From Amycolatopsis mongoliensis (GTDB lineage: Bacteria > Actinomycetota > Actinomycetes > Mycobacteriales > Pseudonocardiaceae): a stretch of DNA of 64,000 bases. Positions 1 through 64,000 of this stretch are shown here, one piece after another (positions within the stretch are counted from its first letter, which is position 1; every line of letters begins with the position of its first letter). Position numbers and translations under genes: made by a program. Under the pieces are notes generated by a model that did not search any database, had not been told where the DNA came from, and was given only the letters and a program-made list of their open reading frames with translations. The stretch lies in NCBI RefSeq assembly GCF_030285665.1, contig NZ_CP127295.1, positions 3,844,001 to 3,908,000 of the forward strand. Reading direction: 5' to 3'.

Positions 1-428
1 TCGGCGGGCGTGCGCGGCGCCGAGGTCCAGGAGTGCAGCAGGTGCGCGAGCGCCGCGGCCTCGTCCGGCTGCTTCGTGTCGCCGTAGCGCAGCAGCAGGT
101 ACGAGATGTTCGCGGCCTGGTCGGCCGGGAGCTTCGTGCCCCACTTCGTGAGCAGCTCGTCGCCGGGCCGGTAGACCTCGTCGGTGTCCGGTGCCTTCAG
201 CTGGAAGCTCACGCAGAAGACCTGCTCGCCGCCGACGATGTAGGACCCCAGCCAGTTCCGGGGGCCGGTGCCGTCCTGGCCCGGCTCGACCGCGTGGCCG
301 ATGCCTTCCTGCGTGGCGGCGGCGGCCACGGGGGCGCCGACGGTCGCGGAGACCCCGCCGAGCAGGGCCGCGGCGACCAGGCCGGTGAGCGCGCGACGAG
401 CCGCGCGCGGGCGTGTTGACCACCTCAT
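1..428 (-). CDS. Secreted protein of unknown function, N-terminal part only
   Basis: The gene runs off the left edge of the window, leaving about 142 residues. It starts at the ATG on the complement of 426-428. The first ~37 residues form a clear Sec or Tat-like signal peptide: an Arg-rich n-region (RPRAARRA), a hydrophobic stretch and an Ala-rich cleavage region (AAAA). The mature part contains NWLGSYIVGGEQVFCVSF followed by an alpha-helical stretch with Leu-Leu-Arg-Tyr-Gly and a Trp-rich end. The single Cys after a glycine-rich strand and the later LRYGDT/AALAHLLHSW pattern resemble the thioester-type surface domains of Gram-positive bacteria, but the part needed to decide is outside the window. 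It is divergent from the Bax-inhibitor gene. Secretion is well supported; function is unknown. Confidence 0.7.
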   Translation of the reverse strand, partial: MRWSTRPRAARRALTGLVAAALLGGVSATVGAPVAAAATQEGIGHAVEPGQDGTGPRNWLGSYIVGGEQVFCVSFQLKAPDTDEVYRPGDELLTKWGTKLPADQAANISYLLLRYGDTKQPDEAAALAHLLHSWTSAPRTPA

Positions 429-644
429 GGTGTGTAGGCTCCTTCGTCGGACGCGCGGCGACGGCAGATGCGTCTCCGCAGGTCACACGATTGATCAACT
501 CCCCGACGCGCGTACGGTGAACGACCGGGCACGCCAAGTGAGCGTCGCGCCGAGGGGGCCGGACTGTCTACCGCCCTTCGGGTGGCGGTCGGCGAAAGGT
601 CGTGATCTCGGTCGCATACCGTGTCTGCCGTGGCCACGGGCCTG

Positions 645-674
645 CCGTCGAGTAAAGTCGTCTTTACTCGACGG
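645..674. promoter_or_regulatory. Perfect 13-bp inverted repeat in the leader of the Bax-inhibitor gene
   Basis: Arms at 645-657 (CCGTCGAGTAAAG) and 662-674 are exact complements around the 4-base loop TCGT. The site lies about 75 bases before the GTG start of the next gene, in the 320-base divergent gap (429-748). It is AT-richer than its surroundings and lacks a T-run, so an operator or a leader hairpin is more likely than a terminator. Nothing else is recognisable in this gap. Confidence 0.5.
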
Positions 675-748
675 GAACCGCACGAACCCGGCGGTCGTTG
701 AACCCGATGCAGCGTCGATCCACGAAGCAGCAGATCCAGGAGGATCAG

Positions 749-1582
749 GTGCGTTCCAGTAGCAACCCGGCGTTCCGCAACCTGCCCCGCGGCGGAACCC
801 AGACTTACGGGCAGTACGGGCCCCCGGTGGGCTTCAACCAGACTCAGGGCGGCGTGCCCGGATACGGCCCCGGGCAGGTCACCTCCGGCGAGGACGACCG
901 GCCGATGACCGTCGACGACGTCGTCGTCAAGACCGGCATGAGCCTGGGCGTCGCGCTGCTCGTCGGGATCGTCACCGCGATCTGGGCCCAGAGCCAGCTG
1001 GCCGAGACCGGCCGGCTCCCCGGTGCCCTGATCGGCGCGATGATCGGCGGCCTGATCGTCGGGCTCGTCATCTCGCTGGTGATCATCTTCCGCCAGAAGC
1101 CGAGCGGCCCGCTGACGCTGGTCTACTCGGCCGCCGAAGGCCTGTTCCTCGGCGCGCTGAGCGGCGTGTTCGAGGTGATCTACCCGGGTATCGCGCTGCA
1201 GGCGATCGTCGGCACCGTGGGTGTCTTCATCGGCATGCTGGTGGTCTACAAGACCGGCGCGGTCAAGGTGACGCCGAAGCTGACCAAGTGGATCGTCGGG
1301 GCCGTCGTCGGCGTCGCGATCCTGATGCTGTTCAACCTGATCAGCTCGCTGGCCTTCGGCTTCAACCCGCTGCGCGACGGCAGCCCGCTCGCCATCGCCT
1401 TCAGCATCCTCTGCATCGGGATCGCGGCGTTCAGCTTCCTGCTCGACTTCGACCAGGCCGACCGGATGATCCGCGAGGGCATGCCGTCGAAGTGGGCCTG
1501 GTACACCGCGTTCGGCCTGATGACGACGCTGGTCTGGCTGTACCTGGAGATCCTCCGGCTGCTGTCCTACCTTCGTGAGTAA
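749..1582 (+). CDS. Bax inhibitor-1/YccA family integral membrane protein
   Basis: The product has 277 residues when started at the GTG at 749, which has the Shine-Dalgarno AGGAGG at 739-744 and gives the typical actinobacterial N-terminus RSSSNPAFRNLPRGG; the ATG at 698 upstream has no such site. A Gly/Tyr/Gln-rich cytoplasmic tail of ~50 residues is followed by seven hydrophobic segments (from GMSLGVALLVGIVTAIWA onward). The family signature of acidic residues in the last helices is present (FSFLLDFDQADRMI, and YLEILRLL at the end). Family members are pH-sensitive calcium-leak channels in some bacteria; the role in actinomycetes is not established. Single-gene unit: an own leader hairpin precedes it and a terminator follows. 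Confidence 0.88.
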   Translation: MRSSSNPAFRNLPRGGTQTYGQYGPPVGFNQTQGGVPGYGPGQVTSGEDDRPMTVDDVVVKTGMSLGVALLVGIVTAIWAQSQLAETGRLPGALIGAMIGGLIVGLVISLVIIFRQKPSGPLTLVYSAAEGLFLGALSGVFEVIYPGIALQAIVGTVGVFIGMLVVYKTGAVKVTPKLTKWIVGAVVGVAILMLFNLISSLAFGFNPLRDGSPLAIAFSILCIGIAAFSFLLDFDQADRMIREGMPSKWAWYTAFGLMTTLVWLYLEILRLLSYLRE

Positions 1583-1606
1583 CCTGGCTCACAATTTCGC
1601 AGTGAA

Positions 1607-1636
1607 GGCGCTCCGTAACCAACGGGGCGCCTTTTC
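1607..1636 (+). terminator. Rho-independent terminator after the Bax-inhibitor gene
   Basis: Stem 1607-1616 (GGCGCTCCGT) pairs with 1622-1631 with one G-T wobble, loop of 5 bases, followed by TTTTCT. It lies 25 bases after the stop codon. Confidence 0.8.
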
Positions 1637-1737
1637 TGTACGCGATTCGTGCAAATGTGGACCCCGGTGCCGGGCGTGCTCACCCTGCGTGTTTGATGTC
1701 CGGGTCGGTTCTTCATTTCACATGTGTGAGGTTCACA

Positions 1738-2490
1738 GTGAGCGTTCCCCCTCCGGCCCCCGGGGGCCAGCAGCCGGTGGGTCAGCCCGATCCCTACGGG
1801 CCGCCTCCTGGCGGCCAGCCGCAGCAGCAGTACGGCCAGCCGGGCCAGTTCGGCGGCCCGCCCCCGGGCACCCCGCCGCAGGGGCAGCCCGGCCAGTACG
1901 GCCCGCCTCCGGGCCAGTACCCGCCGCCGCCCGGCCAGCCCGGCTTCCCGCCCGCGCCGCCGGCCCCGCCGAAGAAGTCGAAGGTCGGCCGGTTCGTCGC
2001 GCTCGGCATCGGCCTGCTCGTGATCGTGGGCATCGTGATCGCCGGGGTTGTCGCCTTCACGAACTCGCCGGCCAGCTCCAACGTCGGTGACTGCCTGTCG
2101 ATCGCCGAGTTCACCCGGGGCGGGGACGACCCCGCGAAGGCCGACTGCAACGACCCGAAGGCGAACGTCAAGATCGCCGCCAAGCTCGACAGCGCCAGCG
2201 ACGACTGCCCGGGCGGCTCGGACGCCGGCTACGACACCTACTCGGTCAGCGGCCGCAGCTCGTACAAGCTGTGCCTGATGATCAACGCGAAGCAGGGCGA
2301 CTGCCTGGCGAACTTCTCGTCCCAGACCAAGGGCTACCAGAAGGTTCCCTGCTCCGACCCGACGAAGGACGCCGAGCTCGTGAAGGTCGTCGAGGGTCAG
2401 GCGAGCGAGAGCGTCTGCGAGGGCACGGAAGCCACGCGCGTCGCGATCTACCCGCAGCCGGCGACGACGATGTGCGTCAAGACGAACTAG
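1738..2490 (+). CDS. Proline/glutamine-rich membrane-anchored protein with an extracytoplasmic Cys-rich domain (LppU-like)
   Basis: The product has 250 residues from the GTG at 1738, chosen because coding-like Pro/Gly/Gln sequence begins there. Residues ~1-75 are a low-complexity tail rich in PPGQ, GQPGQ and YGPP; then KKSKVGR, one transmembrane helix (~82-105, FVALGIGLLVIVGIVIAGVV), and an outside domain of ~140 residues with six cysteines (GDCLSI, ADCND, DDCPGG, KLCLM, GDCLANF, PCSDP, VCEG, MCVK). The spacing resembles the LppU/SCO3897 type of actinobacterial proteins (family assignment from memory). The Cys residues probably form disulfides. The same architecture of Pro-rich tail plus membrane segment recurs at 9962-11500. 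Confidence 0.75.
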   Translation: MSVPPPAPGGQQPVGQPDPYGPPPGGQPQQQYGQPGQFGGPPPGTPPQGQPGQYGPPPGQYPPPPGQPGFPPAPPAPPKKSKVGRFVALGIGLLVIVGIVIAGVVAFTNSPASSNVGDCLSIAEFTRGGDDPAKADCNDPKANVKIAAKLDSASDDCPGGSDAGYDTYSVSGRSSYKLCLMINAKQGDCLANFSSQTKGYQKVPCSDPTKDAELVKVVEGQASESVCEGTEATRVAIYPQPATTMCVKTN

Positions 2491-2863
2491 TTTCGCGCGT
2501 TTGAGGTTCGTCGACAGCGGCCCGGCCCTGCGCGCCGAAGTGGCGGCGGCTGGTTCGACGACAGGAATGAGTCATTCATGTCGTCGGACGAGGTGAATGA
2601 GTCATTCACTGCATCGCGGCCGGGGCCTGTACGGGCCGGAGTCTCATGGCACAGGTCCCAGCCGCCTCGAGCGTCGGACTTGCACCGCGCGACTGGCGTC
2701 ACCCAGCCCGCCGAAGGCCTTCTCGCGAGCTTCGCGAGGAGGCCCTCGGCGCGTTCAGCGGCACCCGGATTGCTCCGTTCGTCCCACACTGTGCGACGAG
2801 CTGCGGCGAAGTGATCATCGGACCTAACGTGAGCCGTCCTTCCCGCCCGAGCCTGGAGTACTG
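2491..2863. repeat. Gap with two copies of a GAATGAGTCATTCA palindrome
   Basis: This 373-base gap holds two exact copies of GAATGAGTCATTCA, at 2565-2578 and 2595-2608 (30-base period). The second sits in a perfect 17-base dyad (GTGAATGA-G-TCATTCAC, 2594-2610). The first sits in a longer dyad, 2556-2584, with GACGACA arms and one mismatch. The rest (2610-2860) shows no convincing gene; the ORFs present there have frame-shadow composition. Confidence 0.6.
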
Positions 2864-4132
2864 GTGGCGACGACCGAATCCCCTGCCGGTGAACCGAAGT
2901 TCCTCGACTTCCCCACCGCCTGCGCCGCGCCCGTCCCGCAGCCGGAGGAGCCCGTCCGCGTGGTCCCGCTGGCCGTCGCCGGCGTCCTCGCGGCCGGCCT
3001 GACCTGGTACGTCTGGGCGAGCCAGGGCACCAAGTCCGGCGTCCTGCTGCTGCTCGGCCTGGGTCTCGGGCTCGCGCTGTTCCACTCGCGGTTCGGCTTC
3101 ACGTCGGCGTGGCGGCAGCTGATCGCCGTCGGCAACGGCCAGGGACTGCGCGCCCACACCCTCCTGCTCGGCACCGCCGCGACGCTGATCGCGCTGATCG
3201 CCGGCACCGGCGCCGGGCTCTTCGGCAGCAAGCCGGCGCCGACGGCCGGCCCGCTCGGGCTCGCCCTGTTCGTCGGCGCGACGCTCTTCGCGATCGGCAT
3301 GCAGCTCGGCGGCGCGTGCGCGTCCGGCACGCTGTTCGCGGTCGGCTCGGGCCAGTCGGCGATCGTCCTCACGCTGGGCGGGTTCATCACCGGGTCCGTG
3401 CTCTACACCTGGGCGTACCCGGTGCTGAGCGGCTGGCCCGAGCTCAAGGGCGTGCTGCTGGCCGACCACGTCGGCTGGTTCGGCTCCTGGGCGGTCACGA
3501 TCGCCGTGCTCGCCGGGATCGTGCTGGTCACCCGCGCGGTGCAGCGCCGCCGCACACCGCCGCCGGTGGACGTCGTGCCGACCGCGCACGGCTTCGCGCG
3601 GATCTTCCGCGGCTCGTGGCCGATCCTCGCCGGTGCCGTCGTGCTGGGCGTGCTGGCCGGCGCGGTGTTCCTGGTCTCCGGCGGGATCTGGGGCGTCACG
3701 AGCGCGTTCTCGTTGTGGGGAGCCAAGATCCTGCAGGTGTTCGGGCTGCACCCGGAGTCCTGGGAGTTCTGGCGGCAGAAGGCCAACGCGACGTCGCTGG
3801 CCAACCCGATCTGGAAGGACAAGAACAGCCTCACCGACATCGGGATCATGATCGGCGCGGCGGTGGCCGCCGCGGCCGCGGGCGCGTGGAAGATCCACAG
3901 CTCGATCCCGTGGCGCACGGCGGTCGCCGCGATCCTCGGCGGCGTCATGATGGGCGTCGGCGCGCGCATGGCGGGCGGCTGCAACATCGGCGCGTACCTC
4001 GGCGGCATCTCGACCGGCAGCCTGCACGGCTGGCTGTGGGGCGTGTTCGCGCTCGGCGGCACCTGGATCGGGCTGAAGCTGCGGCCGCTGTTCGGGCTGG
4101 CGAACCCGGTGCCGACCGACAGCGTCTGCTGA
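2864..4132 (+). CDS. YeeE/YedE family membrane transporter (thiosulfate/sulfur-compound uptake)
   Basis: The product has 422 residues from the GTG at 2864 with GGAG eight bases upstream. About ten hydrophobic segments are visible. Two conserved Gly-Cys motifs mark the family: GGACASGTLF in the first half and GGCNIGAYLGG in the second. In the structurally studied member (YeeE/TsuA) such cysteines contact thiosulfate as it passes through the membrane. The fused two-half arrangement, each half with a Cys motif, matches the family. No TusA-like sulfur carrier follows it here. Nearby cbs and cystathionine gamma-synthase genes make a sulfur-assimilation role plausible, but they are not in one operon with it. 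Confidence 0.85.
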   Translation: MATTESPAGEPKFLDFPTACAAPVPQPEEPVRVVPLAVAGVLAAGLTWYVWASQGTKSGVLLLLGLGLGLALFHSRFGFTSAWRQLIAVGNGQGLRAHTLLLGTAATLIALIAGTGAGLFGSKPAPTAGPLGLALFVGATLFAIGMQLGGACASGTLFAVGSGQSAIVLTLGGFITGSVLYTWAYPVLSGWPELKGVLLADHVGWFGSWAVTIAVLAGIVLVTRAVQRRRTPPPVDVVPTAHGFARIFRGSWPILAGAVVLGVLAGAVFLVSGGIWGVTSAFSLWGAKILQVFGLHPESWEFWRQKANATSLANPIWKDKNSLTDIGIMIGAAVAAAAAGAWKIHSSIPWRTAVAAILGGVMMGVGARMAGGCNIGAYLGGISTGSLHGWLWGVFALGGTWIGLKLRPLFGLANPVPTDSVC

Positions 4133-4206
4133 AACCCTTCGGTTTTTGTCGGGGTCCCCCAGTACTCTCGCGGACGAATCCACGGGAACTGGGGGACTTC
4201 TTCCTT

Positions 4207-5742
4207 ATGGCAACGGAAAGTACGGCCACCGCGCCGAAGGGTGACGCGCTCGACGCGGGGGTGCTGAAGGTCGCGTCCGTGGTGGTGCTGGGCGCCATCA
4301 TGGCGATCCTCGACACCACGGTCGTCAACGTCGCGCTGCAGAAGCTGACGATCGAGTTTTCGACGTCGTTCGACGTCATCCAGTGGGTCGCCACGGGCTA
4401 CCTGCTGGCGCTGGCCACCGTGATCCCGGTCACCGGCTGGGCGTCCGACCGGTTCGGCACCAAGCGGCTCTACATGCTCGCGATCGTGCTGTTCCTGGCC
4501 GGCTCGATGCTTGCGGGGGCGGCCTGGAACATCGAAACGCTGATCGTCTTCCGCGTCCTGCAGGGCTTCGGCGGCGGCATGCTGATGCCGTGCGGCATGA
4601 CGATCCTGACCCGCGCGGCCGGCCCGCAGCGGATCGGGCGCGTGATGGCGGTGCTGGGCGTGCCGATGCTGCTCGGCCCGATCGGCGGCCCGATCCTGGG
4701 CGGCTGGCTCGTCGACGCGGTGAGCTGGCGCTGGATCTTCTTCATCAACGTGCCGATCGGCGTGGTCACGCTGCTGCTGTCGTGGCGGCTGCTGCCGAAG
4801 GACGCCCCGGAACCGGCCGGGCGCTTCGACTTCGTGGGCATGCTGATGGTGTCGCCGGGGCTGGCGGCGCTGATCTTCGGCGTCTCGAAGGTCCCGTCGG
4901 CGGGCGGGTTCGGCGCGGTCGAGGTGTGGCTGCCGGTGCTGGCCGGGCTGGTGCTGCTCGCCGGGTTCGTGGTGCGCGCGCTGAAGGTGGCCAACCCGCT
5001 GGTGGACCTGCGGCTGTTCAAGAACCGCGCGTTCACGATCGCGATGGTGACGATGTCGCTGTTCTTCGTCGCGTTCCTCGGCGGGATGATGCTGCTGCCG
5101 ACGTACTTCCTGCTGGTGCGCGGCGAAACGACGCTGCACGCGGGGCTGTTGCTGGCCCCGCAGGGCTTCGGCGCGATGATCATGATGCCGATCACCGGCC
5201 GCCTGGCCGACAAGGTGGGCGCGCGCAAGATCGTGCTGCCGGGCATGGTGCTGCTGGTCGGTTCGATGGCGATGCTGACCCAGGTCACGGCGACCACGCC
5301 GTACTGGGTCCTGCTGTCGGCGCTGTTCGTGATGGGGCTCGGCATGGGCTGCACGATGATGCCGATCACGACGTCGGCCCTGCAGACGCTGCAGCCGAAG
5401 GACATGGCCCGCGCGTCCACGGCGACGAACATCGTCCAGCAGACGGCGGGCGCGATCGGTTCGGCGGTGATGGCGACGATCCTGGCGGCCCTGCTGGCGG
5501 GCAAGTTCGGCGTCCCGACGGCCCAGGGCCAGCTGGCGGCGACGGCGGCGATCCTGAACCCCGCGTCGCACGAAGCGGCGACGGGACTGGCGGCGGACGC
5601 CTTCTCGACGACGTTCGTGTGGTCCCTGGTCCTGGTGGTGCTGTGCGTGATCCCGGCGCTGTTCCTCCCGAAGTCCCGCCCGGCGGCACCGGCTGTCTCC
5701 GAAGACGGCGACGAGATCACGCCCCCGGTGCTGGTCCACTGA
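4207..5742 (+). CDS. DHA2 (14-TM) family MFS multidrug exporter
   Basis: The product has 511 residues and starts at ATG 4207. It shows the DHA2 signature of EmrB/QacA-type exporters: an N-terminal LDTTVVNVALQKL helix, WVATGYLLALATVIPVTGWASDRFG (motif A with D-R-F-G), an Arg-rich VLQGFGGGML motif, and the antiporter motif C region GPILGGWLVDAVSWRWIFFINVPIG. About 14 hydrophobic segments are visible, ending in a short charged tail. It exchanges protons for organic drugs at the cytoplasmic membrane. No TetR or MarR regulator is adjacent. The gene converges with the thiolase gene and shares the long palindrome between them as a probable terminator. Confidence 0.88.
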   Translation: MATESTATAPKGDALDAGVLKVASVVVLGAIMAILDTTVVNVALQKLTIEFSTSFDVIQWVATGYLLALATVIPVTGWASDRFGTKRLYMLAIVLFLAGSMLAGAAWNIETLIVFRVLQGFGGGMLMPCGMTILTRAAGPQRIGRVMAVLGVPMLLGPIGGPILGGWLVDAVSWRWIFFINVPIGVVTLLLSWRLLPKDAPEPAGRFDFVGMLMVSPGLAALIFGVSKVPSAGGFGAVEVWLPVLAGLVLLAGFVVRALKVANPLVDLRLFKNRAFTIAMVTMSLFFVAFLGGMMLLPTYFLLVRGETTLHAGLLLAPQGFGAMIMMPITGRLADKVGARKIVLPGMVLLVGSMAMLTQVTATTPYWVLLSALFVMGLGMGCTMMPITTSALQTLQPKDMARASTATNIVQQTAGAIGSAVMATILAALLAGKFGVPTAQGQLAATAAILNPASHEAATGLAADAFSTTFVWSLVLVVLCVIPALFLPKSRPAAPAVSEDGDEITPPVLVH

Positions 5743-5759
5743 GCAGTCTGCCGCGGCTT

Positions 5760-5805
5760 GTCGTGAGTGGTTAGGGCGGTTAGAACCGCCCTAACCACTC
5801 ACGAC
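5760..5805. terminator. Long perfect palindrome between convergent genes (copy 1 of a repeated family)
   Basis: Arms at 5760-5781 and 5784-5805 are exact 22-base complements with only AG between them, core GGGCGGTTAGAACCGCCC. It lies between two convergent stop codons (5742 and 5813), so it can act as a bidirectional terminator. A near-identical element occurs at 34880-34927. Confidence 0.75.
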
Positions 5806-5812
5806 GCCGGGC

Positions 5813-7033
5813 TCAGGAGAGGCGTTCGATGATCATCGCCATGCCCTGGCCGCCACCGACGCACATCGTCTCGAGGCCGAACTGCTTGTCGTGGTGCTGC
5901 AGGGAGTTGATCAGCGTCGACGTGATGCGCGCGCCCGTCATGCCGAACGGGTGGCCCACCGCGATCGCGCCGCCGTTGACGTTGAGGCGGTCCAGCTCGA
6001 TGCCCAGGTCGCGGTACGACGGGATCACCTGCGCCGCGAACGCCTCGTTGATCTCGACCAGGTCGATGTCGCCGATCGACAGCCCCGCGCGGGACAGCGC
6101 CTGCTTGGACGCCTCCACCGGCCCGTAGCCCATGATCTCCGGCGAAAGCCCGGTCACGCCCGTCGACACGATCCGCGCCAGGGGCGTCAGGCCCAGCTCG
6201 CGCGCCTTCGTGTCGGACATGACGACCAGCGCCGCCGCGCCGTCGTTGAGGGCGCAGCAGTTGCCCGCCGTCACCCGGCCGTCCGGGCGGAACACCGGCT
6301 TCAGCCCGGAGACGCCTTCCAGCGTGACGCCGGCGCGCGGGCCGTCGTCCTTCGAGACGACCGTGCCGTCCGCCAGCGTCACCGGGGTGATGTCCTTGGC
6401 CCAGAAGCCGTCCGCGATGGCCTTCTCGGCCAGGTTCTGCGAGCGGACGCCGAACTCGTCCATCTCCTCGCGCGTGACGCCCTTCAGCCGCGCCAGGTTC
6501 TCCGCGGTCTGGCCCATCGCGATGTAGACGTCGGGGACATCCCCGGCGGTGCGCGGGTCGCTCCAGCTGTCGGTGCCGGACTCGGCGGTCGCCGCGGTCC
6601 GCTTCTCGGCTTCGGCGAACAGCGGGTTGTGCGTGTCCGGCCACGAGTCCGAGCTGCCCTTGGCGAACCGCGAGACGGTCTCGACGCCGGCCGAGATGAA
6701 GACGTCGCCCTCGCCGGCCTTGATCGCGTGGAACGCCATCCGGGTGGTCTGCAAGCTGGACGAGCAGTAGCGCGTGATGGTGCAGCCGGGCAGGTGGTCG
6801 TAGCCGAGCTCGACGGCGACCGCGCGGCCCATGTTGAACCCGGACTCGCCGCCCGGCAGGCCGCAGCCCAGCATCAGGTCGTCGATGTCGGCGGGGTCGA
6901 GCTGCGGCACCTTGGCCAGTGCCGCCTGGATCATCTGCACGGTGAGGTCGTCGGGCCGCATGCTGACCAGCGAGCCCTTCCCGGCGCGGCCGATCGGCGA
7001 GCGGGCGGTGGAGACGATGACGGCTTCAGGCAT
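5813..7033 (-). CDS. Thiolase family protein (acetyl-CoA C-acyltransferase, FadA-like)
   Basis: The product has 406 residues, starting at the ATG complement of 7031-7033 (MPEAVIVSTARSPIGRA, the standard thiolase start). All three active-site elements are present: the nucleophilic Cys in TRYCSSSLQT (~residue 90), the His in GGAIAVGHPFG, and the C-terminal acid/base Cys in ETMCVGGGQG. It cleaves 3-ketoacyl-CoA, or condenses two acyl-CoAs, in the cytoplasm. No partner hydroxyacyl-CoA dehydrogenase is adjacent. Its position upstream of cbs matches fadA3 (Rv1074c) in M. tuberculosis, so a beta-oxidation role is likely. Divergent from the pentapeptide-like gene; a direct repeat CTAAGCG at 7060-7075 lies in the promoter region. 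Confidence 0.9.
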   Translation of the reverse strand: MPEAVIVSTARSPIGRAGKGSLVSMRPDDLTVQMIQAALAKVPQLDPADIDDLMLGCGLPGGESGFNMGRAVAVELGYDHLPGCTITRYCSSSLQTTRMAFHAIKAGEGDVFISAGVETVSRFAKGSSDSWPDTHNPLFAEAEKRTAATAESGTDSWSDPRTAGDVPDVYIAMGQTAENLARLKGVTREEMDEFGVRSQNLAEKAIADGFWAKDITPVTLADGTVVSKDDGPRAGVTLEGVSGLKPVFRPDGRVTAGNCCALNDGAAALVVMSDTKARELGLTPLARIVSTGVTGLSPEIMGYGPVEASKQALSRAGLSIGDIDLVEINEAFAAQVIPSYRDLGIELDRLNVNGGAIAVGHPFGMTGARITSTLINSLQHHDKQFGLETMCVGGGQGMAMIIERLS

Positions 7034-7059
7034 GACGTGACACATCCTCGTATCGCGAA

Positions 7060-7075
7060 CTAAGCGTGCTAAGCG
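7060..7075. promoter_or_regulatory. Direct repeat CTAAGCG upstream of the thiolase gene
   Basis: CTAAGCG occurs at 7060-7066 and 7069-7075, nine bases apart, about 27 bases upstream of the thiolase start codon. The spacing near one helical turn suggests a regulator binding site in the divergent promoter region; the regulator is unknown. Confidence 0.35.
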
Positions 7076-7158
7076 GTTGCTCACCAGTGTGCCGTGAACC
7101 ACGCTCCGGGCAAAGCCGAACGCGACCAAGGCAACAGCCGGCTGGCAGGATCACCCGG

Positions 7159-8115
7159 GTGGGGACCCAGACGCGGGTACTGGGCACGAGGACGATCCTG
7201 CTGTGGGGAGCCGGCCTGCTGATCGTGGCCGGGGCCTCGGCGGCGGTGCTGCTGACGCTCCTCGGCGGCGGCCGCCCCGAGGACTCCGCCCGGCTGGACG
7301 CCCTGAAGACCGCCGCCAACATCGTCGTCGGGACCGGGGGCTTCGCCGCCCTGCTGCTCGCCGCGCGGCGGCAGCGGTCGGCCGAGCTGGACCTCGTGCA
7401 GAAGGACCACGACGCCACCGAGCGGCGGATCACCGAGATCTACGGCAAGGCCGCCGACCAGCTCGGCAGCGACAAGGCACCGGTCCGGCTCGCCGGGCTG
7501 TACTCGCTGGAACGGCTCGCCGGTGGGTACGCGCCGCACCGGCAGACGATCGTCAACGTCCTCTGCGCGTACCTGCGGATGCCGTTCGGCTACGACCCGG
7601 GCAAACCCGAGGAGAACGGCGAGGAGCTGCAGGTCCGCAAGGCCGCGCAGCGCATCCTGATGCTGCACCTGCGGCCGGGCCCCGCCGAGCGGCCGAGCGG
7701 CGACTTCTGGCCCGACGTCGACCTCGACTTCTCCGGGGCCACGCTCGTCGGCCTGAACCTCACGCACTGTTCGATCCGGTCGATCGTGTGCTTCGGGGCG
7801 AAGTTCTTCGAACTGGCGTCCTTCCGCGGCACCGAATTCCGCACCAAAGCCGACTTCAACAAAGCGAACTTCGAAGACCGCGTCGATTTCCGCGGAACCG
7901 CTTTCGGCGGTGACCGCGACTCGTTCAACGGTGCCGTTTTCGCTGGTCCGGTCGATTTCGGCACGAAGACCGCGGCCCGGCTCGCCGGGGCCGAGGCGAA
8001 GGGGGTTTTCGCCAGGACCTGGCCCCAGGACTGGGAAGAACGCCCGGTCGACGGCGATCCGGCCCGAACGCGATTGACTCGAAAGGGTGAACCGCTGGAT
8101 CTCGGCACCCGATAG
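7159..8115 (+). CDS. Two-TM membrane protein with pentapeptide-repeat-like C-terminus
   Basis: The product has 318 residues from the GTG at 7159. Two N-terminal membrane helices are visible (TILLWGAGLLIVAGASAAVL and an Ala/Leu-rich second helix before ARRQRSAE). A charged helical segment follows (LVQKDHDATERRITEIY), then KAADQLGSDKAPVRLAGLYS, a motif that recurs in many actinobacterial pentapeptide proteins. The last ~110 residues have the A(N/D)(L/F)xx rhythm of pentapeptide repeats (FSGATL, FRGTEF, FNKANF, FRGTAF, FNGAVF), predicted to fold as a right-handed quadrilateral helix. Function is unknown. The last ~250 bases of the gene use visibly less GC-rich codons than its neighbours. Confidence 0.72.
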   Translation: MGTQTRVLGTRTILLWGAGLLIVAGASAAVLLTLLGGGRPEDSARLDALKTAANIVVGTGGFAALLLAARRQRSAELDLVQKDHDATERRITEIYGKAADQLGSDKAPVRLAGLYSLERLAGGYAPHRQTIVNVLCAYLRMPFGYDPGKPEENGEELQVRKAAQRILMLHLRPGPAERPSGDFWPDVDLDFSGATLVGLNLTHCSIRSIVCFGAKFFELASFRGTEFRTKADFNKANFEDRVDFRGTAFGGDRDSFNGAVFAGPVDFGTKTAARLAGAEAKGVFARTWPQDWEERPVDGDPARTRLTRKGEPLDLGTR

Positions 8116-8463
8116 TATCGGCCCCGGAAAGAGCTTCGTCATTCCGGAAACGGGGGAGGTGAACCGGTGATGGTCGAACCTCGAGGTACTCGCTGGGCCC
8201 TCCTGACCCCTCGGATGGGGTACTGCTCCGCGCACGGCGCCGGGCGGGATCTCCGGGACGGGATGACGGCTCAGCGTGCGGTGACCCTCGGGTCCGGAAT
8301 CGGTACCGGTTAGCGGCTTGGTGGCTTAGCGACACGCCGGGCGCCGGAACGGCCCGACCTCGCGCACAAAGCCCCGTCACCACCCGACGCGCACCCGGAG
8401 TCCGCCCCGGCTCGCTTCGTGCTGAGTGGACACCGCCACCGGTCGGCCGTTTAGGCTGGCGTC
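8116..8463. other. Gap without recognisable gene before cbs
   Basis: 348 bases with no ORF of convincing composition and no strong hairpin. It should contain the cbs promoter, but I cannot point to -35/-10 boxes with confidence. Confidence 0.4.
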
Positions 8464-9834
8464 GTGGAGTACGCAGAGCACATCGCAGACCTCGTGGGCA
8501 ACACCCCCTTGGTCAAGCTGAACTCGTTGACCAAGGGGCTGAAGCCGCTCGTGCTGGCCAAGGTCGAGTACCTGAATCCGGGTGGCTCGGTCAAGGACCG
8601 GATCGCGCTGCGCATGATCGAAGCGGCCGAACGCTCCGGAGAGCTGCGCCCCGGCGGCACGATCGTGGAACCGACGTCCGGCAACACCGGCGTCGGGCTG
8701 GCCATGGTCGCGCAGCGCAAGGGCTACCGGTGCGTGTTCGTCTGCCCGGACAAGGTCAGCGAGGACAAGCGCAACGTGCTCAAGGCGTACGGCGCCCGCG
8801 TCGTGGTGTGCCCGACGGCGGTGGCCCCCGAGCACCCGGACTCCTACTACAACGTCTCCGACCGCCTGGTCCGCGAGATCGACGGCGCCTGGAAGCCCAA
8901 CCAGTACGCCAACGCGCAGAACCCGGAGAGCCACTACCTCTCCACCGGCCCCGAGCTGTGGAAGCAGACCGACGGGAAGATCACGCACTTCGTCGCGGGC
9001 GTCGGCACCGGCGGCACGATCTCCGGCACCGGCAGGTACCTCAAGGAGGTCAGCGACGGCCGCGTGCAGGTGGTCGGCGCCGACCCGGAGGGCTCGGTCT
9101 ACTCCGGCGGCAGCGGCCGCCCGTACCTGGTCGAAGGCGTCGGCGAGGACTTCTGGCCGGACACCTACGACCGCAATATCGCCGACGAGATCATCCCGGT
9201 CTCCGACGCCGACTCGTTCCAGGTCACCCGGCGGCTCGCGCTGGAGGAGGGCCTGCTGGTCGGCGGCTCCTGCGGGATGGCCGTCGCCGCCGCGCTGAAG
9301 CTCGCCGAGCGGCTCACCGAGGACGACGTCGTGGTCGTGCTGCTGCCCGACGGCGGCCGCGGCTACCTGACGAAGGTGTTCAACGACACCTGGATGTCCT
9401 CCTACGGCTTCCTGCCGCCGGATTCCTCGGGCGCGACGGTGGCCGACGTGCTCACGAAGAAGAGCGGCTCGCTGCCGTCCCTCGTGCACTCGCACCCGAA
9501 CGAGACGGTCGCCGAGGCCATCGCGATCCTGGCCGAGTTCGGCGTCAGCCAGATGCCCGTGGTCAGCGCGGAGCCGCCGGTGATGGCGGCCGAGGTCGTC
9601 GGCGCGGTCAACGAGCGCGACCTGCTGGACGCGCTGTTCACCGGCAAGGCGCAGCTGGCCGACCGGCTCGAGCAGCACATGTCCCCGCCGCTGCCGACGA
9701 TCGGCGGTGGCGAGCAGGTGAGCGCCGCGATGACGGCGCTCGAGGGCGCCGACGGAGCCCTCGTCCTGGTCGACGGCAAGCCGGCCGGGGTCGTCACCCG
9801 GCACGACCTACTGGGCTTCCTGGCCGGCCGCTGA
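8464..9834 (+). CDS. cbs: Cystathionine beta-synthase
   Basis: The product has 456 residues from the GTG at 8464. The N-terminal ~330 residues are a fold-type II PLP enzyme: the Schiff-base Lys is in GGSVKDRIA (~residue 42), the PLP-binding Ser/Thr loop is SGNTGVG, and the phosphate-binding loop is GTGGTISGTGRYLKE. The C-terminal ~115 residues hold a CBS-domain pair (TVADVLTKKSG and ADRLEQHMSPPLPTI), as in mycobacterial and eukaryotic enzymes. No haem-binding N-terminal extension is present. It condenses homocysteine and serine to cystathionine, the first step of reverse transsulfuration; the second enzyme is encoded at 12961-14118, the order seen for Rv1077 and Rv1079 in M. tuberculosis. Confidence 0.93.
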   Translation: MEYAEHIADLVGNTPLVKLNSLTKGLKPLVLAKVEYLNPGGSVKDRIALRMIEAAERSGELRPGGTIVEPTSGNTGVGLAMVAQRKGYRCVFVCPDKVSEDKRNVLKAYGARVVVCPTAVAPEHPDSYYNVSDRLVREIDGAWKPNQYANAQNPESHYLSTGPELWKQTDGKITHFVAGVGTGGTISGTGRYLKEVSDGRVQVVGADPEGSVYSGGSGRPYLVEGVGEDFWPDTYDRNIADEIIPVSDADSFQVTRRLALEEGLLVGGSCGMAVAAALKLAERLTEDDVVVVLLPDGGRGYLTKVFNDTWMSSYGFLPPDSSGATVADVLTKKSGSLPSLVHSHPNETVAEAIAILAEFGVSQMPVVSAEPPVMAAEVVGAVNERDLLDALFTGKAQLADRLEQHMSPPLPTIGGGEQVSAAMTALEGADGALVLVDGKPAGVVTRHDLLGFLAGR

Positions 9835-9961
9835 GCGGAGCTGGGAAAAGAGTTAATCGGAGCACCCGGCCGGGGCGTTACGAGCGCCCTGCCGGGTGAT
9901 CCGATAGCGTGGGCGCAAATAGAACACTTTCGCGTCCTCGTCAAGGGGGTTCAAGACCCAC

Positions 9962-11500
9962 ATGAGTGCACCGCAGCCACCGAATCAGCCGTGGGGTGGC
10001 GGCCAGCCACCTCAGGGCCCGCCGAGTGGCCCCCAGCCGCAGCAGGACAACCCGTTCGGCAGCCCGGAACCGACCCAGGTCGTGCAACCCGCCCAGCCCC
10101 AGGGCGGTTCCCCGTTCGGGGAGACGCCCGAACCGACCCAGGTCGTCCAGCCGGGCCACCCGGGTGACGGCGGGGCGGGCGCGACCCAGGCGATGCCGCC
10201 GGTCGACGCGAACGCGACGCAGATGGTGAACCCGGTCGGCGGCGGCGACGCCCCGGTCGGCGACTCCACGCAGCTGGTTCCGCCGGGCTCCCAGCCGCCG
10301 GCGATCCCGTACACCCCGCCGCCGAGCGCGGCCGACAACCCGGCCGCGGCGTTCGGTCAGCAGCAGGGCGGGTTCGGGCAGCAGCCGGGTGGCTACGGCC
10401 AGCCCGGTCAGCAGGGCGGATTCGGGCAGCAGCCGGGCTTCGGCCAGCCGGGGCAGCCCGGTCAGCCGCCGCAGGGCTTCGGCGGTCCCGGGTTCGGCGG
10501 CCCCCAGCAGCCCGGCTTCGGCGGTCAGCCGCCGCAGTTCGGGGCGGCGGCTCCGGGGGGCAACGGCCTGTTCGGCTACATCGCCGGCGGCGTGGTCGCC
10601 CTGCTGGCGCTGGTCGCGCTGATCATCTCGTTCGCCTACATGAGCGACGCGAGCGACTACTCGAAGATCTTCGACCTCGCTCCGGACCAGGCGGCGATCG
10701 ACAAGGTGCTCGACCAGGCCGGGATCATCGGCCCGGGCCTGGTCTGGTTCTACGTGGTCATGATCCTGGTGGGCTCGCTGGTCTCCCTCGCCGGCGGCGT
10801 CGGGCTGGCCCTGGTGGGCAAGCTGGGCGGGATCAAGAAGTTCGTCCCGATCGCGATCGCCGCGGGCGGTGCGCTGCTCACGGTCTTCGCGCTGCTGCTC
10901 AAGATCGGGATGACGCCGAACGCCGAGACGCTCGCGCAGGCGTCGGCGTCCGAGAAGGACACCTTCGGTCTCGGGCTCCCGCCGCTGATCCTCGGCGTGC
11001 TCATCCTCATCGTGGGCGTGCTCGGGTTCATCCCGGCGACGCGGCAGTTCGTCGGCCTCGGCGACGGCGGTGCCGCGCCGGGCGGGCCGCAGGGCTTCGG
11101 CGGACCGCCGAACCAGGGCGGCTTCGGCGGCCCGCAGCAGCCGGGCGGGTTCGGCCAGCCCGGTCAGCCGGGTCAGCCGGGCGGGTTCGGGCAGCAGCCG
11201 GGTGGCTACGGCCAGCCGGGGCAGCCGCCGCAGGGGTACGGCCCGCCTCCGGGCTACGGCCAGCCGGGCGGGCCCAACCCGTCCAGCGGCGGGTTCCCGC
11301 AGCCCTCGAGCGGGGGCTTCCCGCAGCCGGGTCAGCCGCAGCAGCCGGGCGGGTACGGCCAGCCGGGCCAGCCGCCGCAGGGCTACCCGCAGCAGCCGGG
11401 GCAGCCGCCGCAGGGCTGGGGTCAGCCCCCGGGCCAGCAGGGTCCGCCCAGCGGCGGGTTCGGCCAGCCGGGCCAGCCGCCGCAGCAACAGCAGTGGTGA
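9962..11500 (+). CDS. Pro/Gly/Gln-rich membrane protein, 34-kDa-antigen (DUF5336)-like
   Basis: The product has 512 residues from ATG 9962. Residues ~1-195 are low complexity with PTQVVQP and FGQQPGGYGQPG repeats; ~200-360 contain four hydrophobic helices (LFGYIAGGVVALLALVALII and three more); ~365-512 return to GQPGQPPQGY repeats. Pro/Gln-rich tails flanking four membrane helices resemble the 34-kDa antigenic protein family of mycobacteria, and it stands where M. tuberculosis has the proline-rich antigen Pra (Rv1078), between cbs and metB. The tails are likely disordered and cytoplasmic. Function unknown; a link to cell-envelope growth is only inference. A strong terminator follows. Confidence 0.75.
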   Translation: MSAPQPPNQPWGGGQPPQGPPSGPQPQQDNPFGSPEPTQVVQPAQPQGGSPFGETPEPTQVVQPGHPGDGGAGATQAMPPVDANATQMVNPVGGGDAPVGDSTQLVPPGSQPPAIPYTPPPSAADNPAAAFGQQQGGFGQQPGGYGQPGQQGGFGQQPGFGQPGQPGQPPQGFGGPGFGGPQQPGFGGQPPQFGAAAPGGNGLFGYIAGGVVALLALVALIISFAYMSDASDYSKIFDLAPDQAAIDKVLDQAGIIGPGLVWFYVVMILVGSLVSLAGGVGLALVGKLGGIKKFVPIAIAAGGALLTVFALLLKIGMTPNAETLAQASASEKDTFGLGLPPLILGVLILIVGVLGFIPATRQFVGLGDGGAAPGGPQGFGGPPNQGGFGGPQQPGGFGQPGQPGQPGGFGQQPGGYGQPGQPPQGYGPPPGYGQPGGPNPSSGGFPQPSSGGFPQPGQPQQPGGYGQPGQPPQGYPQQPGQPPQGWGQPPGQQGPPSGGFGQPGQPPQQQQW

Positions 11501-11516
11501 ACTAGTACACCTTTTC

Positions 11517-11547
11517 GTGCCCCGGAGCCCATTCGGCTCCGGGGCAC
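11517..11547 (+). terminator. Strong hairpin terminator
   Basis: Perfect 13-base stem, GTGCCCCGGAGCC at 11517-11529 with its complement at 11535-11547 and a 5-base loop. It begins 16 bases after the stop of the DUF5336-like gene. Confidence 0.8.
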
Positions 11548-11758
11548 GCTGCATTTAACGCCGAACCGCAATTGTCCGAAAAGGACAAATTAACTGTCAA
11601 CGCAGTCCGCCCGGATCACGTGACAGTATTTCTGCCGCTACCGCAGGAAAATGATCTTGGGTTCCGCCGTCCGGCCGAATTCCGTTCTCCTTCGGAGTCT
11701 CTTCCCCCTTTCGGGACTAGGGTGAACGCCGTAGTCCCGCTCTGCTGATGGGGGAGTT

Positions 11759-12298
11759 GTGACCGGCCAACGCGGATACCCGGTGTCACATTCGCATTCG
11801 TATTCATCGACTCGGCCGTCCGGAGTAACGGCAATCCTCGCCGGGCTGCTCGGACTCGCGGCGGCCGTCGCCGCGGGATATGTGCCGGTCCGGATTTTCC
11901 TCGACATGCCCGCCGAATTCAGCCTCGGCGCCCTGCCGTCCTTGGTGCTGGTGGACCTCGCCGCCTACCTCGGCGCCGGGCTGTTGCTCCTGCTGGGCGC
12001 ACTGGCGACGTTCTTCCGCGCGACGGCGGGCGCGGTCCTGCTCGGCCTGGGTGCCCTGCTGGCCATCGGGGCGTTGCTGACGGAGCCGTTGTCGGTGGGC
12101 GTCCCGCTGGCCCGGTTCGCGGACGCGATGTTCACCCACGGCGGGTTCGCGATGGTGGACCGGGTGAGCCTCGCCGGCTTGGCGGTACTGGTGCTGGTCC
12201 TGGCGTTCCTGCCGCCGACCTTCCGCTACCTGCGCTACCGCACGCCGACGCTGCCGGTGTGGACGGGCCAGGAGGCCTACTCGTCGCGGAGTTGGTGA
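11759..12298 (+). CDS. Four-TM membrane protein of unknown function
   Basis: The product has 179 residues from the GTG at 11759, with GGGGA four bases upstream. A short polar N-terminus is followed by four hydrophobic helices (GVTAILAGLLGLAAAVAAG, LPSLVLVDLAAYLGAGLLLL, a third Ala/Leu helix, and VSLAGLAVLVLVLAFLPP) and a polar tail ending in TGQEAYSSRSW. No catalytic motif is seen. The 257-base gap upstream contains no gene. Confidence 0.65.
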   Translation: MTGQRGYPVSHSHSYSSTRPSGVTAILAGLLGLAAAVAAGYVPVRIFLDMPAEFSLGALPSLVLVDLAAYLGAGLLLLLGALATFFRATAGAVLLGLGALLAIGALLTEPLSVGVPLARFADAMFTHGGFAMVDRVSLAGLAVLVLVLAFLPPTFRYLRYRTPTLPVWTGQEAYSSRSW

Positions 12299-12478
12299 TT
12301 CCGCCCTCCGGGCAGCCGCCGCTCCTGCTGCGCCGGATCCTGCTCGTCTTCGCGGCGCTCCCGGCCGCCGGACGGTGGACCCGGCGGCCCGTCACGATCA
12401 CCCACGGTCACACGCCCTATCCTCGGCAGCCGTACCCGCCCCACCAGCAGGGCGGCCGACCTCCGGGCTGGTGACCGC

Positions 12479-12910
12479 GTGACGACGTCGACCGAGGGGC
12501 GGACGGCGCTCGCCGCCGCGGTGCTCGCCCTGCTCGGCGGGCTGCTCTACCTGGCCGGGCTCGTCCTGGACGTCGTCGCGCTCGTCCGGTTCCCGGGTGA
12601 CGCCGGTCGCGTGGCCGTCCACGCCGCGGTCGACGCCGTGCTCGCCTCGGCGCTGCTGCCCGGCGGTGTCCTGCTGCTGCGGCGGCAGCCGGCCGGCCGG
12701 ATCGGCTGCATCGCCGGGAGTTCGGCGGCCCTGCTCGCGACACTGACGTCGGCGGCCCTCACGGCCGCCGGGCTCACCTTCGCCGACTTCGGCGGTCCCG
12801 GCGACCTGGCGATGGGCGGGCTGACCGCGCTGGTCCTGGTGGTGCCGCCGGCCGTGGCCACGCTGCTGCTCGCGGTGTCCGCGCCCGCCGCCCGGTGGTG
12901 CGGATACTGA
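12479..12910 (+). CDS. Small multi-TM membrane protein, possibly with a frameshifted proline-rich N-terminus
   Basis: The product has 143 residues from GTG 12479. Four hydrophobic helices are visible (LAAAVLALLGGLLYLAGLVLD, AVDAVLASALLPGGVLLL, and two more) with an RRQPAGR loop. There is no good ribosome-binding site at this start. Immediately upstream, frame +1 reads HGHTPYPRQPYPPHQQGG before a TGA at 12472-12474. Such a Pro/Tyr/Gln tail is the usual N-terminus of actinobacterial membrane proteins of this kind, so a single-base frameshift may separate a proline-rich tail from the membrane part. Function unknown. Confidence 0.6.
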   Translation: MTTSTEGRTALAAAVLALLGGLLYLAGLVLDVVALVRFPGDAGRVAVHAAVDAVLASALLPGGVLLLRRQPAGRIGCIAGSSAALLATLTSAALTAAGLTFADFGGPGDLAMGGLTALVLVVPPAVATLLLAVSAPAARWCGY

Positions 12911-12960
12911 GATCCGTCCCACCTGACGGGAATGCCGGAGGTCCGCCGTACGCTTACCCC

Positions 12961-14118
12961 ATGGTGGACGACTACTCCGTACTGGGATTCGAGACCCGCG
13001 CCATCCACGCCGGTCAGAAACCCGACCCCCGCACCGGCGCGGTGATCGTGCCGATCTACCAGACCTCGACCTACGCGCAGGACGGCGTGGGCGGGACCCG
13101 CGAGGGCGACTACGAGTACTCGCGCACCGCGAACCCGACCCGCTCGGCGCTGGAGGAGGCGCTGGCCTCGCTGGAAGGCGGCCGGCACGCGCTGGCCTAC
13201 GCGTCCGGCATGGCGGCCTCCGACGTGGTGCTGCGCAGTACCCTGCGCCCCGGTGACCACCTCGTGCTCGGCAACGACGCGTACGGCGGCACGTTCCGCC
13301 TGATCGACAAGGTGCTCAGCCTGTGGGGCGTCGAGCACACCGTCGCCGACCTCGCGAACCTCGACGAGGTGCGTGCCGCGATCCGGCCCGAGACCAAGCT
13401 GATCTGGTGCGAGTCGCCGACCAACCCGCTGCTCGGCGTCGCCGACATCGCCGCGCTGGCCGGTGTCGCGCACGACGCCGGCGCCCGGCTGGTGGTCGAC
13501 AACACCTTCGCGACGCCGTACCTGCAGAACCCGCTCTCGCTGGGCGCGGACATCGTGCTGCACTCGACGACGAAGTACCTCGGCGGTCACTCCGACGTCG
13601 TCGGCGGCGCGGTGATCACGAACGAGGACGAGCTGCGCGAGCAGCTGTTCTACCTGCGCAACGCCGCGGGCGCGGTGCCCGGGCCGTTCGACGCGTGGCT
13701 GACCCTGCGCGGCATCAAGACGCTGGCCCTGCGCATGGAGCGGCACAGCGACAACGCCGAGCTGATCGTGCAGGCGCTGGTCAAGCACCCCAAGGTCGCG
13801 AAGGTCTATTACCCGGGCCTGCCGGAGCACCCCGGCCACGAGACGGCGGCGAAGCAGATGCGCCGCTTCGGCGGCATGGTCTCGTTCAGCCACGCCGACG
13901 GCGAGCAGGCGGCGCTGGAAGTGGCGTCCCGCACGAAGCTGTTCATCCTGGCCGAGTCCCTCGGCGGCATCGAGTCGCTGATCGAGCACCCGGGCAAGAT
14001 GACCCACGCGAGCACGGCGGGTTCGACGCTGCAGGTCCCGGCGGACCTGCTGCGCCTGTCCGTCGGCATCGAGGACGGCCGCGACCTGGTCGCGGACCTG
14101 CTGACCGCCCTGGGCTGA
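12961..14118 (+). CDS. metB: Cystathionine gamma-synthase / gamma-lyase family PLP enzyme
   Basis: The product has 385 residues from ATG 12961 (MVDDYSVLGFETRAIHAGQ, the family's usual start). It is a Cys/Met-metabolism PLP enzyme (fold type I): YEYSRTANPTR and the Tyr/Arg pair contact PLP, ASGMAAS is the phosphate loop, and the Schiff-base Lys is in HSTTKYLGGHSD (~residue 200). The C-terminal SLGGIESLIEHPGKMTH is typical of gamma-synthase/lyase members. In actinomycetes this branch acts in both directions; with cbs close by, cleaving cystathionine to cysteine, ammonia and 2-oxobutyrate is likely. It converges with the PPOX gene, five bases between stops. Confidence 0.9.
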   Translation: MVDDYSVLGFETRAIHAGQKPDPRTGAVIVPIYQTSTYAQDGVGGTREGDYEYSRTANPTRSALEEALASLEGGRHALAYASGMAASDVVLRSTLRPGDHLVLGNDAYGGTFRLIDKVLSLWGVEHTVADLANLDEVRAAIRPETKLIWCESPTNPLLGVADIAALAGVAHDAGARLVVDNTFATPYLQNPLSLGADIVLHSTTKYLGGHSDVVGGAVITNEDELREQLFYLRNAAGAVPGPFDAWLTLRGIKTLALRMERHSDNAELIVQALVKHPKVAKVYYPGLPEHPGHETAAKQMRRFGGMVSFSHADGEQAALEVASRTKLFILAESLGGIESLIEHPGKMTHASTAGSTLQVPADLLRLSVGIEDGRDLVADLLTALG

Positions 14119-14123
14119 CCGCC

Positions 14124-14586
14124 TCAGCCCAGCTCGAGGCCGCCGCCGTGGAGGCGGTCCACCCGGAGCTTGGTGACCACCCGCCGGTCTTCGACCATGG
14201 TGCCGAAGAACGCGGCTTGGTCCTCGGGATCGGCGAACGGGGCCTGCATGGCGAGCAGCTCCCGGCCGGTCTCGTCCCCGGGCACGGAGCTGACCGGGGA
14301 CACCTCGCCGACCCCTTCGGCGACGGCGAAGGACATGTGGTCCGGACTGCTGACGTGGAGCGCCGCGCGGGGGTTGCGGGCGAGCCGGCGCACCTTGGCG
14401 CGCCCCAGGGTGGAGCCCACCCGCACGAGGCGCTCCGCCGGATCCCAGGCGTGGGCGACGGTGGACAGGTGGGGGTGACCGTCGCGGTTGACGCTGGCCA
14501 GCGCACCCAGGTTGTGCGTGCCGAGCAGGCGGCTCAGCGCCTCTTCGGTGGGCCCGGCTCGTAGCCGGTCTCAGGTGCCTGTGTCA
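14124..14586 (-). pseudogene. PPOX-class (F420-dependent or FMN) oxidoreductase with an apparent frameshift near its N-terminus
   Basis: Reading from the ATG complement of 14584-14586 gives MTQAPETGYEPGPP and then stops after eight more bases' worth of codons. From about 14553 the neighbouring frame continues TEEALSRLLGTHNLGALASVN and on to the stop at 14124, a split-barrel PPOX domain (LASVNRDGHPHLSTVAHAW, VRRLARNPRAALHV, then a C-terminal RVVTKLRVDRLHG). Joining the two at the GGGCCCA run (14549-14555) gives a normal ~150-residue protein, so one base is probably missing here. In the intact frame there is no start codon upstream of the GTG at 14426, which lies inside the domain. Either a recent mutation or a sequencing error; the family reduces small substrates with F420 or FMN. 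Confidence 0.6.
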
Positions 14587-14725
14587 TGTGCTTGATCATC
14601 GGGGGCCGATGGCCGCCGCGGAAGAAGGCACTTTCCTGTCCCAGGGGCGCATCGACGTAGCCGCCCTGGTCAGGGACCCGGGCACGCGAAAACAGGCTTC
14701 CGGTGCCGTGGTGGTCTTCCCGGGA

Positions 14726-14998
14726 TCAGGGGTTGTAGTTGCCGTGCACGACGCCACCCGACTTCGGGGTGCCCGTCGCCGGCAGGTTCGAGCCGTCCAC
14801 GCAGCCGCCCACCAGCTCCACGTGACTGTCGTGGCGGATGTACTGGGCCGGGGAACCGCACGAGGCGCTGTCCACCGTGAAGTACGCGGCTCCGGTCAGC
14901 GCGGCCGCCGAGGCCACGCCGATCACCAGCGGGAGCAGGCCGGCCGACCGGGTCGCGCGACTCCGTCGAGCGGCGTCCGCGTCGTTCCCCCGTGCCAT
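14726..14998 (-). CDS. Small single-TM or secreted protein of unknown function
   Basis: The product has 90 residues from the ATG complement of 14996-14998, with AGGGAG upstream. A positively charged N-terminus (ARRSRATRS) precedes one hydrophobic helix (GLLPLVIGVASAAALTGAAYF) and an outside part with two cysteines (SASCGSPAQYIRHDSH and VGGCVDGSN) that could form a disulfide. No family recognised. The 140 bases between it and the PPOX gene hold no gene. Confidence 0.6.
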   Translation of the reverse strand: MARGNDADAARRSRATRSAGLLPLVIGVASAAALTGAAYFTVDSASCGSPAQYIRHDSHVELVGGCVDGSNLPATGTPKSGGVVHGNYNP

Positions 14999-15092
14999 GG
15001 TTGCTCCCTGTTTACCGCGTGTTGACACGCCCAGGGTACCCGGCTCCCGGTCCGGTCAACCTGTGGAGTTCCTGAGTGGCATCATCCGGGCC

Positions 15093-16295
15093 ATGGAACT
15101 CGTGACCATCGAGCGGATCCAGGCCGCCCGGGAACTCCTACGCGGAGTCACCCGGGTGACGCCGATGGAGCACGCGCGCGACCTGCGCCGGCTCCACGGC
15201 GGTCCGGTGCACCTGAAGTGCGAAAACCTGCAGCGCACGGGGTCGTTCAAGATCCGCGGCGCTTACACCCGCATCCACGGCCTGAGCGAGGCCGAACGCG
15301 AACGCGGCGTCGTCGCGGCCAGTGCCGGCAACCACGCGCAGGGCGTCGCGCTCGCGTCGTCGCTGCTCGGCGCCAGGTCCACCGTCTTCATGCCGCTGCG
15401 GGCGCCGCTGCCGAAGCTCGCCGCCACCCGCGGGTACGGCGCCGACGTCCACCTCCACGGCGCGCTGCTGGAGGAGACCCTCGCCGCGGCGATCGAGTTC
15501 GGCGAGCGGACCGGGGCGGTGTTCATCCACCCCTTCGACCACCCGGACGTCATCGCCGGCCAGGGCACCGTCGGCCTCGAGATCCTCGAGCAGGTGCCCG
15601 GCGTGAAGACGATCCTGGTCGCCACCGGCGGCGGCGGGCTGGTCGGCGGGGTCGCGTCGGCGGTGAAGGCCCTGCGCCCGGACGTCCGCGTCGTCGGCGT
15701 CCAGGCCGAGGACGCGGCGGCCTACCCGCCGTCGCTGGCCAAGGGCGCGCCGGTCCGGCTGAGCTCGACCTCGACGATGGCCGACGGGATCGCGGTCGGC
15801 GAGCCGGGCCCGGTCAGCTTCGCGCACGTCGCGGCGCTGGTGGACGACGTCGTGACGGTCTCCGAGGAGTCCCTCTCCCGCGCGGTGCTGCTCTGCCTGG
15901 AACGTCGCAAGCTGGTGGTGGAGCCGGCGGGCGCGGCGACGGTAGCGGCGCTGCTGCAGCACGCCGGTGCCTTCGAGCCCCCCGTGGTGGCGATCCTCTC
16001 GGGCGGCAACGTCGACCCGGTGCTGCTCCTGCAGATCATCCAGCACGGCATGACGGCGGGCGGCCGCTACCTGCGCCTCCACCTGCGGGTTCCGGACCGC
16101 CCGGGTTCGCTGGTGGGCGTGCTGTCCTGCGTGAGCGAACTGGGCGCGAACGTGCTCGACGTCCAGCACTCCCGGATTTCCGGCAGCCTCGACCTCGGCG
16201 AGGCCGACGTCGTCCTGGCGCTCGAAACCCGCGGTCCCGAACACTGCAAGGACCTGGAGATCGCGCTGACGAACGCCGGTTACACCGTCGTCTGA
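15093..16295 (+). CDS. ilvA: Threonine ammonia-lyase with ACT domain
   Basis: The product has 400 residues from ATG 15093. It is a fold-type II PLP enzyme: Schiff-base Lys in GSFKIRGAY (~residue 51), SAGNHAQG loop, and the phosphate-binding GGGGLVGG. Residues ~325-400 are an ACT-like domain (LRVPDRPGSLVGVLSCVSELGAN). It deaminates threonine to 2-oxobutyrate. The short single-ACT form resembles the catabolic/TdcB-type enzymes more than the two-ACT biosynthetic IlvA, so it may be an allosterically distinct paralog; the 2-oxobutyrate it makes is also the by-product of cystathionine cleavage by the enzyme at 12961-14118. Confidence 0.88.
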   Translation: MELVTIERIQAARELLRGVTRVTPMEHARDLRRLHGGPVHLKCENLQRTGSFKIRGAYTRIHGLSEAERERGVVAASAGNHAQGVALASSLLGARSTVFMPLRAPLPKLAATRGYGADVHLHGALLEETLAAAIEFGERTGAVFIHPFDHPDVIAGQGTVGLEILEQVPGVKTILVATGGGGLVGGVASAVKALRPDVRVVGVQAEDAAAYPPSLAKGAPVRLSSTSTMADGIAVGEPGPVSFAHVAALVDDVVTVSEESLSRAVLLCLERRKLVVEPAGAATVAALLQHAGAFEPPVVAILSGGNVDPVLLLQIIQHGMTAGGRYLRLHLRVPDRPGSLVGVLSCVSELGANVLDVQHSRISGSLDLGEADVVLALETRGPEHCKDLEIALTNAGYTVV

Positions 16296-16333
16296 CCGGT
16301 CTTCCGGGGGTTCCGGGTGGCGGAGCCCCCGGC

Positions 16334-16350
16334 CCGGGGCGAAGCCCCGG
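16334..16350. terminator. Hairpin between convergent ilvA and the toxin-locus end
   Basis: CCGGGGC at 16334-16340 pairs with GCCCCGG at 16344-16350 around GAA. A second GC-rich inverted repeat (GGGGGTTCC / GGAGCCCCC) lies just before it. It sits between the stops at 16295 (+) and 16354 (-). Confidence 0.6.
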
Positions 16351-16353
16351 TTG

Positions 16354-17187
16354 TCACCGCGGTTCCCCGGTGATCGCCGCGAGGGCCAGGTCCTTGGCCG
16401 ACTCGGGCACCTCCGACGGCGCGGTGAAGCGGCGGGCCCGGATGTGGGCGACCAGGTCCGGGTCCGGCGGCACCCCGTGCTCACGCAGGTAGTACGCCAC
16501 CGCGCCGGGCCAGGCCCAGGCGCCGTCGGTGCGGAAGTTCATCGGCACCACGTCCGTGCGCTCCGGCGCGAACGCGTCCGGGCCGTTGCTGCGCGAGGCC
16601 AGGATGACCGGTGCCGCGTCGAGGTAGGCGAGCACTCGCTCGGCTTCGGCCGGGACCAGCTGCTGACGGCGGATGAGCGGCCGGCCCGAGGCGTCGACGC
16701 CGTCGTGGATCCGCGGTGTGCGGACCTCCCCCTCGGCCACCGGCGGGGTCAGGCCGGCCCGCTCGCGCAGCCAGGCCGGGACGTGCTCGTCGGCGCGCGG
16801 GAAGAACCGCAGCTCGTCCTGGAACCCGATCGGCGGCGGCTGCTGCCGGAACGGCGGTTCGAGGTCGGGCCGCACGAAGTCGACGTCCGGGGGCTGCCCC
16901 GGCGCGAAGACGAAGATCGCGCCGAGCCAGGTGCCGCGCCCGGGCTGGTACATGCCCGACCGCAGCACGCCGAGCAGCCGCACCGCTTCCGGGTGCGGCC
17001 GGCCCGGCCGGGGCACGCCGTCCGGCCCGGTCACCAGCAGGTCGGCTTCGACGTGCCGGCCCGCGGCGCGGTACTCGACGCGCAGCTGCTGCCACCCCGG
17101 CGGTACCTGCGACGTCAGCACGACGCCGATCTGCCGGACGATCTCCTGCTGCTGGTCCGGTCGCACCGGCCCCGGTGGCTGGCTCAT
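16354..17187 (-). CDS. Immunity-like protein downstream of the polymorphic toxin
   Basis: The product has 277 residues from ATG at 17187. The N-terminal ~110 residues (QQEIVRQIGVVLTSQVPPGW, then RVEYRAAGRHVEADLLV) resemble the YezG/DUF600-type immunity fold; the C-terminal half carries DVVPMNFRTDGAWAWPGAVAYYL, a stretch seen in many actinobacterial proteins encoded next to polymorphic toxins. Thirteen bases separate it from the Imm49 gene, so the two are co-transcribed with the toxin. Family naming is from memory; an accessory or second immunity protein for the toxin is the best inference. Confidence 0.6.
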   Translation of the reverse strand: MSQPPGPVRPDQQQEIVRQIGVVLTSQVPPGWQQLRVEYRAAGRHVEADLLVTGPDGVPRPGRPHPEAVRLLGVLRSGMYQPGRGTWLGAIFVFAPGQPPDVDFVRPDLEPPFRQQPPPIGFQDELRFFPRADEHVPAWLRERAGLTPPVAEGEVRTPRIHDGVDASGRPLIRRQQLVPAEAERVLAYLDAAPVILASRSNGPDAFAPERTDVVPMNFRTDGAWAWPGAVAYYLREHGVPPDPDLVAHIRARRFTAPSEVPESAKDLALAAITGEPR

Positions 17188-17199
17188 GTCGCCTCCGGC

Positions 17200-18078
17200 T
17201 CAGAGGGTGATCTCACCGACGCGGGTGCCCGCGAGCAGGTGGTGGGGCAGGTAGTCCGACTCGACGTCGAACGCCATCCCGGCGTCGCGGGCGAGGCAGG
17301 CCATGGCGAGCGGGGCCAGCGCGACGATGCTGGTGGGGTCCCGCGGCCGTTCGGGATCGGCCGTCCAGTACCGCTTGTGCAGCTCCAGCGCGGTGACGAG
17401 CGAGTCGGCGAACTTGCCGTCCTCGCGCTGGGTGTAGTGGTAGAACAGCTCGATCGGCGGGAAGGAAAGCTGCAGCACCGCCTCGGGGACGGACGCCCGC
17501 AGCGCCTCCGGCTCGGTGCCGCGCATGGCCGCCAGCACGGCCTCGACCAGGCCGGCTTCGCCGCGGATGTGGATCTGCAACGCCCGCACCCAGTCGAAGA
17601 CGAACTCGTCGTACTGCGGACCCGACGTGCGCAGCAGGTCGACCGGGACGGTCGCCAGCAGTTCGAGCCGCGCCGTGTCCCGCGCGATGACGGCCAGGTA
17701 GGTCGCCTTGAGCCAGTTCGGGGCGTCGCTGTCGCGCGTCGGCCCGGTCGCCGGCCGCCGGATCACGTCCTCGCCGAAGCGGAACTCGACCTCTTCGCCT
17801 TCAGGCCGGTTCGCGGTCGCGAACAGCGCGCTGCCCGCCTGCAGGGCCCGGCCGAACGCCAGCCACGTTTCGTTTTCCGCGGCCCGCGGATCGGCGCCGC
17901 AGCGGTAGGCGAACTCGTTGTACGACCGTTCCAGCGCGAAACTGGGGCCGAGGGTGTCGGTTTCGATGTCTTCGCGAGCCTCGTGCCGGCGCGCGGTGAG
18001 CCGTTTCACCGCGCGTTCGGCATTCGGCGCGTCGAAGTCGTGCCTCTCGACGGTGCGCACGCTTTCGTCACTCCCCAC
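17200..18078 (-). CDS. Immunity 49 (Imm49) family protein
   Basis: The product has 292 residues from the GTG at 18078, which overlaps the 3' end of the toxin gene by 11 bases (stop at 18068). It is an all-alpha protein with the features of Imm49: KRLTARRHEAREDI near the N-terminus, then helical repeats (ENETWLAFGRALQAGSALF; APNWLKATYLAVIARDT) and the C-terminal IVALAPLAMACLARDAGM. Imm49 proteins protect producers from nuclease or other C-terminal toxins exported by contact-dependent systems. The overlap with the toxin gene and the same-strand order indicate that it neutralises the nuclease domain encoded just upstream. Confidence 0.72.
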   Translation of the reverse strand: MGSDESVRTVERHDFDAPNAERAVKRLTARRHEAREDIETDTLGPSFALERSYNEFAYRCGADPRAAENETWLAFGRALQAGSALFATANRPEGEEVEFRFGEDVIRRPATGPTRDSDAPNWLKATYLAVIARDTARLELLATVPVDLLRTSGPQYDEFVFDWVRALQIHIRGEAGLVEAVLAAMRGTEPEALRASVPEAVLQLSFPPIELFYHYTQREDGKFADSLVTALELHKRYWTADPERPRDPTSIVALAPLAMACLARDAGMAFDVESDYLPHHLLAGTRVGEITL

Positions 18079-21000
18079 GATTCTTCGGTGGCCGGTCCGA
18101 CAGATCGAAGTGCTTCAGGTTGTAGCCACCGTACACGGGACGTTTCTTGTGCCCGCCCGGGTTGTCGGGGTCCGGAACCTTGTTCCCGGCCGGGTCGAGC
18201 TCGAACTCGTCGCGCACCCGGGCCTTGGCCACGTAATAGTCGAGATTCCCCTTCTTCATGGCCCGGCGGAGGTCTTCGGCGAGATTCTGCTCCGCTTCCG
18301 TCCCGTTCCGTTCCATGTTCTGGATGATGCTTTCCACGTACTTCGGGTGACCCTGTTCGTAGCGCAGCTGGTCGCCGGCCGGACCCTGCCGGGTGCCGAG
18401 CCCGGCGTTCGGCCCCTTCGCCTCGACGACGACGATCTTGGGCTTCCCGTCCGGACCGGTGACCTCGTAGATCTGGTCGAACCGCCCCGATCCCGGTTTG
18501 TCGCCGACCCGCGTGTTGTCGCCGTGGAGCTCGGGATCGGGCAGTTCCTTGATTTCGTGGGGCGGCGACGGGAACTTGTCCGCGATCGCGTCGCGCGCGG
18601 CGTGCTCGCCGAGCTCTTCGCCGAGATCAGTGCGATCCCGGTGCGCTTCGGAGCGTTCGCGCTCGATTTCCTCGTCGACCGTGCCGCCGTTCTTCTTGGC
18701 GTCCTGGTAGTCCGCCTCGGCCTCCCGCGCACGCTGATTGGCTTCGTGCCGGCGTTCGATCAGGTCCTGGGCTTCGTCCTTCTGATGCTGGGTCGCGGAG
18801 TGCTCGTACCCCTGCTTGTCGTGGTAGGTCGCTTCCTCGAAGTCGTCGGACTTCGACTCGAACCGCTCGCCCTCCGGCTTGGTCTTGTCTTCCTTGATCT
18901 TCGGCAGGCGATCCTCGACGGCGTCGACCTGGTCGGCGTTCTTCCGCGCGTACTCGCCGTTCTTGTTCGGCCCGTCGTAGTACTTTTCGCGGTAGTCGGG
19001 GTCGTTGATCTTCTCCTTCATCGGCGCCCGCGGCTCGCGGTCCGGGTGTTCGATGTCGACGGGTTCGTCGTCGATGTAGCGCTCACCGCGGTGCTGCGCG
19101 CTGTCGGCGTCGACGTCGTGCGGGTCGCCGTGGTGCGTGTCCGGCGCGAAGCCGTCGTCGCCCGCCCGGTGCGTCGAGCCGTCCGGGCGGTGGGAGTTCC
19201 ACTCGCCGTCCGGGGGGATGCGCGGGCGCATCTTGCCGTCCGGGCCGATTTCGTAGTCGGACGAGAAGACGCGGCCGTGCGAGTCGGTCCAGGCCGGCTT
19301 CGTCGGGGCCATGACTTCGGTGTCGAGCTCGCGCGAAAGCCGGTGCGCGAAGTCGTTCGAGCTCGCGTCGCAGCCGATCAGCCGGACCGGGCGGCCGTCG
19401 TAGTCGCCGTTGCGGCGCAGGATGTCCGCGAACTCCTCCGGGGTGTACAGCCGGTCGCCGATGCGGGCGTGGCCGTCCGGCGTGACGTGCACGTCGACGG
19501 TGTAGCGGCCGTCCGGGTCGGGCTGCACGCGGTGCGGCAGGTCGCCCATTTCGGGGTCGCCGGCGTGGTAGGAGCTGCCCGCCGGCGTGCTTTCCGAGTG
19601 CCGTGCGTTGACCTCCTCCGGGCTCAGCGGCTCGGAGTCGCCGTGGTGCGGGGCGCCGTCCGGGTCGTGCGGGGCGTTCTCGTGCGGAGCGTTCTCGTGG
19701 GGGCCGTGGCCCGGCGTGGCGCCGTCGGGGCCGTGCGGCCGGGTGCCCGGCGCGTGGCCGCCGGGGCGGGTGTCGGGGGCGTGCGTGCCGGGGCCGTAAC
19801 CGCGGGCCGCCGGCGCGGGGGCATCGGGCGTGCGCGGCCGGCCCGCGGGCAGGTCGCCGCCGGTGCGCGGCCGGCCGGGGGCGTCGACGTGCGGGGTGTG
19901 CGCGCCCGGGCTGCCCGGCGTGCCGGTCCAGCCGCCACCACCGCCGGTGCGCGGGGAACCGCCGCCGAGACCGCCGCCACCGGGGGCGCCACCGGGCGGC
20001 ATCCCGCCGCCGCCCATCATCGGCGCGCCGCCCTGCGGCGGGACACCGGACGAGGCGCCGTCCCCGCCGCGCGGCGACGGGACCGTGCCCGGGTCGCCGG
20101 TGCGCGGAGTGGCCGGGGCGGTGCCGCTGGCGGAGGTGGTGCCGTCGGCTCGGGGAGGTGCGGCGCTGCTCGGGGTGTCGGTGCCGGCGTGCGAGCCGGG
20201 CGCGTCCGACCGGGCGGCGGGCGAAGAGCCGGAGTGGGTGGGGGACGGGCCGCTGTCGCCCCCGCGCGAGGGAGAGCTGTCCCCGGCGTGCGAAGGCGTG
20301 CTGTCGCCCGCGCGGGTGGGCGACGGGCTGCTGTCTCCGGTGTGGGAGGGCGTGCTGTCGCTGGCGCGCGTGGGTGAGGGGCTGCTGTCTCCGGCGTGGG
20401 AGGGCGTGCTGTCGCTGCCGCGCGTGGGTGAGGGGCTGCTGTCTCCGGTGTGGGAGGGCGTGCTGTCGGTGCCGCGCGTGGGTGAGGGGCTGCTGTCTCC
20501 GGTGTGGGAGGGCGTGCTGTCGGTGCCGCGCGTGGGTGAGGGGCTGCTGTCGCCCGCGTGCGACGGCGTGCTGTCGGTGCCGCGCGTCGGTGAAGGGCTG
20601 CTGTCGCTTGCCCGGGAGGGCGTGTTGTCGCCCGCGTGCGAGGGAGTGCTGTCGCTGCCGCGCGTAGGGGACGGGCTGCTGTCCCCGGCGCGGGTCGGCG
20701 ACGGGCTCGAATCGCCCGCGTGCGAAGGCGATCGGGTCGGCGACGGGCTCGCGTCGCCGGGGTGGGAAGGCGAGCCGTCACCCGAGCGCACCGCCGACGG
20801 GTTGCCGTCCGGCGAGCCGTCACCGCTGTGCGCCGACGGGGAATCGTCCCCGGCGTGCGCCGGTGAGCCGTCCGGCGAACGGGAACTGTCCCCGCTCGAA
20901 CTCCGGCGGGAGGCCGAATCCGGCGAGGAGTCGGTGTTCATCGGGTCGGAACTCGGCGAATCCCCGTCCGCGTGGCCGGGATCGCCCGAGCCGGTCGACG

Positions 21001-22018
21001 AGGTCTCGCCGCTGCGGGAGCCGTCCCCTTCGCCGCTGTGGGACCCTTCGCCGTCCCCGCCGGAAGAACCGTCCCCGTCGCCGGAGTGCGAGCTTTCGCC
21101 GTCGCCGCCGGAAGAACCCTCGCCGTGCGCGCGCGGGTGGACGCCGCCACCCTCCCCCTTGGGGATCTTGTGGACGAAGCCGCCTTCCTTGACCTTCAGG
21201 CCGTCGAGCCCGCTGACCTTGCCCAGGACCTTCCCGAAGACCTTGGCGATCTTCTCGAAGATGTCGACCAGCTTCGACAGCAGCGGCGACACCTTGCGGA
21301 TCGTGTCGGTCAGCTTCTTGAGCAGCTCACCGATCTTCTTGCCCCACTTGGCGATCGCGGCCGACGCCTGCGCCACCACCACCGGCGTGCCGAAGCCGAG
21401 GGAGAAGACCTCCTCCATCACCCACGAGATCAGCTTGCCGACCAGGTCCGCGATCAGCTGCCGCACGGTCTCGCGCACGAACGAGACGACCTGGCCCATG
21501 ATCATCGTGACCGTGCTGATCGCGCCGGCCACCGTCGCCGCGCCGGACAGGGCGTCGCTGTGCTCGGCGGCGAACTTGCGGTACGCGTCCGCGCCCTGGC
21601 CGGTCCAGCCGGTGGTGCCGTTCTTGACCGCGTTGTCGAAGTCGGTCTTGCGCTCGCCCAGCGCCTTCGAGACGTTGCCCCAGGTGTCCGCATAGGACTG
21701 GATCACCGGCGGGTTGCCCGCGACGGAGTCGAGCATGTCCTTCAGCGGCTGGACGTGCTCCATCAGGAACGACGCCACCGACGACATCAGGTAGCCGAAC
21801 GGGTCGATCGCGGCGCCCGCGATCTCCCCGGCCAGGCTGAGCATGCCCAGCCCGCCGGAAACCCAGTCGCCGTCCTTGATCCCGTTGAACGCGTCCATCG
21901 ACGACTCGGCGATGCCGATGCCGCCGGCCCAGCCGTAGTCGCCGTTGCCCGCGGTGAACGCACCCGGCCCGTCCGGGTCCGTCTTGGCGTCGACGACGAG
22001 CGGGTTCCCCTCCGGCAT
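18068..22018 (-). CDS. Polymorphic toxin with WXG-like export domain, 18-residue repeats and C-terminal PD-(D/E)XK-type nuclease
   Basis: The product has ~1316 residues; the ATG at 22018 (TGATG with the upstream stop) or GTG at 22021 starts it. Residues 1-290 are helical and WXG100-like (KNGTTGWTGQGADAYRKF). About 290-620 is Ser/Asp/Pro-rich with an 18-residue tandem repeat; 620-800 is Gly/Pro/His-rich; ~835-915 is a compact domain with RLIGCDASSNDFAHRLSREL, common in actinobacterial toxins; ~1000-1155 is charged and helical. The last 150 residues fit a Tox-REase nuclease: RFDQIYEV, then VVVEAKGPNAG (D...ExK) and GDQLRYEQGHPKYV. Export by a type VII system is inferred from the EspC-like partner gene just upstream. 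Length and modularity suit contact- or secretion-dependent competition. Confidence 0.78.
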   Translation of the reverse strand: MPEGNPLVVDAKTDPDGPGAFTAGNGDYGWAGGIGIAESSMDAFNGIKDGDWVSGGLGMLSLAGEIAGAAIDPFGYLMSSVASFLMEHVQPLKDMLDSVAGNPPVIQSYADTWGNVSKALGERKTDFDNAVKNGTTGWTGQGADAYRKFAAEHSDALSGAATVAGAISTVTMIMGQVVSFVRETVRQLIADLVGKLISWVMEEVFSLGFGTPVVVAQASAAIAKWGKKIGELLKKLTDTIRKVSPLLSKLVDIFEKIAKVFGKVLGKVSGLDGLKVKEGGFVHKIPKGEGGGVHPRAHGEGSSGGDGESSHSGDGDGSSGGDGEGSHSGEGDGSRSGETSSTGSGDPGHADGDSPSSDPMNTDSSPDSASRRSSSGDSSRSPDGSPAHAGDDSPSAHSGDGSPDGNPSAVRSGDGSPSHPGDASPSPTRSPSHAGDSSPSPTRAGDSSPSPTRGSDSTPSHAGDNTPSRASDSSPSPTRGTDSTPSHAGDSSPSPTRGTDSTPSHTGDSSPSPTRGTDSTPSHTGDSSPSPTRGSDSTPSHAGDSSPSPTRASDSTPSHTGDSSPSPTRAGDSTPSHAGDSSPSRGGDSGPSPTHSGSSPAARSDAPGSHAGTDTPSSAAPPRADGTTSASGTAPATPRTGDPGTVPSPRGGDGASSGVPPQGGAPMMGGGGMPPGGAPGGGGLGGGSPRTGGGGGWTGTPGSPGAHTPHVDAPGRPRTGGDLPAGRPRTPDAPAPAARGYGPGTHAPDTRPGGHAPGTRPHGPDGATPGHGPHENAPHENAPHDPDGAPHHGDSEPLSPEEVNARHSESTPAGSSYHAGDPEMGDLPHRVQPDPDGRYTVDVHVTPDGHARIGDRLYTPEEFADILRRNGDYDGRPVRLIGCDASSNDFAHRLSRELDTEVMAPTKPAWTDSHGRVFSSDYEIGPDGKMRPRIPPDGEWNSHRPDGSTHRAGDDGFAPDTHHGDPHDVDADSAQHRGERYIDDEPVDIEHPDREPRAPMKEKINDPDYREKYYDGPNKNGEYARKNADQVDAVEDRLPKIKEDKTKPEGERFESKSDDFEEATYHDKQGYEHSATQHQKDEAQDLIERRHEANQRAREAEADYQDAKKNGGTVDEEIERERSEAHRDRTDLGEELGEHAARDAIADKFPSPPHEIKELPDPELHGDNTRVGDKPGSGRFDQIYEVTGPDGKPKIVVVEAKGPNAGLGTRQGPAGDQLRYEQGHPKYVESIIQNMERNGTEAEQNLAEDLRRAMKKGNLDYYVAKARVRDEFELDPAGNKVPDPDNPGGHKKRPVYGGYNLKHFDLSDRPPKNRGE
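20260..20700 (-). repeat. 54-bp tandem repeat inside the toxin gene (18 residues per unit)
   Basis: The same GTGGGTGAGGGGCTGCTGTC segment on the + strand recurs at exactly 54-base steps (for example 20371, 20425, 20479, 20533), about eight units in all. On the coding strand each unit reads roughly RGTDSTPSHTGDSSPSPT. The central units are nearly identical and the outer ones are degenerate, which suggests recent expansion by slippage or unequal crossing-over. It forms a disordered Ser/Thr/Pro spacer between the export and toxin parts. Confidence 0.85.
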
Positions 22019-22326
22019 CACGCACCGCCCGCGGACTTGTTGAGGTCGTCGGCGACGCCGGACTCATACTTGTGGTAGGCCGCCGCGGCTTCGCGGACCT
22101 TGCCGGAGACGGCGGTCATCGCCTGCACGGCGTCCTTGAGCGCGTCGATCCCGTACTGCTCGACCGGGTCGAGCAGCATCCGGAACGGCTGGCAGAGGAT
22201 GCCGTACGCGTCGGTCGGCATGCTGACCTGGTTCGCCGCGTCGACGGCCTGCTGCAGCCCGTCGCCGATGGCGTCGAGCTGCTTCGCGTGCGCCGTCAGG
22301 TCGGTGCTGAGTTCCACATCCGTCAT
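22018..22326 (-). CDS. WXG100/EspC-type type VII secretion protein
   Basis: The product has 102 residues from ATG 22326. It is a predicted two-helix protein (LTAHAKQLDAIGDGLQQAVDAA, then DALKDAVQAMTAVSGKVREAAAAYHKYE) of ~100 residues with no WXG triplet but the EspC-like length and YxxxE-type C-terminal signal (YHKYESGVADD, matching YxxxD/E). Its stop overlaps the toxin start (TGATG), so the two are translationally coupled. It likely acts as secretion partner or chaperone for the toxin's N-terminal domain. No ESX core genes (EccC, EccD) are in the window. Confidence 0.75.
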   Translation of the reverse strand: MTDVELSTDLTAHAKQLDAIGDGLQQAVDAANQVSMPTDAYGILCQPFRMLLDPVEQYGIDALKDAVQAMTAVSGKVREAAAAYHKYESGVADDLNKSAGGA

Positions 22327-22337
22327 CGGTTTCCCCC

Positions 22338-22895
22338 TCAGGAAAGAATCGGCCCGCCGAAGTCGTCGTCATCGTCGTTGTCGACCGGACGGCGGCGCCG
22401 CGGCGGTTGCTGCTGCTGCGGAGGTGCGGGCGGCGACGGGGTGCGCGGCGGCTGCTCGTCGTTGTCCTCCGGCAAGAACCGGCGGACGCGGTCGGGTTCC
22501 GGGAACGCCGGCTCGGGCTCCGGCGGCGGTTCGGGGAAGGTGCTCTGCGCCTCGCGGACGATCTCCGCGGCGGCCTGGTCACCGGTGCCGGTCGTCTCGG
22601 TCATGGCCTGCTGCAACAGCTCCGGGATCCGGGCCTGCGCGCGCTGCACCAGCTGCATCACCTGCGCCGACACCTCGGCCATCCGCTTGGTGCCGGCCGC
22701 CGACTCGGCGATGACGAGGTTCTTCAGCAGGCCGCGCGAATCGACGGTCACCTGGACCGTGCCGTCCTTCGACCGCTCGGTGACCGACTGGCCCTGCATG
22801 CGATCGGCCAGCGCCTGGTACCGGGCGGCGTTCTCCTCGAGCCGCTTGGTCCAGTTGTCGATCATCGCGTCGCTGGCGTCGATGCTGTCCGGCAT
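22338..22895 (-). CDS. YbaB/EbfC family DNA-binding-like protein of the toxin locus
   Basis: The product has 185 residues from the ATG complement of 22893-22895, preceded by AGAAGGGG; the longer frame to 22973 has no ribosome-binding site and would read through a terminator. The N-terminal ~110 residues match YbaB/EbfC: a long helix (MIDNWTKRLEENAARYQALADRM), a beta hairpin (SKDGTVQVTVDSRGLLKNLVI) and a helix (AEVSAQVMQLVQRAQARIPEL). The rest is Pro/Glu-rich ending in DDDDDFGG. In actinomycetes such proteins often open WXG/toxin operons; the role there is unproved. The stop is 11 bases before the EspC-like gene. Confidence 0.8.
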   Translation of the reverse strand: MPDSIDASDAMIDNWTKRLEENAARYQALADRMQGQSVTERSKDGTVQVTVDSRGLLKNLVIAESAAGTKRMAEVSAQVMQLVQRAQARIPELLQQAMTETTGTGDQAAAEIVREAQSTFPEPPPEPEPAFPEPDRVRRFLPEDNDEQPPRTPSPPAPPQQQQPPRRRRPVDNDDDDDFGGPILS

Positions 22896-22961
22896 CACGG
22901 CCCCTTCTCTCTGCTTCTCCCCACTGACGGATCCGAGCCGCCCGCGGTTCCCGAACACGTC

Positions 22962-23005
22962 GAAGGCCACCATAGGGGACCCGGAGGTCCGCCATGGTGG
23001 CCTTC
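22962..23005 (-). terminator. Hairpin after hppD
   Basis: GAAGGCCACCAT at 22962-22973 is the exact complement of 22994-23005; an inner GGACC/GGTCC pair extends it. It lies between the hppD stop (23019) and the toxin-locus start (22895) and shares AAGG(C/T)GGCCTT-type words with the hairpins at 28258-28337. Confidence 0.65.
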
Positions 23006-23018
23006 ACGCAGTTGTGGG

Positions 23019-24282
<1,264 letters not shown>

Positions 24283-24339
24283 TTGGTCATTGCTGGACAT
24301 CGACGGTCATCGTGGACAACTTGTGCAGGGAAGAGGGCA

Positions 24340-24813
24340 ATGTCGGAGAACCTCGACGCATTGGACGCGCGCCTGCTGCTGTTGCTGACCGACTCCCCGC
24401 GGCTCGGGGTGCTGGAGTGCGCGCGCCGGCTCGGTGTCGCGCGCGGCACCGTCCAGGCGCGGCTCGACCGCCTGAGCGAGCGCGGCATCCTCGGCGGCTT
24501 CCCGCCGGAGCTCGACCTGGCGGCGATGGGCTACGGCCTGACGGCGTTCGCGGTGATCGAGATCGCCCAGGGCCGCCGCGCGGAGGTGGCGGAGGCCCTG
24601 GCGGCGATCGACGAGGTCTGCGAGGTCCACGCGACGACCGGCCAGGGTGACCTGTTCGTCCGCATGGTGGCGAGGGGCAACGACGACCTGCAGCGGGTGA
24701 TCGACGAGGTGGTCGAGGTCCCGGACGTGCTGCGGACGTCGACGTCGATCGCGTTGTCGACGCCGGTGCCGCCGCGGGTCCGCCCCCTGCTGGAGCGGAC
24801 CGCGCGGGGCTGA
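24340..24813 (+). CDS. Lrp/AsnC family transcriptional regulator, likely controlling hppD
   Basis: The product has 157 residues from ATG 24340 (MSENLDALDARLL), preceded by AGGGAAGAGGG. The N-terminal winged helix-turn-helix is LGVLECARRLGVARGTVQARLDRL; the C-terminal RAM domain follows (GYGLTAFAVIEIAQ... VCEVHATTGQGDLFVRMVA). The RAM domain usually senses an amino acid or a related acid; tyrosine or 4-hydroxyphenylpyruvate is the likely ligand because the gene is divergent from hppD (inference). It converges with the MBL gene, four bases between stops. Confidence 0.88.
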   Translation: MSENLDALDARLLLLLTDSPRLGVLECARRLGVARGTVQARLDRLSERGILGGFPPELDLAAMGYGLTAFAVIEIAQGRRAEVAEALAAIDEVCEVHATTGQGDLFVRMVARGNDDLQRVIDEVVEVPDVLRTSTSIALSTPVPPRVRPLLERTARG

Positions 24814-24817
24814 GGGC

Positions 24818-25630
24818 TCAGCCTTCGTCGCCGACGTGGGCCAGGTAGCGCTTCGCCGAGCGCTGGACCACCTCGAAGCCGTCGGTGCGGACGATCGCGT
24901 CCCACCAGGCGCCGTAGATCGCCTCGAAGCGGTAGCCCGCCAGCAGTTCCGCCGCGCGCCGGACGATGTGCGGGCGCTCGGGGATCAGGTTCGGGTAGCT
25001 GTACATGAAGCCGACGTGGGTGCGGTCCGGGATCACCTGCACGATGTCGCCGGACAGCAGCGCACCCCGGCCGTCTTCGCCGTCCGGCCAGTGCAGCACC
25101 GTGCCGCCGGTGAAGTGCACGCCCAGGTTGATCAGGCGCAGGTCGGGCGCGACGTCCAAGGTGGTGCCGGACCACAGCTTCACCGCCGGGTCGGGCCGGC
25201 CGATCCACTGCCGGTCGCCCTCGTGCAGGTAGACCGGCACGTCGAACGCGTGCGCCCACTCGACCATCGTCGTGTAGTAGTGCGGGTGGCTGATCGCGAT
25301 GCCGGTGATCCCGCCCAGGTCGCGGACCTGCTGGACCAGCGCGTCGTCGAGGTACGCCGCGCAGTCCCAGAGGAAGTTGCCGGACCGCGCCCGCACCAGC
25401 AGCGCGCGTTCGCCGATCGCGAAGCCCGGGTTCGAGCCGACGCCGACGATGCCGGGGCCCTGCTCCTCGACGCGCGGGGTGTAGGTGCCGCTCGCGCGGA
25501 GTGCGGACAGGTTCGTCCACTGCTGCCCGGACGCCGGGACGTACTGGCGTTCGTCTTCGCAGACCGGGCAGTCGTCACGGGCCGCGGCGTACTGCATGCC
25601 GCAGGCCTGGCAGATCGGTTCCGTGCTCAC
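24818..25630 (-). CDS. MBL-fold hydrolase with N-terminal zinc ribbon
   Basis: The product has 270 residues from ATG 25630. The first ~30 residues hold CQACGMQYAAARDDCPVC, a four-Cys zinc ribbon like rubredoxin-type tags. The rest is a metallo-beta-lactamase fold, but the usual HxHxDH motif is HPHYYTTMV, with Asp and the last His replaced by Tyr; the later SGDIVQVIPD and VGFMYSYPNLIP keep the Asp of the fold. Metal loading may therefore be altered or mononuclear. Substrate unknown. Confidence 0.75.
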   Translation of the reverse strand: MSTEPICQACGMQYAAARDDCPVCEDERQYVPASGQQWTNLSALRASGTYTPRVEEQGPGIVGVGSNPGFAIGERALLVRARSGNFLWDCAAYLDDALVQQVRDLGGITGIAISHPHYYTTMVEWAHAFDVPVYLHEGDRQWIGRPDPAVKLWSGTTLDVAPDLRLINLGVHFTGGTVLHWPDGEDGRGALLSGDIVQVIPDRTHVGFMYSYPNLIPERPHIVRRAAELLAGYRFEAIYGAWWDAIVRTDGFEVVQRSAKRYLAHVGDEG

Positions 25631-25680
25631 TGAAGTCCTCCCGGAATGTGCATCCCGGGAGCCACGCTAGCGGCGGGGAT

Positions 25681-25711
25681 GCGCGCCCGGCCACGGAAAA
25701 ACCGGGCGCGC
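25681..25711 (-). terminator. Terminator after greA
   Basis: A perfect 10-base stem, 25681-25690 with 25702-25711; on the minus strand the loop carries five Ts. It lies 9 bases after the greA stop. Confidence 0.7.
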
Positions 25712-25719
25712 CCGGACCG

Positions 25720-26223
25720 CTACTTGCCGTCGCTGTAGGGAACGGCCTTGACGAGGGTGACCTTCTGCAGCTTGCCGTTGGGCAGCTCGTACTCGCGCGA
25801 CTCGCCCTCCTTGGCGCCGAGCAGGGCCTTGCCCAGCGGCGACTCCGGGGAGTACACGTCGAGCTCGCCCTCGGCGCCCTCTTCGCGGGTGGCGAGCAGG
25901 AACTTCTCGTCCTCGTCGTCGCCCTCGTAGCGGACGGTGAGGACCTTGCCGGGGCCGGCCGTGCCGTCGTTCGCGGGCGCCTCGCCGACCTTGGCCGAGC
26001 GCAGCAGCTCCTGCAGGTGCCGGATGCGCGCCTCGGCCTGGCCCTGTTCCTCGCGGGCGGCGTGGTAGCCGCCGTTCTCCTTGAGGTCGCCCTCTTCGCG
26101 GCTGTCGTTGATGCGCGCGGCGATGACCGGACGATTCTCGATCATTTCGTCGAGCTCGTGCTTGAGCCGGTCGTAGGCATCCTGGGTCAGCCAGGTCACC
26201 TTGGTGTCGCTCACGGTCACCAT
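25720..26223 (-). CDS. greA: Transcript cleavage factor GreA
   Basis: The product has 167 residues from the ATG complement of 26221-26223, with GGAG just before it. The N-terminal coiled coil (residues ~10-80) carries the acidic tip [16 protein letters not shown] that reaches RNA polymerase's active site to trigger cleavage of backtracked RNA; the C-terminal FKBP-like domain follows ([20 protein letters not shown]). The position next to DUF4307 and mca matches greA (Rv1080c) in M. tuberculosis. It has its own terminators on both sides. Confidence 0.95.
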
Positions 26224-26306
26224 CTCCTCGTCGGGCCTGCCAGGCTTGCGTGTTCAAGCCGGCCCACGCGGGCGCAGTTGCCCGCGTGGCTGAGATAAAG
26301 GAAAAA

Positions 26307-26327
26307 CACGGCCCGTCGCGGGCCGTG
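26307..26327 (-). terminator. Rho-independent terminator after the DUF4307 gene
   Basis: CACGGCCCG at 26307-26315 pairs with 26319-26327 (loop TCG); on the minus strand it is followed by a TTTTTCC run. It separates the DUF4307 gene from greA. Confidence 0.8.
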
Positions 26328-26418
26328 CTGAAGGGTCAGACTATCACGGCGCGACAGTTCGACGCCCGTTAATTCCGCGCGCCGTGGGCGTTGGGCGCGC
26401 GGTTCACCCCGTTGGCCG

Positions 26419-26862
26419 CTATGGGGTTGACAGGTACCGTGGTATGTCGTACGAGCAGCCGTACACGTCGGCCGTCACCGGTTCCCCGATGCTCTTGATC
26501 GTCGTGCTCATCCTGCTGTACTTCGCGCCGGCGGGGATCAGGAGCTCTTTGCGGCCGCTCTCGGCGCCGGTCTTGTCGCGGACGCGGACGATGCACACGC
26601 CCGGCCTGGTGTCGTCGTCCCGGGTCACGTTGATGGTGATTTCCATCGCGTTGCCCGGTTTGCCGCTGAACGCGACGCGCTCGGCGTCGATCGGCGCGGA
26701 CCCGAGGTTGACGTACGCGACCCACGCGATCACGCCGCTGACCAGCAGGGCGATGGCGAGGAACAGCCAGCGCCGCCAGCGGCGCGGAGCCTGGGCGCGC
26801 CCGGTGCCGTACCGGCCTTCGGGCAGCACGGGCACAGCCGTTTCCGCCGGTCCGCCTGCCAA
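26419..26862 (-). CDS. DUF4307 membrane protein
   Basis: The product has 147 residues when started at the TTG complement of 26860-26862, which has a perfect AGGAGG nine bases upstream; longer readings overlap the divergent mca start and have no such site. An N-terminal VLPEGRYG motif, one transmembrane helix ([20 protein letters not shown]) and a beta-rich outside domain ([27 protein letters not shown]; one more Cys in VYGCSYD) define the DUF4307 family. It is the neighbour of mca and greA across actinomycetes (Rv1081c). Function unknown. Confidence 0.85.
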
Positions 26863-26998
26863 CCCGGGGCCTCCTGCTCGTTCTTGTCGTACCCGTGGGG
26901 ACAATGGTGAGGCGGGTACGGCTTCGAGTATCCGCCCGCTGGGTGGGCGGCCCGCAGGTGGGTCGCGGAATACAGGTAGAGAAGGAGTCGTTCGCAGC

Positions 26999-27910
26999 AT
27001 GGTGGACCAGCTGACGAAGACAGCCAAGCCGCGCCTGCGGATGATGGCCGTGCACGCGCATCCGGACGACGAGTCGAGCAAGGGCGCCGCCACGATGGCG
27101 CGCTACGCCGCCGAGGGCCACGAGGTGCTGGTGGTCACGTGCACCGGGGGTGAGGCGGGCAGCATCCTCAACCCGGCCATGGACCGGCCCGAGGTGCTCG
27201 CGAACATGACCGAGGTCCGCCGCGAGGAGATGGCCCGCGCGGCCAAGATCCTCGGGGTGAGCCAGCGCTGGCTGGGCTTCGTCGACTCCGGCCTGCCGGA
27301 AGGCGACCCGCTGCCGCCGGTGCCCGAGGGCTCGTTCGCGGTGGTGCCGCTCGAGGAGTCGACCGAAGCCCTGGTGCGCGTGATCCGGGAGTTCCGCCCG
27401 CACGTCATCACGACGTACGACGAGAACGGCGGCTACCCGCACCCCGACCACATCCGCACCCACGAGGTGTCGATGGCGGCGTGGGACGCGGCACCGGACC
27501 CGGACCGCTTCCCCGACGCGGGCGAGCCGTGGCAGCCGCTGAAGCTGTACTACATGCACGGCTTCTCCAAGGCCCGGATGACGGCCTTCGACACCGCGCT
27601 GAAGGAGGCCGGGCTCGAGTCGCCGTACACCGAGTGGCTGGCGAAGTGGGACCCCGACCGGGCCGATGTGATGGAGCGGGTGACGACCCGCGTCGAGTGC
27701 GGTGAATACTTCGAGGTGCGGGACGAGGCGCTGAAGGCGCACGCGACGCAGATCGACCCGAACAGCCGCTGGTTCTTCGTCCCGTTGGAGATCCAGCGCG
27801 AGACTTGGCCGACCGAGGAGTACGAGCTGGTCAAGTCGCAGGTCGACAGCACGTTGCCGGAGGACGACCTGTTCGCCGGCATCGGCATCGAGGAGAAGGT
27901 GAACACATGA
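26999..27910 (+). CDS. mca: Mycothiol S-conjugate amidase
   Basis: The product has 303 residues from ATG 26999, preceded by GAAGGAG. It is a LmbE-type zinc amidase: [18 protein letters not shown] near the N-terminus gives the His/Asp-Asp zinc site, and [14 protein letters not shown] the third His. It hydrolyses mycothiol S-conjugates of toxins to a mercapturic acid and GlcN-Ins, a detoxification step in the cytosol. [13 protein letters not shown] and the extended C-terminus favour Mca over the shorter-range deacetylase MshB, and the gene order matches Rv1082. Confidence 0.92.
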
Positions 27911-28242
27911 GTCTGACGCTGCCGGCCGGCGTGGCGCTTCCGGTGACCGCGTCGGCCCTGGTCCTGACGCAGCAGCCGGGTGACGGCGACAACGGCGGGC
28001 AGGGGGAGGACTTCGGCAAGTCGTCCCCGGTCGGCTTCCTGGTGCTGATCCTCTTCCTCATCGCGGTGGCGTTCCTGGTCCGCTCGATGACGAAGCACCT
28101 GAAGCGCGTCCCGGCCAGCTTCGACGAGCCGCCGGCCGAAGAGGGCAAGGCCGAGGAGCCGGCCGCGGAAGCCGGGGCTCCGGCCGAGCCGGAGAAGAAG
28201 CCGGCGAACGGCACGTCCTCGTCTTCGGCCAAGGCGGACTGA
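27907..28242 (+). CDS. Small single-TM membrane protein coupled to mca
   Basis: The product has 111 residues; its ATG overlaps the mca stop (ATGA at 27907-27910), so the two are translationally coupled. One helix is visible ([22 protein letters not shown]) followed by [13 protein letters not shown] and an acidic Ala/Glu/Pro-rich tail. The same small partner follows mca in other actinomycetes (Rv1083 in M. tuberculosis). Function unknown; a membrane anchor or regulator for Mca is speculation. Confidence 0.82.
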
Positions 28243-28257
28243 CCTGGCCTCGAACGC

Positions 28258-28337
28258 CCCAAGGTGGCCTTCGGTGCGTTGAACGCACCGAAGGCCGCCT
28301 TGGGTGCGTTGAACGCAACCAAGGCCGCCTTGGGGCG
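28258..28337. repeat. Tandem palindromic hairpins between convergent genes
   Basis: Arms 28258-28280 and 28282-28304 (23 bases, one mismatch, centre GCGTTGAACGC) form one hairpin. The second half is reused: GCGTTGAACGC recurs at 28307-28317 with flanking AAGGCCGCCTTGG on both sides, so two alternative hairpins overlap. It lies between the stop of the mca partner (28242) and the Pnkp stop (28341) and likely ends both transcripts. Confidence 0.7.
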
Positions 28338-28340
28338 CTG

Positions 28341-30833
28341 CTACAGCCGCGGGTCCACCGGGTCGGACTCCAGGGCGAGCACCGCGAACACGCACTCGTG
28401 CACCCGCCACAGCGGCTCACCCCGCGCGACGCGCTCCAGGGCCTCCAGCCCCAGCGCGTACTCGCGCAGCGCCAGCATCCGCTTCCGGTTCAACCCGCGC
28501 TTGCGCAGCCGCTCCAGGTTCGCCGGCAGCGTGTAGTCCGGCCCGTAGATGATCCGCAGGTACTCGCGTCCGCGGACCTTCACCCCCGGCTGGACCAGCC
28601 CCCGCGTGCCCCGGGTCAGGTTCGCCGAGGGCTTCACCACCATGCCCTCGCCACCCTCGGCCGTCAGCTCCTCCCACCACGCGACGCCCTGGGCCACCGA
28701 CGCGTCGTCCAGCAGGTCCACCGGAAGCGTCCGGGTGCGCTGGAAGCGCGGGCCGGCGAGACCGTCCAGCACCGAGAGGTGCCACGAGTGCGGCCGGTCG
28801 TGGTACGACGCCCCTTCGGACGCCAGCAGCTGGAACGGCGCCAGCCGTACCCCCTCCAGCCCCGACGTCGGCCAGCAGTAGCGCCGGTAGGCGTCGCGGT
28901 AAGCCTCCACTGTGGACGAACGCGTGGCCGTGCGCCGCAGCAGGTCCGAGACGTCGATGCCGCGCGCGGACGCCGTCGCCAGTGCCGAGACCGCCGCCGG
29001 CAGCACCGCCTGGGCCGCCGCACCGACCGACGCGTACTGGTCCGCGATCAGCGAACCCGCCTTCGCGCTCCACGGCAGCAGCTCCGCGTCGAGCAGCAGC
29101 CAGCCCGAGCCCAGCTCCTCGAACAGCCCGGCGGCCGCCGCGCGCACGTCGGCGAGCAGCGAAGCGTTCTGCCCGGGCGAGAAGAACGGCCGCCCGGTCC
29201 GCGTGTACACCGCGCCGCCGCCGCTGATCCCGAAGCGCTTGGCGGCGACTTCGTCGTCCCGGCAGACCAGCACGACGGCCCGCGAGCCCATGTGCTTCTC
29301 CTCGCACAGCACCGACTGCACGCCCGCCGCGCGGTACTCGGCGAACGCCTCCTCCGGGTGCTCCAGGTAGTCCTCCCGCGACGACGTCGAACACGGCGCC
29401 ATCGTCGGCGGCAGGTAGGCCAGCCACCGCGGGTCGACCGCGAACCGGCTCATCACCTCCAGCGCCGCCGCGGACTGCTCCGCCGAGACGCCGACCCGGC
29501 CGTGGTGCGCGGTCTGCACGATCCGCTTCCCGGTGACGTCGGCCAGCTCCAGCACGGCGGGCTCGCGCCCGCCCAGCGGCCGCGACGCGTCGAGCGGCTT
29601 GGTCGGCTCGTACCAGACCCGGTGCGCCTTCACCGAGACGACTTCGCGCTCGGGGTAGCGCAACGCGGTCAGCTTCCCGCCGAAGACGGCCCCGGTGTCG
29701 AGGCACATCGTGTTGTTGACCCACTCCGGCTCCAGCGTCGGCGTGTGCCCGTAGAGGACCATCGCGGACCCGCGGTAGTCGCGCGCCCACGGCAGCCGCA
29801 CCGGCAGGCCGTACTCGTCGGTCTCGCCGGTCGTGTCGCCGTAGAGCGCCATGCTCCGCACCCGCCCGGACGCGCGCCCGTGGTAGCGCTCGGGCAGCCC
29901 GGCGTGCGCGACGACGAGGTTGCCGCCGTCGAGGACGTAGTGCGCGATCAGGCCGTCGCAGAACTCGTGCGCCGCCCGGCGGAAGTCCTCGCTCTCCGCG
30001 TCGAGCTGCTCCAGCGACTCCGCGAGCCCGTGCGCGACGTTGACCTTCCGCCCGTGCAGCGCGCGCACCAGCTTCTGCTCGTGGTTGCCGCAGACGACCA
30101 GCGCGTCGCCGGCCGAAGCCATGCCCATGACGCGCCGCAGCACGCCCGGGGTGTCCGGGCCGCGGTCGACGAGGTCGCCGACGAACACCGCCGTCCGCCC
30201 GGCCGGGTGCACGCCGTCGACGTACCCCAGCTCGGCGAGCAGCTCCTCGAGCTCGGCCGCGCAGCCGTGGACGTCGCCGATCACGTCGAACGGCCCGGTC
30301 AGCTCGCGCTTGTCGTTGCGCAGCGGCTCGACGGCGATCTCCGCCCCGGCCACCTCGGCCTCGGACCGCAGCACGTGCACGCGCCGGAAACCCTCGCGCT
30401 CCAGCGACTTCAGCGACCGCTGCAGCTCGCCGCGCTGCCGCCGGACCACGTGGTCGCCGAAGTCGCGGTCGGGCCGCCCGGAGTTGCGCGCCACGCAGAC
30501 GCCGAGCGGCAGGTCGAGCACGATCGCCGTCGGCAGCACGTCGTGCTCCTTCGCGAGCTTCACCAGGCTCGCCCGCGAAGCGCGCTGGACGTTCGTCGCG
30601 TCGATGACGGTCATCCGCCCGGCCGCGAGCCGCTTGCCCGCGACGTAGTGCAAGGCGTCGAAGGCGTCGGCCGACGCGGACTGGTCGTTCTCGTCGTCGG
30701 CGACGAGCCCGCGGAAGAAGTCGCTGGAGAGCACCTGCGTCGGCGCGAAGTGCGTGCGCGCGAACGTCGACTTGCCGGAGCCGGAAGCGCCGACGAGCAC
30801 GACGAGCGACATGTCGGGAACGGTCAGCTTCAC
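28341..30833 (-). CDS. pnkp: Polynucleotide kinase-phosphatase-ligase of the Hen1/Pnkp RNA-repair system
   Basis: The product has 830 residues from ATG 30833. Three modules are visible: a 5'-kinase with P-loop GASGSGKSTF (~15-24); a metallophosphoesterase 2',3'-phosphatase (~175-430) with GDVHGC, GDLVDRGPDT and GNHEQ; and a C-terminal nucleotidyltransferase (~470-830) with the adenylated Lys in EEKHMGSRA, the KxxG motif of ligases. In characterised homologs the ligase needs Hen1 to seal the break. The enzyme heals and seals RNA cut by ribotoxins. The start codon overlaps the hen1 stop by four bases. Confidence 0.93.
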   Translation of the reverse strand: MKLTVPDMSLVVLVGASGSGKSTFARTHFAPTQVLSSDFFRGLVADDENDQSASADAFDALHYVAGKRLAAGRMTVIDATNVQRASRASLVKLAKEHDVLPTAIVLDLPLGVCVARNSGRPDRDFGDHVVRRQRGELQRSLKSLEREGFRRVHVLRSEAEVAGAEIAVEPLRNDKRELTGPFDVIGDVHGCAAELEELLAELGYVDGVHPAGRTAVFVGDLVDRGPDTPGVLRRVMGMASAGDALVVCGNHEQKLVRALHGRKVNVAHGLAESLEQLDAESEDFRRAAHEFCDGLIAHYVLDGGNLVVAHAGLPERYHGRASGRVRSMALYGDTTGETDEYGLPVRLPWARDYRGSAMVLYGHTPTLEPEWVNNTMCLDTGAVFGGKLTALRYPEREVVSVKAHRVWYEPTKPLDASRPLGGREPAVLELADVTGKRIVQTAHHGRVGVSAEQSAAALEVMSRFAVDPRWLAYLPPTMAPCSTSSREDYLEHPEEAFAEYRAAGVQSVLCEEKHMGSRAVVLVCRDDEVAAKRFGISGGGAVYTRTGRPFFSPGQNASLLADVRAAAAGLFEELGSGWLLLDAELLPWSAKAGSLIADQYASVGAAAQAVLPAAVSALATASARGIDVSDLLRRTATRSSTVEAYRDAYRRYCWPTSGLEGVRLAPFQLLASEGASYHDRPHSWHLSVLDGLAGPRFQRTRTLPVDLLDDASVAQGVAWWEELTAEGGEGMVVKPSANLTRGTRGLVQPGVKVRGREYLRIIYGPDYTLPANLERLRKRGLNRKRMLALREYALGLEALERVARGEPLWRVHECVFAVLALESDPVDPRL

Positions 30834-32197
30834 GCGGCCACCTCCTTCTCACTCGTGAAGACCGCCAGCTGGGTCGGCGGTCCTGAAGTCTGGTCCTCCG
30901 GTCCCACCGGCAGGTAACGAACGCCGTAGCGATTTCGGGCCGCGACGCCGTCCGCCCAGGCGCGGAACTGCGCCCGCGTCCATTCGAACCGGTGGTCGGC
31001 GTGCCGGAAATGCCCCATCGGCAGGAACTCGAACAGCCGGTTGTACTCCGCGTTCGGCGTCGTGACGAGCACCGTGCGCGGCGCCGCGACCCCGAACACG
31101 GCGTGCTCCAGTGCCGGCAGGCGCTCCTCGTCGACGTGTTCCACGACCTCCATCAGCACGGCGGCGTCGTACCCGGCCAGCGCCGGGTCGGCGTAGGTGA
31201 GGGCGGACTGCCGCAGCGTGACGCGGGAGCCGTCCTTGAGCCGCTTCTCCGCGACGTCGAGGGCGCTCGCGGAGACGTCGACGCCGACGATCTCCGTGAA
31301 CGACCGGTCCTTTTCGAGGACGCGCAGCAGCGCGCCGTTCCCGCAGCCGAGGTCGAGCACGCGCCGCGCGCCCGCGGCCCGCAACGCGGCGAGCACGCTG
31401 CCGTGGCGCTGCGACGCGAGGCTCTCCGGCTTGTCCGGCAGCTCGGTGACCAGCGCCTCGGCCTCCGCCGGGACGTCGTCCGCCTCGGCCAGCCGCGAAA
31501 GCGCGTAGGTCACGACCGGGCGGCGCCGCTCGAGGTAGCGGGTGGTGATCAGCGTCCGCTCGGGGTGCCCGGCGAGCCAGCCCTCGCCGGCGCGCAGCAG
31601 CTTGTCGGCCTCGTCCTGGCCGACCCAGTAGTGCTTGCCGCCGTCGAGCGCGGGCAGCAGGACGTAGAGGTGGCGCAGCGCGTCGGCGACCCGGTGGGTG
31701 CCGGTGAGCGTCAAGTCGACATAGCGGCTCTCGCCCCACTGCGGGAACTGCGGGTCGAGCGGGATCGGCGCGGTGGAAACGCGCCAGCCGAGCGGCTCGA
31801 ACAGCTTGTGCACCACTTCGGCGCCCCCGCGTGCGGACAGCGACGGCACGTGGATCTCCAGCTCGAAGGGCTCGCCGACGAGTTCGGGACGCGCGGCGCA
31901 GCGGCCCGCGAGCGCCGTCGTGAAGGCCGCCCGCAGCGCGACCGCGAGGTACGAGCCACCGGCGTAGGGCCGGTCGTTGACGTACTGCGTCAGCGACGTC
32001 CCGCCGCCGCGGACGAGGTCGACCGGGTCGATTTCGACGAACAGCGCGACGGTGCACCGGTCCGGCGACGCCTCCGGGTAGAAGACGTGCGCGGTCCCGG
32101 CGGACAGCGCGACCGACTGCGCCTTCTCCGGATGCTTGTGCAGGAGAAAACCCAAGTCGGTGGCGGGATTCCGGGTCGTCGTGATCGTCAGCAGCAC
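30830..32197 (-). CDS. hen1: 3'-terminal RNA ribose 2'-O-methyltransferase Hen1
   Basis: The product has 455 residues from ATG 32197. The N-terminal half (~1-240) is the Hen1-specific domain that activates the Pnkp ligase ([37 protein letters not shown]). The C-terminal half is a SAM methyltransferase with [12 protein letters not shown] and the metal-binding [18 protein letters not shown] pattern typical of Hen1. It 2'-O-methylates the 3' end at the break before Pnkp seals it, so the repaired RNA resists a second cut. hen1 is first in a two-gene operon. Confidence 0.93.
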
Positions 32198-32262
32198 CGG
32201 CCCAGTGTGGCGGAGTGGCCGGTGACCGCGCGCCCGGTTTTCCCGGATGCCACCCTGGAGGC

Positions 32263-34230
32263 ATGAACCGTCTCGCCAGCGCGACCAGCCCGTACCTGCT
32301 CCAGCACGCGGACAACCCGGTCGACTGGTGGCAGTGGGGCGCCGACGCGCTCGCCGAGGCGAAGCGGCGGAACGTGCCCATCCTGCTTTCGGTGGGTTAC
32401 GCGGCGTGCCACTGGTGTCACGTCATGGCGCACGAGTCGTTCGAAGACGCCGAGACCGCGGCGGTGATGAACGCGCGCTTCGTCAACATCAAGGTCGACC
32501 GTGAGGAGCGGCCGGACATCGACGCCGTGTACATGGCCGCCACGCAGGCGATGACCGGGCAGGGCGGCTGGCCGATGACGTGCTTCCTGACCCCGGACGG
32601 CGAGCCGTTCCACTGCGGCACCTACTACCCGCCGTCGCCGCGGCCGGGCATGCCGTCGTTCCGGCAGCTGCTCGCCGCCGTCGCCGAGGCGTGGCGGGAG
32701 CGGCCGGACGAGCTGCTGGACGGCGCCAAGCAGATCGTCGCCCACATTGCCGGCCAGACGGGCCCGCTGCAGGAGTCCGTGGTGGACGAGGCCGTGCTCG
32801 CCGGCGCCGTCGGGAAGCTGCAGCAGGAGGCGGACCCGGTCAACGGCGGGTTCGGCCGCGCGCCGAAGTTCCCGCCGTCGATGGTGCTGGAGTTCTTGCT
32901 GCGTCACCACGAGCGCACGGGATCCGACGTCGCTCTGTCGCTTGTGGACAAGACGGCCGAGGCGATGGCCCGCGGCGGGATGTACGACCAGCTGGCCGGC
33001 GGGTTCGCGCGGTACTCCGTCGACGCCGAGTGGATCGTGCCGCACTTCGAGAAGATGCTGTACGACAACGCGTTGCTCCTGCGCTTCTACGCCCACCTCT
33101 GGCGTCGCACCGGCTCGGCGACGGCGTTGCGCGTCGCGTCCGGGGCCGGGGAGTTCCTTTTCGAGTACCTGCGGACGGCAGAGGGTGGCTTCGCGTCTTC
33201 GCTGGACGCGGACACCGACGGCGTCGAAGGTTCGACGTACGTCTGGACGCCGGCGCAGCTGCGTGAGGTCGTCGGTGACGATTCTGCGGCTTCGCTGTTC
33301 GGTGTCACCGAGGAGGGGACGTTCGAGGAGGGCGCGTCGACGTTGCGGCTGTTCGGCGACCTGCCGGAACCTCTTCGCGTGAAGCTGCTCGAGGCGCGGG
33401 CGAAGCGGCCGCAGCCGGGCCGGGACGACAAGGTGATCGCGTCCTGGAACGGCCTGGCGATCACGGCTCTGGCCGAGGCCGGCGTCGCCCTCGATCGTCC
33501 ACAGTGGATTCGGTGGGCGGTCGACGCCGCCGAGCTGCTGCTGCGGGTCCACGTCGTGGACGGGCGGCTGCGGCGCAGCTCGCGTGACGGCGTTGCCGGG
33601 GAGTCGGCGGGCGTGCTGGAGGACTACGCCTGCGTCGCGGACGGATTCCTGGCCCTGCACCAGGCCACGGGCTCCGCGAAGTGGCTCACCGAAGCGACCC
33701 GGCTGCTCGACCTGGCGTTGACGCACTTCGCGTCCCCGGACGTCCCGGGCGCGTACTTCGACACGGCCGACGACGCCGAGACGCTGGTCCAGCGCCCGGC
33801 CGACTCCGGCGACAACGCGAGCCCGGCGGGGGCGTCGGCGCTGGCCGGGGCGCTGCTGACGGCGTCCGCGCTCGCGGGCCACGAGAGCGCGGCGCGGTAT
33901 CGCGAGGCCGCCGAGCAGGCCGTGCGGCGGGTCGGGGTGCTGGCCGCACGGGTGCCGCGGTTCGCCGGGCACTGGCTGTCGGTGGCCGAGGCGCTGCAGG
34001 CCGGTCCGGTCCAGGTGGCGGTGGTCGGCGCGGATCCGGCGTTGCTGCTGGCGGCGGCGCGGGGCGTCCACGGCGGCGGCATCGTGCTGGCCGGCGAGCC
34101 GGACGCACCGGGCGTCCCGCTGCTGGCGGACCGCCCCCTGGTCGACGGCGCGGCGGCCGCGTACGTCTGCCGCGGCTATGTGTGCGACCGCCCGGTCACG
34201 ACCCCGGATGCCCTCGCCGCCCAGCTCTGA
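32263..34230 (+). CDS. Thioredoxin-domain (DUF255/YyaL) protein
   Basis: The product has 655 residues from ATG 32263 ([23 protein letters not shown], the family signature). The N-terminal thioredoxin-like fold carries [11 protein letters not shown] (Cys-x-x-Cys type); the middle and C-terminal ~450 residues form an alpha/alpha barrel like N-acylglucosamine epimerases ([43 protein letters not shown]). The role is not settled; it is conserved and matches Rv1084 in position. A Cys-x-x-Cys redox role combined with a sugar-binding-like barrel is the usual description. Confidence 0.88.
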
Positions 34231-34314
34231 TCGCCCTGGGTGAACGTCCTCCGTGTTCACCTGTATTCGGCGTAGCGTGAGTAGCGTTGTAATCATGTAA
34301 TCGGAGGTGGAGTC

Positions 34315-34872
34315 ATGGGACGAGGCTGGAAGGGCGGCCGCGGCTGGCAGCAGGCCGAAGTGCCCTCGGCGGACGACGCGGCGGCCTGGTTCGGCGGCCG
34401 CCTGCCCGACGGGTGGTTCACCGGCGCGCCGGAGATCACGGTCGACCGCGAGGAGATCATCGTCGTCGGCGAGCTGCCGGCGCTCACCGAGGAGTACGCC
34501 GACGACGCGGCCCGCGCCGCCGCCGAGGAGGGCCGGATCAGCCGCTACCGCGAGGAGACGCGCGACGAGCGCATCGAGATCGCGCGCCAGGCGGAGCACC
34601 GCTACCAGCGCAAGGTGGCGTGGGGCGCCCGGCTGGGTGGCACGACGGCGCTGTTCACGACCCACTCGGCCCCGGTGATGACCCGGCTGCGCCAGCCGGA
34701 GCGCTTGATCCTCGACACGCTCGTCGACGCCGGCGTCGCGCGCTCGCGGTCGGACGCGCTGGCCTGGGCGGTGCGCCTGGTCGGCCAGCACGCGGACAGC
34801 TGGCTCGGCGAGCTGCGGGAAGCGATGAGCAAGGTCGACGACCTGCGCTCGAAGGGCCCCGACCTGGCCTGA
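34315..34872 (+). CDS. Conserved actinobacterial protein of unknown function
   Basis: The product has 185 residues from ATG 34315, with GGAGGTGG upstream. It begins Trp/Gly-rich (GRGWKGGRGWQQAEVP), has a short beta segment (WFTGAPEITVDREEIIVVGEL), a strongly charged helix (DDAARAAAEEGRISRYREETRDERIEIARQAE) and a C-terminal helical part with a ribbon-helix-helix-like pattern (RSRSDALAWAVRLVGQH). It may bind nucleic acid, but this is weak. The -10-like TAATCATGTAAT lies 20-30 bases upstream. Confidence 0.7.
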   Translation: MGRGWKGGRGWQQAEVPSADDAAAWFGGRLPDGWFTGAPEITVDREEIIVVGELPALTEEYADDAARAAAEEGRISRYREETRDERIEIARQAEHRYQRKVAWGARLGGTTALFTTHSAPVMTRLRQPERLILDTLVDAGVARSRSDALAWAVRLVGQHADSWLGELREAMSKVDDLRSKGPDLA

Positions 34873-34879
34873 CCCACGG

Positions 34880-34927
34880 TGTCGTGAGTGTTTAGGGCGG
34901 TTAGAACCGCCCTAAACACTCACGACA
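34880..34927. terminator. Long perfect palindrome, copy 2 of the family at 5760
   Basis: Arms 34880-34902 and 34905-34927 are exact 23-base complements around AG. Compared with 5760-5805 only two symmetric bases differ (TTTAGGG here, GTTAGGG there). It follows the stop at 34872 by 7 bases. Confidence 0.75.
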
Positions 34928-35040
34928 AGTCTTGGTCCGTCTGGACCCGCAGCCGCGTTCGCGCCTAGAGTTCGTCGTGCCCACGGTCCGTGCCGTGGTT
35001 CCGCCGTCGCACCTGGTCTTTCCCGTGAAGGAAGGCGTCC

Positions 35041-36408
35041 ATGGACGGCAGGTTCACCCGGCGGCAGCTGATCAAGGGCACGCTCGCGGTTTCCCTCGTA
35101 CCGGCGATCCCGTTCGAGCGCCGGTACCGCGTCGACGTCCCCGCGCTCCCGTGGCCGGCGGCGAACGACATCGTCGCGGACACCACGATCCCCGCTTTCC
35201 CCGACCGGACCTTCCCCATCACCGGTTACGGCGCGAAGAACGACGGCAAGACCGACACCACCGCGGCGATCAAGAAGGCGATCGAAGCCTGCAGCGCGGC
35301 CGGCGGCGGCCACGTGATCGTGCCGTCCGGCGGCAGTTTCCTCACCGGAGCGGTCTACCTCAGGAGCAACGTCGACCTGCACCTCGAAAAGGGCGCGGTG
35401 CTCGAATTCAGCGGTGACGCGGCGAAGTTCCCGAACGTTTTGACGCGCTACGAAGGCATCGAATGCGTCAACCGCTCGCCGATGGTCTACGCGTACCGGG
35501 AAAAGAACATCGCCCTGACCGGCAGCGGCACGCTCGACGCGGCGGCGACGTCGTCGTGGAACAAGGGCAGCGACCGCGCGTACCTGGAAACGCTGGTGGC
35601 CAAGGGAACTCCGCCGGAGAAGCGCGTGGTTCCGGGCTCCGGGCACACCATGCGGTCGGCGTTCGTCGAGCCGTACGCCTGCGAGAACGTGCTGATCCAG
35701 GGCGTCACGCTGAAGAACCCGATGTTCTGGCAGCTGCACCCGACGCTGTGCCGCAACGTCACGGTCGACGGCGTCAGCACCGATCCCGGCACCGCGCACT
35801 CCAACACCGACGGCTGCGACCCCGAGTCGTGCGACCACGTCGTCATCGCGAACTGCACCCTCGGCGCGCACGACGACAACATCGCGATCAAGTCCGGCCG
35901 CGACGCCGACGGGCGCCGCGTGGACGTGCCGTGCCAGAACCTGGTCGTCGTCGACTGCGTGATGAACGGCAACTGGGGCGCGATCACCTGCGGCAGCGAG
36001 CAGACCGGCGGGATCCGCAACGTCTACGCGTACCGGCTCACCGTGAAGGGGGAAACGAAGTTCGCGCTTTACGTGAAGTCGAACACGCTGCGTGGCGGGT
36101 TCTCGGAGAACATCAACCTCGACAGTGTCTCCGGCACCTTCGCGCGGAACTTCGTGTACGTGACATCCACGTACAACAGCCAGACCGGCGGCTACGTCCC
36201 GTCGTTCGGGCCGTTCACGATCAGCGACTGCTCGAGCACGAAGATCGCGGGCAAGACCTTCGACGTCAGCGGGCTTCCGAACGCCCACGTGCACGGGTGC
36301 ACCGTGGCGAACTCCACGTTTGACGGCGCGTCCGACCCGGCGAACACGCTGAAGTACGTGGACGACGCCAAGTTCACGAACGTGACGGTGAACGGCAAGC
36401 CGATCTGA
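35041..36408 (+). CDS. Secreted glycoside hydrolase family 28 enzyme (polygalacturonase-like)
   Basis: The product has 455 residues from ATG 35041. The start RFTRRQLIKGTLAVSLVPA is a twin-arginine signal. The mature part begins with the pectinase N-terminus (YGAKNDGKTDTTAAIKKAIEAC) and shows right-handed beta-helix repeats; the GH28 catalytic Asp residues are in SNTDGCDP (NTD) and AHDDNIAIKSG (DD and the IxSG that replaces the usual GHG neighbourhood). The characteristic RIK-type motif is IAIKSGRD. It cleaves polygalacturonan or a related pectic side chain outside the cell. No transporter or regulator is adjacent. Confidence 0.82.
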   Translation: MDGRFTRRQLIKGTLAVSLVPAIPFERRYRVDVPALPWPAANDIVADTTIPAFPDRTFPITGYGAKNDGKTDTTAAIKKAIEACSAAGGGHVIVPSGGSFLTGAVYLRSNVDLHLEKGAVLEFSGDAAKFPNVLTRYEGIECVNRSPMVYAYREKNIALTGSGTLDAAATSSWNKGSDRAYLETLVAKGTPPEKRVVPGSGHTMRSAFVEPYACENVLIQGVTLKNPMFWQLHPTLCRNVTVDGVSTDPGTAHSNTDGCDPESCDHVVIANCTLGAHDDNIAIKSGRDADGRRVDVPCQNLVVVDCVMNGNWGAITCGSEQTGGIRNVYAYRLTVKGETKFALYVKSNTLRGGFSENINLDSVSGTFARNFVYVTSTYNSQTGGYVPSFGPFTISDCSSTKIAGKTFDVSGLPNAHVHGCTVANSTFDGASDPANTLKYVDDAKFTNVTVNGKPI

Positions 36409-36430
36409 ACCTGCGGGATCGCCGCGGCTG

Positions 36431-36466
36431 CGGCAGGCTTACTACCAACGAGTAGGAAGCCTGCCG
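36431..36466. terminator. Hairpin with an internal TACT/AGTA dyad before the acyl-CoA dehydrogenase gene
   Basis: CGGCAGGCTT at 36431-36440 is the exact complement of 36457-36466. The 16-base loop contains ACTACCAACGAGTAGG, itself a partial dyad. It may terminate the GH28 transcript, or act as an operator 22 bases before the next start codon; TetR-type sites with ACTNnAGT dyads are common before fatty-acid genes. Confidence 0.5.
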
Positions 36467-36488
36467 TTCGTCCTTTCCGGAGGTAGCC

Positions 36489-38378
36489 GTGGACATCCCC
36501 GAAGTGCCGTCGAAGGTGGATCCGGACGCGCTGACCACCGTCCTCGACGGCCGCTGGGCCGAGCTGCGCCGCGCGGTCCGCGCGCAGATGAGCGACGCGG
36601 AGTTCCGGGACCCGGTGGACCTCGGCGTCGAGGACCACCGCGCCCAGGTGCTCGACCAGCTGCGCGCGCTCGCCGAGACCGACCGCCCCGGTCTGGGCTT
36701 CGACCCGGCGTACGGCGGCGGTGGCGACGTCGGCGGTTCGGTGACGTCGTTCGAGCTGCTCGGCTACGGCGACCTGTCGCTGATGGTGAAGGCCGGCGTC
36801 CAATGGGGACTGTTCGGCGGCGCGGTGCAGCTGCTCGGCACCGAGCGGCACCACGAGCGGTACCTGCGCCAGATCATGAACCTGGACCTGCTCGGCTGCT
36901 TCGCGATGACCGAGCACGGGCACGGTTCCGACGTCCAGCACCTGCGCACCACGGCGACCTTCGCGGACGGCGGGTTCGTCGTGCACACGCCGGATGCCAT
37001 GGCACAGAAGGAATACATCGGCAACGCGGCCCGCGACGGCCGGATGGCGGTGGTGTTCGCCCAGCTGGTCACCGGCGGCGAATCCCGCGGCGTGCACGCC
37101 TTCATGGTCCCGATCCGGGGCACCGACGGCACGCCGGTGCCCGGGGTGTCCATCGAGGACTGCGGCCCGAAGGCCGGCCTGAACGGTGTCGACAACGGAC
37201 GGTTGAGCTTCGACAACGTCCGGATCCCGCGCGAGGCCCTGCTGAACCGCTTCGGCGACGTCGATGCCGACGGCACCTACTCGAGCCCGATCGAGAGCGA
37301 CAGCCGGCGGTTCTTCACCATGCTGGGCACGCTGATCCGCGGCCGGGTGAGCGTCGGCGGAAGCGCGGGAAGCGCGACGAAACGCGCGCTGGCCCTGGCG
37401 ATCCGCTACGGCGAGCAGCGCCGCCAGTTCCTGACGCCGGAGGGCGACGAGGTCGTCATCCTCGACTACCTCGGGCACCAGCGGAAGCTCCTGCCGGCGC
37501 TGGCGAAGACGTACGCGCTGCACTTCGCCCAGGAGGAGCTGGTGTCGAAGCTGCACGACATCGACTCGTCGGCACCCGAGGAGGAGCAGCGCGAACTGGA
37601 GTCGCGCGCGGCCGGGTTGAAGGCCCTGAACACGTGGCACGCGACGGCGACGATCCAGGCGGCGCGCGAGGCGTGCGGCGGCGCGGGGTACCTCGCGGAG
37701 AACCTGCTGCCCGGGCTGAAGGCCGACACCGACGTCTTCACGACTTTCGAAGGTGACAACACGGTGCTGCTGCAGCTGGTCGCGAAGGGCCTGCTGACCA
37801 GCTACAAGCAGGACTTCGAGGACCTTTCACCGCTGGCCACCGCGCGGTTCTTCACCGACCAGGTGGTGAGCGCGATCCTGGAGCGGACATCGGTGCGGAA
37901 GGCGCTCGAATCGCTCACCGAGGGGTCCGACGCGGAAGTCTTCTTCCGCCGCGAGTGGCAGCTGAGACTGTTCGAAGACCGCGAGGAGCACGTCGTCGAG
38001 GGGGTGGCGAAGCGCCTGCGCAAGGCGGCTTCGGACCCGTTCGGGGTCTTCAACGCGGCCCAGGACCACGTGCTGCGCGCGGGCCGCGTCCACATGGAGC
38101 GGCTGGTGCTGGAGGCGTTCGCGGCGGCCATCGAGCGCTGCGAGGACCCGGACGCCCGCTCGCTGCTCGACCGCGTCTGCGACCTGTACGCGTTGTCGGC
38201 GATCGAAGAGGACCTGGCGTGGTTCCTGGGCCACGGCCGCCTGACGGCGTCGCGCGGAAAGGCCGTCACCGCGGCGGTGAACGGCCTTTGTGCCCAGCTG
38301 CGCCCCCACGCGCGGGCGCTGGTCGACGCGTTCGCCATCCCGGACCAGTTCCTCGCGGCGCCGATGCTGCGGGCCTGA
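36489..38378 (+). CDS. Acyl-CoA dehydrogenase/oxidase family flavoprotein
   Basis: The product has 629 residues from GTG 36489, with GGAGG eight bases upstream. The length and the split C-terminal helical region match acyl-CoA oxidases rather than ~380-residue dehydrogenases. The FAD-binding middle strand is CFAMTEHGHGSDVQHLRTTA; GRVSVGGSAGSATKRALALAIRYG and the ACGGAGYLAENLLPGLKADTDVFTTFEGDN stretch are the standard C-terminal signatures, with the catalytic Glu in FEGDN. It oxidises an acyl-CoA at C2-C3, using oxygen or ETF as acceptor. Substrate unknown. Confidence 0.85.
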   Translation: MDIPEVPSKVDPDALTTVLDGRWAELRRAVRAQMSDAEFRDPVDLGVEDHRAQVLDQLRALAETDRPGLGFDPAYGGGGDVGGSVTSFELLGYGDLSLMVKAGVQWGLFGGAVQLLGTERHHERYLRQIMNLDLLGCFAMTEHGHGSDVQHLRTTATFADGGFVVHTPDAMAQKEYIGNAARDGRMAVVFAQLVTGGESRGVHAFMVPIRGTDGTPVPGVSIEDCGPKAGLNGVDNGRLSFDNVRIPREALLNRFGDVDADGTYSSPIESDSRRFFTMLGTLIRGRVSVGGSAGSATKRALALAIRYGEQRRQFLTPEGDEVVILDYLGHQRKLLPALAKTYALHFAQEELVSKLHDIDSSAPEEEQRELESRAAGLKALNTWHATATIQAAREACGGAGYLAENLLPGLKADTDVFTTFEGDNTVLLQLVAKGLLTSYKQDFEDLSPLATARFFTDQVVSAILERTSVRKALESLTEGSDAEVFFRREWQLRLFEDREEHVVEGVAKRLRKAASDPFGVFNAAQDHVLRAGRVHMERLVLEAFAAAIERCEDPDARSLLDRVCDLYALSAIEEDLAWFLGHGRLTASRGKAVTAAVNGLCAQLRPHARALVDAFAIPDQFLAAPMLRA

Positions 38379-38417
38379 CCGGTGGGTGGCCGGCGTCGGG
38401 GGCCGGCCACCCACCGG
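38379..38417. terminator. Perfect 16-bp stem between convergent genes
   Basis: CCGGTGGGTGGCCGGC at 38379-38394 pairs exactly with 38402-38417 around a 7-base loop. It starts right after the stop of the acyl-CoA gene and ends 5 bases before the stop of the convergent DUF2382 gene. Confidence 0.75.
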
Positions 38418-38422
38418 GGTTC

Positions 38423-39289
38423 CTACTTGCGGTGCTTGCCGTTGTCGTCGGTGACCTCGAACTGCTCCTTGCGGACCTTGCCGGAGACGGTCTGTTCGTC
38501 GGTGACCGTCTCGGTCCGCAGGCGCACCCGCTCGACCGGCACGGCTTCCTTGCGCACCACGGGTTTCTCGGCGTGGAGGACGACGTCCTGCTCGGCCTCG
38601 CCGATCTCGGTCCCGCCGCCCCGGCCGTCCTTGATCGGCTCCCGCTCGATGCGCACTTCCTCGTGCCGCACCGGGACGGTGACCTGCTGCTCTTCGGTGA
38701 CGACGTACTTGCGCAGCCGCACGTGGCCGGTCTCGACCTGCTCGGTGCCGACGTTGAGGCGTTCCTCGGAGCGGGTCATCGTGCGGTCGTCGTCCCGGTC
38801 GGACTTGTCCCGCCCCGCGGCCGCCTTGCCGCGGCCGGCCATGCCCTGGCCCGCGTCGGCCATTCCGGCCTTGCCCTGGCCGGGCGCGCCTTTGCCGGTG
38901 CCGCCCATGGCCGGGTCGCGGCCCTGCGTCCGGTCGCCCATCCGGCCGTCCATCCGCCCGTCCGGCGAGGTCCGCGGCATCGGCAGGCCGTAGTGCTGGT
39001 AGAGCTGGGCGCTTTCCTCAGGGGAGAGGTGCCCGTCGGCGTCGATGCGCGGCGCGTCGGAGACGGCGTCCTTGTCGACCCGGACGTGCACGCCGTCCTT
39101 GTCGGTGTGCGCGCCGGAGAGCGGGACGAAACTCTCCTTGGTGCCGAACAGACCCGTCTTGACGGTGATCCACTCGGGCTGGTGGGTGGCGTCGGCGAGG
39201 TAGACGTTGCCGACCTTCCCGAGCTTGTTGCCGGCCGGGTCGACCACGGCACTGTCGATGAGCTCCTGGGGCTGCATGGTCTTGGCCAT
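38423..39289 (-). CDS. PRC-barrel and DUF2382 (YsnF-like) stress protein
   Basis: The product has 288 residues from the ATG complement of 39287-39289 (MAKTMQPQELIDSAVVD). Residues ~8-80 are a PRC-barrel (VVDPAGNKLGKVGNVYLAD); ~125-170 are Gly/Met/Lys-rich low complexity (GKGAPGQGKAGMADAGQGMA); ~175-285 are DUF2382 with its repeated charged strands (SEERLNVGTEQVETGHVRLR, VRHEEVRIEREPI, VRKEAVPVERVRL). The family is common in actinomycetes and radiation-tolerant bacteria and is linked to general stress. No sigma factor adjacent. Confidence 0.85.
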   Translation of the reverse strand: MAKTMQPQELIDSAVVDPAGNKLGKVGNVYLADATHQPEWITVKTGLFGTKESFVPLSGAHTDKDGVHVRVDKDAVSDAPRIDADGHLSPEESAQLYQHYGLPMPRTSPDGRMDGRMGDRTQGRDPAMGGTGKGAPGQGKAGMADAGQGMAGRGKAAAGRDKSDRDDDRTMTRSEERLNVGTEQVETGHVRLRKYVVTEEQQVTVPVRHEEVRIEREPIKDGRGGGTEIGEAEQDVVLHAEKPVVRKEAVPVERVRLRTETVTDEQTVSGKVRKEQFEVTDDNGKHRK

Positions 39290-39597
39290 CGCGGTGCTGC
39301 TCCTTTCGCGCGTCGGATCTTCGGTGAAGCCCACCGTCGGCCGCGCTGTTGATCACGGCAACCGTCGTGGTGTACGTGTGAGTGACCCCGGAAAGTGGTG
39401 GTTTGAAGCGCGGCCCGCTGGCGAGGCCCGGCGTGGTCCCGCAGGTCGCGCGGGGTGTGTTCGCGGTGGCCGGCAGCGCGGGGGATGGCGCGAAGGTGTG
39501 GAGCTGAATTCGCTGTGACCGGCGCCACTCGCCGTCCTGTCACAACGGCGTCGCCCGCCTCGTCATGGCTGTGGAACCGACGAGAAGGGAAACGGCC
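39290..39597. other. Divergent gap without gene
   Basis: 308 bases between the DUF2382 gene and the AhpD-like gene. It must contain both promoters. No hairpin, repeat or convincing small ORF was seen; overlapping ORFs are frame shadows. Confidence 0.4.
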
Positions 39598-40071
39598 ATG
39601 GAAGCGCGGCTCAACATGTTCGAGAACGAGGTCACGAGCAAGTTCTTCAAGCGCCTGATCGCGGCGTCCCGCCCGATCGAGGAGTCGACCCTCCCGAAGG
39701 CGACGCAGGAGCTGGTGAAGATCCGGGCGAGCCAGATCAACGGCTGCGGAATGTGCCTCGACATGCACACGAAGGACGCCGCGGCGGCGGGCGAGACGGC
39801 GGTCCGCCTGGCACTGGTGGCGGCCTGGCGCGAAGCGGTGGTGTTCACGGAGGCGGAGCGCGCGGCGCTGGCGCTGACCGAAGAGGGGACGCGCCTGGCG
39901 GACACCCACACCGGCGTGAGCGACGAAACCTGGGCAGCGGTCCGCAAGCACTACGACGACGAGCAGATCGGCGCGCTGGTGTGCCTGGTGGCGGAGATCA
40001 ACACGTGGAACCGGCTGAACGTGATGGTCCGGAACCCGGCCGGGGAGTACCAGCCGGGGATGTTCGGCTGA
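39598..40071 (+). CDS. AhpD-like carboxymuconolactone decarboxylase family protein
   Basis: The product has 157 residues from ATG 39598, with AGAAGGG ten bases upstream. The core helix-turn-helix unit has the redox pair in NGCGMCLDMHTKDA (C-x-x-C followed by His), the proton-relay pattern of alkylhydroperoxidase D. It likely reduces peroxides with a thiol partner. Clustered with the DUF2382 stress gene on the other strand. It is the last backbone gene before the integrated element. Confidence 0.87.
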   Translation: MEARLNMFENEVTSKFFKRLIAASRPIEESTLPKATQELVKIRASQINGCGMCLDMHTKDAAAAGETAVRLALVAAWREAVVFTEAERAALALTEEGTRLADTHTGVSDETWAAVRKHYDDEQIGALVCLVAEINTWNRLNVMVRNPAGEYQPGMFG

Positions 40072-40130
40072 GATGCCCGGTCGAGGGGGCTTCGTTCGCT
40101 GGGGTGTGCGAGCGGGGCCCCCTCGGCGTC

Positions 40131-40159
40131 AGGCGTACATCGCCAGCCAGATCGCGATG
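40131..40159. other. attL: displaced 3' end of trhA
   Basis: On the minus strand it reads the codons for IAIWLAMYA followed by TGA, the original chromosomal 3' end of trhA left behind by integration. It differs from attR by one base (40141 C, 52297 G), a synonymous change in an Ala codon. Confidence 0.85.
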
Positions 40160-40335
40160 ATCTGCTCCGGGGTTCTGCTCGACCTCGGCGTTCCTGCCTC
40201 TTAGGTGCGCTGAGCTGCGGTTTTGTCTGTCATCAGTTCTCGCGGGTGCTTGCCTCTTCCTGACCTCTGACGGCCTGGAGACGGCCTGGCGGACCCCGCC
40301 ACACCCTGCCCTGCATCCCGATACGAAGCCTCCAC

Positions 40336-40395
40336 ACGGCCGGTGGTGCCGGGTCAAGACACGCTTCATCGTCTTGACGCGGTGCTACCGGCCGT
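40336..40395. repeat. 25-bp imperfect inverted repeat near the left end
   Basis: Arm 40336-40360 (ACGGCCGGTGGTGCC, then GGGTCAAGAC) and arm 40371-40395 match at all but about four positions around a 10-base loop ACGCTTCATC. No T-run follows. Candidate single-strand origin, relaxase/Rep nick hairpin or terminator. Confidence 0.55.
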
Positions 40396-40659
40396 TGTCA
40401 CGATCGGGCGTCGGGATGGAGGAACTTAGCTTCGGTACGTAACAGACAGCGAGACGCGAACGACCCGAATGTCACCACCGCTTGTTGATCGTCGAGGGGG
40501 CCGAGCTTGCTGCAGGGGAGAGGTGTGCCGCCGTCGCGCGGCGCTGCGCCCGGTGACCCGCTGGCGGCCGCGCAGCCCGGCCGGCGGGCGGAGCGGAGCG
40601 GCAGCCCGCCGTGTCGGAAGCGGATGCGGCCGCCCAGGCGAGGGGCTACGTAGGCGACA

Positions 40660-40684
40660 GGCGCGCCGCCGCCGGCGGCGCGCC
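40660..40684. terminator. GC-only hairpin before the DUF6119 gene
   Basis: GGCGCGCCGCC at 40660-40670 pairs exactly with 40674-40684 around GCC, followed by CTTGATCCC. It lies 52 bases before the next start codon and may insulate the cargo gene from reading-through transcription. Confidence 0.45.
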
Positions 40685-40736
40685 CTTGATCCCATAGAGC
40701 CAAGTTCGGCAACCAGGACGTATGAAGAGGTGTGCA

Positions 40737-42479
40737 GTGCCCAAGCAACAATCAAAGTCGGCTAAGAGTTCACTTTACCGATTGCGTGTGAAATCTGACG
40801 CTAAGCTTGAGGCTGCCGTGCAAGACAAATATCTGAAATCCGAAGGCTTCACGTCGACTGCGACAAAAGTGGACGGCAGTGATTCTTTGTTGGTGTATGG
40901 TTCTATGTTGAACGATAATCCTGCATGGGTTGAGCATGCTCGAAGTGTTTCTTCTGTGCCCTTCAACTTGAGTAACCAGACGTCGGCTGGACTGCTTCTT
41001 GTAAGAATAGATGATTCTAACGATTACTGTTACGGGCTATCGTGGAGTATGGGTCACTTGTTAATCAATCCTGCGTATATTGACGATGGTTTCGGCTTGA
41101 GGTTTGCCCTTCGTCGTGCACGTCCAGAAGCGGTCTCTGCGCTGACTTCCCATGCGTTAGATACGGTACCTCGTACCGCGCGAACGTCGGTATTTGGCGG
41201 TGCTTCTCTCGGCTCTTTTGGCTTGGAGGAGATCGGCGAAATAGTGAGCAGGTTTGTTGGCAAGATTGAATCTAAAGGGCTTACGTGCGACATTAAGCCC
41301 GATGCTAAGAAGTCAAAGTCTAAGACCATGCGAAGTGTGAGTCGAAAGATAACGGTTCGTGGTGCAGATTCTCTCGGCATCCCTCTGGCGAAGCTTCCGG
41401 CAAACTTGCTGGCAGATCTTCGAAGTATTGATGACGTTGTTGAAAAAGAGAAGCCCAAGGCGCAGTTCGCGCACCTTGAGAATACTCAGCCTCTGAAGCC
41501 GGGAAACCGAAAGATACCTGCCCTAGAGAGTTTGCTTTCGGAAAACCTGAAACCTGACTCGGCGGGCATGTCGCTCTGCTGGCCTGCTGAGTTCGATAAC
41601 GAACCTGGCGAGATTGCTCGATATAAGGTCTTTGGGAGCGGTGCGACAAGGCCGCTGGTCTTTGAGGAGCTCGATCTATTTTCTTTAGTCGAGCCGCTTG
41701 AAAAGCTTGAACCTAAAGATCGATTATCTCGACTGCGGTCGATGAAGATTCAAGGTCAGGCGGAGGATGATTCGCCTCTGACGCGCCAAATATCTGGCGA
41801 TAAATGGATCTTGTATCAGACAAAGTTGGAAGGGGAATCTTATGTCTTCCATCGTGGTCGCTGGTACAACATCGGAGGCGCCTACCTTGAAATGTTGAAA
41901 TCGCACCTCGAACAAATCTTCGCCAATAAGAGCGATTTGGAGATTCCTGCATGGCCAAAGGAGAAAAAGCGTCGCAAGAACAGTGATGAAGAGTATTCAG
42001 GATGGGTCAATGAGGGGCGGTTCAACGATAACATATTCGGCGCGCAGGAAGGGTATGTGTCGCTGGATCGGAGACTAATCCACACCAGCCAGCATCCGCG
42101 AGGATTTGAAGCCTGTGATGTTCTAACTCCGGATGACCGACTTGTGCATGTGAAAAAACTCGACGGCTCGATTGCCGCTAGTCACCTCTTTAATCAAGCA
42201 AGCAACTCTGCGGAGGCTTTGGTGCGGCAGCCCGACGCGCTGGATAAGTTCCGTGAAAGAGTTACTGAAGTCAGTGGTGGGAAAAGGGTTATTTCGGATA
42301 ATTTCAGGCCAAAGGCGATCGTAATCGCATTTGCTTCAAAGGGTCGCAGTCCTGACGACCTATTTACCTTTTCGCAGGTCAGTCTTGTGCGGTGTGCTCA
42401 GAATATCGCGTCACTCGGCTTGGATTTAGAGGTGGCCTTCATCGAGGAGAGCGATGAAGTGGTCTCGTTCGAAGAGTAG
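40737..42479 (+). CDS. DUF6119 / TIGR04141 family sporadically distributed protein (cargo)
   Basis: The product has 580 residues from the GTG at 40737, chosen for the AAGAGG six bases upstream; the ATG at 40722 has no such site. Family features: a short basic N-terminus then LYRLRVKS; PAWVEHARSVSSVPFNLSNQ; the strand pair YGLSWSMGHLLINPAYIDDGFGLRFALRRA; an SFGLEEIGEIVSRFVG segment; a late KWILYQTKLEGESYVFHRGRWYNI; and EACDVLTPDDRLVHVKKLDG with ASHLFNQASNSAEAL. Members occur sporadically on mobile elements and in defence-rich regions, with no established biochemical activity. Codon use is far less GC-rich than the host (many AAA, GAT, TCT codons), a sign of recent transfer. It converges with the Nudix gene. 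Confidence 0.8.
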   Translation: MPKQQSKSAKSSLYRLRVKSDAKLEAAVQDKYLKSEGFTSTATKVDGSDSLLVYGSMLNDNPAWVEHARSVSSVPFNLSNQTSAGLLLVRIDDSNDYCYGLSWSMGHLLINPAYIDDGFGLRFALRRARPEAVSALTSHALDTVPRTARTSVFGGASLGSFGLEEIGEIVSRFVGKIESKGLTCDIKPDAKKSKSKTMRSVSRKITVRGADSLGIPLAKLPANLLADLRSIDDVVEKEKPKAQFAHLENTQPLKPGNRKIPALESLLSENLKPDSAGMSLCWPAEFDNEPGEIARYKVFGSGATRPLVFEELDLFSLVEPLEKLEPKDRLSRLRSMKIQGQAEDDSPLTRQISGDKWILYQTKLEGESYVFHRGRWYNIGGAYLEMLKSHLEQIFANKSDLEIPAWPKEKKRRKNSDEEYSGWVNEGRFNDNIFGAQEGYVSLDRRLIHTSQHPRGFEACDVLTPDDRLVHVKKLDGSIAASHLFNQASNSAEALVRQPDALDKFRERVTEVSGGKRVISDNFRPKAIVIAFASKGRSPDDLFTFSQVSLVRCAQNIASLGLDLEVAFIEESDEVVSFEE

Positions 42480-42492
42480 GTGCCTTTGTGGA

Positions 42493-42963
42493 TCACGTAA
42501 AGAAGACTTCCGAATTTCCGTTTATAGCGTGCGTGATGCGAAGACGAATGGCCGGATGAATATTCAGAGTATCCATTTTGTTTCGGTCAAACCATGCGAC
42601 TTCTCGACTTTCGCTACTGATGCGCAGGCTGCCGCCGATTGGGGTCGCGTGGAAACAGATAGAAAACTCTTGCCTGACTTCGCCGTCGTCGTAGGCGATG
42701 ACGTGCTTGGGGTCTGAGTACAGCCCGATCACTCCGGTAACCTCGCACTCGATCCCGGTTTCCTCGCGAACCTCCCGCACGGCTGCTTCGGCCAGTGTCT
42801 CGCCGAGTTCAAGCTGGCCACCCGGGATGGAGTACAGGTCGTTGTCGGTTCGCCGGATCATCAGGATTCGACCTTCGTCGTCTTGGATGAACGCCGATAC
42901 GGCCACTGCGATGCTGTTCGCCTTGGGGGCGTTCGGGTCGTTGTAGTAGTCGACTCGGGTCAT
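42493..42963 (-). CDS. Nudix hydrolase of the element
   Basis: The product has 156 residues from the ATG complement of 42961-42963. The Nudix box is complete: GGQLELGETLAEAAVREVRE then ETG (G-x5-E-x7-R-E-x2-E-E). It would hydrolyse a nucleoside-diphosphate derivative. Nudix genes recur beside the repressor in pSAM2-type elements, where they are thought to influence the integrated versus excised state. The start is only 8 bases after the XRE regulator's stop, so they form an operon. Its 3' end becomes AT-rich towards the DUF6119 cargo junction, with 13 bases between the two stops. Confidence 0.9.
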   Translation of the reverse strand: MTRVDYYNDPNAPKANSIAVAVSAFIQDDEGRILMIRRTDNDLYSIPGGQLELGETLAEAAVREVREETGIECEVTGVIGLYSDPKHVIAYDDGEVRQEFSICFHATPIGGSLRISSESREVAWFDRNKMDTLNIHPAIRLRITHAINGNSEVFFT

Positions 42964-42971
42964 GCTGCCTC

Positions 42972-43715
42972 CTAGAAGGTGGCCGGCTTGGCGAGGTTCC
43001 AGACGGATTCGAAGCTCTCCGAGTAGGTCTCGAAGAGGTCCCCGGCGGACAGTCTCCGCAGGTGGAGGGACGGGGCGTGGGCTCCTTGAAACCCGTACAC
43101 GTGCGTGTTGATGATCATCTCGTCGTCGAACCGGAAGATCGAGTTGTAGAGCGTCGTGTTGTGGAACCGCATCTCCACACCGTCGACTCCGACCAGCGGC
43201 CGGTAGGACGCCAACGCGTTGCGAATTCGTGCCGCGAGCGTCCCGTCGCCCAGTTGTTCTTCCTCGCCGCGCAGCGCGACGCTCTCCCCTTCGGGGTCTC
43301 CGAACACGAGGCGGATTCGAGCGCCGGCCGCTGCCTTGGCGGTCAGGTCCTTGATGAACCTCGGGCGTTCCACCAGGAACAACGCCGCGTGGACCAGGAT
43401 CTCAACGGTCTCCGAAGCTTCCTTGATCAACCGGTCCCACAGTTCGACGGGCACGGCGTTGCGGTGCGGGAAGACCTGCACGAGCTCGGCGGCGGCCGTC
43501 TCGGCCTTGCGCTCCGGGGCCACAGAGTCCGGCCACAGGTAGGTCTCTGACTCACGCGCCATGGCGGCGATCTTGTGCCGGTGCTTGGGGTAGGGCGTCC
43601 GGTTCTTGGTGATCCAGCGCTCGACGGTCTTCTGATCGACCCCGACAGCCTTGGCGACCTGCTCCAACGTCAGGCCGTTGCGCAGTAGCGCGTCACGCAG
43701 GCGTTCGTTCGGCAT
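42972..43715 (-). CDS. XRE-type regulator fused to a DUF5919 (PLD-like) domain
   Basis: The product has 247 residues from the ATG complement of 43713-43715, preceded by GAGGGGG; a GTG six bases earlier is the alternative. Residues ~12-35 form the helix-turn-helix (LTLEQVAKAVGVDQKTVERW). The C-terminal ~170 residues have the beta-alpha pattern of DUF5919/phospholipase-D-like folds (VEILVHAALFLVERP; ARIRLVFGDPEGESVALRG; MRFHNTTLYNSIFRFDDEMIINTHVYG), with one HxN..N motif but not a full HxK pair. It is likely the element's repressor; a row of GGGACGT repeats stands directly upstream. Confidence 0.85.
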   Translation of the reverse strand: MPNERLRDALLRNGLTLEQVAKAVGVDQKTVERWITKNRTPYPKHRHKIAAMARESETYLWPDSVAPERKAETAAAELVQVFPHRNAVPVELWDRLIKEASETVEILVHAALFLVERPRFIKDLTAKAAAGARIRLVFGDPEGESVALRGEEEQLGDGTLAARIRNALASYRPLVGVDGVEMRFHNTTLYNSIFRFDDEMIINTHVYGFQGAHAPSLHLRRLSAGDLFETYSESFESVWNLAKPATF

Positions 43716-43727
43716 CGCCACCCCCTC

Positions 43728-43799
43728 GGGACGTGTAGGGACGTCTTCGACGGTACCAGGGACGTCCCGAGATGTCCCGCCACGTGGTGATCACGTCCC
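43728..43799. promoter_or_regulatory. GGGACGT operator array upstream of the element's regulator
   Basis: GGGACGT at 43728-43734 and 43738-43744, the full palindrome GGGACGTCCC at 43759-43768, a near-copy GATGTCCC at 43771-43778 and ACGTCCC at 43793-43799. Five sites within 72 bases between two divergent transcription units fit autoregulation by the XRE protein and control of the rightward operon. Confidence 0.7.
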
Positions 43800-43868
43800 G
43801 CGTTTTGGCGGAGTCTGGGTGTCAGGTTGCCGGGGCAGGCCCGGTGCCAGGACACCGAGGAGGTAGGC

Positions 43869-43940
43869 GTGACCACTGAAACCACGGTTCGGCCGGCGGG
43901 CTTCGACAAGCGGGCGGTACCTCGCCGTTGTGCGGCGTAG
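43869..43940 (+). CDS. Possible 23-residue leader peptide
   Basis: GTG at 43869 with a perfect GGAGG eight bases before it gives MTTETTVRPAGFDKRAVPRR plus CAA before TAG. It is the first reading frame of the rightward operon, 12 bases before the next start. The strong ribosome site supports translation; function unknown. Confidence 0.45.
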   Translation: MTTETTVRPAGFDKRAVPRRCAA

Positions 43941-43952
43941 GCGCGGCGTGGC

Positions 43953-44177
43953 ATGCGCGACACGGTTCAGATCCACGTCACGGCTGATCTGCCGATTCGT
44001 GCCCGGGCGCTGACCTACGCAAACCGTGCGGAAGTCCGGTTCGGCAAGGCGTTCCCGGTTGTCCTGCTCGTGGACTCCGACGCCATCGCCGTACTGCGGA
44101 GGGAACTGGACAAGGTGAGCGCGGCATTGGACGCCGCTGCGGCACGAGGCGGAGAGCCGCCCGAAGAAACTAATTAA
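43953..44177 (+). CDS. Small element-encoded protein of unknown function
   Basis: The product has 74 residues from ATG 43953. It reads as a beta segment (VQIHVTADLPI), a helix, and RFGKAFPVVLLVDSDAIAVLRRELDKVSAALDAA with an acidic tail. No family recognised. Similar short ORFs commonly sit at this point of actinomycete elements. Confidence 0.6.
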   Translation: MRDTVQIHVTADLPIRARALTYANRAEVRFGKAFPVVLLVDSDAIAVLRRELDKVSAALDAAAARGGEPPEETN

Positions 44178-44199
44178 CCGACGACATAAGGGATTCAGC

Positions 44200-44652
44200 A
44201 TGGCTATCGACAAGGGACATCGGTTCGGTATCGACTTCGACGACGCGTTCACGCAGGGCTTGGTGATGGTGGGCGAGGTGTCGCCGGACAACGAGTACCA
44301 GTCGCGTGAGGACCGGGCCGCCAACCGTCCGGTGCGGCAGCGGGTCGACGAGATCACGGGTAAGCGGCAGTGGAAGGTCATGGTCACCGACCCGGCCGAG
44401 ACGCGGGCGAAGCGGGCGTCGTTCGAGATCACGCTTCTCGCCGATGTGCAGCCGGTGCCGACGACGTCGGAGGCGCTGCCCGGGATGCGGCCGATCGAGT
44501 TGGAGGGGCTGACGGCTGAGCCGAAGGTGGCTGGTCAGGGTGAGTTCAAGTACCAGTCCTACGTGTTCCGCGCGACGGGGTTCAAGCAGGCCGCCACGAA
44601 CGCGAAGCCGTCCCGGTCCGGTGGGTCCGGTGAGACGCCGAAGGCCGCGTGA
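44200..44652 (+). CDS. Pra-like activator of replication, integration and excision
   Basis: The product has 150 residues from ATG 44200. It follows the pattern of proteins annotated as plasmid replication, integration and excision activator: an N-terminal FDDAFTQGLVMVGEVSPDNEY, then a beta-rich core (RQWKVMVTDPAETRAKRASFEITLLADVQPVPT), MRPIELEGLTAEPKV and a C-terminal YVFRATGF. In pSAM2, Pra switches on the rep-xis-int operon when the repressor is lifted. It lies upstream of those genes here too. Assignment is from memory of family sequences. Confidence 0.7.
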   Translation: MAIDKGHRFGIDFDDAFTQGLVMVGEVSPDNEYQSREDRAANRPVRQRVDEITGKRQWKVMVTDPAETRAKRASFEITLLADVQPVPTTSEALPGMRPIELEGLTAEPKVAGQGEFKYQSYVFRATGFKQAATNAKPSRSGGSGETPKAA

Positions 44653-45155
44653 CAGGGATGGGCTTCCGCGAGCGGGTCGAGGCGTGGGAGCAGGCGTATC
44701 GGGACTACATGACCGCGTGGGAACACGGCCGCGCGGTCCTCTCGCCGATGAACGCCACCAACACGGCCAACGCGGCTCGGCGGGTGTCGCGGGCGTGGCA
44801 CGAGCTGGCGCAGACGCGCGGGCTGCCGTGGTGGTGCGTGGCCGCATTGGAGTCGGCGGCCGAAGGGTTCGCCGAACTGGCAAGGGATTGGGCAAGTGAA
44901 GCAGGACACGGCCGTGATGGACGGTCTGGGAGTGCGCTGGGCGGTGGGGCCGGGTATCGAGGTGACGGTGGAGGAGACCGGCCCGGGGCAGTCTTCTCCG
45001 CCGGTCCTGGTGCTGGCCGGCGCGCCCTTCGTGCTGACGCTGGTCCCTCCACAGGATCAGGAGACGTGGCCGGCCTGCGCGGCATTCCTTCGCCAGCTCC
45101 GCGACCACGCCGAGGAACTGGCGGCGCTGCTGGAAGCCCGCGCGGGGAGGCGTGA
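44649..45155 (+). CDS. Small element protein, C-terminal half probably frameshifted
   Basis: The GTG at 44649 overlaps the previous stop (GTGA). The first ~80 residues are coding-like and helical (FRERVEAWEQAYRDYMTAWEHGRAVLSP, then AWHELAQTRGLPWWCVAALE). From about residue 83 the frame lies wholly inside the next gene (44896-45171) and turns Gly/Arg-rich. A one-base shift near 44885 would end the protein at the TGA of 44897-44899, giving the same four-base GTGA overlap as its neighbours. Function unknown. Confidence 0.55.
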   Translation: MTGMGFRERVEAWEQAYRDYMTAWEHGRAVLSPMNATNTANAARRVSRAWHELAQTRGLPWWCVAALESAAEGFAELARDWASEAGHGRDGRSGSALGGGAGYRGDGGGDRPGAVFSAGPGAGRRALRADAGPSTGSGDVAGLRGIPSPAPRPRRGTGGAAGSPRGEA

Positions 45156-45171
45156 CGGTGCGCAGGGCTGA
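44896..45171 (+). CDS. Small element protein of unknown function
   Basis: The product has 91 residues from GTG 44896. It is coding-like: a hydrophobic beta segment (PPVLVLAGAPFVLTLVPP) followed by a helix (WPACAAFLRQLRDHAEELAALLEARA). It overlaps the reading frame that extends from 44649. No family recognised. Confidence 0.6.
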   Translation: MKQDTAVMDGLGVRWAVGPGIEVTVEETGPGQSSPPVLVLAGAPFVLTLVPPQDQETWPACAAFLRQLRDHAEELAALLEARAGRRDGAQG

Positions 45172-45403
45172 GCCGAAGACGCTGCGGGACGCCCACGAGG
45201 TTGTGATGGACCGCCGCCCACCGAACGACGCGAACCCCTCGGTGTGGCTGGCGTTCCGCCTGAGCAACGCGCGGCTCTATAAGGCCGTTGCGGACGTCGA
45301 CCGGGGGCATCACCACGAGGCGCTGTACTGGGCCGGATACGAGGAACGGAAAGCGGGTGAGATCTCGGCGAACCTTCAGGCGGAGGGCAAGCCTGCTGAC
45401 TAG
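45158..45403 (+). CDS. Small element protein, AMED_5909-like
   Basis: The product has 81 residues from GTG 45158, seven bases after GGGAGG; GTG 45152 is too close to that site. Sequence RDAHEVVMDRRPPNDANPSVW and HHHEALYWAGYEERKAGEI resembles a short family frequent in Pseudonocardiaceae elements (the name AMED_5909 is from memory). Its start overlaps the previous gene by 14 bases. Function unknown. Confidence 0.6.
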   Translation: MRRAEPKTLRDAHEVVMDRRPPNDANPSVWLAFRLSNARLYKAVADVDRGHHHEALYWAGYEERKAGEISANLQAEGKPAD

Positions 45404-45573
45404 TCGCATGTAGACGAGCAGAAAGTCAACAGTAATAGCGAAAAACGCACGCAGCGACGTGTGGCGATGAAACACGTCCTGTTGCGGGTGCGTGTGATCC
45501 GTAAGGCGCAGAAGCGGAACCTGGCTACCAACCTTGCCGCTCCTGCGCTGTCCACAACCAGCGGAAGTGAACA

Positions 45574-45738
45574 ATGACAACGCTAAACGATGACAACCGG
45601 CGAGCGTCAACGGGGGTCACCCGAACGCGCTGCGCCTCCTGCAAACGATTCGCCAAACTCTTGCCCCACGAGACCAAGTGCGCTCCCTGCTTGGGAATGC
45701 TGCCGCTGGACCTCCGTGTAAAGCGGGGTGATCGGTGA
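45574..45738 (+). CDS. 54-residue zinc-ribbon protein coupled to tra
   Basis: ATG 45574 to TGA 45738, with GGAAG upstream. It has two Cys pairs, CASCKRF and CAPCLGM, 13 residues apart: a zinc-ribbon/knuckle. The stop overlaps the ATG of the Tra gene (TGATG), indicating translational coupling. The 170 bases upstream (45404-45573) contain no gene and probably the promoter of the transfer operon. It may assist DNA binding by Tra (inference). Confidence 0.65.
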   Translation: MTTLNDDNRRASTGVTRTRCASCKRFAKLLPHETKCAPCLGMLPLDLRVKRGDR

Positions 45739-47291
45739 TGTCGGCAGGCTTCGCGGTAGTGGCCCTCGCTGGGCTGGGGCTCGGCGTGTGGGTGCTGCAC
45801 AAGATCGGCCGCGCGCTGGCGTCCGTGGTCGAAGGTCTGGCTGCGGCGGCCGTGGTGTTCGTAGCCCTGTGGTGGCTGTGCAAGGCCGTGGTGTGGATGC
45901 TCGCGCAGGTCGTGACCCGGTGGCGGACGAGTCTCGTCGTGGTCGCGGTCTACGCCTGGTGCGAGCTGTTCGGCTGGCTCTCCCTCGCACTGACCCTGGG
46001 CGGTATCGCGGCGGTCCTTGCGACGTGGTGGGCGATCGACGCTATCTCGTTCGACCAGTGGTGCTGGCGGCTCCTGCGCTCGTGGTGGGCACGGTGGGCG
46101 GTCTACGGGCGGAAGCTGCCGGAGTGGCTGCACGCCTGCGGTCTCTCGGTGCGGGATGAGGCGCTGCCGGTCGTGGTGAACGTCAACCTCGTCGGCCGTC
46201 GACGCGCGCTGTCCCGCTCGACGTCGAACCGACCGAACGCGCGGCTGCCGAAGGTGCTCGGCGTCCGCTCCGGTGCCTCGTGGGATGAGGTGCGAGTGGA
46301 GCTGGTGGCCGGCCAGAAGCCGGAGGACTTCGACGACGCCGCCCGGGCGCTGGCCGTCGCCCGGAAGGTCGCTCGTTGTCAGGTCCGCGAACTGGATCCC
46401 AACGTCGTCTCGATCGACTTCCAGCGCCGTGACCTGCTCGCCGGAGGTGTGACCGGCCCCCAGGTCCCGGATAGCGTCGACTCGACCGGCGTGGACCTGC
46501 GCAACGTCTGGGCAGGTCGGACCGAGTACGGGCGTGACTGGCGCGTCCCGCTGCTCGGCTCCGGCGCACACTGCCTGACCGCCGGTGCCTCCGGGGCAGG
46601 CAAGAACAGCGTCATGTGGTGCCCGCTGGTCGCGGCGGCCTCAGCGATCCGGGCCGGGGTGGTGCGCATGTCCGGCATCGACCCCAAGGGCATGGAACTC
46701 GCGTACGGGCGCGGCATCTTCTCCCGCTACGCGGTGGGCGGCAAGGACGCGGTCGAGCTGCTTGACGGCCTGGTGGAGGAGATGGAATCGCGCAAGCGCG
46801 CGTTCGCCGGTCGGCTGCGGACTATTCCGGTGTCGACGGAGTATCCGTTGGAGCTGCTGGAGTTCGACGAGATCGGCGCGCTGACGAAGTACACCGATCG
46901 CAAGACCCGTGAGGCCATTGTGGAGCGTGTCGCGCTGCTGACGACGCAAGGCCGGGCGCTGGGGATCTCGGTCCGCGGTTACGTCCAAGAGCCGACCAAA
47001 GACACCGTCCCGGTCCGGGAGCTGTTCACCCGGCGGGTGTGTCTGCGCGTGACGTCCAAGACGCACGTCGGGATGGTGCTCGGTGACGGCGCGTATGAGC
47101 GCGGTGCCTGGGCAAACCGAATCGGCGACTCAGAAGCGGGCGTGGGCTACGTGTGGGGCGAAGGCATCCGCGAGCCGCTGCGCATCCGGGCCGGGTGGGT
47201 CTCCGACTCCACGGTCAAGGCGCTGGAGGCGTACGTGACCAATGATGGTGTCGCGGATCTGCGCCACGGCGGTGAGGGGGTGGCCGCGTGA
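45738..47291 (+). CDS. traSA: FtsK/SpoIIIE-type conjugative DNA translocase (TraSA/TraB-like)
   Basis: The product has 517 residues from ATG 45738 (GTG 45735 is the alternative). Three to four N-terminal membrane helices are visible (SAGFAVVALAGLGLGVWVLH; AAAAVVFVALWWLCKAVVWM; LVVVAVYAWCELFGWLSLAL). The ATPase domain has a Walker A of GASGAGKNSVMW (Asn where Ser/Thr is usual, as in AICE relatives with GAGKGS) and a Walker B LELLEFDEIGAL; GISVRGYVQEPTKDTVPVRELF follows. It pumps double-stranded DNA between mycelial cells without a relaxase. The last four bases overlap the next start. Confidence 0.92.
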   Translation: MSAGFAVVALAGLGLGVWVLHKIGRALASVVEGLAAAAVVFVALWWLCKAVVWMLAQVVTRWRTSLVVVAVYAWCELFGWLSLALTLGGIAAVLATWWAIDAISFDQWCWRLLRSWWARWAVYGRKLPEWLHACGLSVRDEALPVVVNVNLVGRRRALSRSTSNRPNARLPKVLGVRSGASWDEVRVELVAGQKPEDFDDAARALAVARKVARCQVRELDPNVVSIDFQRRDLLAGGVTGPQVPDSVDSTGVDLRNVWAGRTEYGRDWRVPLLGSGAHCLTAGASGAGKNSVMWCPLVAAASAIRAGVVRMSGIDPKGMELAYGRGIFSRYAVGGKDAVELLDGLVEEMESRKRAFAGRLRTIPVSTEYPLELLEFDEIGALTKYTDRKTREAIVERVALLTTQGRALGISVRGYVQEPTKDTVPVRELFTRRVCLRVTSKTHVGMVLGDGAYERGAWANRIGDSEAGVGYVWGEGIREPLRIRAGWVSDSTVKALEAYVTNDGVADLRHGGEGVAA

Positions 47292-47674
47292 ACCGGCTGA
47301 TGATCTTCCTTGACGCGATCCGTGACCACCTCGACTCGCACCAGCTGCCGCCGGCTGCCTCGGTCGACGTCAACGCCTGGTCCAGCCCGATCACGGTCCA
47401 ACTGGACGTTGACGGCCTGACGGCGGTCGCTCGGGCGTTGCTGGTGTGGACGCAGACGCTCGAGGACGTTTCGGCGCGGCTGTGGCGGCTGGTCGACGGG
47501 CGGTGGGTGCATCTGTCGATCAGTGGCCGGACGCCGTGCGGCATCCCGGTCGTGGTGTTCGGGGTGGTGCGGTTCGAGCCGAGCACGTTCCCGGACCTCC
47601 CTGCCGGGGCAAAGCAGGACATGCCCGTCTATCTGCTGCGTGGCTGGTCGACGCCCGGGGAGGTGGCGGCCTGA
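47288..47674 (+). CDS. Element protein between tra and rep, unknown function
   Basis: The product has 128 residues; GTG 47288 overlaps the tra stop and its own stop overlaps the rep start (TGATG). Alternating beta strands (ITVQLDVDGLTAVARALLVW; WVHLSISGRTPCGIPVVVFGVV) and no known catalytic motif. The tight coupling on both sides indicates a role in transfer or replication. Confidence 0.65.
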   Translation: MNRLMIFLDAIRDHLDSHQLPPAASVDVNAWSSPITVQLDVDGLTAVARALLVWTQTLEDVSARLWRLVDGRWVHLSISGRTPCGIPVVVFGVVRFEPSTFPDLPAGAKQDMPVYLLRGWSTPGEVAA

Positions 47675-49278
47675 TGAGCGAGACACGCGCTGTACGGATG
47701 CGGGCCCCGCTGGCGGCTGATGTCATCCGGGCGACGGCGGAGAAGCACGGCGTCTGTGTCCGACCGTTCACGATGGAGGTCGGCGACACCGAGACCGGCG
47801 AACTCCGCTACGTCCCCGTGCCCTGCGGGTCCACTGTGGAGTCGGTGTGCTTGCCGTGTGCGCGGAAGGCGAAGGCGCTGCGGCAGGCCCAGTGCCGCGA
47901 GGGCTGGCACATGACGGAAGAACCCGTCCTCGCCGCCGAGCCGCCCTCGGAGGATCACAAGGAGCTGCTGACTTACCGGGCGGACCTGGTGGCGGCGTAT
48001 CGGGAGGTGGTCGAGCACGACCAGGCCGAGGCGGAGGAGTTGCGGGAGGAGGTCGCCGGGGTCGATGCGGAACTTCGGCAACTCGGGATGCGCGGTCGGC
48101 TGCCCGCCCTCGACGTGCCGACAAAGCGGGCGGTGAAGCGGTCGACCAAGCGGCGGCAGGATGCTCCGAACCTGCCTCGGCAGAAGGTCGCGAAGACCAC
48201 CGTGGGCCGGGAGTACGCGGGAAAGTTCCGCCCGTCCATGTTCGTGACCCTGACCTGCGACTCCTACGGCCCGGTCCGTGATGGCGCACCGATCGACCCG
48301 GCGCAGTACGACTACCGGCGGGCCGCTCGGGATGCGGTGCACTTCTCGGCGCTGGTGGACCGGTGGTGGCAGAACCTCCGCCGGGTCGTCGGCTGGGATG
48401 CCCAGTACTTCGCCACGGTCGAGCCGCAGAAGCGGACGGCTCCGCACCTGCACGCGGCGATCCGCGGTGCCATCCCGCACGACGTCATCCGTCAGGTCAC
48501 CGAAGCGACCTATCACCAGGTCTGGTGGCCCAACCACGACCAGATCGTCTACACGGAGCGGCTGCCGGTCTGGGACGGCGACACCCGGGCATTCCTCGAC
48601 CCGGACACCCGCGAACCGTTGACCAGCTGGGACGACGCCGTGGACCAGGTCGAGGACCCGGCGCACGTGGTGACCTTCGGGCAGCAGGTGCACTCGAAGG
48701 GCATCCTCGGCGGGACCGAAGAGGCCGGCCGCCACATCGGCTACCTCACGAAGTACCTGACCAAGTCCACCGGTGAAGTGGTCGAGGCGGACACCGCGCG
48801 GCTGCGGGATCACCACGACCGGCTGCACGCCGAACTGTCGGTCACGCCGTGCTCGCCGCGCTGCGCGGTCTGGCTGCTCTACGGCGTCCAGCCCAAGGGC
48901 GCGGGCAGCAAGACCACCCCCGGGCATTGCAAGGGACGCGCTCATCGGCGGACCACGCTCGGGCTGCCGGGGCGGCGGGTGCTGGTGTCGCGGAAGTGGT
49001 CCGGGAAGACGCTCGACGACCACAAGGCCGATCGCAAGGCGTTCGTTCAGCAGGCGTTGGCAGCGATCGGAATCGAGAAGCCACAACCGGACCCGGCCCG
49101 GCTGGTCTGGCGGAAGGTCGAACCGGGAGACCCACAGGTCCCGCCCCGGCCGCACCTGGTCATGCGGGCAATCGCGGAGCGGATCACGTGGAAAGCCGAG
49201 TACAACCGGGCGCTACTCGCCGCCGCCGGACCACCGGGGAGTGATCCAGAAACTTCGGCAACTCAGCTCGCAGCGTGA
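47674..49278 (+). CDS. repSA: Rolling-circle replication initiator (RepSA-like, HUH type)
   Basis: The product has 534 residues from ATG 47674. An N-terminal zinc-finger-like part (VPCGSTVESVCLPCARKAKA) precedes a coiled coil (~95-130). The HUH initiator motifs follow: motif I FVTLTCDSYGPV, motif II with His-x-His in TAPHLHAAIRG, and motif III with the tyrosine in GYLTKYLTKSTG. It nicks the element's double-strand origin and stays bound to the 5' end during replication. It lies directly before xis and int, the usual pSAM2 order. The origin is not recognised for certain. Confidence 0.9.
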   Translation: MSETRAVRMRAPLAADVIRATAEKHGVCVRPFTMEVGDTETGELRYVPVPCGSTVESVCLPCARKAKALRQAQCREGWHMTEEPVLAAEPPSEDHKELLTYRADLVAAYREVVEHDQAEAEELREEVAGVDAELRQLGMRGRLPALDVPTKRAVKRSTKRRQDAPNLPRQKVAKTTVGREYAGKFRPSMFVTLTCDSYGPVRDGAPIDPAQYDYRRAARDAVHFSALVDRWWQNLRRVVGWDAQYFATVEPQKRTAPHLHAAIRGAIPHDVIRQVTEATYHQVWWPNHDQIVYTERLPVWDGDTRAFLDPDTREPLTSWDDAVDQVEDPAHVVTFGQQVHSKGILGGTEEAGRHIGYLTKYLTKSTGEVVEADTARLRDHHDRLHAELSVTPCSPRCAVWLLYGVQPKGAGSKTTPGHCKGRAHRRTTLGLPGRRVLVSRKWSGKTLDDHKADRKAFVQQALAAIGIEKPQPDPARLVWRKVEPGDPQVPPRPHLVMRAIAERITWKAEYNRALLAAAGPPGSDPETSATQLAA

Positions 49279-49291
49279 CAAGGGGGAGCAC

Positions 49292-49477
49292 ATGAACAAC
49301 GTCCACAGCATCGAACGCCTCTGGTCCGTCGAGGACGTATCCGACTACCTCGGCGTCCCGGTCAAGACCCTCTACCAGTGGAAATGGCGCGGTGAGGGGC
49401 CGCCGGTGAAGAAGATCGGCCGGCACCTGCGCTACAACCCGGCCGCCGTGCGGGCCTGGGCTACCGAAGCCGCATAA
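49292..49477 (+). CDS. xis: Excisionase (MerR-like helix-turn-helix)
   Basis: The product has 61 residues from ATG 49292, preceded by AGGGGGAG. The whole protein is one winged-helix DNA-binding unit: LWSVEDVSDYLGVPVKTLYQ, then WKWRGEGPPVKKIGRHLRYN and a terminal VRAW helix. It bends DNA at the attachment arms and drives excision by the integrase, 25 bases downstream. Confidence 0.92.
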   Translation: MNNVHSIERLWSVEDVSDYLGVPVKTLYQWKWRGEGPPVKKIGRHLRYNPAAVRAWATEAA

Positions 49478-49502
49478 CCAGTTTCGAGAAAGGAGAATCC
49501 AC

Positions 49503-50738
49503 GTGGGACATATTCAGGACCGGTGGTACCGCCAGGCGCGGCACCCGGAAACCGGACGGCTGCTCTTCAACGACAAGGACAAGCCGGTTATGGAGAGGTC
49601 CGAGCTGTATGGCATCGGGCTGCGGTACAAGGTGCGGTATCTCGACCCGGACAACAACGAACGTTCGAAGTCGTTCGCGGACAAGCAGAAGAAGCGCGCC
49701 GAGAACTTCCTCATCGAGGTCGAGTCGGACAAGCGGGAGGGCAAGTACGTCGACCCGCAGTCCGGGCGAGTGCTCTTCTCCGTTGTCGCGGATCGGTGGG
49801 TCGCGGCGCAGACCTTCGACCACACGACGCGAGAGCGGGTGATCAGCCGTCTCGCCAACCACCTCAAGCCGTTCTTCAAGGCGAAGACCATCGGGGCGGT
49901 CAAGCCCAGTGACGTCCAAGCCTGGCTCCGCTGGCTCCAGGATCGCGGGGTGAGCACGCGCTCGCGGGTCCTGTACTTCACCCACCTCGTGTCCATCCTC
50001 AGCTTCGCGAAGGAGGACAAGCTCATCGTGAGCAACCCGGCTCAAGCGTCGAGCGTGACTCGGCCCCGGGCGGATCTACGGCAGGTGCAGCCCTGGCGTC
50101 CGGAGCGGGCGCAAGCCGTCTTGAAGGCGCTGCCCGTCCGGTTCAAGCCGGTCGTCCGGATTCCCGCCGGGATCGGGCTGCGGCAGGGTGAGGTGTTCGG
50201 GTTCTCCCTGGACGACGTCGACCGAGAGCGGAACGTCGCGCAGATCGAGCGGCAGGTCCGGATCGTCGACAACGTCCTGTGCTTCGCTCCGCCGAAGCGG
50301 GGCAAGACGCGAGAGGTGCCGATGGGTGGTGAGCTGCTGGCCGCTCTGGATGAGTACGCCGAGCAGTTCCCGGCGACCGAGATCACGCTCCCGTGGGTCC
50401 ACCCCGAGGGCAAGCCGGTCACCGTGAAGCTGCTGATGGTCGACTACGACGGGCTGCCGTTCCGACGCGGTGGCTTTCGGTTGAGCGTTTGGCTACCCGC
50501 GCTCAAGAAGGCCGGCATCGAGAAGCCGACCCGGGCGGACGGGATGCACGCGCTCCGTCACCTCTACGCCTCGGTCCTGCTCGACGCGGGCGAGTCCATT
50601 AAGGCGCTGTCCAGCTACCTCGGCCACTCGGACCCGGGCTTCACGCTGCGCGTCTACACGCACCTGCTCCCGACCAGCCACGAGCGGACACGAAAGGCCG
50701 TAGATTGCTTGCTTAGTCACATCGGGCAAACTTGTTGA
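49503..50738 (+). CDS. int: Tyrosine-recombinase integrase of the element
   Basis: The product has 411 residues from GTG 49503, with AAAGGAGA upstream. An N-terminal arm-binding part (~1-65, YKVRYLDPDNNERSKSFADK) and a SAM-like core-binding part precede the catalytic domain. Catalytic residues: Arg in AGIGLRQGEVFG, the H-x-L-R-H box in MHALRHLYASVLLDAG, a second His in YLGHSD, and the nucleophilic Tyr in LRVYTHLLP. It recombines the attP with the 3' end of trhA. Tyrosine integrases with a tRNA target are the rule in this family; here the target is protein-coding. Confidence 0.95.
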   Translation: MGHIQDRWYRQARHPETGRLLFNDKDKPVMERSELYGIGLRYKVRYLDPDNNERSKSFADKQKKRAENFLIEVESDKREGKYVDPQSGRVLFSVVADRWVAAQTFDHTTRERVISRLANHLKPFFKAKTIGAVKPSDVQAWLRWLQDRGVSTRSRVLYFTHLVSILSFAKEDKLIVSNPAQASSVTRPRADLRQVQPWRPERAQAVLKALPVRFKPVVRIPAGIGLRQGEVFGFSLDDVDRERNVAQIERQVRIVDNVLCFAPPKRGKTREVPMGGELLAALDEYAEQFPATEITLPWVHPEGKPVTVKLLMVDYDGLPFRRGGFRLSVWLPALKKAGIEKPTRADGMHALRHLYASVLLDAGESIKALSSYLGHSDPGFTLRVYTHLLPTSHERTRKAVDCLLSHIGQTC

Positions 50739-50779
50739 TATGCTGGGTAGCCATATCGCCTAACGGATAGCGTGGCAAC

Positions 50780-51373
50780 GTGTCGTCTGCTGCTCATAGC
50801 ACCTGGGTCGCGCAGCGTAGAGCGCGTATCGCGGAGCTGGTTGGTGCCCATCAGGCAGTAGGTGGGAGTCGGCCAGGGCGACGATGGAAGACGACGCAAA
50901 TAAATTGGTCTATAGTTCTACGTCTAGCTGGTGAGTTCCAAGCGTACTGTAGGGATCTTCATGATCAATCCGTCGACCATTTTGTCTCTGTTGTGGCCGC
51001 CGGTAACGTTCCGCTGGAATCAGTTCTCCGCGTTCAGTTGACCGCCAATCGGTACCTTGATAAGGGAAATGCAACCTCCGGTAATCTAGGGTCGGATTTC
51101 TTGAAAATCGGCCTCCAGCTATGGCCGGCTATTTATATGGGATTTCCCCAGGCGCGCGGCTGGAACAGGGAGCTTGACCAGATTGTTCACGTTAGAAACG
51201 CAATTGCGCACGTCGACGAGGTCAAACTTGCGGCGCTTAGGGCTGATGGATATTCCATCAATCTTACCCAGTTGAAGAAGTCAGTGAAGACGATAGAAGC
51301 CCTCGTGGCCGCTATGGACGATGTTGTTGCAGACTACCTGAATCAGCTCTTGGGAGGAGGTCGACCATGGTGA
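50780..51373 (+). CDS. HEPN-domain protein with RX4H motif (probable RNase; cargo)
   Basis: The product has 197 residues from GTG 50780. It is predicted nearly all helical. The key sequence is QIVHVRNAIAHVDE: Arg139 and His144 with four residues between, the R-x4-6-H catalytic motif of HEPN ribonucleases; the upstream LTANRYLDKGNATSGNLGSDF loop and the C-terminal helix (TQLKKSVKTIEALVAAMDDVV) suit RiboL-PSP/MAE-type HEPN proteins. The last seven bases overlap the start of the nuclease gene. Low-GC codons contrast with int just upstream. It could cut tRNA or mRNA as an abortive defence effector (inference). Confidence 0.7.
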   Translation: MSSAAHSTWVAQRRARIAELVGAHQAVGGSRPGRRWKTTQINWSIVLRLAGEFQAYCRDLHDQSVDHFVSVVAAGNVPLESVLRVQLTANRYLDKGNATSGNLGSDFLKIGLQLWPAIYMGFPQARGWNRELDQIVHVRNAIAHVDEVKLAALRADGYSINLTQLKKSVKTIEALVAAMDDVVADYLNQLLGGGRPW

Positions 51374-52224
51374 AAAGAGAGGATTCTGACGGCTCTCAGT
51401 TGAGCCCCGAGATTGGCGACAGGGTCGTCGTCCCCTGGGGGCTGGACGAAATCGAGGGCGTTGTTGTCAACAAGTACGGGTCCTCGCTTAGTGAGCGAGT
51501 GGTTGTCAGTATTGCCCTGTCGGAAGTAAATGAGACCGAAGAAATCGCTTTTCCGGTCGACTCTGTTCGCTTAATCTCGACCGAGAATGTCCGATCTGCT
51601 GGGAGTTGGCGCAGTCAGGCTTCGTATCTGCGAAACTTTGCGGACGCATTCCGTCGCGCGATTCCTAATGCAGAGGTTGAACTCGAGCCGCTAAGTTCGA
51701 GTGGTAAGCGTGCCGACATGATTGCCACTCTAAAGGGAGGGCAACGACTGTTGATCGAGACTAAAACCGGTAGGTCGGGCCGGTCGGTTGACGTGAGGTT
51801 GGCTATAGCGCAGCTAACCGCTTATCTTCAACTTGAATCCGACCGCAGTTATGGCCTTGTTGTCACGTCTTTTGAGTTGCCAGATGCGATAATTCGTAAA
51901 TATTCGTCACTGGCTGCATCTAGGAATATTTGGGTGACGTTCTGGCGTGGTCGAGAGGATGACTTGCGTTTGAAGAGTCTTCTGGGCGAGATAGTTAAGA
52001 GTCACAACTTGGCGAACTTGAGTGCAAGAGACCGTGCGGTGGTGCCAAATGCATCTGGCGGCTGGGACGTGGTCGCTCCCGCGCGTAACACCGTCAGCTA
52101 TCACTCGACGACTCAGCGTGATGCGGTGGAGAAGGCTCGTGAGTTGGCTTTGCAGTCCGGCGGAGAAGTCATCATTCAGGAGCGCAGCGGAGCCGTGCGA
52201 CGTAGGTCGCAACGCAGAGACTGA
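51367..52224 (+). CDS. PD-(D/E)XK nuclease-like protein fused to a DUF2188 domain (cargo)
   Basis: The product has 285 residues from ATG 51367. Residues ~15-75 form a small beta-barrel-like region (GDRVVVPWGLDEIEGVVVNK). Residues ~85-210 have the restriction-nuclease core: Asp117 in RADMIATL, then Glu131-x-Lys133 in LLIETKTG, and Gln149/Tyr153 in AIAQLTAYLQL, the QxxxY motif of RecB/Cas4-like nucleases. Residues ~230-278 are a DUF2188 domain (GGWDVVAPARNTVSYHST; DAVEKARELALQSGGEVII). The pair with the upstream HEPN gene is translationally coupled. Codon use is low-GC. A DNA-cutting partner or sensor of a two-gene defence unit is the best inference. Confidence 0.75.
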   Translation: MVKREDSDGSQLSPEIGDRVVVPWGLDEIEGVVVNKYGSSLSERVVVSIALSEVNETEEIAFPVDSVRLISTENVRSAGSWRSQASYLRNFADAFRRAIPNAEVELEPLSSSGKRADMIATLKGGQRLLIETKTGRSGRSVDVRLAIAQLTAYLQLESDRSYGLVVTSFELPDAIIRKYSSLAASRNIWVTFWRGREDDLRLKSLLGEIVKSHNLANLSARDRAVVPNASGGWDVVAPARNTVSYHSTTQRDAVEKARELALQSGGEVIIQERSGAVRRRSQRRD

Positions 52225-52284
52225 AGGAGTTAGCCTGACGGCCTGGCGGCGGCCTGAGGAAGATCCACAAGGGTAAAACCGCAG

Positions 52285-52959
52285 CTAGGCGTACATGGCC
52301 AGCCAGATCGCGATGTAGTGCGAGACCGCCGCAAGCACGGTGCAAGCGTGGAAGTACTCGTGGTACCCGAAGGTCTCCGGCCAGTGATTGGGCCACTTGA
52401 CGGCGTAGAACACCGCCCCGAGCGTGTAGAACACCCCGCCCACGCACAGCAGCACCAGAGCCGCCACGCCGGCGTGCGTCAGGAGCTCGGGGAACACGAA
52501 CACCGCGACCCAGCCGAGTGCGATGTAGATCGGCACCCCGAGCCACCGCGGCGCGTTCGGCCACAGCATCTTCAACGCCACGCCGAGAACGGCGCCGCCC
52601 CAGACGATGGACAGGATCACGTACCCCGTCGGCTTGGACATCGCCAGCAGGGTGAACGGGGTGTACGTGCCCGCGATGAACAGGAAGATCATCGAGTGGT
52701 CGGCGCGCTTCATCCACTTGTACGCGCGCGGGCTCCACAGGCGGCGGTGGTACAGCGCGCTCACGCCGAACAACCCGAGGATCGTCAGGCCGTACACCGA
52801 CGTCGCCAGTGCCGCGATCGGGGACACTGTGGACGCGGCCAGGCTGATCAGCACCGCCGCTGCCGCGAGGGCGCCGAAGAACGTCCAGAAGTGGATGTGG
52901 CCCCGCAGCCGTGGGCGGAGATCCACTACGGGCTCGGGTGGTTCCGTCGTCAGGCTCAC
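52285..52959 (-). CDS. trhA: Hemolysin III / PAQR family membrane protein; integration target of the element
   Basis: The product has 224 residues from the GTG complement of 52957-52959. Seven membrane helices are visible; family motifs are the first-helix GHIHFWTFFGALAAAAVLI, ALYHRRLWSP, the metal-site Asp in KRADHSMIFLFIAGTYTPF, and the two late His residues in FGYHEYFHACTVLAAVSHY. TrhA proteins influence membrane-lipid homeostasis; the haemolysin name is historical. It is divergent from the Z-prenyl transferase (Rv1085c/Rv1086 order). Its last nine codons form attR. Confidence 0.92.
   Translation of the reverse strand: MSLTTEPPEPVVDLRPRLRGHIHFWTFFGALAAAAVLISLAASTVSPIAALATSVYGLTILGLFGVSALYHRRLWSPRAYKWMKRADHSMIFLFIAGTYTPFTLLAMSKPTGYVILSIVWGGAVLGVALKMLWPNAPRWLGVPIYIALGWVAVFVFPELLTHAGVAALVLLCVGGVFYTLGAVFYAVKWPNHWPETFGYHEYFHACTVLAAVSHYIAIWLAMYA
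52287..52315. other. attR inside the 3' end of trhA
   Basis: It covers the last nine trhA codons; the element supplies the stop codon TAG (complement of 52285-52287), directly followed by its 12-base inverted repeat at 52275-52286. The gene therefore stays intact after integration. Confidence 0.85.
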
Positions 52960-53039
52960 CCTTCCAGGTTACGGGACCGTAAGTTGCCGGGCAGCGGTCA
53001 AGTCACGCGCCTCACACCGGGTGCGTACTCTTCCTGGAC

Positions 53040-53816
53040 GTGAGTGTTCGCTCGTTCTTGTCCGACGTCGTGTACAGCGCCTACGGCCGGCGCCTCATCC
53101 AGCAGGCCGCCGGGCGGCATCCCCGGCACATCGCCATCATGCTCGACGGCAACCGCCGCTGGGCTCGTGAAGCGGGCTTCTCGGACGTTTCGGACGGCCA
53201 CCGCGCCGGGGCGAAGAAGATCGCGGACTTCCTGAGCTGGTGCCAGGAGGCCGACGTCGAGGTCGTCACCATGTGGCTGCTCTCGACCGACAACCTCAAC
53301 CGCGACCCGGACGAGCTGACGCCGCTGCTGAAGATCATCACCGGCGTCACCGACGAGCTCGCCGCGCCCGGCAAGACCTGGCAGCTGCGGATCGTCGGCG
53401 CGCTCGACCTACTACCCACCGAAGTCGCGAAGCGACTCAGTGAAGCCGCCGCGCGCACCGAAGGGCGAACCGGGATGGAGGTCAACGTCGCGGTCGGTTA
53501 CGGCGGGCGCCAGGAAATCGCGGACGCCGTGCGCAAGCTGCTGCTCCAGCACGCCGACGAGGGCACGACCATTCACGAGCTCGCGAAGATCCTCGACGTC
53601 GACCACATCTCCGAGCACCTCTACACATCGGGGCAGCCGGATCCGGACCTCATCATCCGCACCTCCGGCGAACAACGGCTTTCCGGATTCCTGCTCTGGC
53701 AGTCCGCGCATTCGGAATTCTGGTTCACCGAAGCGTATTGGCCCGCATTCCGCCGGGTCGACTTCCTGCGCGCCATGCGCGACTACGCCTGGCGCCACCG
53801 CCGGTTCGGTTCCTGA
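53040..53816 (+). CDS. Short-chain Z-isoprenyl diphosphate synthase (UppS family)
   Basis: The product has 258 residues from GTG 53040. Family motifs: HIAIMLDGNRRWA with the catalytic Asp and the HGR-like DGNRRWA, SDGHRAGAKKI, the MWLLSTDNLNRD strand and the C-terminal IRTSGEQRLSGFLLWQSAHSEFWF with the Mg-binding Glu. It condenses isopentenyl diphosphate onto an allylic primer in Z configuration. Rv1086, the syntenic M. tuberculosis enzyme, makes omega,E,Z-farnesyl diphosphate, the primer for decaprenyl phosphate; the same role is likely here. Confidence 0.92.
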   Translation: MSVRSFLSDVVYSAYGRRLIQQAAGRHPRHIAIMLDGNRRWAREAGFSDVSDGHRAGAKKIADFLSWCQEADVEVVTMWLLSTDNLNRDPDELTPLLKIITGVTDELAAPGKTWQLRIVGALDLLPTEVAKRLSEAAARTEGRTGMEVNVAVGYGGRQEIADAVRKLLLQHADEGTTIHELAKILDVDHISEHLYTSGQPDPDLIIRTSGEQRLSGFLLWQSAHSEFWFTEAYWPAFRRVDFLRAMRDYAWRHRRFGS

Positions 53817-53819
53817 CAA

Positions 53820-53857
53820 CGCGAAAGGCCCCGGAGCGAGCTCCGGGGCCTTTCGCG
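53820..53857. terminator. Perfect 17-bp stem terminator
   Basis: CGCGAAAGGCCCCGGAG at 53820-53836 pairs with 53841-53857 (loop CGAG); A- and T-runs inside the stem suit both directions. It separates the convergent stops at 53816 and 53867. Confidence 0.8.
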
Positions 53858-53866
53858 TGGCCTGAC

Positions 53867-54115
53867 TCAGTGGTGGTGGTGCTCCAGCGAGTGCAGGATC
53901 AGCGCCGGAGTGGTGGCGATGCCCGCGTAGGCACCGGCGACCAGGGAGGCCGCACCGTAGCCCAGGGCGCCGCCGCCCTCGATGAACGTGGCGTAGGCGT
54001 CGCCGAACGTCGGGTCCGGGGTGCCCGTCGTGTCGCCCGTCGCGGCGAACGCGGTGCTGCCGATCATCATGAGACCCGCAGCGGTGGCGGCGACGAAACC
54101 AGCCTTCTTCAGCAC
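53867..54115 (-). CDS. Small secreted protein with a natural His tail
   Basis: The product has 82 residues from the GTG complement of 54113-54115, chosen for AGGAG eight bases upstream. A Sec signal peptide (LKKAGFVAATAAGLMMIGSTAFAA) is followed by a ~55-residue mature part (GDTTGTPDPTFGDAYATFIE, then Gly/Ala-rich helix GALGYGAASLVAGAYAGIA) ending EHHHH. The tail may bind metal. The Gly/Ala helix is amphipathic enough for membrane or surface association. No family recognised. Confidence 0.65.
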   Translation of the reverse strand: MLKKAGFVAATAAGLMMIGSTAFAATGDTTGTPDPTFGDAYATFIEGGGALGYGAASLVAGAYAGIATTPALILHSLEHHHH

Positions 54116-54726
54116 TTCGCACACTCCTAGGTAGAACTGTTGGGATCCGGGGCACCGGGGGTCCGGTGGTGTGTCCCGCAGTGAGAAAATTACCCGTCTA
54201 TCAGGCATCCCGTACGGCTTGTACGCCCATTGTGTGAGCCTGATGCAGGCGCTTTCACTCGTACCGGTTCCGCAAAATGCGCGGCGCAATCCGCCGTGGT
54301 AGAAGCTGTTCAATCGATCTTGTGAATACAACGGGTCAGTAATTCCATCAAGATCATTCCGACGAGTGTGCATCGATCGGGAGGTCGATAACGCAGAGTG
54401 ATCGTCACGGGACGTCGATGTCGGACGACCGACAGTGAGGTGACGATCTGGCGAATCACCGTGTTGGCTCCCTGCGCGATCCGGCATTCGTAGGTACCTT
54501 CCGAGGTGAGGGCACGCGATCAGTGCGGGCCCTCGCGGGAGGCCCTGGTCGTGACGGTGATCGAGGGGGCGGCTCAGCCGCCCACGAGACGCACGAGGGG
54601 GCCGGCACCCGGCCCTCGTGGCCGCGCCACCTGACCCACCGGTCAGAGGGAGTGGTCCAGCCAGGGAGGTGCCCGGCCCAGCGAGTGCGGGCGTGAGGTG
54701 CACACGCCCTCGAGGGAGATGCCGTC
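54116..54726. other. Long gap before phoH2 with hairpin-rich leader
   Basis: 611 bases without a convincing gene. 54180-54450 is AT-richer and likely holds divergent promoters. 54500-54720 is GC-rich with several hairpins, for example around 54593-54625 (GAGGGGGCCGG / CCGGCCCTC) and 54530-54550. This looks like a structured 5' leader or a small RNA; no Rfam family was recognised by eye. Confidence 0.4.
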
Positions 54727-56121
54727 GTGACTGCGCAGCGTTTGCCCCGTAAGGCCTCTGGCCGTTCTTCGACCGGTGCCGTTCCTGGCCCGGAGAAAGC
54801 CTCGACCTCGCCCGAATCCCAGCAGCACATGTACGTGCTCGACACGTCGGTCCTCCTTTCGGACCCGTGGGCGGTGACCCGCTTCGCCGAGCATGCAGTC
54901 GTGCTTCCGCTGGTCGTCATCAGTGAACTGGAGGCGAAGCGCCACCACCCGGAGCTCGGCTGGTTCGCCCGGGAATCCCTGCGCATGCTCGACGACCTGC
55001 GCCGGCAGTACGGCAGGCTCGACGCGCCGCTCCCCATCGGGGACCACGGCGGCACGCTGCAGGTGGAGCTGAACCACTCGGACCCGTCGGTGCTCCCGTC
55101 GGGGTTCCGCACCGACTCCAACGACCACCGCATCCTCGCCTGCGCGCTCAACCTGGCGGCGGAGAACGCGGCGGTCACGCTGGTGACGAAGGACATCCCG
55201 CTGCGGGTCAAGGCCGGGGCCGTCGGTCTCGAGGCGGACGAGTACCGCGCGCAGGAAGTGACGCCGTCCGGCTGGACGGGCATGGCGGACGTCGACGTCG
55301 AGCAGGACGTGCTCGACACGCTGTTCGGCGGCAGCACCGTCGATCCGGTCGAATACGGCATGGATGAGCTCGCCGAGCTGCCCTGCCACACCGGCCTGCG
55401 GCTGCTCGCGGGCACCTCCAGCGCGCTGGGGCGGATCACGGCGGACAAGCGCATCCGGCTGGTGCGCGGCGACCGCGAGGCGTTCGGCCTGCACGGCCGC
55501 AGCGCCGAGCAGCGCGTCGCGCTCGACCTGCTGCTCGACTCCGACGTCGGCATCGTTTCGCTGGGTGGCCGTGCCGGCACCGGCAAGTCGGCGCTCGCGC
55601 TGTGCGCCGGCCTGGAAGCCGTGATGGAACGCCGTCAGCACCGCAAGGTCGTGGTGTTCCGGCCGGTCTACGCGGTCGGCGGCCAGGACCTCGGGTACCT
55701 GCCCGGGTCCGAGAGCGAGAAGATGCAGCCGTGGGCGCAGGCGGTGTTCGACACCCTCGGCGCGCTGGTCAGCCAGGACGTCCTCGACGAGGTCTTCGAT
55801 CGCGGCATGCTCGAGGTGCTCCCGCTGACGCACATCCGCGGCCGGTCGCTGCACGACACGTTCGTCATCGTCGACGAGGCGCAGTCACTGGAACGGAACG
55901 TCCTGCTCACGGTGCTTTCGCGGCTCGGCACGGCGTCCCGGGTGGTGCTCACGCACGACGTCGCCCAGCGCGACAACCTGCGCGTCGGCCGGCACGACGG
56001 CGTCTCGGCGGTGATCGAGAAGCTGAAGGGTCACCCGCTGTTCGCGCACGTCACGCTGACGCGCTCGGAGCGTTCGCCGATCGCCGCCCTGGTCACCGAA
56101 ATGCTGGAGGACCACGGCTGA
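54727..56121 (+). CDS. phoH2: PhoH2: PIN-domain RNase fused to PhoH ATPase
   Basis: The product has 464 residues from GTG 54727. After a ~30-residue polar tail comes a PIN domain (~35-165): [15 protein letters not shown] with the first Asp, [16 protein letters not shown], and [15 protein letters not shown] with later Asp residues. The PhoH ATPase (~250-464) has [16 protein letters not shown] (Walker A) and [14 protein letters not shown] (Walker B). PhoH2 proteins unwind and cleave RNA in an ATP-dependent way. The gene matches Rv1095; the small antitoxin-like phoAT ORF of mycobacteria is not recognisable upstream. Confidence 0.92.
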
Positions 56122-56131
56122 GCTCGAAGGT

Positions 56132-56182
56132 CCGTGAATGTCGCATTGAGGGACTTGAAGTCCCTCAATGCGACATTCACGG
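56132..56182. terminator. 51-base perfect palindrome between convergent genes
   Basis: Arms 56132-56156 and 56158-56182 are exact 25-base complements around one G. The outer GTGAATG/CATTCAC word also occurs in the palindromes at 2594-2610. It lies between the stops at 56121 (+) and 56186 (-). Confidence 0.75.
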
Positions 56183-56185
56183 CTT

Positions 56186-58141
<1,956 letters not shown>

Positions 58142-58148
<7 letters not shown>

Positions 58149-58657
58149 CGGCGGTCGGTGCCGCGGTCATCGCGGCCGTCGCGTCGCTGGTCGGTGTGAC
58201 GCTCGGCGCGCTGCTCGAGCCCTGGAAGCTCAACGCTGCCCGGCGTGCGAAGCTGCGGCAGGACCGGGCCGACCGGTGCGCGGGGTTCATCGAGGCGGCC
58301 GTCCGCGCGCGGCAGCACAACATCGACTTGAACGTCATCCACCGCCGGCGCGAGATCGGTGAACTCCCCGAGGAAGACGACGAGCGCACCGCCGGCTACG
58401 AGGATTCCTACTACGTCGCCCGCGCGCAGATGCGGTCCTTCTTCGGGCTGCTCGTGATGAGCGGCCCCGACGAGCTGGTCGAACAGGCCCGCGTGGTCCG
58501 CCAACGGGACTTCGAGCTGCACGTCGTCCGGCTCGAGGTCGACGATGGCGGCGGGTTCGACCGGATGAACCTGCCGCCCGTGGTGCGAAAAGCCGCCGGA
58601 GCGGTGGACCGGGCGATCGAGGAGTTCGCCCTCGTCGCCCGGAAGCACACCGCTTAA
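58142..58657 (+). CDS. Membrane-anchored helical protein of unknown function
   Basis: The product has 171 residues from GTG 58142. One N-terminal membrane helix (GAAVIAAVASLVGVTLGALL) is followed by helices (AARRAKLRQDRADRCAGFIEAAVRARQHNIDLN; EQARVVRQRDFELHVV). The pattern resembles short actinobacterial proteins with an N-terminal TM and a cytosolic coiled coil. Its stop overlaps the convergent MBL gene's stop (TTAA, 58654-58657). Confidence 0.65.
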
Positions 58658-59277
58658 GCTTCGTCCCAGCCGCTCGAAGCCGTCTTCTCCGCGCCGAGCG
58701 TCGTGCCCTCGCCGTGGCCCGTGTGCACCTTCGTCGCCTCCGGGAGGGTGAACAGCTTCTCGCGGATGGACTTCACGATCGTCGGGTAGTCCGAATAGGA
58801 CCGTCCGGTCGCGCCGGGGCCGCCGTGGAACAGCGTGTCGCCGGTGAACAGGACGCCCAGCTCTTCGGCGTAGAGGCACACCGCGCCCGGCGCGTGCCCC
58901 GGCGTGTGGATGACCTTCAGCGTCGTGCCCGCGATCGTGATCGCCTGGCCGTCCGCCAGCTCGCCGTCCGGCGCGCGGCCGGGGTGGGTCTGGTCCCAGA
59001 GCACGCGGTCGTCCGGGTGCAGCAGGATCGGCGCGCCGGTGGCCTCGGCCAGCTCCGGGGCCGCGTTGACGTGGTCGTTGTGCGCGTGGGTGCAGACGAT
59101 CGCCGCCAGCTTCCGCTCGCCGACGACGTTCTCGATCGCCTTCGCGTCGTGGGCCGCGTCGATCACGATCACTTCCGCGTCGTCGCCCACGATCCACACG
59201 TTGTTGTCGACGTCCCAGCTGCCCCCGTCGAGCTGGAAGGTGCCGGACGTCACCAGGTTCTGCACGATCGCCGTCAT
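58654..59277 (-). CDS. MBL-fold metallo-hydrolase (glyoxalase II-like)
   Basis: The product has 207 residues from the ATG complement of 59275-59277 (MTAIVQNLVTSGTFQLDGGSW). The full metal motif is present: CTHAHNDHVNAA (HxHxDH), then HTPGHAPGAVCLY, LFTGDTLFHGGPGATGRSYSDY with the bridging Asp, and a last His in VHTGHGEGTT. It is of the single-domain hydroxyacylglutathione-hydrolase-like type found in mycothiol producers, so the thioester substrate may be a mycothiol adduct (inference). Confidence 0.87.
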   Translation of the reverse strand: MTAIVQNLVTSGTFQLDGGSWDVDNNVWIVGDDAEVIVIDAAHDAKAIENVVGERKLAAIVCTHAHNDHVNAAPELAEATGAPILLHPDDRVLWDQTHPGRAPDGELADGQAITIAGTTLKVIHTPGHAPGAVCLYAEELGVLFTGDTLFHGGPGATGRSYSDYPTIVKSIREKLFTLPEATKVHTGHGEGTTLGAEKTASSGWDEA

Positions 59278-59330
59278 GGGCCCGACCCTAACGCGGTCGT
59301 GGCCCGTCTCGTGTTCGCGGGGCGAAGCCG

Positions 59331-59963
59331 CTACGACGCTGTCTCCGGGATTGTCGACGATTTCTTCGACAGTCGGCGATCCAGGATGAGCGCGCCGATC
59401 GCGAGCACGGTGAAGAACAGGCCGATGACGACGCAGTTGATCGTCACGCGGCCGTAGCCGAGTGCGGCGGCGTCGACGAACGGGTAGGGGTAGAAGCCGG
59501 TGACCGCGCCGCGCGGCAGCGTGAAGGCGAGCCAAGCCAGGGGGTAGAGCAGCGACCAGCAGACCGTGCGCCAGGTCAGGACGCCGCGCGGGCCGGCGAC
59601 GAGCCAGCCGAGCACGAAGAGGATCGGCGTGACCTTGTGCAGCATGGTGTCCGAGAACAGCGAAAGCCCGTGCAGCTCGTACAGGCCGGCGAGGGCGACC
59701 TGGTAGACGATGCCCGTCACGATGATGCCGACCAGCGCGTCGAGCCAGAGCACGGCGAAGAGCTGCCTGCGGGTGACGCCCAGGGCGACGAGCGCCGAGG
59801 TGGCGGTGACCAGCAGGTTCGAGTCGATGGTGAAGAAGCAGAGCAGGTTCGCGACCCGGCCGCCGGGGTCGTTCGCGGTGGCGATCACCTGGGTGACGAG
59901 GCCGGTCAGCGCGACCACGGCGGTGACCGCGAACCAGGCGCGGGTGAGCTTTTCGCTGCGCAT
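59331..59963 (-). CDS. Pr6Pr family membrane protein
   Basis: The product has 210 residues from the ATG complement of 59961-59963 (MRSEKLTRAWFAVTAVVALTGL). Six membrane segments are visible; the family motifs are FFTIDSNLLVTATSALVAL, HKVTPILFVLGWLVAGPRG and YPLAWLAFTLPRGAVTGFYPYPFVD, which characterise Pr6Pr/FAR-17a-like proteins. Function unknown. Confidence 0.85.
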   Translation of the reverse strand: MRSEKLTRAWFAVTAVVALTGLVTQVIATANDPGGRVANLLCFFTIDSNLLVTATSALVALGVTRRQLFAVLWLDALVGIIVTGIVYQVALAGLYELHGLSLFSDTMLHKVTPILFVLGWLVAGPRGVLTWRTVCWSLLYPLAWLAFTLPRGAVTGFYPYPFVDAAALGYGRVTINCVVIGLFFTVLAIGALILDRRLSKKSSTIPETAS

Positions 59964-60041
59964 CCCCGGAGGATAGTTCCACTGTGGACCACTCGATCGA
60001 GTCGAGCCGGTCACCCGGTGCGCGTCCTATTCTCGGCGGAG

Positions 60042-61139
60042 ATGGACGTCGAACGCACGCCGGGGCGGCGCGGGCGGATCGCGCTCGGCCCCGCGGAGGA
60101 CACCGGACCGGTCGCCGGGTTCGCGCGCCGGTTGTGGGAGCTGAAGCGCGCGGCGGGCGACCCGTCGTACGACCGGATGCGCGACGAGTTCGGCGCGCTG
60201 GCGTCGAAGTCGGCGCTGTCGGCGGCGGCCCGGGGGCGCCACCTGCCGAGCTGGGAGACGACGTGGGAGTTCGTGCGGGTACTGGCGGTCGGGGTGCTGG
60301 GCCAGGACGAGACCTCGGCGCGGCTGGAGTGGCGGGGACATTGGGAGAAGGCCCGCGAGCCGGAGCCCGAGGTGCAGGAGGCCGGGCGGCGGCGCTGGGG
60401 GCCGCCGCTTCTGCGGGGACCTGGCGCGGAGAAGGCTGAACGGCGCCGGAGGACGGTCGGGTCTGAGCCTGGGCCGGAGGAGACTGGGCGTCGCCGGCCA
60501 GCGCCCGCGCCTGGGAGTCAGGAAACCGAGCGGCGCCGGCGAGCGCCGGAGCCGGGGCCTGGGGCGGAGGGGGCCGCGGGCCGCCGGCGGTCGGTCGGGC
60601 CGGATTCGTCCCCGCGCCGCTGGGTGCTCGCGCGCGGATCCTCCCGCTCCCACGAGGGCGGACTCCCGTCCCCGCGGCGCAGGTGGGCGGCCTACGGGCT
60701 CGCCGCGGCTGTCGCCGTAGTGCTCGTCGTCGCGGTTGCCCTGCTCTTCGGTGGCGCTTTCTCGGCCGAGCCCGGCGCGACCAGCCCCGGTGACGTGTCC
60801 GAGTTCGTCGCCGACGTGACCGTGCCCGACGGCACCTCCGTTCCCGCCGGGAGCCGGTTCGTCAAGACGTGGGAGCTCCGGAACGCCGGATCGGTCGGAT
60901 GGATCGGGCGGTACCTCGTCCGCTCGGGCTCGTTCGGCAGCCCGGACCAGTGCCGCACGCCCGACCGCGTGCCGGTGCCCTACACCGCGCCCGGCGAGCA
61001 CGTGCGGATCTCCGTCGACGTGCAGGCGCCGCCGTCGGCCGGGCACTGCCAGGTCTACTGGAAGATGGCCGACTCCGAGGGGCACCTGCTGCTCCCCGAT
61101 GCCCGCGCGGTCTTCTTCTCCGTCCGGATCACCCCCTGA
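60042..61139 (+). CDS. Membrane protein with extracytoplasmic NBR1-Ig-like domain
   Basis: The product has 365 residues from ATG 60042, with GGCGGAG before it. The N-terminal ~100 residues look like the DNA-binding-like head common in actinomycetes (ARRLWELKRAAGDPSYDRMRDEF; SKSALSAAARGRHLPSWETTWEFVRVL). An Arg/Glu/Pro low-complexity linker (~110-205) with repeats such as ETGRRRP follows, then one TM helix (~222-245) and a beta-rich C-terminus: PAGSRFVKTWELRNAGSVGW is the NBR1/Ig-like hallmark. It couples a cytoplasmic head to an outside Ig domain; role unknown. Confidence 0.75.
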   Translation: MDVERTPGRRGRIALGPAEDTGPVAGFARRLWELKRAAGDPSYDRMRDEFGALASKSALSAAARGRHLPSWETTWEFVRVLAVGVLGQDETSARLEWRGHWEKAREPEPEVQEAGRRRWGPPLLRGPGAEKAERRRRTVGSEPGPEETGRRRPAPAPGSQETERRRRAPEPGPGAEGAAGRRRSVGPDSSPRRWVLARGSSRSHEGGLPSPRRRWAAYGLAAAVAVVLVVAVALLFGGAFSAEPGATSPGDVSEFVADVTVPDGTSVPAGSRFVKTWELRNAGSVGWIGRYLVRSGSFGSPDQCRTPDRVPVPYTAPGEHVRISVDVQAPPSAGHCQVYWKMADSEGHLLLPDARAVFFSVRITP

Positions 61140-61319
61140 ATTTGGCTTTCGCGACCCCCTGGCCATTGCGCTGACCTGCGAAGACGATCTTCGTTTGGCT
61201 TTCGCTCCGCGGTAGCCGCCGAATGCCTTCCCGAAGACCGCCGACGGTCCCTAACGTCGTCGGTGTCCGGATCTCCTGGGCGAATCCATTTCATCTTTTC
61301 TTGCAGGGGAAGGAAATCC

Positions 61320-61667
61320 ATGCGTCCGTATCTGAGGGTCGCGGCCGTCACGGGAGCCGCGCTCGTCGCGGGCCTGCTGCCGGCCGGCGCGGCGTCGGCC
61401 TCGACTTCGGCGGCGGGGGTCGTCGCGAGTGATCCGATCATCACGTGCGAGTCCGGGTACCACGGCTGGATGCGCCGGGCCGGCAAGGACGCCATCTGCC
61501 TGTGGCCGGGCGAGCGCACCTGGGACATCCGCGTCTTCGAGTGCGCGGGCGACCTGACGCTCTACTTCAAGAACGGCAAGCACGCCTACTGCGGCGGCTC
61601 GATGAAGTTCGGCATCGACATCGCCGAGACGTCCACTGTGGTCAAGACGAAGGTGGGGAACCGCTGA
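61320..61667 (+). CDS. Small secreted four-Cys protein
   Basis: The product has 115 residues from ATG 61320, with GGGGAAGG upstream. A signal peptide (RPYLRVAAVTGAALVAGLLPAGAASA) precedes a mature part of ~85 residues with cysteines in ITCESGYHG, AICLWPG, FECAGD and AYCGGS, probably two disulfides. No family recognised. The last base of its stop is the first base of the next start (TGATG). Confidence 0.7.
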   Translation: MRPYLRVAAVTGAALVAGLLPAGAASASTSAAGVVASDPIITCESGYHGWMRRAGKDAICLWPGERTWDIRVFECAGDLTLYFKNGKHAYCGGSMKFGIDIAETSTVVKTKVGNR

Positions 61668-62041
61668 TGCGCAAGCTGATCGCCCTCGTTCCGGTGGCAC
61701 TGGCCGCGACACTGCTGACGGCGCCGTCCGCGGCCGCCGCGACGAAGGTCTGCGCCGGCGGCCCGCTGATGGGCGGGGCGACGAAGGTCGTCGAGGTGAG
61801 CGCCGGGCAGAAGATCGACATCACCGTGCACAACCACGACTACCGCGGGATGCTCGTCCAGATCATCGAAGACGTTTTCGACAAGGGCCTGTGGAGCGGC
61901 GCCATCGCGCCGGGCAAGGAGCACACCGTGTCGCACGGCGTGCTCGGCGACCCGCCCGTCTACCACAAGATCCGGTTCGAGGTGACGTCCAACCTGTCCA
62001 ACAACTACACGTACGCGATCAAGTCCGACCGCTGTTATTGA
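61667..62041 (+). CDS. Small secreted protein coupled to the preceding one
   Basis: The product has 124 residues from ATG 61667. A signal peptide (MRKLIALVPVALAATLLTAP) precedes a beta-rich domain (KVVEVSAGQKIDITVHNHDY, then IRFEVTSNLSNNYTYAI) with two cysteines (KVCAGG near the start, DRCY at the end) that can close the fold. No family recognised. The TGATG overlap suggests that the two products act together outside the cell. Confidence 0.7.
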   Translation: MRKLIALVPVALAATLLTAPSAAAATKVCAGGPLMGGATKVVEVSAGQKIDITVHNHDYRGMLVQIIEDVFDKGLWSGAIAPGKEHTVSHGVLGDPPVYHKIRFEVTSNLSNNYTYAIKSDRCY

Positions 62042-62050
62042 TGCCGGACG

Positions 62051-62075
62051 CGCCCCGGTGTGGTGCACCGGGGCG
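62051..62075. terminator. Hairpin between convergent genes
   Basis: CGCCCCGGTG at 62051-62060 pairs exactly with 62066-62075 around TGGTG. It lies between the stops at 62041 (+) and 62084 (-). Confidence 0.75.
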
Positions 62076-62083
62076 CTCGGTCG

Positions 62084-62524
62084 TCAGGCCGTGGTGAGAG
62101 CGTCCCGGAGGGTGGTGAACGCTTCGTACTCGGCCTTCTGCTCGACCGGCAGCTGGTAACCGGCGGCGAGGAGCTTCGGCACGGAGGGGAGGATGCTGAG
62201 CTTGAAGCTCTGCCCGTCCGTCGTCTTGATCACGAACCGGCCTTGCAGATCACGCTTCTTGACCGACGCCCGGTTCGCGTCCGTGATCGTCAGCGGGGTG
62301 CCCGCCGTGATCGTGCCGCTCTTTTCCTCGAGCGGCACGATCACGAGGTCGGTCTGCCCCGGCCGGAAACCCACCGCGAAATTGCTGACGGTGGTGGTGC
62401 GGAAAACGATGAAGTTCTGTTGCTTGATTTCCGCGGCGTACACCTTGGTGTAACTCGTCCCGTCGGCGACGGCCGCGTCGAAAGCGCCGTGGATGGCCGC
62501 TTTCAGTTCTTCCTTGCTTGCCAC
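62084..62524 (-). CDS. Protein of unknown function (146 residues)
   Basis: It starts at ATG 62524 and has no signal peptide. A helix (SKEELKAAIHGAFDAAVADG) is followed by beta strands (FIVFRTTTVSNFAVGFRPG; LVIVPLEEKSGTITAGTPL) and a C-terminal helical part. No family or catalytic motif recognised. Confidence 0.65.
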   Translation of the reverse strand: MASKEELKAAIHGAFDAAVADGTSYTKVYAAEIKQQNFIVFRTTTVSNFAVGFRPGQTDLVIVPLEEKSGTITAGTPLTITDANRASVKKRDLQGRFVIKTTDGQSFKLSILPSVPKLLAAGYQLPVEQKAEYEAFTTLRDALTTA

Positions 62525-62675
62525 TTGTACTCCTCCATGACCGCTCGGGGAGTGAGCGGGTTCCGAGGAGCAGCATCGTACTGACGGGCGCTTCGCGTTC
62601 TGTGGGGAAAATTCCTGACACCGGCGCTCGGTTTCCGCGTCGAAAAAACCGAATGCCGACCATTCCGGTTAATGG

Positions 62676-63968
62676 TCAGCGCAGCGCTTTCACCAGTGCG
62701 GGGACGAAGACCGACGCGTCGACGGTGCCCCAGCCGCTGGCGATGTCGAAGCCCTTCGCCGCGGTGAAGCCGACGACGCCGTCCTGGCTGTTGTCGCCTT
62801 CGGTCACGTCGACGATGCCCGCCTTCGTGCCGGCCGGGCCGAGCTTCGTGTACAGCGCCGGGTTGATCTGGCCGAGCTTGCCGTGCTTGGCCTGCACCGC
62901 GAGCGCGAGCACGCCGGCGAACAGCGGCGCGGACTGCGACGTGCCGTACACGCCTTCCATGCTGATGTCCGGGAACGAGCGCATCTTGCTGCCGGTGATC
63001 TTCTTGACGCCGTCCTGCCAGTTCGGCCTCGCGTACGCCTTCGACAGCCCGGCGCCCTCGGAGAAGCCGTTGTCGGCGACGTTCACGACGTCGTCCGCCT
63101 TGGTGCGGTTGCCGTTCGCGTCGAGGTGCAGCTGGGTGCCGCCGAGCGTCGTGACGCGCGGGTCGGACGCCGGCCAGCTCGCGACGCGGTACGGGTAGTT
63201 GCCCGGGCCGTACAGGTAACCGCCGGTCGGGCCGTCGTCGCCGGAGGAGGCGACCATCGTGATCCCGGCCTTGCTCGCGCGGTCGAGCGCCGGGTCGAGC
63301 GTCTTGATCGAGTCGAACGACGGGAAGTTCTCCTCCGTCGTGCCGAAGCTCATCGAGATGACGTCGACCAGCTTGTGCTCGGTCATGTAGTCGACCGCGT
63401 GCATCATCTCGGGCAGGCCGGTGAAGCCCTGCGTCTCCGCGACCGGCGTCGCCGCGACGATGATCTTCGCGTTCGGTGCCATGGCGTGCATCATCGTGAC
63501 GTCGAGGTCGGTCTCACCGCCCCAGCCCTGGCAGGTGGCGGTGTCGACGCCGGGGTCGGTGCACGCGGGCACCGGGCCGGACGGCTGGATGACCTCGACG
63601 TTCGCCGGCGGCAGGCCGTGGTTCTTCGAGTAGGTGTCGAGCACCTGCTTGACCTTGTCGTCGCCGAAGGACACCAGCGTCGCGACAGTGCTGCCCGCAC
63701 CGGTGATGCCGGCGTTCCACAGCTTCGTCGCGTTGTACGCGGTGCTTTCCTTCGGCAGCGACGCCATCGCCGCTTCCAGCTTGGCGACGCGCTTCTGCAC
63801 GGTGTCGGCGCCGACGAACGACTGCGCGGCCGCCGAGAAGTGGTGCTTCGACGGCTGGTGCCCGGCGTTCGGCGTGCTCGGCACGGGCGAGGCGCCGGCG
63901 GGCGCCGCGAACGCGGTCACGAGCAGGGTGGTGCTCGCGAGCAAGCCGGACACAGCGCGCAATCTCAT
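62676..63968 (-). CDS. Secreted sedolisin-type (S53) serine peptidase
   Basis: The product has 430 residues from ATG 63968. A signal peptide (RLRAVSGLLASTTLLVTAFAAPAGA) and a short pro-part (to ~75) precede the catalytic domain. The S53 residues are Glu and Asp in GGETDLDVTMM, the oxyanion Asp in VASSGDDGPTGG, and the nucleophilic Ser in YGTSQSAPLFAGV. A C-terminal Asp-rich segment (IVDVTEGDNSQDG, then GFDIASGWGTVD) is the calcium site typical of the family. The very short pro-part is unusual for sedolisins. It works outside the cell, often at acidic pH. Confidence 0.9.
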   Translation of the reverse strand: MRLRAVSGLLASTTLLVTAFAAPAGASPVPSTPNAGHQPSKHHFSAAAQSFVGADTVQKRVAKLEAAMASLPKESTAYNATKLWNAGITGAGSTVATLVSFGDDKVKQVLDTYSKNHGLPPANVEVIQPSGPVPACTDPGVDTATCQGWGGETDLDVTMMHAMAPNAKIIVAATPVAETQGFTGLPEMMHAVDYMTEHKLVDVISMSFGTTEENFPSFDSIKTLDPALDRASKAGITMVASSGDDGPTGGYLYGPGNYPYRVASWPASDPRVTTLGGTQLHLDANGNRTKADDVVNVADNGFSEGAGLSKAYARPNWQDGVKKITGSKMRSFPDISMEGVYGTSQSAPLFAGVLALAVQAKHGKLGQINPALYTKLGPAGTKAGIVDVTEGDNSQDGVVGFTAAKGFDIASGWGTVDASVFVPALVKALR

Positions 63969-64000
63969 GCTTTCTCCCTGGCTGAAGGAAACTCCGTCAG

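Follow-up and report, generated by a model that had tools for sequence, protein, structure and literature searches.

A HEPN gene and its Tudor/KOW-barrel partner gene on an Amycolatopsis integrative element: a candidate toxin-antitoxin-type module

What do two overlapping genes of low GC content, one for a HEPN protein and one for a protein with a nuclease domain, do together at the right end of an actinomycete integrative element? The question arises from a stretch of 64,000 nucleotides of the Amycolatopsis mongoliensis genome, called here the window, to which all coordinates refer. A preliminary description had proposed that HEPN and a nuclease-DUF2188 protein form a coupled pair. The HEPN gene (50780-51373, +) begins with GTG, a start whose position is the same or nearby in full-length relatives, and encodes 197 residues; the partner gene (51367-52224, +) begins with ATG and encodes 285 residues. 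The genes overlap by 7 nt (51367-51373, ATGGTGA), starting with the ATG of the partner and ending with the TGA stop codon of the HEPN gene. Both are low in GC (53.5% and 54.5%, GC3 of 0.53 and 0.57) compared with the integrase gene (65.6%, GC3 0.88) and the replication gene (69.8%, GC3 0.83). Gene boundaries, overlap, base composition, and location are thus as first described, and so are the catalytic-type residues of both proteins that are discussed below.

The pair sits between int and attR, immediately within the right-hand att site of an element that extends from 40131 to 52315. Pfam matches within the element comprise RepSA (2.2e-102), FtsK_SpoIIIE (6.2e-9), an excisionase-like HTH_17 (5.7e-13), and Phage_integrase (1.4e-13), the last in the tyrosine integrase encoded at 49503-50738 (+), whose gene stops 41 nt short of the HEPN gene. 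The 29-nt direct repeats attL (40131-40159) and attR (52287-52315) are identical at 28 of 29 positions. Because genes for RepSA, FtsK-type transfer, an excisionase, and a tyrosine integrase occur together with att repeats, the element is classed as an AICE of the pSAM2 type. The attR repeat lies within the 3' end of a gene (52285-52959, -) that we take to be trhA/hemolysin III-like, and of 11 further same-genus loci, 9 show a match of 25 to 36 nt to the att site at the 3' end of their copy of this gene. The AICE takes the 3' terminus of a protein-coding gene as its att site; ARAGORN detects no tRNA genes in the window. At the left end of the AICE, a second cargo gene of low GC3 (0.52; 40722-42479, +) matches TIGR04141/DUF6119 (E 1.5e-98 and 1.4e-105) and no PADLOC model at E <= 1e-5. 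Unusual cargo is present, then, at both ends of the AICE.

The HEPN protein is a predicted metal-independent RNase toxin of the RiboL-PSP-like type. It contains the R-x4-6-H motif of the HEPN superfamily as R139-N-x-x-A-H144 (51194-51211, +), a site predicted to be catalytic from its conservation in an alignment designated A4. In A4, which consists of 66 HEPN sequences, window included, and omits P0002 (the window's own shorter ORF), P0018 (motif region lost in an internal gap), the broken or fragmentary L106-L109, and three plasmid HEPNs, R139 is present in 66/66 sequences and N140 and H144 in 65/66 each. The sole exception at H144, P0009, is apparently cut short. A second motif, FQxxxRDLH (residues 53-61; 50936-50962, +), is nearly as invariant in the same alignment: F53, Q54, and R58 are each found in all 66 sequences, L60 in 65, and H61 in 62. 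Against PF18735 (HEPN_RiboL-PSP), the window HEPN scores 25.7 bits, under the curated cut-off of 28.4, and PF18735 matches 29 of the 66 HEPN relatives at E <= 1e-3 (best 1.8e-10). By this test, the window HEPN belongs to a group that is related to PF18735 and is not filed as a member of it. PDB sequence profiles gave nothing meaningful for the HEPN, Foldseek for the HEPN gave no match at E <= 0.001, and no useful match to either protein came from NCBIfam. The C-terminus of the HEPN tends to close with Pro-Trp (P in 48/66 and W in 57/66 at those columns of A4). A mere by-product of the overlapping start codon was considered as an explanation and rejected, given that PW persists when the partner start lies 10-19 nt downstream. 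Since many loci with a non-overlapping partner start still end in PW, it looks like a feature of the protein, possibly a docking or packing motif.

The partner protein is composed of three parts. Residues ~12 to 73 (51400-51585, +), overlooked in the preliminary description, form a separate domain, a small Tudor/KOW-like barrel of the SH3 fold. In Pfam searches at E <= 0.1, the barrels of relatives match ProQ_C (10/35), KOW2_Spt5 (6/35), and PriA_3'BD (13/35), and PDB sequence profiles give weak matches of the barrel to Spt5 (E 0.05-0.1). The barrel is followed by a PD-(D/E)XK nuclease domain (residues ~79 to 216; 51601-52014, +), which has both the fold and the D...ExK residues of that superfamily (D117, E131, K133), together with Q149 and Y153. 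The structure model of the partner, built with 12 sequences, has a pLDDT of 77. The C-terminal DUF2188 domain (residues 225-280; 52039-52206, +) scores over its Pfam cut-off (E 1.3e-10) and matches PADLOC PDC-S16 (2.6e-12).

How often the two genes occur together was surveyed with a scan of genome contigs that used a HEPN pattern only, a single motif from 9 relatives, and thus samples HEPNs bearing that motif. The scan gave 53 genome loci, which become 56 with 3 plasmid loci; its loci span Actinomycetota, Planctomycetota, Armatimonadota, and Pseudomonadota, and there is in addition one fragment at a contig end that bears the title Deltaproteobacteria. An intact HEPN gene, defined as a single HMM match that begins by model position 8 and reaches at least position 174 of 196, is present in 50 of the 56, and in 50/50 of these a barrel gene lies directly downstream, though the set contains near-copies, so that such counts are not counts of independent cases or events. 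The pair is thus an adjacent, co-inherited two-gene unit of the kind expected for a type II toxin-antitoxin system, and the two genes being mostly apart, the result that the preliminary description had named as telling against it, was not seen. Among the six loci with a non-intact HEPN, the barrel is kept in L082 and L106 and not seen in L074, L108, L109, and L107, the last at a contig end; clear cases of a broken HEPN with its barrel kept number just two, and errors of assembly may account for frameshifts in draft sequences. No barrel match accompanies four HEPN matches from outside the 56 that are distant or fragmentary (L053, L124, L127, and L128). At L049, L125, and L126, also outside the 56, the HEPN gene is damaged and the barrel match is itself partial, so that both genes are decaying there.

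Other tests of the pairing agree. With HMMs built without the tested locus and without sequences at least 50% identical, the adjacent ORF is the top match among ~241 ORFs per locus in 49/50 loci; in the fiftieth, L099, the better match is a second barrel within the same ORF. Cross-group HMMs alone recover 40/56 and 24/56 partners. The distance matrices of HEPN and barrel correlate (r 0.69 over 52 pairs, against a maximum of 0.14 in 1000 permutations), which suggests that the two have a shared history. In G004, HEPN, barrel, and a degenerate nuclease are fused in a single ORF. At L050 (13100-14333; G014, on a contig shared with L079), the HEPN gene is flanked by two barrel genes, the second of them immediately upstream. 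Searches for relatives found none in viral contigs (queries A2 and P0003), in phage records (HEPN), or in plasmids (partner).

The seven-base overlap had been taken to imply a fixed stoichiometry. The translation signals argue otherwise. The Shine-Dalgarno sequence of the partner, GGGAGGAGG (51352-51360, +), lies within the 3' end of the HEPN gene and has a duplex energy of -12.6 kcal/mol, versus -3.3 kcal/mol at the HEPN start. Over 46 loci, with equal search spans and the best start within the span taken for each gene (true starts may differ), the signal is stronger for the partner than for the HEPN in 37 (Wilcoxon p 5e-7), the means being -8.7 and -3.8 kcal/mol; HEPN starts barely exceed random spans (-2.6 kcal/mol, p 0.03). 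The 46 loci are the 56 plus the window, minus L074, L083, L085, L097, and L105-L108 (no assigned partner start), L109, and the near-copies L060 and L071. A fixed stoichiometry was rejected on the basis of this asymmetry, which fits a partner that is produced in excess.

On balance, and with modest confidence, we think it probable that the pair is a translationally coupled module of the toxin-antitoxin type, carried as cargo by mobile elements, in which a HEPN RNase toxin is restrained by a Tudor-type antitoxin or sensor. The HEPN would be an endoribonuclease, presumably toxic, that acts through its conserved R-x4-H site. The Tudor/KOW barrel of the second gene would bind the HEPN, either directly or via RNA, and so keep it inactive, and would free it on meeting a trigger. 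Where a PD-(D/E)XK domain and, more rarely, DUF2188 stand behind the barrel, as in the window and a few other actinobacteria, this arm may contact and cut foreign DNA, and recognition of DNA and release of the RNase would thereby be united in one complex. The pair may also act in defense against phages. One point of organization speaks against restraint: the HEPN gene comes first, unlike the order in several type II dyads, which, according to PMC3710099, place the antitoxin 5'.

A different role for the barrel deserves the closest comparison. The usual ligands of Tudor/KOW barrels are nucleic acids or peptides, and the barrel may consequently target the RNase rather than inhibit it. Its part would then be to target or activate: as an RNA-binding module of the KOW/ProQ type, it would take the HEPN to RNA, ribosomes, or RNA polymerase; both proteins would be needed and the HEPN alone would be harmless. 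The nucleic-acid-related SH3 folds against which the relatives' barrels score are in line with such a role, and obligate pairing and the natural fusion fit it equally well. However, a harmless HEPN should sometimes remain as an intact orphan, and 0/50 do, while the stronger ribosome-binding site of the partner better suits an inhibitor made in excess. The lack of intact orphans among the 50 and the ribosome-binding-site asymmetry together favor restraint over targeting, and we regard a targeting subunit as rather unlikely.

The preliminary description had instead made the HEPN and the PD-(D/E)XK-DUF2188 nuclease the working parts of a two-effector abortive defense. That proposal is supported in part; the conserved partner, though, is the barrel, and the nuclease is optional. 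Among 54 loci labeled by hand from the partner translations, with barrel alone as the default label, the partner consists of the barrel alone in 36 and carries an intact-looking nuclease in 5, a degenerate nuclease in 4, and another extension in 9. The D/E/K residues are intact in the window, S. carnea (L057), M. rosaria (L058), Parafrankia (L061), and Blastococcus (L068); the nuclease is degenerate in L059, L060, L104, and the fused G004, and the HEPN beside each of these keeps its R and H. DUF2188 is rarer still, matching 2 of 35 Pfam-scanned partners; the alignment shows it in the partner of the window and in that of L057, and database relatives P0019-P0021 also carry it. On a quick tree, where the window, L057, and P0003 make up a starred clade, the nuclease label amounts to 2 changes, a count that does not separate one gain from several losses. 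In six planctomycete partners (L076, L084, L087, L088, L093, L098), the barrel is followed by a C-terminal extension of ~100 residues that by eye is unlike PD-(D/E)XK. Judged from these architectures, the conserved part of the partner across loci is the barrel, not the nuclease, and the nuclease may be an arm added in the window's lineage.

Several observations speak for two effectors nonetheless. The window and S. carnea have both effectors with intact motifs, and close relatives of the two proteins, P0001 (86%) and P0020 (85%), each lie on a contig of 145,007 bases, probably the same one. In addition, the pair closes an Hma/Mza-like operon in Blastococcus G194 (L045, 101-10374; L142, 7617-12150), where HmaC-, MzaB-, MzaD-, and MzaC-like genes are followed at the end by the HEPN and barrel-nuclease genes, with putative DNA methyltransferase genes, recognized by motif and by eye, further upstream; this defense operon speaks for the restrained-toxin reading as well. 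Yet a nuclease that looks intact in so few labeled loci, is missing from most, and has decayed beside HEPNs that keep R and H cannot be the general working partner. A pair defined as HEPN plus nuclease was rejected for this reason, and we consider a two-effector defense improbable.

The pair is sporadic. At E <= 0.001, matches occur in 9/397 genomes of the order and 8/396 of the phylum, counts to which the window genome itself and some fragmentary or distant matches contribute. The S. carnea pair (L057) is also in an AICE, whose RepSA and integrase are 65% and 49% identical to those of the window's element, and is placed differently relative to int. In L066, L067, and L092, tyrosine integrases lie no more than ~50 nt upstream of the pair, and three plasmid records carry it. 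AICEs are thereby shown to carry HEPN-barrel modules as cargo. Of 187 neighbor proteins drawn, 101 were scanned: no listed PADLOC model matches more than one, and Pfam families among the 25 best listed are mostly metabolic, so that membership in defense islands is not general. The metabolic neighbors would suit an RNA-processing or stress-regulation pair with no role in conflict, but the sporadic presence, AICE and plasmid carriage, low GC, and several damaged copies suit a mobile conflict module and make such a housekeeping function very improbable.

Pairing with a barrel does not extend to PF18735 HEPNs at large. A PF18735 search of 200 genomes from the order marks 12 places in 10 of them, and with ~1.5 kb of flank taken at each, the barrel HMM matches only at the window; at L137 (G022), a barrel-like ORF can be seen by eye that the HMM missed. 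With 11/12 places lacking a barrel match, the pairing appears to be a property of this HEPN subgroup only. The window genome itself has another RiboL-PSP HEPN of 310 residues (L131, G000:C1:568862-569437), which by eye has a possible barrel-like C-terminal tail and adjoins a gene matching NsnA and PD-T4-2_A, and a further PF18735 match (L140, G000:C1:3094251-3094772).

Restraint of the HEPN by its barrel might be part of a wider scheme, which we put forward tentatively. In a family of conflict modules, the barrel would serve as both antitoxin and invader sensor gating the HEPN, and lineage-specific C-terminal arms (PD-(D/E)XK, DUF2188, the planctomycete-type extension) would tune the sensing; the heteromer of the window would attack RNA through the HEPN and DNA through PD-(D/E)XK. 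Whatever the outcome for this scheme, a group of HEPN RNases has a fixed small-barrel partner, a testable two-gene unit in four phyla that is not in the literature searched, and its natural series (barrel alone, barrel with intact nuclease, barrel with dead nuclease, all fused) can be used to study the restraint and release of a HEPN toxin.

As the preliminary description had supposed, PMC text searches, a scope outside which bioRxiv preprints and most subscription papers fall, found no description of the HEPN-barrel pair, and no paper combining HEPN with RiboL-PSP or HEPN with DUF2188. No description of the pair occurs in the passages considered from PMC3710099, PMC12839542, PMC8195603, PMC9519451, and PMC10952713. 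The main text of PMC3710099 contains neither "Tudor" nor "KOW", and "SH3" once, for another family.

Several known systems can be compared with the pair. In PMC10952713, validated systems with a PF18735 HEPN include PD-T4-2, PD-T4-5, PD-T7-3, and ApeA. PD-T4-2, an E. coli anti-T4 system (PADLOC PD-T4-2_A and PD-T4-2_B) whose deletion in the native strain raises T4 plating (PMC9519451), has such a HEPN, but its other gene encodes a DUF262 protein (both points from PMC10952713) rather than a Tudor/KOW barrel. Neither protein of the window pair matches DUF262 in Pfam or PADLOC, the genes flanking the pair are int before the HEPN and an opposite-strand gene after the partner, and PD-T4-2_B is weakly matched by just 1/66 HEPN relatives (E 0.0059). 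The partner resembles Can2/Card1-type CARF nucleases and type IIS restriction enzymes in fold only; where Can2/Card1-type nucleases have CARF, it has a Tudor/KOW barrel in front, and Pfam finds no CARF domain in it. In MNT-HEPN (MntA-HepT), the antitoxin is a nucleotidyltransferase, whereas the partner here is an SH3-fold barrel-nuclease-DUF2188 protein; in addition, MNT is nearly always 5' of HEPN according to PMC3710099, and in the window pair the HEPN comes first. The Ribo L-PSP-HEPN family of Anantharaman et al. (2013, PMC3710099) shares its Pfam name with the HEPN family considered here; in Table 1 of that paper, its members are described as fused to endoRNase L-PSP and as sharing an operon with ParB, while the window HEPN is instead paired with a barrel.
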